A DNA stretch of 26,536 nucleotides, from positions 1 to 26,536 of IMG/VR virus record IMGVR_UViG_3300009481_002821. The stretch is one strand, 5' to 3'. Below the pieces are notes generated by a model. The model was not told the DNA's origin, ran no database searches, and saw only the letters and a list, made by a program, of their open reading frames with translations. A program made the position numbers and the translations under genes. Shown one piece after another: positions 1 to 26,536 of this stretch. Origin of the DNA: a virus. Each line of letters starts with the position of its first letter. Position 1 is the stretch's first letter.

Positions 1-12
1 CTGTAGATGGCT

Positions 13-18
13 TACAAT
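13..18 (+). promoter_or_regulatory. Possible -10 box ahead of hsp20
   Basis: TACAAT lies about 50 bases upstream of the first gene and is identical to the -10 boxes of the two best promoters in the window (1775-1780 and 2316-2321). The matching -35 box would fall just outside the window, so this cannot be confirmed. Confidence 0.25.
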
Positions 19-69
19 TAGTGTCAACTAGTCAGATAAAGATTAGAAAATTTTTTAGAGGTGTTTTAT

Positions 70-507
70 ATGTTGGCACGAAGAAATAACCCGGTTAATT
101 CGTTTTTTGGGAGTGGGTTCCCAGATAGTTTGTTTAGTAGTTTATTGAGTTACCCAACATTTTCTGATGAGTCCAGAAGCTACGTGATTCCTGTAGACGT
201 TGTGTCTAATAATGATACTGTTACTGTAACAGCATCGTTACCGGGAGTATCGGTAGACAATGTGGATGTTTCAGTAGAGAACGGTATTCTTACAATAAAT
301 AACAAAACTGATGTTTCTTCCAATAAGGAAGAAGGAAATTATGTTCTTAGAGAACGAGTTCAAGGATTATCTAGTCGTTCTATTAGGCTTCCAAAGGATG
401 CCGATGTAGATAGTGCGGAAGTATCACTTAAAGATGGAATACTAACCATTCAATTTAAAAATGGTCATCCACGGCAAGTGAAATCACTTCCAATTTCAAC
501 AAGCTAG
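70..507 (+). CDS. hsp20: Small heat shock protein, Hsp20/alpha-crystallin family
   Basis: ATP-independent chaperone that binds unfolding proteins. The 145-residue product has a short variable N-terminus rich in Ser, Phe and Leu, then an alpha-crystallin domain (about residues 38-135). Key marks are the SLPGVSVDNVDVSVENGILT strand region and the family signature near the end (SLKDGILTIQF, equivalent to A-x-x-x-n-GVL), followed by a short tail with LPIS resembling the I-x-I anchor. An in-frame GTG exists at 61, but the ribosome binding site AGAGGTG (57-63) sits 6 bases ahead of the ATG at 70 and covers that GTG, so 70 is chosen. Hsp20 genes are known in T4-like cyanophages and other marine phages, where a role in virion assembly or host stress has been proposed. 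The gene is followed directly by a terminator, so it is its own unit or the end of an upstream one. Confidence 0.93.
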   Translation: MLARRNNPVNSFFGSGFPDSLFSSLLSYPTFSDESRSYVIPVDVVSNNDTVTVTASLPGVSVDNVDVSVENGILTINNKTDVSSNKEEGNYVLRERVQGLSSRSIRLPKDADVDSAEVSLKDGILTIQFKNGHPRQVKSLPISTS

Positions 508-537
508 AAAATTGGGGGATTTTTCCCCCTCTTTTCT
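506..537 (+). terminator. Intrinsic terminator after hsp20
   Basis: GGGGG (514-518) pairs with CCCCC (525-529) around a six-base AT-rich loop. The flanking AGAAAA (506-511) and TTTTCT (532-537) extend the stem across a small internal loop, and the descending arm is T-rich. It separates hsp20 from the noncoding region downstream. Confidence 0.75.
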
Positions 538-538
538 G

Positions 539-567
539 TTGACAACAATATTTTTATGCTGTAGTTT
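539..567 (+). promoter_or_regulatory. Candidate promoter for the noncoding RNA
   Basis: A perfect -35 box TTGACA (539-544) is followed after 17 bases by TAGTTT (562-567), a weak -10 box. Position directly after the hsp20 terminator and upstream of the structured RNA would place transcription start near 574. The -10 is poor compared with the TACAAT/TATAAT boxes elsewhere, so this is moderate evidence. Confidence 0.4.
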
Positions 568-599
568 AGTAGAACAAGCACTTTAAAAAGCTATTGCAC

Positions 600-890
600 C
601 CAAAACCCCGATAAGTTCCTTGAAATAATAGGACACCTAAGACTCTGTAGGGCAGACCTAGACCTAAACAGAGAGGGTAAGTTGTTAACAGCAGACCGTG
701 GACGATGGGGAACTGGAGAATAGTAGAGTAATCTACACCTTGGTAAAGCGTCACCGGGGCAAGGCCAGATAATCTGGATAATCCAAAATAAGGCGGTTAA
801 AAATCCGCACACTGTTCCCAAAAACCTGACATAGCAATAGAAATTTTTAAAAGAATATAACACCCTTTGGTTTTTCGTCAGGTTTTACAG
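600..890 (+). ncRNA. Structured RNA resembling bacterial RNase P RNA
   Basis: About 470 bases (538-1007) lack a credible gene but hold a structured RNA flanked by terminators. From memory of bacterial RNase P RNA, the match to conserved region IV is close: GGTAAA (742-747), exactly 8 bases, then GGGGCAAGGCCAGATA (756-771), against GGTAAA-N8-GGAGCAAGGCCAAATA in E. coli. Further in-order resemblances are TAGGGCAG (648-655, after the CRI/P5 position), AACAGCAGACCG (687-698, CRII-like), a hairpin with GTAA tetraloop at 723-736 (P12 position), and a GCGG/CCGC hairpin (793-808) whose loop side reads GGTTAA, like the tRNA-CCA-binding L15. Conserved regions I and V (P4 with its bulged U) are not recognisable, so the molecule is divergent, degenerate or a different RNA. 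RNase P RNA is the ribozyme that trims tRNA 5' leaders. The function here is inferred, not shown. Confidence 0.5.
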
Positions 891-929
891 GGGGGAACTT
901 GTGGTTAAAATATAATAGTATATTAAACC

Positions 930-967
930 TAGCTACTAGAATATTAAGTACTAGTAGCTAATTTTTT
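930..967 (+). terminator. Intrinsic terminator after the noncoding RNA
   Basis: A perfect 10-base inverted repeat, TAGCTACTAG (930-939) and CTAGTAGCTA (951-960), has an 11-base loop and is followed by a T run (962-967). The orientation of the T run fits + strand transcription and would end the RNA transcript before the gene at 1008. Confidence 0.65.
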
Positions 968-1007
968 ACAATATTAGTATTGACAAAAAGAAGGATTTAT
1001 TTGATAT

Positions 1008-1340
1008 ATGAAAGTTGAAGTTTATAGAAATTTACATAAACATTGTTGGAGTATACGAGACACTAAAACTGGTAGAGTAATTGAACATACAAATAATGTT
1101 CATATAAAAGATGCAAAATTAGTAGTTCGGAAAGCTGGACGAGAAAAGGTATTACGTGAAAAACGAAAAAATGTTCACGCTTTTGTGAGAGGTACAATTG
1201 AATCTTGCTCCTCTTGCCATACTGAACAAATAGCGTATAATCCTTACAAATATGATTCATTTGTGTTAGTAGAATCAAAAGAACCTATTTTTAATGCAGA
1301 ACATGTTTACTTAAATATTTTAGGAGAAGTTTGGAAATGA
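1008..1340 (+). CDS. Conserved-looking phage protein of unknown function
   Basis: The 110-residue product starts MKVEVYRNLHKHCWSIRD and has a basic central stretch (REKVLREKRKNVHAFVRG) with two Cys close together (SCSSC, about residues 66-69). I recognise this N-terminal pattern from uncharacterised phage proteins, but no function is known to me. The composition suggests a small soluble, possibly nucleic-acid-binding protein. An AAGGA ribosome binding site at 991-995 is 12 bases from the ATG, which is slightly far. Its stop overlaps the start of the next gene (ATGA at 1337-1340), so the two are translationally coupled. Confidence 0.7.
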   Translation: MKVEVYRNLHKHCWSIRDTKTGRVIEHTNNVHIKDAKLVVRKAGREKVLREKRKNVHAFVRGTIESCSSCHTEQIAYNPYKYDSFVLVESKEPIFNAEHVYLNILGEVWK

Positions 1341-1744
1341 CTACTGAAAAAAGAAGGGGTAGGCCAAAGGGTAGTAAAAATAAAGTTAAAGAGCAAAAGG
1401 TTGTAACTAAACAAGAAATACAGATTGATGATAGACCATCTAGAAGAAGAAAAACTCCTGTATTAACTGATGAAATAAATCTGGATATGAGAAGTGTTTG
1501 GGAACATATGAGAACAGGGACTGCTAATTACGTCAATTTAGTTAAGAATTTAGAGTTACATAAGGAAGATATTCCAATATTTGCAGAGAAATATAGAAAG
1601 AGTCATAAACGACCACCGGGATATGTAGTAATAAACCCTAGAAATTCACATTTAATTCGATATATAAAGAAAGAGTTTCCCGATATTGGTATATGTGGTT
1701 CTAAAGGTACTGCTTTATGGGAACTAATGTTCTGTGTAGGTTAG
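1337..1744 (+). CDS. AT-hook DNA-binding protein of unknown function
   Basis: The 135-residue product opens with a basic AT-hook-like segment, RRGRPKGSKNK (residues 6-16), whose GRP core binds the minor groove of AT-rich DNA. The rest is charged, with a C-terminal half ending in a small hydrophobic segment (GICGSKGTALWELMFCVG). The ATG at 1337 overlaps the previous stop, and AGGAG at 1322-1326 lies 10 bases upstream. An in-frame TTG at 1331 is too close to that site to be preferred. It could act as a transcription or nucleoid-modifying factor, by inference from the AT hook only. A second AT-hook protein is encoded at 13743-14096. Confidence 0.72.
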   Translation: MTTEKRRGRPKGSKNKVKEQKVVTKQEIQIDDRPSRRRKTPVLTDEINLDMRSVWEHMRTGTANYVNLVKNLELHKEDIPIFAEKYRKSHKRPPGYVVINPRNSHLIRYIKKEFPDIGICGSKGTALWELMFCVG

Positions 1745-1751
1745 GTAAATC

Positions 1752-1780
1752 TTGACTTTTTTACTTAAAATAACTACAAT
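1752..1780 (+). promoter_or_regulatory. Sigma-70-like promoter
   Basis: TTGACT (1752-1757), a 17-base spacer, then TACAAT (1775-1780): 5 of 6 matches in each box. It lies in the gap ahead of the zinc-ribbon gene at 1846, with transcription start expected near 1787. Confidence 0.75.
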
Positions 1781-1845
1781 ATATTCTAATTACCGTGTAG
1801 GGTAATAATTTAAATTAATAATGTTTCTGATAAGGAGACAGGATT

Positions 1846-2091
1846 ATGATAACTGCTATTGATACGTATACCCAATTAAAATATAGGTGTATGAGTTGTG
1901 ATACACGATTCATAATTTGTACTAACAATCCAGAGGGCTGGTCATCTAATTCAACGACTTGTCCTGATTGTTCTACTATCGGAAATTTCATAGTTTGGCG
2001 TGAGATGAAAGATGGTGAGATTATAGAGGCTGTTCCGGGTGAAGCGGAATTAGTTTCTATATCTGCACAAAATCAAACTCACTATGAGTAA
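1846..2091 (+). CDS. Small zinc-ribbon protein
   Basis: The 81-residue product has two CxxC knuckles, C15-x2-C18 and C39-x2-C42, in the arrangement of a zinc ribbon. Nothing else identifies a family. A strong AAGGAG site (1832-1837) lies 8 bases before the ATG, and a good promoter precedes it. It overlaps the next gene by 8 bases. Early-expressed mini-proteins like this in phages are often host-takeover or regulatory factors, but that is only an inference from size and position. Confidence 0.75.
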   Translation: MITAIDTYTQLKYRCMSCDTRFIICTNNPEGWSSNSTTCPDCSTIGNFIVWREMKDGEIIEAVPGEAELVSISAQNQTHYE

Positions 2092-2278
2092 TAAAAATCA
2101 AAATACTGATACAACTGTTTGTCCTTGGTGTAACCATATAGAAGAATTAGAGAAAGGTATACGAAGTGAGTGGTTCACTTGGACTAGTATTGAAGATAGG
2201 CTTGTTTATCTTTGTTGGAATTGTGCAGATAAAGTTCATTCTAATTATATAAACAGTGAAAGAGCTAAAGAAAGATAA
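2084..2278 (+). CDS. Second small CxxC protein
   Basis: The 64-residue product has paired cysteines C13-x2-C16 (CPWC) and C44-x2-C47 (CWNC), again compatible with one zinc site, plus several Trp residues. It starts inside the end of the preceding zinc-ribbon gene and is probably coupled to it. The two are not obviously duplicates, since spacing and sequence differ. The function is unknown. Confidence 0.68.
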   Translation: MSNKNQNTDTTVCPWCNHIEELEKGIRSEWFTWTSIEDRLVYLCWNCADKVHSNYINSERAKER

Positions 2279-2292
2279 ACTACTTAAATTCC

Positions 2293-2321
2293 TTGACGTT
2301 AGTAGAAATTTATTGTACAAT
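2293..2321 (+). promoter_or_regulatory. Sigma-70-like promoter for the DUF932 gene
   Basis: TTGACG (2293-2298), a 17-base spacer, then TACAAT (2316-2321), with the same spacing and the same -10 box as the promoter at 1752-1780. Transcription start would be near 2328, giving a leader of about 30 bases before the ATG at 2359. Confidence 0.75.
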
Positions 2322-2358
2322 ACTAGAAATTAGAACTTAGAAAGGAAAGGAAGTAAAA

Positions 2359-3372
2359 ATGCCAGCAGATTTAACCATTAATTCAGACGGACAGATAGAG
2401 ATGTTTTATACAGGGGAAGCCCCTTGGCATAGGCTAGGAACAGAAGTTTCTCATGCTCTAACTAGTGAAGAAGCTATAAAAGCCGCCAATATGGATTGGA
2501 ATGTGGTTACAAGACCAGTTTTGTACACCACTCCCGATAGCTTTATACCTAAAGAAATTCCTAATCGAGTTGCTGTAGTTCGGGAAGATACAAACGAGGT
2601 ATTTACTGTAGCCTCTGATAGATATACTCCATTACCTAATAGAAAAGCATTTGAGTTTTTTGATAGTGTAGTTGGTGCAGGTCAAGCAATTTATCATACG
2701 GCTGGTACTATTAACGGTGGTAAGAAACTTTGGATTCTAGCTAAACTAGATGGCGAATTGAAAGTTACTAATAATGATATTCTTCATAAGTATATCTTGT
2801 TAGGTTCTTCTCATGATGCTTCTATGCCACTGTCGATGATGTTTACTACAGTGAGAGTAGTTTGTAGTAACACGTTCTCACTTGCGTTAGATATGAATCA
2901 AAAATCAAATGGTGTTAAGTTTACGGCTAAACATACTCCAAGTATTTCTACAAAAGCAGTTAGTGCAAGACAAACTCTAGATTTAGCAGAAGCATATTTT
3001 GAAAATATGATGGTTGGTATTAACGGTTTAGTGGAACACGAGTGGAGTTCTGTAGATATGAAGAGATTTACGTACACACTATTTGACTTAGACGTTGATA
3101 AATCAATAGAGGAACAACGTAAGAATAAGGCATATGCCGCTGATAAAGTTATCGACCTGTTTTCTAATGGGCGTGGCAATGGAACGAATACTAAATGGGA
3201 TGCGTTCAATGCGGTAACTGAGTATGTAGATTACAATCGCCCTGTTGGTCATAAAGTTGAAACTGGCGAGAGCAATTCTCTTGAAGTTGTAAATAAGCGT
3301 CTTAATGATGCTTGGTATGGTTCGGGAGCCGATTTGAAACAACGTGCGTGGGACTTGCTTACCGTAAGGTAA
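2359..3372 (+). CDS. DUF932 phage/plasmid-like protein
   Basis: The 337-residue product fits the DUF932 family (phage/plasmid-like protein, TIGR03299). The N-terminus has GEAPWHRLGTEV, then a conserved-looking core with the SDRYTPLPN and RVVCSNTF segments, and it has about the expected length. The family is widespread on phages and plasmids, and its biochemical role is not firmly established; links to recombination or DNA metabolism have been suggested from gene context. It has its own promoter (2293-2321), a GGAAAGGAAG ribosome-binding region, and a strong terminator after it, so it looks like a monocistronic, highly expressed unit. Confidence 0.88.
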   Translation: MPADLTINSDGQIEMFYTGEAPWHRLGTEVSHALTSEEAIKAANMDWNVVTRPVLYTTPDSFIPKEIPNRVAVVREDTNEVFTVASDRYTPLPNRKAFEFFDSVVGAGQAIYHTAGTINGGKKLWILAKLDGELKVTNNDILHKYILLGSSHDASMPLSMMFTTVRVVCSNTFSLALDMNQKSNGVKFTAKHTPSISTKAVSARQTLDLAEAYFENMMVGINGLVEHEWSSVDMKRFTYTLFDLDVDKSIEEQRKNKAYAADKVIDLFSNGRGNGTNTKWDAFNAVTEYVDYNRPVGHKVETGESNSLEVVNKRLNDAWYGSGADLKQRAWDLLTVR

Positions 3373-3388
3373 GCATTGCTCCTATGAT

Positions 3389-3446
3389 TGGTTCATGGTA
3401 ATAGGTTTTTATAGCACTTCACCTATTGCCGTGAACCATTATTTTT
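3389..3446 (+). terminator. Strong intrinsic terminator after the DUF932 gene
   Basis: An 18-base stem, left arm 3389-3406 and right arm 3421-3438, pairs completely if two G-U wobbles are allowed. The 14-base loop is T-rich, and the stem is followed by TTATTTTT. The wobbles make it stable in the + strand RNA in particular. Confidence 0.8.
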
Positions 3447-3479
3447 GGGATAATAGAGCATCTTTGTTTAGGGGATGCC

Positions 3480-3698
3480 ATGAAAGAAAAAATATTGTCC
3501 TATAAAAATACTCTACTTTCTCCAGTGATGCTATTTTTTATACTTATACATACGTGTGAAGATATAGCGTTGCTATCTATCGGTAAATTTGCTCCACTAC
3601 CTACTCCTATTATGTATATGGTAGGGTTGGGTGTATCATGGATAGTTATGTCTGGTATAGTACATCGTTATTTTGGGAAGATACTCCATAAACATTAA
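3480..3698 (+). CDS. Small membrane protein, two predicted helices
   Basis: The 72-residue product has two hydrophobic segments, about residues 13-33 and 43-62, separated by a short Pro-rich loop (KFAPLPTP). It has basic ends (MKEK at the N-terminus, HRYFGKILHKH at the C-terminus), suggesting a hairpin in the host inner membrane. An AGGGGA-like ribosome binding site lies just upstream. It sits before the SNF2 gene with an 8-base gap and may be cotranscribed. There is no sign of a holin-specific motif, and its role is unknown. Confidence 0.65.
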   Translation: MKEKILSYKNTLLSPVMLFFILIHTCEDIALLSIGKFAPLPTPIMYMVGLGVSWIVMSGIVHRYFGKILHKH

Positions 3699-3706
3699 GA
3701 TTAAGA

Positions 3707-5308
3707 ATGATAAAAATTGATTACGATTTTCCATATTTTGTTTTAACTTTTCCGTATAATCAAAATGATTTAAGAGCAGTTCGTTCTTTACCTCTTAGAG
3801 ATTGGGTTAAGATTGATAAAGTTTGGAAAGTTCCACAATTAGCTGTTAAGACATTAGATGGCCTTCATGATGCCCATTGGACATCTGAAGCCATTGATGC
3901 TCAAAAATCTATTGACAGTAGTTTACTTGAGTTAATTGAATATAAGTTTGATGATTCAATTACTGATGAAGCTACTTTATTACGCCCATATCAACAAATA
4001 GGTGTGAATTTTCTATCTAAGGCAAAGAAAGCACTTTTGGCTGATGAGATGGGTTTAGGTAAATCTATTCAATCTATTTCTACGGTAGTTAATTTGAATG
4101 GGAAACGCAATTTAATACTATGCCCATCTACCTTAAAGTTGAATTGGAAAAATGAGTTTGATAAGCACTTTGGTATTAACGCTGTTGTAATTTCTGGCAC
4201 TAAGAAAGAACGAGCTAAGAAATGGTTAGATAAAAAAAGTCAGTACGTTATAGCTAATTATGATTTATTGAGATTAGATTGGGAGTCTATTCCTAAAGAT
4301 TGGGACTCTATTATTGCTGATGAAGTGGTTTATCTAAAACATAATACATCATCACGAACTAAATTAGCTAAAAAGCTAAAAAGTCCTGTGAGGTTAGCAT
4401 TGTCTGGATTGCCCTTAGAAAATAATCTAATGGAGTTTCAATCTATAATGGAATGGGTAAGGCCAGAAATTGTTCCATCTGCATATAGGTTTAAGTACAG
4501 GTATGGGGTTTGGGATTATGGTGGAAAACTAACTGGTTATAAAAATTTAGATGAATTACATATGCTAACATCACCCTTTATTTTAAGAAGAACTAAATCT
4601 CAGGTACTGACTGAGTTACCGCCTAAGATACGTACAGATTTTCCATTAGAGATGACATCGGCTGTTTCAAAATCTTACGATACTATTAAGAATGAATTTA
4701 TAAAATGGTTAAAGGGAGATGGGAAAGAGGCATCTAATATAAGTGTGTTAGAGCAAACTATTAGACTTAGGCAGTTTGTTGAGTTTCCTGAGAGTGTGGG
4801 TCTAACTTCAGTACCTAATTTAAAGTTAGAGTGGTTGAAAGAAACATATGAAAATATTCCAAAAATTGTAGTATTTACATATTTCAAAGAATCAGTTCGA
4901 TTATTACAAGAAGCATTTGATGCCCAATATATTTTAACAGGTGATACTCCTACAGAAGATAGGTTTGATTTGATTGAGAGATTTAATGCAGAGCCTACTG
5001 GTATGCTGATTATGACAGATGCAGGTCGTTTTGGGTTGAATGTCACAGGTTGTTCTACAGTTGTAAATTATGGAAATTATTATAATCCAGCTACTATGGA
5101 GCAACGTGAGGATAGGTTGCATAGGTTTGGTCAAACTGATACTGTAAATGTATTAAATCCTTTTATAGTAGGAACTGTAGATGAGGGTATTAGGAATATA
5201 TTTTTGAAAAGGGCGAAAGATATAAAGGAGTTTGTTGAGGGTTCTGAAAGAGTTAGTATAGAGAGGATGAATCGCAGGGATTATGAAAAGCTTGTAACAG
5301 GTGGATAA
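3707..5308 (+). CDS. SNF2-family DNA-dependent ATPase with HARP-like N-terminus
   Basis: The 533-residue protein belongs to the SNF2 group of superfamily 2. The N-terminal 50 residues (FPYNQNDLRAVRSLP, then KVWKVP) match the HARP-type segment of SMARCAL1-like annealing helicases. ATPase motifs in order: motif I DEMGLGKS (113-120), motif II DEVV (205-208), motif III SGLP (233-236), LRRTKSQVLTELPPK (about 293-307), motif V region DAGRFGLNVTG (438-448) and motif VI QREDRLHRFGQ (466-476). Motifs II and III differ from the usual DEAH and SGTP. Such proteins remodel or anneal forked DNA and in phages are linked to replication restart. The acidic catalytic DE pair and the arginine finger region are kept, so ATPase activity is still possible. 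Confidence 0.93.
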   Translation: MIKIDYDFPYFVLTFPYNQNDLRAVRSLPLRDWVKIDKVWKVPQLAVKTLDGLHDAHWTSEAIDAQKSIDSSLLELIEYKFDDSITDEATLLRPYQQIGVNFLSKAKKALLADEMGLGKSIQSISTVVNLNGKRNLILCPSTLKLNWKNEFDKHFGINAVVISGTKKERAKKWLDKKSQYVIANYDLLRLDWESIPKDWDSIIADEVVYLKHNTSSRTKLAKKLKSPVRLALSGLPLENNLMEFQSIMEWVRPEIVPSAYRFKYRYGVWDYGGKLTGYKNLDELHMLTSPFILRRTKSQVLTELPPKIRTDFPLEMTSAVSKSYDTIKNEFIKWLKGDGKEASNISVLEQTIRLRQFVEFPESVGLTSVPNLKLEWLKETYENIPKIVVFTYFKESVRLLQEAFDAQYILTGDTPTEDRFDLIERFNAEPTGMLIMTDAGRFGLNVTGCSTVVNYGNYYNPATMEQREDRLHRFGQTDTVNVLNPFIVGTVDEGIRNIFLKRAKDIKEFVEGSERVSIERMNRRDYEKLVTGG

Positions 5309-5309
5309 T

Positions 5310-5486
5310 ATGCCAGATGGAATTAAGACTATTAGATGTTGTGAATCTTCACATTGTTATAAAGAACAAACATATTCCTTTGAACTAACTTCTGGTACGA
5401 TTATATTTTTATGTAAGAATCATTACATAGAAGAGTCTAAGAAAAAATTCGGAGAGGATTACGAAATAACTGATGATATTAAGTGA
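5310..5486 (+). CDS. Small Cys-rich protein
   Basis: The 58-residue product has C10, C11, C16, C35 and H38, enough for one zinc site. The ATG at 5310 begins two bases after the SNF2 stop and has AGGTGG (5299-5304) as ribosome binding site. An in-frame GTG at 5301 would place the start inside that site. The 3' end overlaps the dcd gene by 14 bases. The function is unknown; the position suggests coexpression with the SNF2 ATPase and Dcd. Confidence 0.62.
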   Translation: MPDGIKTIRCCESSHCYKEQTYSFELTSGTIIFLCKNHYIEESKKKFGEDYEITDDIK

Positions 5487-5988
5487 TAAAGATATTAGGG
5501 TTGCTCTAGATTATAAAGAGATTGAAATTTCTCCTATGCCTTCGGATGAGGCTTTTCAACCATCATCTATTGATTTAAGGTTAGGTGAAGGATTTTTATC
5601 TATTGATGGGACTAAGTTATCTGAAAAACAGTATACTGTTAAACCTAATGAATTCTTATTAGCATCTACATTAGAGAGTGTAACACTACCTAGTGGTATA
5701 GTAGCTAAATTGGAAGGAAAATCTAGCATTGGTAGAAAAGGTATCTTTGTTCATGTTACTGCTGGATATGTTGACCCCGGTTGGAAAGGCAGATTAACAC
5801 TTGAAATATATAATGCTTCTTCCGAACCTTATGTATTAAAAAGTGAGGATAAAATTTGTCAGATTAGATTTATGCGACTTTCTTCTCCGGTTGAAAGATT
5901 ATACGGTGATTCTGCATTAGGGAGTCATTATCAAAATAGTGAGGGAACACGAGCTTCATATGCCTCCAAAAACAGTACGAAAAATTAA
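5473..5988 (+). CDS. dcd: dCTP deaminase / dUTPase-family enzyme
   Basis: The product (171 residues) is a trimeric-type pyrimidine deoxynucleotide enzyme. It carries GKSSIGRKGIFVHVTAGYVD (82-101), the DPGWKGRLTLEIYN segment with the expected catalytic Glu at E111, the conserved S84/S85 and R88, and KICQIRFM (127-134), as in Dcd. Length is close to cellular Dcd (about 190). Keeping the Glu in TLE favours dCTP deaminase (dCTP to dUTP) or the bifunctional dCTP deaminase/dUTPase over a plain dUTPase. It would feed dTTP synthesis together with the ribonucleotide reductase at 20148. A thymidylate synthase was not seen in this window. Confidence 0.88.
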   Translation: MILSDKDIRVALDYKEIEISPMPSDEAFQPSSIDLRLGEGFLSIDGTKLSEKQYTVKPNEFLLASTLESVTLPSGIVAKLEGKSSIGRKGIFVHVTAGYVDPGWKGRLTLEIYNASSEPYVLKSEDKICQIRFMRLSSPVERLYGDSALGSHYQNSEGTRASYASKNSTKN

Positions 5989-6409
5989 GTTAAAACTCCC
6001 CGAAAAATATACAGCTAAAGATGTATATAATTATTGGGGTGAATGTTATTCTAAGTATGCTTCTACTGATTATAATCCAAGGGGATTTATTGGTCATGAA
6101 CTTCAGCAGTTAAAAGAAGCACTTGCTTTATATGATATTTATGCTGTACTATTAGCGGTAGAATCTGGTGTATTAAATGGTGAATCTTCCTTGGTATATT
6201 TCCTCTCTAAGTTAGATGAATATATACCATCGACTGAATATCCGAATTTACACTATTGGGTTAGAAAACAGGGTGACTCTGACCATAAAGCATTGTTGTT
6301 GAGTTTAACACTATTGGAGTCTAAGTGGATTCCTGACCCAATGGATAATCGTAAAAAACAAGAGTTAGCGGAGTCCTTAAATTCTTGGGTGGAGAAAATA
6401 ACTATATGA
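5960..6409 (+). CDS. Hypothetical protein
   Basis: The product (149 residues from the ATG) begins with a basic segment, then a largely helical body with WGECYSKYASTDYNPRGFIGHE and an amphipathic, hydrophobic middle (LYDIYAVLLAVESGVL). I do not recognise a family. A GTG at 5939 would add 7 residues; neither start has a strong ribosome binding site. It overlaps dcd by about 30 bases, and its stop overlaps the next start as ATGA, so it sits in a tightly coupled run. Confidence 0.6.
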   Translation: MPPKTVRKIKLKLPEKYTAKDVYNYWGECYSKYASTDYNPRGFIGHELQQLKEALALYDIYAVLLAVESGVLNGESSLVYFLSKLDEYIPSTEYPNLHYWVRKQGDSDHKALLLSLTLLESKWIPDPMDNRKKQELAESLNSWVEKITI

Positions 6410-6762
6410 ATGGTTCTAAACAGGGTCATCACAAAATAATTAAGCCTATTGAGTTAGTTAGTCCGTGGCTTCCGAAAGGTATTGATGCTATTACGTTATG
6501 GCCTTTCATCTTCTATCGTAAGGGTTATGCTGATAATATGCCTTTGAGAAGCCATGAGTATTATCATTGGTATCAAGCTAAAAAATTTGGGGTATTTCCT
6601 TGGTATCTTACGTATGTATTTTTAATGGTTGTTTATTTAGGTAGGTCAAAAGTATCTCATCCATTTGAAAAAATGGCATACGCCGAGCAAGCAGAAGTTG
6701 AACAGTTAATAAAATCACATAAAAAAACAAGCGATTATTTAGAGAAAAAATATTTAGTTTAA
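6406..6762 (+). CDS. HExxH zincin-like small membrane-associated protein
   Basis: The product (118 residues) carries H50-E51-Y-Y-H54, the zinc-binding motif of zincin metalloproteases. A hydrophobic segment follows (about 63-79), then FEKMAYAEQAE with E88 and E94 as candidate third ligands. The arrangement resembles uncharacterised HExxH-Q proteins in which the motif precedes a short membrane-like segment. Activity is inferred from motif only. The ATG overlaps the previous TGA stop. A peptidase could act on host envelope or regulatory proteins, but the neighbours are replication genes and give no direct clue. Confidence 0.68.
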   Translation: MNGSKQGHHKIIKPIELVSPWLPKGIDAITLWPFIFYRKGYADNMPLRSHEYYHWYQAKKFGVFPWYLTYVFLMVVYLGRSKVSHPFEKMAYAEQAEVEQLIKSHKKTSDYLEKKYLV

Positions 6763-6777
6763 TATGAGAGTAGTAAA

Positions 6778-8001
6778 GTGGAAAGTTACGGATTTATTGA
6801 GTCTGGAATAATATTTGGAATAGATAGTTTAACAACATTAAAGCAATTAAAATACACCCCTAAAGATTTTTCAGTGCATTCTGAAGCATTGGATTTTTTA
6901 CTTGATTACTATGATGGATATTCTGAGTTTCCATCATCAGGACTTTTGTCAGAAAAGTTTCCCGATTTAGATTCAACTGCGATTGATTCATCGTTAGACT
7001 ATTGTTTAAATGCTTTTCGTAAGCAAGTCATTTATCGTAATGTAGTTGATGTAATTAATACCCATAAAAATCGTTTAACTGATGACCCTGAGTCGGTTAT
7101 TGGTTCATATTTAGAAGGTCTTGAGAAAATAACACTTCAGCATGATGATGATTTACTTCTTTATGATAGTGGTACAGAAGACCGTTTAGAGGATTATAGG
7201 CATAAGAAATCTCAACGCTCTAGTAAATTTGGTATTATAGGTATACCGACCCCATTTAAAAGCATTAATAATTCTGGTGTTGGTATGCAACCCGGAGAGG
7301 TTTATTCGGTTTTTGCTAGACCCTCTGTTGGTAAAACATGGATGTGCTGTAAGTTTGCTACAACTGCTGCTATGTGTGGATATAAAACCTTATTTGTATC
7401 AGCAGAAATGCCAGTAAAAGAAATCATGATGCGATTAGACGTACTTACTGCCAATGCTATGAAGTATAAATTTACCCATGATAGTTTACGAACTGGTCAG
7501 GGTTTAGATGAAGAATCTTATAAGGACTTTTTATCTAAGGTTAATCAAGAGAACATGTTTGTTTGTGATTCTATAGACCAATCTACTGTTAGTATAGCTG
7601 GTATTTCTAGTTTGGTTCGTAAACATAAGCCTGATTTGATTGTTTTAGATAACATAGACCTTGTAGGTGTAAACACATCTGGTAATCAAGCCCTATGGGA
7701 AAAGATGCACTCATTATTTTATGGTATGAAGAATATATGTACTGTTAATAAATGTGCTTGTATTATTTCTACACAAGCCAATAAGGGTGGATTTGATGTC
7801 TTTGCTCCACCTCAAGCTCATCATGTGGCTTTTGGTGATGCTTTAATTCGTGCTTCAGATGTCGCTTTCTCTATGTTTTGTGTAGAAGATAATATAGGGA
7901 AGAGGATGCTCCAATTTCAAAAATTCCGTAACAGTAGTTTAACTAATGATACTGTAACTTTAGATTGGAATGTAAATATAGGTTTGGTAAAAGAGGAATA
8001 A
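6778..8001 (+). CDS. DnaB-like replicative helicase
   Basis: The 407-residue product is a RecA-fold, DnaB-like hexameric helicase. The smaller N-terminal part (about 1-120) is helical. The ATPase core begins around 150, with Walker A ARPSVGKT (180-187), VSAEMP (208-212), Walker B LIVLD (287-291) and IISTQ with the sensor Gln (329-333). The start is GTG with a weak upstream signal. A nearby ATG at 6764 is in another frame and closes after 15 codons. It is followed by the primase and SSB-like genes, so the 5'-3' helicase, primase and SSB-like protein form one replisome block. Confidence 0.93.
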   Translation: MESYGFIESGIIFGIDSLTTLKQLKYTPKDFSVHSEALDFLLDYYDGYSEFPSSGLLSEKFPDLDSTAIDSSLDYCLNAFRKQVIYRNVVDVINTHKNRLTDDPESVIGSYLEGLEKITLQHDDDLLLYDSGTEDRLEDYRHKKSQRSSKFGIIGIPTPFKSINNSGVGMQPGEVYSVFARPSVGKTWMCCKFATTAAMCGYKTLFVSAEMPVKEIMMRLDVLTANAMKYKFTHDSLRTGQGLDEESYKDFLSKVNQENMFVCDSIDQSTVSIAGISSLVRKHKPDLIVLDNIDLVGVNTSGNQALWEKMHSLFYGMKNICTVNKCACIISTQANKGGFDVFAPPQAHHVAFGDALIRASDVAFSMFCVEDNIGKRMLQFQKFRNSSLTNDTVTLDWNVNIGLVKEE

Positions 8002-8004
8002 GTC

Positions 8005-8033
8005 TTGTTTTATTTTGGAATATACAGTATAAT
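8005..8033 (+). promoter_or_regulatory. Promoter ahead of the primase gene
   Basis: TTGTTT (8005-8010), a 17-base spacer, then a perfect TATAAT (8028-8033). Transcription would start near 8040, giving a leader of under 20 bases before the primase ATG. It begins four bases after the helicase stop, so primase and downstream genes can be expressed separately. Confidence 0.65.
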
Positions 8034-8056
8034 ACTATAAATAAAATTGATAATTG

Positions 8057-8944
8057 ATGATTGATAAAATTATGAGAGATTGGGGAAAGGCATTAATAGA
8101 GGCAGGATTTGATGTTCCTAATGATAAGGTTCAATTCAATATATCCTGTCCGTTTCATGGCCCTGATAAACACCCATCCTTATCTGTAAATTTAAGTTTA
8201 GGGAAGTGGATTTGTCACACTGGTTGTGGTAGTGGTTCCCTCGCTGGACTCCTCTCTAATTATTTGGATATTAGTCTTTTATCTGCTGAACGATTAGCTT
8301 TTGATGATTCTATTAAAGACATAGAATTTTTTGATGTATCGGAAGAAGCTTCTGATATTCCGATTCCAGAAATTGATATCCCTTATGATTTTTCATCTGT
8401 TCCAGAATGGATTTTTGATAGGGGTTTTACAAAAGCTTCTCTTAAAAAGTGGAACTGCGGTATTAATTTAGAACGAGGTTCGTTAGTAATTCCAGTAAAG
8501 GATGAAAAGTCTAGGAATATTGGGTGGATAGAACGACATAGACCATCATCTAATTTTAGATACCAATATTCTACAGGATTACCTAAAAGTAAAATTTTGT
8601 TTGGGTTGCCTCAATCTAAAATACACGATAAGAATTATTTATGTATTACTGAAGGAGCCTTGGATTGCATGTGGCTAGACCAGAATGGTTTTCCAAGTGT
8701 AGCACTTTTAGGTGTATTCTTATCAAATAGGCAAAAAGAATTGATTAAAACTATAGGAGTAAGTGAAATAATATTATGTTTGGATAATGATGAAGCAGGA
8801 ATGAAAGCAACCGAATATGTTAATCGAGAAATGAGGCAATTTTGTCCTGTTAGTAGAATAACATTAGAGGGTGTTAAAGATGTTCAAGACGTTAGAGATT
8901 ACACACAATTGAATCAAATTTTAAATGATAGGACGGTACTATAA
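8057..8944 (+). CDS. DnaG-like primase, short form
   Basis: The product (295 residues from ATG) makes RNA primers for lagging-strand synthesis. A CHC2-type zinc finger lies at C31-x2-H34 ... C53-x3-C57. A TOPRIM fold follows, with the catalytic Glu at E199 (ITEGALDCMW) and the metal-binding pair D243/D245 (LCLDNDEAG). At about half the length of cellular DnaG it lacks a C-terminal helicase-binding domain, as in many phage primases. A TTG at 8054 or an ATG at 8072 are alternative starts; none has a clear ribosome binding site. Confidence 0.92.
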   Translation: MIDKIMRDWGKALIEAGFDVPNDKVQFNISCPFHGPDKHPSLSVNLSLGKWICHTGCGSGSLAGLLSNYLDISLLSAERLAFDDSIKDIEFFDVSEEASDIPIPEIDIPYDFSSVPEWIFDRGFTKASLKKWNCGINLERGSLVIPVKDEKSRNIGWIERHRPSSNFRYQYSTGLPKSKILFGLPQSKIHDKNYLCITEGALDCMWLDQNGFPSVALLGVFLSNRQKELIKTIGVSEIILCLDNDEAGMKATEYVNREMRQFCPVSRITLEGVKDVQDVRDYTQLNQILNDRTVL

Positions 8945-8945
8945 A

Positions 8946-9731
8946 ATGGCTGGAATAGGTAAAATATCGCAACGGCGAAGGGACACTCTTAGTACTTTTA
9001 CTGGTGGAAGAGAAGTCTTTCTGAGAGATGGGGACCAAGTTTTGTTGTCTATCGTACCAACAGGTGACGATGATGATGAGCGGTTAACTGATTTTTGGAG
9101 ACATGCTGTTCAGACTCAGACTAATGAAGGTACTACTAGATGGACATATTCGCTATGTGGGAAATCGGTAGATAAATACTGTGATGTGTGTGCTAGTGGT
9201 CAAAGGGCGCAACATAGGTTTGCTTTTTGGGCATACGTGTATCATATACTACACTCTGAAAGAAGCAATGATTCGTGGACTGAGGTAAAGAGCAAGGCTG
9301 GTTCGGATTCTCAGTATAAAGAAGAAGTTAATGGTTTCCGAATGTTTAGTCAGGGATTCGGTCAACGAGATTATCTGTGGAATCAGGTAGTTGATATCTA
9401 TGAAGAAAACGGTAATCTTAATGATAAAGTAGTTCGTGTTAGACGTAGAGGTTCGGGTATGCAAGACACTAATTACTCGATTCAAGTAACTAATACTGCT
9501 ACTAAAATTCCTCAAGAATCTACTGACGAGATGGAAGAATTAGGAAACGCCATAACTTTCTTCATTGATAGAGAAGAAAATTCTACCTTTAATGGTAATG
9601 GGAATACTAGTTCTAACGGTACAACTGCTACTAAAGCCGTTTCGTTAGATGATGACACTGTTTCTGAATCTTCGGATAGCCCATCTGTTGAAACCTTAGA
9701 TGAGTTATTTGATAAGGATGCATTGTTTTAG
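8946..9731 (+). CDS. Single-stranded DNA-binding protein (putative)
   Basis: The product (261 residues) sits directly after the primase. The body is basic and aromatic, with a paired-Cys element (LCGKSVDKYCDVCAS), as in zinc-containing T4 gp32-like SSBs. A low-complexity Asn/Gly/Ser/Thr linker follows (about residues 215-235), then a strongly acidic tail ending LDELFDKDALF, the usual shape of SSB tails that recruit replication partners. The ATG at 8946 follows the primase stop by one base, with AGGA upstream. An ATG at 8925 would overlap the primase. Assignment rests on architecture and context, not a diagnostic OB-fold motif. Confidence 0.72.
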   Translation: MAGIGKISQRRRDTLSTFTGGREVFLRDGDQVLLSIVPTGDDDDERLTDFWRHAVQTQTNEGTTRWTYSLCGKSVDKYCDVCASGQRAQHRFAFWAYVYHILHSERSNDSWTEVKSKAGSDSQYKEEVNGFRMFSQGFGQRDYLWNQVVDIYEENGNLNDKVVRVRRRGSGMQDTNYSIQVTNTATKIPQESTDEMEELGNAITFFIDREENSTFNGNGNTSSNGTTATKAVSLDDDTVSESSDSPSVETLDELFDKDALF

Positions 9732-9733
9732 GA

Positions 9734-10399
9734 ATGTCTGCTAGGAGAAGGAGAGGAGTAGGTTATTCAGAAACTCTGTTAGAGGGTGGGTACTGTTTAT
9801 GGTTAGGGTTTCGTATTAAAGCTAGTGATTATCAGAATCTTCCCCTCTCCAATTCCTTTTTAAAAGAAAGGGCTTTGGGTGGTCATATGGGTACTATAGT
9901 TGAAGCTGGATTGTTCGGTGCGGAAGTCGAATTTTCAGTTTCTTATGGAAGAAAAGATATAGTTAATTTATGTCTAGATGTTTCCGAATTGTTGCCATTG
10001 ACCAAAGAAGAAGCAACGGAATTACTAATAAAACATATAGATGAAGGAGAATCATCAGTGAGTACGCAAACACATACAAAGAAAAGTTCAACATATAAGT
10101 GTTCGGAGAGAGGATGTTCGCATGTATCTCCATCTCCACAGGGGTTAGGAACACATAAGGTCAGGACACATAAACTTCAATCTCAAAGGGGAGTTCGCAA
10201 AGTAGCGATAACTTCTACTAGAAAGGCTACGTCTGGAAGAACCACTTCTGGAAGGTCTACTTCTACTTCCGTATCGACAGTATCTAGTTGGAAATCACAG
10301 CATGATGCTTTATTGAGGAAGTATAATCGGTTATCTACTAGATATAATTCGTTAGTAGGGTCTTTAAGGAAAATTAGTACTCAATATACTTCTGTATAG
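9734..10399 (+). CDS. C2H2 zinc-finger protein of unknown function
   Basis: The product (221 residues) has three parts. The N-terminal part (about 1-105) starts with a basic SARRRRG patch and a folded-looking domain with no family I recognise. A classical-looking zinc finger follows, C123-x4-C128-x12-H141-x4-H146. The C-terminal region is Ser/Thr/Arg-rich and low complexity (about 155-185), followed by a probable coiled coil (about 187-215). Classical C2H2 fingers are uncommon in phage proteins. Position between the SSB-like gene and the polymerase, with only two bases after the SSB-like stop, suggests a DNA-related role. A terminator-like hairpin follows it. Confidence 0.75.
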   Translation: MSARRRRGVGYSETLLEGGYCLWLGFRIKASDYQNLPLSNSFLKERALGGHMGTIVEAGLFGAEVEFSVSYGRKDIVNLCLDVSELLPLTKEEATELLIKHIDEGESSVSTQTHTKKSSTYKCSERGCSHVSPSPQGLGTHKVRTHKLQSQRGVRKVAITSTRKATSGRTTSGRSTSTSVSTVSSWKSQHDALLRKYNRLSTRYNSLVGSLRKISTQYTSV

Positions 10400-10428
10400 T
10401 GGGTCAATACACGTTATTTATTTTGAGG

Positions 10429-10462
10429 TTGGGAGCGTACCAGTATAAACGCTCCCAATTTC
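10429..10462 (+). terminator. Hairpin, likely terminator, before the polymerase gene
   Basis: TTGGGAGCGT (10429-10438) and ACGCTCCCAA (10449-10458) form a perfect 10-base stem with a 10-base loop. The following TTTCATC is only weakly T-rich, so it may be a leaky terminator or an mRNA-stabilising or processing hairpin ahead of the polymerase gene at 10480. Confidence 0.6.
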
Positions 10463-10479
10463 ATCTATAGGTTTATATT

Positions 10480-12252
10480 ATGACTGATGTAGTTAATTAT
10501 TCTTATGAAGAATTAAGTAATATATTTAAGCAACAAAGATATATAGCTGTTGATACAGAAACTACAGGTTTGCATTGGTGGCGTACTGAAGTTTGTGTAG
10601 TTTCTTTTGCGTGGTCTGATGGTTCTACTGCTTTATGGGTTCCAAAAGAGGAGCGTAGACCAGATAGTCCGATGGCAAGGTTATTAACTGAATTATTTGA
10701 TTGTCCTACAAATAGAACCGTATTTTGGAATGCTAAATTTGATTTCCATCAGATAAGAAGTACGTTTGGTGTTGAGCCAAAATCATGGGATTGTTTTCAT
10801 GATGCTATGATTATGTGCCATTTATTAGACGAGAATAGACGTATGGCACTCAAGATTAGGGTTAAGGAAGATTTAGGAATTGAGCCTGTAGAAGAGAAGC
10901 AATTAAAGCTTCATATGCGTAGAAATAAGTTAAGTACTTATGATGAAATTCCATTAGATATTCTTCTTCCCTATGCTGTTAAAGATGCTGAATTTACATT
11001 AACTTTTTATGCAAATTATTTTTCTGATATACGTGATAATTTCTTAGAGGTTTATGACCTAGAGAGAAAATCTTTACTTGTTTTAATGGAAATGGAACGT
11101 CATGGTGTTTTAATAGATAGACCCTATTTAGAAGGTGTTCAAGAGCAATTATTAGTTGAATTAGATGAGTTAGATTTATCTATTAAAAATTTGGTTGGGG
11201 ATGAATTAAATATAAATTCTCCTAGACAACTTGCCGATTATTTCTTCCGAAAAGAAGGGTTAGCACCTATAAAAATGGGTAAGAATCATGAAAGTGTTGA
11301 TGTTTCTGTTTTAGAGCAATTAAAACATCCATTAGCTGAACAGTTAGTTAGTTATAGAAAGAAATTCAAGCTTGCTAATACTTATGTTGCTCCGATGTTG
11401 GAGATGTTAGATGATAATGGTAGGTTACATTGTTCTTATAATCAGGTAGGGGCTAAAACAGGCCGAATGTCTTGCTCTGACCCCAACTTACAAAATATAC
11501 CTAGTGATAGAGAAACCTCATTAATTCGTAGGGCGTTTGTTTCAGATACCGGAATGGTGTTCTTTGATTATTCTGGAATGGAAGCTAGGGTTTTTGCTCA
11601 TTATTGTAATGATACTAAATTGTTAAATGCTTATAATGAAAATTTAGACCCTTATACTATGGTTGGGGCTTCGATATTTGATATGCCTTATGATGAGGTA
11701 GTGTCCAAACTTGAAGCAGGGGATGAAGAAGCTAAACATATACGATATGTCGGTAAGACTACTTTCTTATCTACTATTTATGGTGTAGGTAGGAAAAGAT
11801 TATCTGGTCAACTAGAAGTATCTATGGAAGAAGCACAGTCATTTTTAAAGAGCTTTTTCAATCTTTATCCGAAGATTCGACCGTTTATTCGTACTATTAG
11901 TGACCAAGCTAAAGTTAATGGGCATATTACAACTTTGGCTGGTAGATATAGACGTTTGGAATTTCAAGATAATTACAAGGCTGTGAATGCCTTAATACAG
12001 GGAACTGCTACTGGAGATATGTTGAAAGCATCATTGATTAAAACTCATGAGGCATTGAAAGATACAGGTGGAAGTCTCTCACTTGTTATTCATGATGAAG
12101 TTTCAATTGAGGGATTACCCGATGAAGGCATTCCTGTGATAAAATCAATACTAGAAGATTTTAAAGGGTTTAATGTTCCGATACCAGTTGATGTTAGTAT
12201 TTCAGAATATTCATGGGCAGATAAAAAAGAAATTTTTAATTATGGAGCATAG
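10480..12252 (+). CDS. polA: Family A DNA polymerase with 3'-5' exonuclease
   Basis: The 590-residue replicative polymerase has a proofreading exonuclease in its first third: Exo I D25-x-E27 (DTETTGL), Exo II NAKFDFHQ with D88, Exo III Y165-x3-D169. The polymerase domain has motif A DYSGMEAR (D362), motif B R421-x3-K425...Y433-G434 and motif C HDE (537-539). There is no 5'-3' exonuclease domain, as is usual for phage family A enzymes. The motif B position equivalent to E. coli Phe762 is Leu429, a variant discussed in viral ecology as a fidelity and lifestyle marker. It sits downstream of the helicase/primase/SSB block and upstream of recA. Confidence 0.96.
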   Translation: MTDVVNYSYEELSNIFKQQRYIAVDTETTGLHWWRTEVCVVSFAWSDGSTALWVPKEERRPDSPMARLLTELFDCPTNRTVFWNAKFDFHQIRSTFGVEPKSWDCFHDAMIMCHLLDENRRMALKIRVKEDLGIEPVEEKQLKLHMRRNKLSTYDEIPLDILLPYAVKDAEFTLTFYANYFSDIRDNFLEVYDLERKSLLVLMEMERHGVLIDRPYLEGVQEQLLVELDELDLSIKNLVGDELNINSPRQLADYFFRKEGLAPIKMGKNHESVDVSVLEQLKHPLAEQLVSYRKKFKLANTYVAPMLEMLDDNGRLHCSYNQVGAKTGRMSCSDPNLQNIPSDRETSLIRRAFVSDTGMVFFDYSGMEARVFAHYCNDTKLLNAYNENLDPYTMVGASIFDMPYDEVVSKLEAGDEEAKHIRYVGKTTFLSTIYGVGRKRLSGQLEVSMEEAQSFLKSFFNLYPKIRPFIRTISDQAKVNGHITTLAGRYRRLEFQDNYKAVNALIQGTATGDMLKASLIKTHEALKDTGGSLSLVIHDEVSIEGLPDEGIPVIKSILEDFKGFNVPIPVDVSISEYSWADKKEIFNYGA

Positions 12253-12258
12253 TAAAGA

Positions 12259-12480
12259 ATGGCTAAGATATCACAAGGTTTAAGTTTTACATTTAGGGTA
12301 GGACAGGCATCTAATCAATATTGTAAGGTTAATATAGAGGTGTCAGAAATTGATACTGAGTTACCTTTAGATGAACAGATTAAGAAAGTTGACGATACTT
12401 TAGATGTTGTGTGGAACCATATGCGAGAGAGAATTGATAATCAAATTGATGAAGTTTTGAAAGAACAGGAGTCTGATTAA
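12259..12480 (+). CDS. Small hypothetical protein between polymerase and recA
   Basis: The product (73 residues) is acidic, with an N-terminal beta-like stretch (LSFTFRVG) and a helical C-terminus (WNHMRERIDNQIDEVLKEQ). I know of no function. A GGAG signal lies 11 bases upstream of the ATG. It ends directly against the recA start, so it is probably coexpressed. It may be an accessory factor of replication or recombination, by position only. Confidence 0.68.
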   Translation: MAKISQGLSFTFRVGQASNQYCKVNIEVSEIDTELPLDEQIKKVDDTLDVVWNHMRERIDNQIDEVLKEQESD

Positions 12481-13449
12481 ATGGCACGACCACGAAAAAA
12501 GAAAGATGAAACTACCCCATTAACTTTAGATGAGTTAGGGTCTAAATATGGGGATGTTCTTAGTATGGGTTCTTCAGATGCGTTTGAATATGAACGTATT
12601 TCATTTGGTATACCTGCTTTAGATAAATTGTTGGGTGGTGGTATACCTAAGAAACGATTAACTCTTTTAACAGGTCAATCTAATGCTGGAAAATCTTATT
12701 TAGCATCTCAGGCAGTAGTTAATGTTCAGAAATCCGGTGGTACAACTGTATGGCTTGATTCAGAAATGAGTTGGGATAGGGAGTGGATGCAGAAATGTGG
12801 TGTGGATACGGATAATATTTTATTAGCACAACCCCTTACTGGAGAGGATGCATTTGATACAGTTAGGGATTTAATGATTGATGGAGTAGATTTAATAGTA
12901 TTAGACTCTATTGCTGGTTTGGTTCCTTCTGCTGTTCATGATGAGGACTTTAGTTATAATCCTATGGCTTGGCAAGCAAGATTAATAAATACGTCTTTAC
13001 CCAGACTATTTCCTCATTTTAAGCATGGGTCTGCATTGGTAGTTATTAATCAAGTTCGTAGTAGTATGGGGCCAGTAGCATTGGATGCAATGCCGGGTGG
13101 GGTTGGACAAGTATTTTTCTCTCATATGATTTTACAGGCTAAACGGTCTGGATGGATTGAGGAGAATAAAGAGAAAGTCGGTTTTGATATAGAAGTTAGG
13201 TTACGAAAATCAAAAGCTGGTGGCACTCCATTTAATTCTTGCACTGTTCCATTTAGGCTTGATGGTGGGTTTGATATTATTGAGACTTGGATACGTGAAG
13301 CCTTAGATATGGGGCTAGTTAAACAGTCAGGACCGTGGTATGAATTACCAGACTTAAATGAGAAATTAATGGGGTTAAACAATGTGAAAAATTATTATAT
13401 AGAGAACCCCGATAAATTTGATTTATTAAAGGATAATGTTGGTGACTAA
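12481..13449 (+). CDS. recA: RecA-family recombinase
   Basis: The 322-residue product forms filaments on single-stranded DNA and drives strand exchange. The Walker A motif is GQSNAGKS (65-72), Walker B is LIVLDS (138-143), and PMAWQARLINTSLPRLF and VVINQVRSSMG carry the loop regions expected for RecA/UvsX proteins. It lacks the long C-terminal extension of bacterial RecA. It starts immediately after the preceding stop with AGGAG (12467-12471) as ribosome binding site, and overlaps the next gene by 14 bases. With the downstream nucleases it forms a recombination module. Confidence 0.93.
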   Translation: MARPRKKKDETTPLTLDELGSKYGDVLSMGSSDAFEYERISFGIPALDKLLGGGIPKKRLTLLTGQSNAGKSYLASQAVVNVQKSGGTTVWLDSEMSWDREWMQKCGVDTDNILLAQPLTGEDAFDTVRDLMIDGVDLIVLDSIAGLVPSAVHDEDFSYNPMAWQARLINTSLPRLFPHFKHGSALVVINQVRSSMGPVALDAMPGGVGQVFFSHMILQAKRSGWIEENKEKVGFDIEVRLRKSKAGGTPFNSCTVPFRLDGGFDIIETWIREALDMGLVKQSGPWYELPDLNEKLMGLNNVKNYYIENPDKFDLLKDNVGD

Positions 13450-13756
13450 TAATAAAGAAATGGCTTTAATAGATATTGGAAATTTTCTTCCAGAAGAAAC
13501 GGTTTTGGATACTTTATTAACACAGTTTTTTGAATATACTGAGAAAGACCCTGACTCTATTAATTTAAGGGATGATGTCTTAGCTCTTGGTATTGGATAT
13601 CAGACAGTAAGAGTATTCTCTTATTTGTCTGAATTACTGTCTAAAGAACCATTTGGTAACTTGACAGGTAAGGAGTTGTCTGAGACTATTCATTATAGTA
13701 TAAAATACTTTAATGCTAGATTAGATAAGGAAGGTAGAGATTATGATAACTTATGA
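13436..13756 (+). CDS. Hypothetical helical protein after recA
   Basis: The product (about 106 residues) is acidic and helical with no recognised domain. Start choice is uncertain: ATG 13436 overlaps recA but is only 2 bases from AAAGGA (13428-13433); GTG 13442 is a better-spaced start (8 bases); ATG 13460 is a third option. The 3' end overlaps the next gene by 14 bases. Its place in the recA operon suggests a link to recombination or replication, without direct evidence. Confidence 0.62.
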   Translation: MLVTNNKEMALIDIGNFLPEETVLDTLLTQFFEYTEKDPDSINLRDDVLALGIGYQTVRVFSYLSELLSKEPFGNLTGKELSETIHYSIKYFNARLDKEGRDYDNL

Positions 13757-14096
13757 ATATAAAGGTATAGATTTATCATCATTGGGTGGCCTTGACTCAG
13801 TTGTTGGTGCGTTCAATGAGCAAGGGGCTATTGGATGGGAGCTTGTATCTGTATTAGGTGGTATAGGCTACTTTAAACGTGCTTCTAATAATGGGTTTGG
13901 TGGGGCAGATACAATAGATGATACTGAGTCTAACGATGCTAGTATGACTATTATAACTACATCGCATCCTGCTGGTGAAGAAGTTGCTACAGAACCTCAA
14001 AAACGTAGGGTTGGAAGGCCACCGAAGGTTGATAGAACTGTTGGGGTTATAATGGCAGAAGACACCATTATGCCTTCTCCAGAAAGCCTATCGTAG
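13743..14096 (+). CDS. DUF4177-like domain with C-terminal AT hook
   Basis: The product (117 residues) joins two elements. The N-terminal half has the GWELVSVLGGIGYFKR pattern of the small DUF4177 domain (about residues 3-46). An acidic Ser/Thr linker then leads to an AT hook, KRRVGRPPK (87-95), with GRP core. The architecture suggests a DNA-tethered small domain. Its role is unknown. It is the second AT-hook protein in this window (the first is at 1337-1744) and lies inside the recombination block. Confidence 0.7.
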   Translation: MITYEYKGIDLSSLGGLDSVVGAFNEQGAIGWELVSVLGGIGYFKRASNNGFGGADTIDDTESNDASMTIITTSHPAGEEVATEPQKRRVGRPPKVDRTVGVIMAEDTIMPSPESLS

Positions 14097-14097
14097 C

Positions 14098-14388
14098 TTG
14101 AAGCCACGAGATTTCACAGTTCAAGAAAATCATATAGCTGATATACTATCTGATTTAGGGTTACGCTATGAACAGCAATACTCTATTGGTTCAAGGACTG
14201 TTGATTTTTATTTACCTGAGATGAATAGTGTTATAGAGGCTGATGGTGTCTACGGTCATCTGAGAAAAGCCGATAGAAAACGAGATTCAGAATTACTAAG
14301 TTTGGGTATTTGTGATATTTATCATATACGAGATTTAACTAAGCCCAATATTCTTAATACATTGGTAGGTTTATTTTGTCAGGAATAA
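14098..14388 (+). CDS. DUF559/Vsr-like PD-(D/E)XK endonuclease
   Basis: The product (96 residues, TTG start) has the compact core of DUF559 and very-short-patch-repair-like nucleases. An early Glu (E10) and the LGLRYEQQYSIG segment precede VDFYLPE (D36), then VIEADGVYGH (E47, D49, H54) and a basic KADRKRDSELL helix. It probably cuts DNA, perhaps at mismatches, nicks or branches. The target is unknown. The start lacks a strong ribosome binding site, and the 3' end overlaps the next nuclease gene by 13 bases, pointing to coordinate expression of the two. Confidence 0.75.
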   Translation: MKPRDFTVQENHIADILSDLGLRYEQQYSIGSRTVDFYLPEMNSVIEADGVYGHLRKADRKRDSELLSLGICDIYHIRDLTKPNILNTLVGLFCQE

Positions 14389-15062
14389 AATCAATTTTAC
14401 GTCAGAGGGAACATAAAGAACCCTTAACAACAAAACATGATGATTGGTTGGTTAAAGAGATTGATAGACATTTAACATCAACATCTGAACAACGTACACC
14501 CTCTAAAGGTATTTTTTACCCCTCATTTTTAGGGTCTACTTGTGATAGATTGTTGTATTTACATTACAATGGTTTATTGCCAAATCAGAAATTTGAACCC
14601 AAGACATTACGAATTTTTTCTCATGGACATGCTACTGAGAATAGGTACAAAGATATATTTTCTAAGATGAGGATTTTATTGGGTGATGAGGTTCAAGCTC
14701 GTTATGATAATCCATGTATTCATGGAAGGGCTGATTTTATCTTGAATTTACCTGAGTTTGGAAGAACTATCATTGAGCTTAAAACTATTAACGAGAGAGG
14801 GTTTTCTAATTTAAGTGTCCCTAAATCAGACCATGCGACTCAAATTCAAATATATTTAAATGTGTTGAATATAGATAATGGGTTTGTTCTTTATGAATGT
14901 AAGAATGACCAACAACTTAAAGCATTTCATATTAAGCGTTCTTCTTCAGAGTGGGAAGGAATTTTAAATAGGTGTATTAAGATACAGAATATGTTAGAGG
15001 TTCCAAAGATATCAGCTATTACTCATGATAAATGGTGTAATTGTTTGAATGTAAAAGAGTGA
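14376..15062 (+). CDS. Cas4/RecB-like PD-(D/E)XK exonuclease
   Basis: The product (228 residues, TTG start) has the RecB-family nuclease layout: HGRAD with D120, IIELKT with E134 and K136, and the downstream QIQIYL motif with Q156. An N-terminal Cys (C56, STCDRLLY) and a C-terminal pair (C221, C223) resemble the positions of cluster-binding Cys in Cas4/AddB-type enzymes, but with three obvious Cys a classical 4Fe-4S site is not clearly complete. It probably resects DNA ends next to RecA. This is not evidence of a CRISPR system; none is present here. Confidence 0.82.
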   Translation: MSGIKSILRQREHKEPLTTKHDDWLVKEIDRHLTSTSEQRTPSKGIFYPSFLGSTCDRLLYLHYNGLLPNQKFEPKTLRIFSHGHATENRYKDIFSKMRILLGDEVQARYDNPCIHGRADFILNLPEFGRTIIELKTINERGFSNLSVPKSDHATQIQIYLNVLNIDNGFVLYECKNDQQLKAFHIKRSSSEWEGILNRCIKIQNMLEVPKISAITHDKWCNCLNVKE

Positions 15063-15067
15063 GATAA

Positions 15068-15577
15068 ATGCTTGAATCGCAACAAAATGAAACTCATTTA
15101 GGTGCTGTATTGAGAAGAGTGGATTCGTACTTTGAACAATTAGAACTTCCTCAATTAGAGGCTGATTTAGAAGCCCCTAAAATTATTGCTATATCCGATT
15201 TAGAGGACTGTACCAATAAAGATTTAGAAAATTACCTTTTACTATTTGGTGGGTTTCGTTCTTATTTGGATACAAAATTAGCTTCTGTTGAATCTAGAAA
15301 AACTATATTAGAGGCAAGTTTTGAGGAAGGTCTTAATAGAATGTTGTATATTTTAGAAGAAAAATATGGGGATGAAGGTAGACGTAGACCGAATAAAGAA
15401 AGTTTGCGTGGGGAAGCCATCGCCTCTAATTCTAGTTTAAAAAGAACACGACAAGAATTGATTGAAGAAGAGGGGATGTATGTTAGATTATCTGGTATAC
15501 GTAACGCATATAAAAGTATGTACGATGCTGTTAGTAGGGTAGTTGCTTTAAGGGTTAGTAGTGGTGAGCAGGTTTAA
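15068..15577 (+). CDS. Hypothetical helical protein in the nuclease operon
   Basis: The product (169 residues) is acidic at the N-terminus and long-helical, likely coiled-coil, in its middle and C-terminus (about 60-165), with several Arg/Lys stretches. No motif is recognised. It sits between a Cas4/RecB-like nuclease (5-base gap) and the RuvC-like resolvase (no gap), so a structural or partner role in DNA processing is plausible. Confidence 0.68.
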   Translation: MLESQQNETHLGAVLRRVDSYFEQLELPQLEADLEAPKIIAISDLEDCTNKDLENYLLLFGGFRSYLDTKLASVESRKTILEASFEEGLNRMLYILEEKYGDEGRRRPNKESLRGEAIASNSSLKRTRQELIEEEGMYVRLSGIRNAYKSMYDAVSRVVALRVSSGEQV

Positions 15578-16057
15578 ATGGGTTTTTATATAGGAATAGA
15601 TTGTAGTTCTCGTTCTGCTCATTTTGTTGTGTTAGATGCAGATGAGAAGATTATTTTGATGGATAAATGTGTTGATACATCAAAAGATATAGAAGCACGT
15701 TTTAACAGTGTTTGTACTCAATTTAATGACTATATTATTAACACTCCTGATTTATTTATTGGTAGCCTAGCTACAATTGAGAATCCAGTGATGATTCAAA
15801 ATGTTAAGGCTACTATATCTATAACTAATGTAATAGCTGGTATTAAGAGAGAACTTTTTAGAAATAATATTTCTTATTGGGCTGTTGATAATAAATCATG
15901 GAAGAAAGATGTTTTAGCAAATGGAGCAGCTTCTAAAGAAGAAATATTGAAATTCGCTGAAATAAAGTGGGGTAAGGTTTTTACAGAACAAGATTATGCA
16001 GATGCTGCTTGTATAGCGTTGTGGGGTCTTGTGAAATTTGGGAAAACTAGGGTATAA
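15578..16057 (+). CDS. RuvC-like Holliday junction resolvase
   Basis: The product (159 residues) has an RNase H fold with acidic residues placed as in RuvC: D8 in GIDCSSR, E68 in TIENP, and the C-terminal D139/D142 in EQDYADAACIALW. The basic KSWKKDVLANGAASKEE segment is typical of the RuvC core. It would cleave four-way junctions that arise during RecA-driven recombination and rolling replication, clearing branches before packaging. It starts directly on the previous stop. Confidence 0.88.
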   Translation: MGFYIGIDCSSRSAHFVVLDADEKIILMDKCVDTSKDIEARFNSVCTQFNDYIINTPDLFIGSLATIENPVMIQNVKATISITNVIAGIKRELFRNNISYWAVDNKSWKKDVLANGAASKEEILKFAEIKWGKVFTEQDYADAACIALWGLVKFGKTRV

Positions 16058-16059
16058 TT

Positions 16060-16644
16060 TTGAAAATTGCTTTAGACATAGATAGGGTTCTAGCTGATTT
16101 TGATGCTAGATTAGTTTATTGTTTGAATAAACTATATGGTCTTAGTTTTACTCCTTCAGATATTGCAATGGATAATTTTAAGGCTTTGTTTTGTTTAGAT
16201 AAAGACGAAGAAAAGATTCTTTTTGAAGAAGTTTTTTCTAGTATAGATAATTTTCCTGCTATTGATGGAGCCGTTGAAGGTTGTGAACTTTTAGTGGATT
16301 CTGGTGTAGAGCTATTTTTAGTTACTGCTAGAATCAAAACTGATATTACCTATGCGTGGTTAGATAAAAATTTTCCTACAATCAAGTTCCCTGTTTACTT
16401 TAAGCAAGATGTAGAGAACATACCTTTTGCAGATTATTTTTTGGATGATGCACCTTATAAAATTGCTAAGTATTATGGTAAAATCACTAAACAATGTTTT
16501 TTGATGGATACTTATCAAAATAAAGACTGTATTAATTTAGGTAATAAATATGTACGTGTTAATGGTTGGTTTGACTTTCTAAATAGAATTCAAAAAGATA
16601 ACCCTAATTTTAATTTTAGGAGAAAAGAATATGCTAGGAAATGA
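16060..16644 (+). CDS. HAD-family hydrolase, 5'-nucleotidase-like
   Basis: The product (194 residues, TTG start) carries haloacid dehalogenase motifs: motif I DIDRVLADFD (D6 nucleophile, D8 acid), motif II VTAR (T89) and the late acidic pair in ADYFLDDAPYK (D129/D130). The overall layout matches phage 5'(3')-deoxyribonucleotidases, which remove phosphate from deoxynucleoside monophosphates. An alternative is a nucleic-acid end phosphatase. TTG is supported by AGGG just upstream and by the start falling two bases after the resolvase stop. Its end overlaps the protease gene by 14 bases. Confidence 0.8.
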   Translation: MKIALDIDRVLADFDARLVYCLNKLYGLSFTPSDIAMDNFKALFCLDKDEEKILFEEVFSSIDNFPAIDGAVEGCELLVDSGVELFLVTARIKTDITYAWLDKNFPTIKFPVYFKQDVENIPFADYFLDDAPYKIAKYYGKITKQCFLMDTYQNKDCINLGNKYVRVNGWFDFLNRIQKDNPNFNFRRKEYARK

Positions 16645-17479
16645 AGAGCTTCATAAACAGATTTTATATCCTGTTACAAGGGTACGTGCTGGTTCATCTG
16701 GTGGTTCGGGAGTTGTTGTTTATTCAGAACCTGACCCCAAAAATCCGAATGAGTATATAAACATAGTTTTTACTTGCCAGCATGTAGTAGATGCCTCTAT
16801 TAAAATGAGAGATGAATTTGACAGTGTTCTCAAGCGTAATAGGAAAACAGATTATTTTGAAGAAGTAGTTGTTGAAATTTTTCAATATCTAGGTAGTAGA
16901 TTAGTATCCTCTAACGCCACTACTGGTGATATAATTGCTTATGATAAGTATCATGATTTAGCCGCAATTAAATTACATAATCCAAATAAAATGGACTATG
17001 TGGCTACAATAATTCCCGAAGATGAAATTAAAAATATTCGTTTATTTGATAATGTGGTAACGTCTGGTTGTAGTTTGTTACATGACCCATTTGGGAATAG
17101 TGGAACCATTACATCTTTACGTGAAATTATTGAACAGAAAAACTATATAATGGCTAACGCTCCTGCCATATTTGGTAATTCTGGTGGTGGATTATTCCAC
17201 GGAGATACTGGTAATTTGTTGGGGTTAACGTCACGAGTTACGGTTAATCAGATGGGATTTGGTTTAGATATTCAAGCATGGATGAATTTTAGTACTCATC
17301 CAGACCGTTTATATGAGTTTATAGATAATCAGGAACTACATTTCTTGGTAGATGATTCAGATGATTATCATAAGGCAATGACTCGTAGAACAGATAGACG
17401 CAAGGAAGCCATTAGGGAGTTCTTTGTGAGTGACGAGTCTGATGAACAAAAAGATTTTGGAGTAGTGGATAATGGCTAA
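16631..17479 (+). CDS. Trypsin-like serine protease
   Basis: The product (282 residues) has a chymotrypsin-fold catalytic triad in order: H51 (FTCQHVVD), D109 (KYHDLAAIKL) and S184 in GNSGGGLF. RVRAGSSGGSGVVVYS at residues 17-32 fits the N-terminal strands, and there is no signal peptide, so it should act in the cytoplasm or the assembling virion. No PDZ domain is visible; the last 50 residues are acidic and basic low complexity. AGGAG lies 8 bases before the ATG. Its position just before the terminase genes allows a capsid-maturation role, but host-protein cleavage is equally possible. Confidence 0.87.
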   Translation: MLGNEELHKQILYPVTRVRAGSSGGSGVVVYSEPDPKNPNEYINIVFTCQHVVDASIKMRDEFDSVLKRNRKTDYFEEVVVEIFQYLGSRLVSSNATTGDIIAYDKYHDLAAIKLHNPNKMDYVATIIPEDEIKNIRLFDNVVTSGCSLLHDPFGNSGTITSLREIIEQKNYIMANAPAIFGNSGGGLFHGDTGNLLGLTSRVTVNQMGFGLDIQAWMNFSTHPDRLYEFIDNQELHFLVDDSDDYHKAMTRRTDRRKEAIREFFVSDESDEQKDFGVVDNG

Positions 17480-17906
17480 GAAAAAAGTGGAGTCAAGACA
17501 GTGTTGTATAGATAGTACTGTTTCATGTAAGTGCGAGTCTGATGACCAGTGCATAGAGGTTCTAAAGAGATACGCAAAAGTTGTTTATTGCAACGATGAC
17601 AAATGTTTGTTTAATGTGGGTTTACCTTATGAACATTATGTAGATAGAGGCAAACACCATAAACCTTTTAAAGATGATGCTTTTCATGGGGTATGTGGTA
17701 GGGTTGATATAGGTCTTAGATTAAAGACTGTTGGAACTAATGGAATAGAAGATAAGGTAATACATAGAAACGCTATATGTACAGTTCGTTCTGATAAAGG
17801 TTATAAGGGTCATATGGATTTTTCTAAACTACTTCAATCTGACGGCACTCCTTACGGTGGAATTATACCGGGACCAGTTGACCCTAGTTCGGCATTTCAT
17901 GGGTAA
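17472..17906 (+). CDS. Cys-rich protein of unknown function
   Basis: The product (144 residues) has nine Cys, seven of them in the first 45 residues (C11, C12, C19, C21, C27, C40, C45), then C75 and C103, with several His (HKPFKDDAFHG). This pattern suggests one or two zinc or iron-sulphur sites, but matches no family I know. It overlaps the protease stop by 8 bases and is followed by the small terminase after 2 bases. Confidence 0.66.
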   Translation: MAKKKVESRQCCIDSTVSCKCESDDQCIEVLKRYAKVVYCNDDKCLFNVGLPYEHYVDRGKHHKPFKDDAFHGVCGRVDIGLRLKTVGTNGIEDKVIHRNAICTVRSDKGYKGHMDFSKLLQSDGTPYGGIIPGPVDPSSAFHG

Positions 17907-17908
17907 TT

Positions 17909-18418
17909 ATGAGGTCACAAACATCTACTGAAGAAGAACGTAAACGAGCATTAGAACTATATTTAGAAGGGAATAAATCCCTACCTAAAATTGCAGAACT
18001 TATTAGTGATGAGTTTGGGAGAGATATTAGTTCTAATACTCTGTACGCTTGGAAGCGAAAATATGATTGGGAAGATGTAAAAGCTAAACAGCAAATCGTT
18101 GTTGTTCAAAAATTAGCGGAGCTAGATGAGGGCGATGAGTTAATAGCTGACCAAAAGCGACAATTAGATAGCTATAAATATCTTTCCGATAAAGGTCGTG
18201 AGGCTTTACAGACATTACAGTTTGGTGATGCGATGGAAGCCACACGAGCGATGGATATAGGTATTCAAGGGGAGAGAAAGGTCAGAGGCGGTTTAATCAA
18301 TTTAGAATTTGTTCAAGAATGTATGTCTATTATCTTGAATCATATTGATGATGAAGCCGTTTTAAAAGGTTTAGCTGGAGATTTTAGGAAGTTGTTAATG
18401 AAGTATAAAGATACATAA
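17909..18418 (+). CDS. terS: Terminase small subunit
   Basis: The product (169 residues) binds phage DNA and passes it to the large terminase. The N-terminal 55 residues form a helix-turn-helix-like region (ERKRALELYLEGNKSLPKIAELI, then SSNTLYAWKRKYDWEDV), as in TerS-type DNA binders. The middle is long-helical and the C-terminus acidic, likely for oligomerisation and TerL contact. Identification rests on the HTH and the position 24 bases ahead of terL. Confidence 0.8.
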   Translation: MRSQTSTEEERKRALELYLEGNKSLPKIAELISDEFGRDISSNTLYAWKRKYDWEDVKAKQQIVVVQKLAELDEGDELIADQKRQLDSYKYLSDKGREALQTLQFGDAMEATRAMDIGIQGERKVRGGLINLEFVQECMSIILNHIDDEAVLKGLAGDFRKLLMKYKDT

Positions 18419-18442
18419 ATAATAATTATTAAGAGAGTTTTT

Positions 18443-20107
18443 ATGGCTAGAACTTATACGAAAAAAACTGAGAAATTAGTTACCTTTGAAGATGGTTTAC
18501 AGGAAGTTATAGACGCTCTCGATAATCGTCATTCAGTTAACACTGGTACATTTTGGGAATTCACAAGAGACATTTGGAGTCAAAGTTACGAACATCAAAG
18601 TTATTTTAATGCGTGGCATGTAGGTGTCATATGTGAAGATGTTCAAAGAGCTTTAGAAGAAAATAAACATTATGTAGGTGTACTTCCAAGAGGTCACATG
18701 AAATCGACTATTTTGGGGTACGCTTTTTGTGTTTGGCGTATTTTAAATTCTCCTTCTGACATGTCTATACTGTATTTATCTTATAGTGATGGAATGTCTC
18801 GATATCATATATCTGAGATGAATCGTCATATTAGAGGTAATCCTCAGTTAATGGAATGGATGACTGACCGTTCTCCTAATGCCGATTATTCTTTTAGATA
18901 CATGGTTAATGGTTCACGTTCTGAAGTTATGCATGGTGGTCTATTTTCATTTAAACGTGGTATGCATTTGAATGGTGCGTTGATTTGTGATGACCTAATG
19001 CGTGACCCGGAAAACCCATTGAATATTTCTAGTCTCTCTAAAATTGAGGAGTGGTTTTATACTGAAACTTTATATATTCCTAATAGGAATGTTCCAGTAA
19101 TTGTATTGGGTACTCCTATGTTACCGGGAGATTTACTTTTTAAGTTGCAAGGAGATGAGCGTTTTATTTCACGAGTCTTGCCAGCTTTAGACCCTATTCC
19201 CGGTAGAAAAGTATTAATGCCAGAATTATATACAGAAGCAGAATTATTACATCAGAAGCAAATTCGACCTAAATCTTTTGCTTCTGAAATGATGCTGACT
19301 CCGTATTTGAGTACTGAAAGTTATTTGAATGATGAAGATATTGGAAGTTGCGAAAATGATAAATTGGAATCGTTAGACCCATATACGAAACATGAGATAG
19401 ATGCTGATTTTGTTTTTGCTGGATTTGACGTAGGTAAAAAACGTCACCCATCTCATTTAGCTGTATTTAAAATTAAAGATAAAATTATTACTGAGATACA
19501 TCAACAATTTATGGATAATTGGGATTATACAGAGCAGATTGCACATTTGAATTTAATAGCTGAAAATTTTGATTTAGATAGAGCGTATGTTGATAATTCT
19601 AGGGGTGAGTTGGAAGAACGAGGTTTAGCACCTATATGGAATCCACTGACATTTACTCTTAAACAAAAACGAAGAATGGCTCAAGTTTTTGAAGAATATG
19701 TAAATTCTGGTAGATTACAAATGATATCAGATGAACGACAACGCTCACAGATAACGTGTGTGAACAATGAGTTGAAAGCACCCGAAACACCACTAGGTCA
19801 TGGAGATAGTTTCTTTTCAGTAGCGATGGCGTTATTAGCTTGTTATGAACAGGAAGTTTCTTCCACAACCTTGATTGGGGATATGAATGATTTTACTCCA
19901 AAAGCCACCGATAAAACTATTGAACCCAAGTTCGATGGGGAGTATAATGATGAGACTATAAAAGAGTCCTGTCCCGAATGCGGAAGCACAAATGCGTGGA
20001 TACCAGTGAATTCGTTATGTTTAGCCTGTTATGCTGGCTCTCTTTCGTTACCTACTGGTCGTGATACAGACCAATCCGACAAAGAAATGACGAATTTCCC
20101 CTTTTAG
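18443..20107 (+). CDS. terL: Terminase large subunit with C-terminal zinc ribbon
   Basis: The 554-residue packaging motor and nuclease has an ATPase with P-loop PRGHMKST (82-89, a variant of the RGHGKS-type Walker A), Walker B GALICDD (178-184) and motif III VLGTP (221-225). The RNase H-like nuclease has D329 (AGFDVGKK), D384 (AYVDNSRGE) and D455 (GHGDSFFS). An added C-terminal element has C510-x2-C513-x12-C526-x2-C529, a zinc ribbon beyond the usual nuclease domain. It follows terS after 24 bases with an AGAGAG-like site. The next gene, a ribonucleotide reductase, interrupts the usual terminase-portal order. Confidence 0.94.
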   Translation: MARTYTKKTEKLVTFEDGLQEVIDALDNRHSVNTGTFWEFTRDIWSQSYEHQSYFNAWHVGVICEDVQRALEENKHYVGVLPRGHMKSTILGYAFCVWRILNSPSDMSILYLSYSDGMSRYHISEMNRHIRGNPQLMEWMTDRSPNADYSFRYMVNGSRSEVMHGGLFSFKRGMHLNGALICDDLMRDPENPLNISSLSKIEEWFYTETLYIPNRNVPVIVLGTPMLPGDLLFKLQGDERFISRVLPALDPIPGRKVLMPELYTEAELLHQKQIRPKSFASEMMLTPYLSTESYLNDEDIGSCENDKLESLDPYTKHEIDADFVFAGFDVGKKRHPSHLAVFKIKDKIITEIHQQFMDNWDYTEQIAHLNLIAENFDLDRAYVDNSRGELEERGLAPIWNPLTFTLKQKRRMAQVFEEYVNSGRLQMISDERQRSQITCVNNELKAPETPLGHGDSFFSVAMALLACYEQEVSSTTLIGDMNDFTPKATDKTIEPKFDGEYNDETIKESCPECGSTNAWIPVNSLCLACYAGSLSLPTGRDTDQSDKEMTNFPF

Positions 20108-20147
20108 TTAGTTAATACAAGAATTAATAATATTTGAGGTTTATATA

Positions 20148-22454
20148 ATGGAGAAGTTGGTTTTATCCTATGAATCACCTGTAACTGCTAATGGAATGCA
20201 AATTTTAAAAAGCAGATATTTTTTAAAGAATAGTGATGGGTCACTAAAAGAAAACACCCCGGATGAATTATTTACACGAGTAGCATTTGCCGTTTCTAAG
20301 GCAGAGGATAAACCAGAGTATTGGGGAAACCTTTATAAAGATGAATTATTAACACCCCTTATTTTTGTTCCAAACTCTCCAGTTTTAATGAACATGGGAA
20401 CAGGGGCTGGTACAGGAAGTGCCTGTTATGTTCAAAATCTCGATGATAGTATGGGTAGCATAATGCAAACCGCTTATGATGCCGCCATGATAGAAAAATT
20501 TGGTGGTGGAATAGGCTTTTCCTTGTCTGATATTAGACCTAAAGGTTTCCCAATAACTACCACTCATGGAAAAGCTTGTGGTCCTGTTGCCGTTTTACGT
20601 ATGTTATCTGAAGTTGGAACAATGATAACTCAGGGTGGTAAACGTGATGGGGCGCATATGGGAGTATTAGAAGTTTACTCTCCTGATATTGAAGAATTTA
20701 TTAGTTGTAAAACTACAGAAGGTAAAATCCATAATTTTAATATCTCTGTAGGTGTAGATAAGAATTTTATGGATGCTGTTAAAGAGGATGAATATTTGCA
20801 TTTGACTTGGCCTATGTGTCGTGAACGTCATCCTGTTAAAGACTCTGAAACTGGCATGGGTCAGGCTATGGATTGGGATACGTGCGGTAGAGTTGAAGGA
20901 AAATTAATTCGTGCTAGAGAATTATTCTCTAAGATTATTCATGGAGCATGGTTGAATGGTGAGCCGGGTATGGTTTGGCTTGACCGAATGAATGCTGATA
21001 ACACTACTCCAGCATTAGGAACTATTAAAGCTACTAATCCATGTGGAGAACAACCACTATTATCGTCTGAATCATGTAATCTTGGTAGCATTGATGTTTC
21101 CAAGCTTGTTATGACAGGTGAGGATGGGTCATGGTTTGATTTTGAACATTATAGAGAAGTTATTAGTTTAGCTACTAGGTTTTTAGATAATGTAATAGAT
21201 GTAAATATTCATCCCACTAAAGATACTTCTGAGATGAATAAGAAAACCCGAAAAATTGGTTTGGGTGTTATGGGATTCGCTGATATGCTAGTTAAGTTAG
21301 GTGTTTCTTATGATAGTGAGGAATCAGTTGATTGGGCTATGCAATTAGGGTCTATATTAGAAGAGGAATCTGATAAGGCATCATGTCTTTTAGGGGCAGA
21401 GAAGGGAGATTTTCCTGCATTTAATGAAAGCCCTTTAAATGTTAAAAATGGTGGGTCTTGGAAAAATATGCGAAACGCATGGCGTAGGTCTATTGCACCT
21501 ACTGGAACTATTTCCATGATTGCGAATTGTTCTTCTGGTATTGAGCCACTATTTGATTTGGCATTTAAGAAACATAATATGTCGGCTGCTCTTGAGGGAG
21601 TAGAACTGTACTATATCCATGAAGGATTGAAGAATAAGGTTTCTCATTTATTTGATAATAATGGTAATAGTTTAGAGAAATATATTTCTGAGGGTCATGA
21701 TGTTAAAGATTTATTATCTGATGCTCATGAAAGAAGTTTATTTGTTACGGCTGGAGATATTGATTATCAATGGCATATCCGAATTCAAGCAATGTGGCAA
21801 AACTATATTGATTCGGGCGTGAGTAAAACTATTAATCTCCCAAATAGTGCTACAGAGCAAGATGTTTGGGATGCTTATATGATGGCTGGTGATTTAGAGT
21901 GTAAAGGAATTACTGTTTATCGTGCTGGTAGTAGAGAACGAGAGGTTTTGGTTTCTTCTACTAGTGATTCTACCAGTAGTTCTACTAGTAGTAGTGCAGT
22001 ATTGGTTAGACCTGATGCTGTAGAAGGTGTAACGTCTAGAATTACTACTGGTCATGGAAAATTATTTATGACATTAAATTCTAATAATGGCGTACCTTTT
22101 GAAGTATTTTCTCAAATAGGAAAATCTGGTCAATGTGATTCAGCTTATTTAGAGGCTATTTCAAGACTTGTTTCTTTATGTTTGAGAAATAATATTATGC
22201 CAGAAACAATACATCAACAATTAAATGGTATTGTTTGTTGTCCTGTATGGAGTGAGGGAACTCAGGTTCATTCTGTTCCTGATGCTATTGCGTTAGGATT
22301 AAAAACTCATTTTATTGAGGGTCATGATGGTATGGCGAATTCTTCTAATAGTAAATTAGGTTTTGGTAGTACATGTCCAGAATGCGGTAATTCAACTGTA
22401 TTTTCTGAGGGTTGTGTTACTTGTAATTCATGTGGTTGGTCTAAGTGTAGCTAG
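20148..22454 (+). CDS. nrdJ: Adenosylcobalamin-dependent (class II) ribonucleotide reductase
   Basis: The 768-residue enzyme makes deoxyribonucleotides using B12. C93 and C310 fit the substrate-reducing cysteine pair, and C299 in NPCGEQ fits the thiyl radical site, with the 11-residue spacing seen in characterised class II enzymes. SIAPTGTISMIANCSSGIEP marks the radical domain. No ATP-cone precedes the catalytic barrel. A Ser/Thr linker (about 603-617) leads to a TSCPD-like domain and a tail with C743-x2-C746, C756, C759 and the terminal redox pair C762-x4-C767. No small-subunit gene is next to it, consistent with class II. The host must make or import B12 for the enzyme to work. GAGG lies shortly upstream of the ATG. 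Confidence 0.94.
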   Translation: MEKLVLSYESPVTANGMQILKSRYFLKNSDGSLKENTPDELFTRVAFAVSKAEDKPEYWGNLYKDELLTPLIFVPNSPVLMNMGTGAGTGSACYVQNLDDSMGSIMQTAYDAAMIEKFGGGIGFSLSDIRPKGFPITTTHGKACGPVAVLRMLSEVGTMITQGGKRDGAHMGVLEVYSPDIEEFISCKTTEGKIHNFNISVGVDKNFMDAVKEDEYLHLTWPMCRERHPVKDSETGMGQAMDWDTCGRVEGKLIRARELFSKIIHGAWLNGEPGMVWLDRMNADNTTPALGTIKATNPCGEQPLLSSESCNLGSIDVSKLVMTGEDGSWFDFEHYREVISLATRFLDNVIDVNIHPTKDTSEMNKKTRKIGLGVMGFADMLVKLGVSYDSEESVDWAMQLGSILEEESDKASCLLGAEKGDFPAFNESPLNVKNGGSWKNMRNAWRRSIAPTGTISMIANCSSGIEPLFDLAFKKHNMSAALEGVELYYIHEGLKNKVSHLFDNNGNSLEKYISEGHDVKDLLSDAHERSLFVTAGDIDYQWHIRIQAMWQNYIDSGVSKTINLPNSATEQDVWDAYMMAGDLECKGITVYRAGSREREVLVSSTSDSTSSSTSSSAVLVRPDAVEGVTSRITTGHGKLFMTLNSNNGVPFEVFSQIGKSGQCDSAYLEAISRLVSLCLRNNIMPETIHQQLNGIVCCPVWSEGTQVHSVPDAIALGLKTHFIEGHDGMANSSNSKLGFGSTCPECGNSTVFSEGCVTCNSCGWSKCS
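21955..21995 (+). repeat. Ser/Thr-coding repeats in the nrdJ linker
   Basis: Short near-repeats of TCTACTAGT and AGTAGT encode a run of Ser and Thr between the catalytic barrel and the TSCPD-like domain. This looks like replication slippage in an unstructured linker rather than a regulatory repeat. Confidence 0.6.
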
Positions 22455-22467
22455 TTTTTTTACTATA

Positions 22468-22476
22468 TGGTAAAAT
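22468..22476 (+). promoter_or_regulatory. Possible extended -10 promoter
   Basis: TGGTAAAAT fits the extended -10 pattern TGnTATAAT with one mismatch. It lies in the gap between nrdJ and the gene at 22515, with no matching -35 box. An AT-rich inverted repeat (TTTTAC 22458-22463, GTAAAA 22470-22475) overlaps it. Confidence 0.35.
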
Positions 22477-22514
22477 CTTATCTACTGTAGTAAAGAAAAG
22501 AGGAAGGTTAAGTT

Positions 22515-22988
22515 ATGTTAGGAAGTTCATTGCGTCAATTTGAAAAACAGTATATTTGTTCTAGAGATGATAAAGGTACTTGGAGAATTGTAGACCTTTG
22601 GCATAAAGAGTTAGAGGGTGTGAATCTTGAGGATGATATTCCTGATGAACATCCAGCAATTAAAATCTTAACAGAGGGTGAGTTTCTAGAGTTAATTAAT
22701 GAGTCTAAAAGATTGGGTATGATGCAAAAAATGGAAGAGTCTGGTGATTTTTCTATTTCAGCAGAAGCTTATGACGCTGTTTGTGAGGAATTAGCTAACC
22801 TTAAAAACCATTTAAGAGAGCCAAATTTTCTAGACCCTGATGGTTCAGAAGGATTTCAACTCGCTAATAAAAAATTAGATACATTATTGAAGTTAAGTAG
22901 TTTAGGGACACTAAATGAAGATTTAACAAAAGCCGTTTTACTCTTAGGGGGTAATTCACAGTTGAGTCAAGAAACTAATAACGATTAA
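22515..22988 (+). CDS. Hypothetical protein before the portal
   Basis: The product (157 residues) is acidic, with a short beta-like N-terminus (KQYICSRDDKGTWRIVDLWHKE) and a helical remainder containing LREPNFLDPDG. No family is recognised. AGAGGAAGG gives a clear ribosome binding site. Its place directly before the portal (9-base gap) and after nrdJ suggests a packaging or head accessory role. Confidence 0.68.
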   Translation: MLGSSLRQFEKQYICSRDDKGTWRIVDLWHKELEGVNLEDDIPDEHPAIKILTEGEFLELINESKRLGMMQKMEESGDFSISAEAYDAVCEELANLKNHLREPNFLDPDGSEGFQLANKKLDTLLKLSSLGTLNEDLTKAVLLLGGNSQLSQETNND

Positions 22989-22997
22989 GGCAAACGT

Positions 22998-24971
22998 ATG
23001 AAAATTACGGAAATTTTACCCGAATTACCGGGAGTTTTGCAATATCAGCAGAAGTTGACTGATTTATCAAATATTGTTGATTTGATGAAGTCTTCTTCTG
23101 ATGGAAGTCCAGAAAAATATCGTGTTCCCTCTCTAGGTCTAGACCATGTAGTAAATCAATGGGTTAGACAACAGATGGCTTATCGAATGAATCTTGTTCA
23201 AGATTTGTTCACCATTGCAATGACTGTAGAAGAAATACGTGCGCCAATTAATCATATTATTGGTGAGGTATTTCGCAGGGGTATTCAGTGGAAGCCTAAG
23301 TTTGCTGCAAAATGTGAAGCTTGCCAAGTAGAGTTTCAAGATTATTTACAGGTTTGTTCTACATGTAGGGGTGAACTTAGGGAGCCTGATTTTACTCAAA
23401 GAACTAATCTTGAAAAATTTAAGGCTGATTCCAATATCTTTGACCAATCTCTTGAAGAAGTTTTAAGACAGTTTTGGTTTGATGTAAACTCTATTGATAT
23501 TGGTTGGTTGTACATATCTAAAGAATATATTGAAGATGGCCCATCAGGGGTTCGTTCTAAACCACTTGAAATACGTAGAATACATCCATCATTAATTGAA
23601 TATGATTTAGATACTAATGGACTTCCTAAAAATTCTCATTGGCTTTGTCAGATTCATAGACTGGATGTGCATACTGAATCTGGTGACTGCCCTGATTGTG
23701 GTAGAACATTAGTTCCAGCTATGTATAAGATGTATCGTTATGGTGGTTCAGCTAATTCAACACAATCTAATATGGCAGTTGAAGGTAAGAATTTAACTTA
23801 TCTTCTAGATTCTGAAGTTATTGCTTGTAGAAAATTCTATACTGATGAATTGTATGGTTGGAGTCCAATAATGACCATACTAGACAAGGCATTAACCTTG
23901 GTTGGTATGGATAAGAATTTGTATAGATATTTTTGGGAACGTAATATGCCAGCATCTATGATAATGGTATTTACTGATGACCCCGAATCAATGAGACGTG
24001 AAAGAGAGCATATAGCATCACGGATGAGGCAAGACCCTAACTATATACCAATGGTAGCTGTTTCCACTCGCCAGAGTCGTGGTAGAGTTGAAATGGTACG
24101 CTTATTCCATACGTTACAGGAGATGGACTATCTTCCTGTTCGTAATGAAATACGAGAAAGAATTTCTAGTCTATGGGGTGTAACTCCTGCATGGCAGGGC
24201 GCACCAGAGGCATTTGGTGGATTAAGTTCTAATACACAGCAATTAGCAGTTATGTCTCGTGTTGTTGAACATGACCAACGGTTGTTGGAAGAAAAAGTGT
24301 TCCCTAATATTTTGGAAGCTTTTGGTATTACTGATTGGGTATTTGAGCTTCCGTCACCAGAAGAGAAAGCTGAAGCAACTAAAATTTCATTTGCTCAACA
24401 AAGGGTTAGTGTTGCTAATATGCTTTTCCAGATGGGATTTGATGTTAAATCTCGTTCATCTGGAGTTAGTGTTGATGATATTGATTTCTTAGTTTCGGGA
24501 GAAGCTAAACCACCCGACCAAATGGGTGGAATGGGTGGAATGATGGGTGGAATGATGGGCGGTGGTGAAATGCCTCCAGAAATGGGTGGTGGTCAAGAAC
24601 AAGGTGGTGAGGGAGATATTCCTTCTACACCAACGCTAGATTCTCTTGGATTACAATTAATGAGAAAATCTACTGGAACGTGGCATGAACAAATTTTAAA
24701 TAAAGGGTATTTTGCTCCGATAATTAAACAGGTAAGTGAAGATGGGAAAACAGTCATTTTTAATAGTGCAGATGATGATTACGAAGCTACATTTATAAAC
24801 GGTAGTTTAATGCATATTGAAAAATATTTACATACACATGATGGTCATCCACCACATGATGAAAATATTAAACATAATTTATCAGCAAATCGTAAGAGTA
24901 AGGTAGAAACATCCATGTATGCCCCCGAAGAAGGTGAGGATATAGATGACAACGAACTCTACGATATCTAA
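22998..24971 (+). CDS. Portal protein with embedded zinc-ribbon elements
   Basis: The 657-residue protein forms the portal ring through which DNA enters the head. Recognisable portal features are ITVEEIRAPINHIIGEVFRRG-like early helices (about 75-95), the LGWSP-type wing segment DELYGWSPIMTILDKALTL (283-301), and EHDQRLLEEKVFPNIL (424-439). Two paired-Cys elements are inserted: C106-x2-C109-x10-C120-x2-C123 and C217-x2-H220...C231-x2-C234. A Met/Gly low-complexity stretch (507-540) precedes a C-terminal extension rich in His and Asp (HTHDGHPPHDE, about 614-624). AAGG at 22987-22990 supports the start, and the end overlaps the next gene by 26 bases. Confidence 0.87.
   Translation: MKITEILPELPGVLQYQQKLTDLSNIVDLMKSSSDGSPEKYRVPSLGLDHVVNQWVRQQMAYRMNLVQDLFTIAMTVEEIRAPINHIIGEVFRRGIQWKPKFAAKCEACQVEFQDYLQVCSTCRGELREPDFTQRTNLEKFKADSNIFDQSLEEVLRQFWFDVNSIDIGWLYISKEYIEDGPSGVRSKPLEIRRIHPSLIEYDLDTNGLPKNSHWLCQIHRLDVHTESGDCPDCGRTLVPAMYKMYRYGGSANSTQSNMAVEGKNLTYLLDSEVIACRKFYTDELYGWSPIMTILDKALTLVGMDKNLYRYFWERNMPASMIMVFTDDPESMRREREHIASRMRQDPNYIPMVAVSTRQSRGRVEMVRLFHTLQEMDYLPVRNEIRERISSLWGVTPAWQGAPEAFGGLSSNTQQLAVMSRVVEHDQRLLEEKVFPNILEAFGITDWVFELPSPEEKAEATKISFAQQRVSVANMLFQMGFDVKSRSSGVSVDDIDFLVSGEAKPPDQMGGMGGMMGGMMGGGEMPPEMGGGQEQGGEGDIPSTPTLDSLGLQLMRKSTGTWHEQILNKGYFAPIIKQVSEDGKTVIFNSADDDYEATFINGSLMHIEKYLHTHDGHPPHDENIKHNLSANRKSKVETSMYAPEEGEDIDDNELYDI
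24522..24593 (+). repeat. Met/Gly-coding repeats in the portal gene
   Basis: Repeated ATGGGTGGA units encode a Met-Gly-rich flexible segment between the portal core and its C-terminal extension. Slippage of short units is the likely origin. Confidence 0.7.
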
Positions 24972-25206
24972 CGGCAGTGACACTTCTTTGCTACCTTTTG
25001 AAGCGAAACAATGGATAGAAAACACTTTTCACAGGTCATTATTTAATGTTGTTTGGGAAAATGATGAACCTGTATCGTTAATTGTAACTGTAAATTATTA
25101 TTCCACATTTTATATGAGTAAAGGTACAACTTTGGTTGAAATTCAACGAGAGTTGCAAGAGTGGCAGTCTAAGGGTTATCCAGAACCAGAGAGTAAAGTT
25201 GAGTAG
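24946..25206 (+). CDS. Small hypothetical protein after the portal
   Basis: The product (86 residues) starts inside the end of the portal gene (26-base overlap). It has a beta-rich middle (NVVWENDEPVSLIVTVNYYSTFYM) and a helical C-terminus (TTLVEIQRELQEWQSKGYP). The function is unknown. It lies between the portal and the DUF192-HExxH protein and may be a head or scaffold accessory protein. Confidence 0.6.
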   Translation: MTTNSTISNGSDTSLLPFEAKQWIENTFHRSLFNVVWENDEPVSLIVTVNYYSTFYMSKGTTLVEIQRELQEWQSKGYPEPESKVE

Positions 25207-25233
25207 TGTTTTAAGTTATTTTGAGAACGGCTT

Positions 25234-26536
25234 ATGCCACAACTGCACAATATTAGGATTAACCAAACTAATTATAGAGTTGAAGTAGCGAACACTCCTC
25301 ATCTCCATAGTCTTGGTTTGTCTTTTAGAACGCATCTTTCATCTAATCATGGGATGCTTTTTACTTTTCCTGATGAAATGAATCGTATTTTCCATATGAG
25401 GAATATGAAAATTCCTCTGGATATTATTTTCATTGGGGCTGATAAGCGAGTTAAATGGATTATTGAAAATGCTCAACCTAATAATGAGCGTTTAGTTTCT
25501 TTGCGACCCTCTAAATATGTCCTTGAAGTTAATGCTGGTGATGTAAAGAAAAACAATATTCAGCTTCACTCCCTTATGGATACTTTAAATAACCCCTTAA
25601 TAAAATCCTCAGACCAATGGCTTCAAAAACAAGATGGTGGAGACGGTGGTTTTTCTGGTACAGCCCATACATCAGAAGGCACTAATACTTTTACTAGAAC
25701 ATTTGGTTCAAGTAAGGACAATAAAAAGACTATAGGTAAAAAGAATTGGGCGAAAGTTTTAACTTCCACTCCAGAGAATGTTTCTTTATCCTTGCTTAAT
25801 GAATGGTTAGGAGCAGAAGAAATTGATTCCTCAGATGATTCAGAAGATGATTATGTAAGCAAAAGTTTTGATGATTTAGCTGTTTGGTTACTTAAAGCTG
25901 TCACTGCTGAAGCTATTGCTTCCGCTAAAGGGAAAGGTCTTGTACCGAAAACTGGTACTTGGGAAAAACCGGGTAGGTGGGTAAGACCAGAAGATGCTGA
26001 TGTTCCTGTAGATGAGGATGAAGCATCTCTGGGTACTCAAAATGTTTATACGGCTAATGAGATTAGTGATAAATTACTACCTAATGTTTCTTATAAAGGA
26101 TTTGGGAAAAATAAAGAGGCACTTAATAGGGTCACTGGAATTTTCTTAGAGGCATTAGATGGTATTGGTAAACCTAACCCATTTGTTAATGGAGAAAGAA
26201 CTATACCTAAATGGCAAATTGATAAATTAGATATTGGAAAGATAATCCTTAAATATACCATCACTAAAGCTGGTGATGCTTTGGAGTATGGGGATGAGGT
26301 TGCTGGTGCAGTCAGTTTAGATAATGGTGACATGAGTATCAATAATTGTGGGGGTTTATTAGCAAAACTTGATTATTATGAACGCTGGTCAAAATCAATA
26401 TCCGCATCAGATGCTAAAGAAGATTTTATGGGTACTATTATTCATGAATTAGGTCATAAGGTTTTGGAATCTAATCATGAGGTTCGACCTTGGATTTGGG
26501 CAAAGGTCGAACAAGAATATGATAATGCTATGAGAA
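25234..26536 (+). CDS. DUF192 domain joined to an HExxH metallopeptidase-like region (3' end outside window)
   Basis: An open frame runs from ATG 25234 off the end of the window (at least 434 residues, incomplete). Residues about 8-112 match DUF192: GLSFRTHLSSNHGMLFTFPDE, MRNMKIPLDIIFIGADKRV and KYVLEVNAGD follow the family order. A Gly/Ser/Thr-rich and acidic region (about 135-220) follows, then VPKTGTWEKPGRWVRPEDA and a further domain with H404-E405-L-G-H408 (TIIHELGHKVLE), the zincin zinc-binding motif. DUF192 proteins are usually about 120-170 residues and stand alone, so this is a fusion or composite protein. Directly after the portal, such a protein may be a minor head or ejected virion protein, by inference only. 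The third zinc ligand and the true end lie beyond the window. Confidence 0.8.
   Translation, partial: MPQLHNIRINQTNYRVEVANTPHLHSLGLSFRTHLSSNHGMLFTFPDEMNRIFHMRNMKIPLDIIFIGADKRVKWIIENAQPNNERLVSLRPSKYVLEVNAGDVKKNNIQLHSLMDTLNNPLIKSSDQWLQKQDGGDGGFSGTAHTSEGTNTFTRTFGSSKDNKKTIGKKNWAKVLTSTPENVSLSLLNEWLGAEEIDSSDDSEDDYVSKSFDDLAVWLLKAVTAEAIASAKGKGLVPKTGTWEKPGRWVRPEDADVPVDEDEASLGTQNVYTANEISDKLLPNVSYKGFGKNKEALNRVTGIFLEALDGIGKPNPFVNGERTIPKWQIDKLDIGKIILKYTITKAGDALEYGDEVAGAVSLDNGDMSINNCGGLLAKLDYYERWSKSISASDAKEDFMGTIIHELGHKVLESNHEVRPWIWAKVEQEYDNAMR

What the first reader, a model, noticed from the sequence alone, without database searches (positions are those of the whole stretch)
25234..26536. DUF192 domain joined to an HExxH peptidase-like region after the portal
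DUF192 is normally a small stand-alone domain of unclear function. Here it begins a protein of more than 430 residues with an acidic linker and an HELGH motif near the window end. The slot after the portal often holds MuF-like or other minor head proteins with variable, sometimes toxic, C-terminal domains. An enzyme carried in the virion and injected into the host is one possibility.
Basis: partly seen in the sequence, partly recalled or inferred. Interest (0 to 1): 0.6.

Follow-up and report, generated by a model that had tools for sequence, protein, structure and literature searches.

The report
Tag-punctuated viral enzyme arsenal gene
The gene after this virus's portal starts a huge chain of unrelated enzymes, probably packed in the virus head and injected into the host, with the parts separated by a small repeated module that had not been noticed before.

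Summary
One uninterrupted ORF starts at 25234 with a clear DUF192 domain (Pfam E=4e-26) and reaches an HELGH motif; the window simply ends inside it. An overlapping contig extends it to 596 aa and supplies the downstream Tyr and candidate third zinc ligand (Y463, E470; Y-x6-E). The peptidase model matches Pro-Pro endopeptidase PPEP-1 and the anthrax lethal-factor fold (Z about 10), and HExxH + Y-x6-E is kept in all six units compared. In sibling contigs the gene is a 3,463-aa chain: DUF192, tRNA nucleotidyltransferase, two zincins, SNF2 helicase. More giant ORFs follow (NUDIX, topoisomerase IB, likely ADP-ribosyltransferases), up to the head protease. This matches the "polyvalent proteins" of Iyer et al. 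2017. New here is a 25-36 aa tag (consensus GLVPQSGDWxxPxRWVRPED; predicted helix plus beta-hairpin). I found about 40 copies in seven viral contig groups, between unrelated domains and at ORF starts, with saturated synonymous sites but conserved protein. The window has one copy (25891-25995), between DUF192 and the peptidase. I think the tag marks separable cargo units for head loading and/or proteolytic release. Packaging, injection and cleavage are inferred, not shown; the host is unknown.

The parts
25234..26535 (+). N-terminal 434 codons of a post-portal polyvalent-type protein; 3' open at the contig end (continues to at least 596 aa in L002)
25276..25563 (+). DUF192 domain (PF02643), aa 15-110
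   Evidence: Pfam E=4.4e-26; 3pjy/3m7a phmmer hits; dN 0.10 against dS 0.80 versus L009
25618..25728 (+). Gly-rich conserved segment KQDGGDGGFSGTAHTSEGTNTFTRTFG...KK (aa 129-165), nearly identical in siblings; a similar GGG..GT..TS...FTPTYGG segment follows the portal in L018
25774..25809 (+). leader-like VSLSLLNEWLGA region (about aa 181-192); the same motif (M-TLTLLNEWLxKQ) opens several polyvalent ORFs in G001
25813..25854 (+). acidic linker AEEIDSSDDSEDDY (aa 194-207)
   Evidence: sequence
25891..25995 (+). recurring tag module LKAVTAEAIASAKGKGLVPKTGTWEKPGRWVRPED (aa 220-254), the only copy in the window
   Evidence: HMM i-E 2e-20; 37-copy alignment; predicted helix + beta-hairpin
26035..26535 (+). 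zincin metallopeptidase domain, N-terminal part (aa 268-434; completed in L002 to about aa 507)
   Evidence: PPEP-1/lethal-factor fold Z about 10; Pfam M90 1e-4 and ATLF 0.012
26443..26457 (+). HELGH active-site motif (aa 404-408); partners Y463 and E470 lie beyond the window, in L002 about 7387-7410
24946..25206 (+). 86-aa ORF between portal and target, conserved in siblings, no convincing family
22998..24971 (+). portal protein (phrog_18178 E=8e-39); distant relatives are portals of haloarchaeal Druskaviridae and of a Methanomassiliicoccales virus

Best explanation
This is the start of a polyvalent (multi-effector) protein of a tailed virus, made with the head proteins and most likely loaded into the prohead and delivered with the DNA. 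It is built of interchangeable cassettes (in this virus DUF192, then a lethal-factor/PPEP-type zincin; in siblings also tRNA nucleotidyltransferase, a second zincin, SNF2 helicase, likely ADP-ribosyltransferases, NUDIX, topoisomerase IB, GNAT). Cassettes are separated by one standard helix-plus-hairpin tag that also stands at the start of separate ORFs. My mechanism: each tag is the N-terminal docking handle of the unit behind it. It tethers the chain in the prohead, and the chain is cut in the flanking acidic or flexible linkers by its own zincin and/or the head maturation protease, so that individually tagged enzymes are ejected. Shown: architecture, zincin signature and fold, cassette gain/loss at tags, protein-level conservation of tags, position between portal and head protease/major head protein. 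Inferred: packaging, cutting, injection, the docking role of the tag. DUF192 is a true recurring cassette but its biochemical role stays open.
For: DUF192 plus zincin in one frame in several contigs. Zincin: HExxH + Y-x6-E in 6 of 6 units; model matches PPEP-1 (Z 10.6, 155 residues, 3.5 A) and lethal factor (Z 10.0). Sibling chain: DUF192, tag, PolyA_pol/RNA-binding/HD (4.7e-22; NCBIfam CCA-adding 8e-55), tag, zincin-1, tag, zincin-2, tag, SNF2 (1.5e-8); L009 and G001 overlap by 821 identical bases. Following ORFs: NUDIX 1.6e-14, Topoisom_I 2.5e-11. Cassette logic: the window's zincin matches sibling zincin-2 (40%) better than zincin-1 (26%), so two cassettes are missing or extra exactly between tags. 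Tags: about 40 copies, mean pS 0.62-0.77 against pN 0.18-0.34 and no near-identical pairs. Of 87 loci read in six frames, only those holding this gene carry it. DUF192 recurs as an internal cassette followed by a tag in G008 and G009. In G010 a tagged 1857-aa protein ends in a head maturation protease (5.5e-13) and is followed by the major head protein (3.9e-12). The cultured haloarchaeal virus HVTV-2 has portal, HEMGH protein, MuF, zeta toxin/ART, prohead protease, MCP in the same order. Iyer et al. 2017 (PMC5512222) define the class.
Against: No virion proteomics and no cultured member with this tag. All contigs are metagenomic, and the full chain rests on one 821-base overlap of two contigs. 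The whole-protein structure model has a thin alignment (mean pLDDT 53; the DUF192 part is poorly modelled although its family is clear). The tag could be a plain structural spacer. If it is a loading signal, many copies per chain are needed only if the chain is cut, which is not shown.
Confidence: 0.68

Rival explanations
1. The zincin is only a maturation protease: it processes head proteins or this chain in the infected cell, and nothing is injected as an effector.
For: Position next to portal and head protease. Iyer et al. propose autoprocessing for such zincins. The chain is modular with exposed acidic linkers.
Against: Relatives already encode an S78-type head maturation protease. The other beads (tRNA nucleotidyltransferase, SNF2, NUDIX, TopoIB, ART-like) make little sense as head-assembly factors.
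Confidence: 0.15
2. The tag is a passive spacer or recombination junction: short repeats let cassettes be swapped by homologous recombination and have no role in the protein.
For: Cassettes differ between siblings exactly between tags.
Against: Copies are saturated at synonymous sites with none near-identical in DNA, yet keep G-L-P-G-W-P-R-W. A DNA junction would keep nucleotides. A fairly confident small fold is predicted. Tags also sit near the very start of ORFs.
Confidence: 0.2
3. It is a two-domain non-virion enzyme acting in the infected cell, for example in protein quality control (the virus also encodes an Hsp20 and a trypsin-like peptidase).
For: Hsp20 and Trypsin_2 in the same contig. 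DUF192 is common in free-living cells (control genomes).
Against: Late-gene position, polyvalent architecture and tags shared with ORFs beside the head genes.
Confidence: 0.07

Closest known systems
Polyvalent proteins of phages and conjugative elements (Iyer et al. 2017, PMC5512222)
   Same: Several unrelated enzymatic domains in one chain, zincin as hub, SNF2, ART and GNAT partners, terminase-portal virus, beside virion genes.
   Different: A standard small tag punctuates the chains and is shared between ORFs; 'linker', 'targeting sequence' and 'packaging signal' have no occurrences in that paper's main text. DUF192 is not mentioned there. [quoted passage not shown] Its named Pfam zincin family (MPTase-PolyVal) is not among the hits.
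PPEP-1/Zmp1 and anthrax lethal factor metallopeptidases (ATLF-type zincins)
   Same: Fold (Z about 10), HExxH, Tyr and Glu seven residues apart.
   Different: 10-16% identity; embedded in a viral chain; substrate unknown.
Druskaviridae (HVTV-2, HCTV-5) post-portal genes
   Same: Related portal (25% identity); HExxH protein, ART and zeta toxin between portal and head protease; own repeated 26-36 aa motif (RVYVDSPDEAPEGVQVQQG..GGLWY) in gp115 and twice in gp116.
   Different: Different repeat sequence, no DUF192 seen, a MuF gene present.
T4 internal proteins with capsid targeting sequence; phage P1 DarA/DdrB
   Same: Works-like comparison: several head-loaded injected proteins share a short N-terminal sorting element and/or are trimmed by proteases.
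   Different: T4's signal is about 10 aa and one per protein (from memory); here the element is longer, predicted to fold, and repeated inside one chain. No membership claimed.

Membership tests
Polyvalent proteins (Iyer et al. 2017) | Two or more domains of disparate biochemical activity in one polypeptide | tested here: met
   Window/L002: DUF192 + zincin; L009/G001: DUF192 + tRNA NTase + 2 zincins + SNF2
Polyvalent proteins (Iyer et al. 2017) | Zincin MPTase with HExxH and a downstream Glu | tested here: met
   Invariant in 6 of 6 units; fold match
Polyvalent proteins (Iyer et al. 2017) | Portal-terminase virus, gene next to virion genes | tested here: met
   Terminase 18443-20107, portal 22998-24971; head protease and MCP downstream in relatives
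Polyvalent proteins (Iyer et al. 2017) | Carried in the virion and delivered with DNA | not testable with these tools
   Needs virion proteomics or infection assay
MPTase-PolyVal (Pfam) | Match to the Pfam model | tested here: inconclusive
   Not listed at E<=10; best are M90 (1e-4) and ATLF (0.012), both below their cut-offs
ATLF/M34-type zincin (lethal factor, PPEP) | HExxH, Tyr-x6-Glu, ATLF fold | tested here: met
   Motif; Z 10.6/10.0. Sequence score is below the Pfam cut-off, so membership is by fold and motif only
ATLF/M34-type zincin (lethal factor, PPEP) | Proteolytic activity and substrate preference (Pro-Pro for PPEP) | not testable with these tools
   Needs biochemistry
MuF (SPP1 gp7-like) minor head protein | MuF domain | tested here: not met
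   No Phage_Mu_F match in the 596 aa known (E<=10); the rest of the window virus's gene is unseen
DUF192 (PF02643) | Match above gathering cut-off | tested here: met
   91.3 bits against 27

The most novel reading that the evidence does not exclude
A clade of uncultivated tailed viruses (related by portal to archaeal Druskaviridae) uses a standard folded tag as a universal cargo adaptor. Any enzyme put behind the tag, in cis or in trans, is loaded into the head, cut free by the co-packaged lethal-factor-type zincin or head protease, and injected as a tagged unit: a plug-in effector system for virions.
Probability: 0.35. Interest if true: 0.85.

Novelty: new variant of a known kind. Interest (0 to 1): 0.63.

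Why it matters
Polyvalent proteins were predicted in 2017, but how many unrelated enzymes are sorted into one head and separated afterwards is open. A single tag repeated about 40 times, between unrelated domains and at ORF starts, gives a concrete test object: delete it, graft it onto a harmless reporter, look for the cuts around it. It also gives DUF192, an old orphan domain, a recurring virion-side context (this clade; cyanophage head-region proteins; a gut phage), and extends large polyvalent proteins toward virus groups (archaeal-type portals) where they were thought scarce.

Tried and rejected
Direct searches for relatives of the window protein found only its own overlapping contig in viral contigs and none in genome contigs; the real route was the portal and then the tag. 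A phage database search for the peptidase half gave nothing. Tag searches in INPHARED phages gave only chance hits or none. The one genome-contig hit (L129, Clostridia MAG) is a 9-residue coincidence in a 77-aa stretch between stops. Foldseek of the tag model found nothing significant in PDB or BFVD. Regex scan of HVTV-2 and more distant portal relatives for the tag: none. MuF: not found. PHROGs: no family for the window protein. The MT835876 hit (L003) is a bacterial-looking stretch with a lipoprotein-like DUF192, not a phage relative. Host: the family A polymerase resembles those of very many phages at about 30% and the terminase gives only weak Bacteroides-phage hits, so the host stays unknown. 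DUF192 literature: 10 papers, none on phage function by title and abstract.

Full report
What is there. The window is a complete 26,536-base IMG/VR record. Its last ORF, 25234-26535 on the + strand, is open at the contig end. It begins with DUF192 (PF02643, aa 15-110, E=4.4e-26), confirmed by similarity to two solved DUF192 proteins (3pjy E 2e-17; 3m7a E 1e-14). A Gly-rich segment, an acidic linker, a conserved tag and the start of a peptidase domain with HELGH at aa 404-408 follow. The gene before it is an 86-aa ORF, and before that the portal (phrog_18178, E 8e-39).

Beyond the window. A second contig, IMGVR_UViG_3300011013_001734 (L002/L008), overlaps with 4 differences in 1302 bases and adds 162 codons, still open. 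These contain FTTKYSSRNPNEFWSECYRAYF. HELGH at 404, Tyr 463 and Glu 470 give the Y-x6-E spacing which, from general knowledge, lethal factor and PPEP-1 use for the catalytic tyrosine and the zinc-binding glutamate. Six zincin units from the related contigs all keep HExxH and Y-x6-E (alignment A7). Sequence profiles reach Pfam M90 (1e-4) and ATLF (0.012) only below their cut-offs, and the best PDB sequence is the lethal factor C-terminal domain at E 0.005. The AlphaFold model of the 596 residues is thin in alignment (mean pLDDT 53), but its residues 271-507 align to PPEP-1 (Z 10.6, 155 residues, 3.5 A) and to lethal factor (Z 10.0). So this is a zincin of the lethal-factor/PPEP fold with an intact signature; activity and substrate are unknown.

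Siblings show what the gene really is. Portal-guided search gave L009, L010 and L012 with the same gene (85% identical portals, N-terminal 200 residues 80-83% identical). L009 runs 1267 aa without a stop: DUF192, then a complete tRNA nucleotidyltransferase (PolyA_pol 4.7e-22, RNA-binding, HD; NCBIfam CCA-adding 8e-55), then a zincin. Its end overlaps contig IMGVR_UViG_3300025305_001987 (G001) by 821 identical bases. The joined frame is 3,463 aa (3801 - 821 + 7412 bases) and continues with a second zincin, a PHROG family of unknown function and an SNF2 helicase. Further ORFs follow in G001 (403, 325, 1654, 1185 and 3060 aa), with a third zincin, NUDIX (1.6e-14) and topoisomerase IB (2.5e-11). 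ADP-ribosyltransferase-like units are supported weakly in relatives (DRAT 2.9e-4 in G002; ART-PolyVal 4.6e-5 in G010). Then come small head genes and a head maturation protease (phrog_23555, 1e-15).

The tag. Between the domains stands a recurring module, in the siblings (K)AVSxESIAEAKRRGLVPQSGDWxxPxRWVRPED. An HMM finds it in window/L002 (1 copy), L009 (3), G001 (8), G002 (6), and, through a collection scan, in G008 (3), G009 (6), G010 (14) and G011 (2). None of the other portal-related loci first read in six frames has it at E<=1. Copies lie between Pfam domains and overlap none of them in the architectures mapped, and stand near the N-terminus of several ORFs. The clearest case is the 813-aa ORF of G010: tag, zincin, tag, likely ART, tag, GNAT. 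Within a lineage, copies are near saturation at synonymous sites (mean pS 0.62-0.77) while pN is 0.18-0.34 and no pair has pS under 0.2. The protein, not the DNA, is therefore conserved. With 37 copies as alignment, AlphaFold gives a helix followed by a beta-hairpin, with pLDDT about 75-88 outside the first ten residues; no significant fold match was found. It is absent from the phage collection at tblastn sensitivity and from 84,980 species genomes at the scan's sensitivity.

Cassettes. The window's zincin is the counterpart of the siblings' second zincin (40% against 26% identity). So the window virus lacks, or the siblings gained, exactly the tRNA nucleotidyltransferase and first zincin cassettes, with the boundaries at tags. 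DUF192 is also a cassette: in G008 and G009 (portals 55-58% identical) it sits inside 1429- and 2528-aa proteins after a tRNA nucleotidyltransferase and directly before a tag.

Where it works. The block lies after the portal and before the head protease. In G010 a tagged 1857-aa protein itself ends in a head maturation protease domain (5.5e-13; Pfam S78 3e-4) and is followed by the major head protein (3.9e-12). The nearest cultured portals belong to Druskaviridae (25% identity). There the order is portal, a 1048-aa protein with HEMGH, MuF, zeta toxin/ADP-ribosyltransferase, prohead protease, MCP, and a different 26-36 aa motif recurs in gp115 and twice in gp116. Liu et al. (PMC8651126) place Druskaviridae portals and MCPs among marine archaeal viruses. 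That makes an archaeal host possible for the window virus, but the family A polymerase does not support it specifically.

Comparison with the known. Iyer et al. 2017 (PMC5512222) defined polyvalent proteins: disparate domains in one chain, zincin as hub, terminase-portal phages, beside virion genes, probably packaged, zincin probably separating the units. The case here meets every feature that could be tested. It differs in the standard tag, in DUF192, in the CCA-type nucleotidyltransferase and in the virus group. I therefore file it as a new variant of a known kind.

Mechanism, with steps marked. Shown by sequence: the architecture, zincin signature, tag conservation, cassette turnover and position. 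Inferred: loading into the prohead (from position and class), cutting between units (from zincin, head protease, linkers, and the need for one tag per unit), ejection, and the tag's docking role. Probabilities: polyvalent, virion-carried protein about 0.68; tag with an active sorting or processing role about 0.6; the full plug-in adaptor model about 0.35.

Limits. All tag-bearing members are metagenomic contigs. The five contigs that carry the gene's N-terminus (window, L002, L009, L010, L012) break off inside it, which fits a variable, repeat-rich gene but leaves the window virus's own C-terminal part unseen.

Noticed in passing
L018:10051-15845 (IMGVR_UViG_3300020198_000024): After a related portal, a row of roughly 300-aa genes share the N-terminal leader MKLTKM[FY]PNW[VF][RK]SLKKE ahead of more variable sequence, then an 1173-aa ORF with nucleotidyltransferase and NUDIX domains: a second, different shared-leader system in the same genomic slot.
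   Followed up: partly
L136:11623-16018 (HVTV-2 gp115, gp116): Motif RVYVDSPDEAPEGVQVQQG..GGLWY occurs once in gp115 and twice in gp116 (E to 1e-9), and WVSDPTEQAPNRWT occurs twice in gp115; a repeated-motif analogue in a cultured virus.
   Followed up: partly
L094:9646-12789 (HVTV-2 gp113): Annotated hypothetical; carries HEMGH in a zincin-like setting directly after the portal.
   Followed up: partly
L006:4083-6080 (Synechococcus phage SynMITS9220M01_097): DUF192 (6e-27) in the middle of a 665-aa modular protein just before the terminase gene; DUF192 matches also in S-SM2 and Bellamy.
   Followed up: partly
L005:4995-5561 (gut phage MT835470): Small DUF192 protein beside large probable virion proteins; its tail has a motif resembling one in the neighbouring 568-aa protein.
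   Followed up: no
L132:11600-17170 (G010): One 1857-aa ORF joins tag, topoisomerase IB, NUDIX, DNA methylase and S78 head protease, next to the major head protein.
   Followed up: partly
L104:3-7409 and L119:530-3397: Cys-rich stretches of type CSQCDDDCACVTDLDCECPHDCICPD recur inside polyvalent chains of two lineages.
   Followed up: no
window 6385-6762: 125-aa hydrophobic ORF with HEYYH (another HExxH), no Pfam family.
   Followed up: no
window 16631-17479: Trypsin-like peptidase (PF13365, 5e-11) in the replication/packaging region.
   Followed up: no
window 61-507: Hsp20 small heat-shock protein (6.5e-15) encoded by the virus.
   Followed up: no
window, L002, L009, L010, L012 contig ends: All five contigs that carry the N-terminal part of this gene stop inside it, suggesting strain variation there defeats assembly.
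   Followed up: partly
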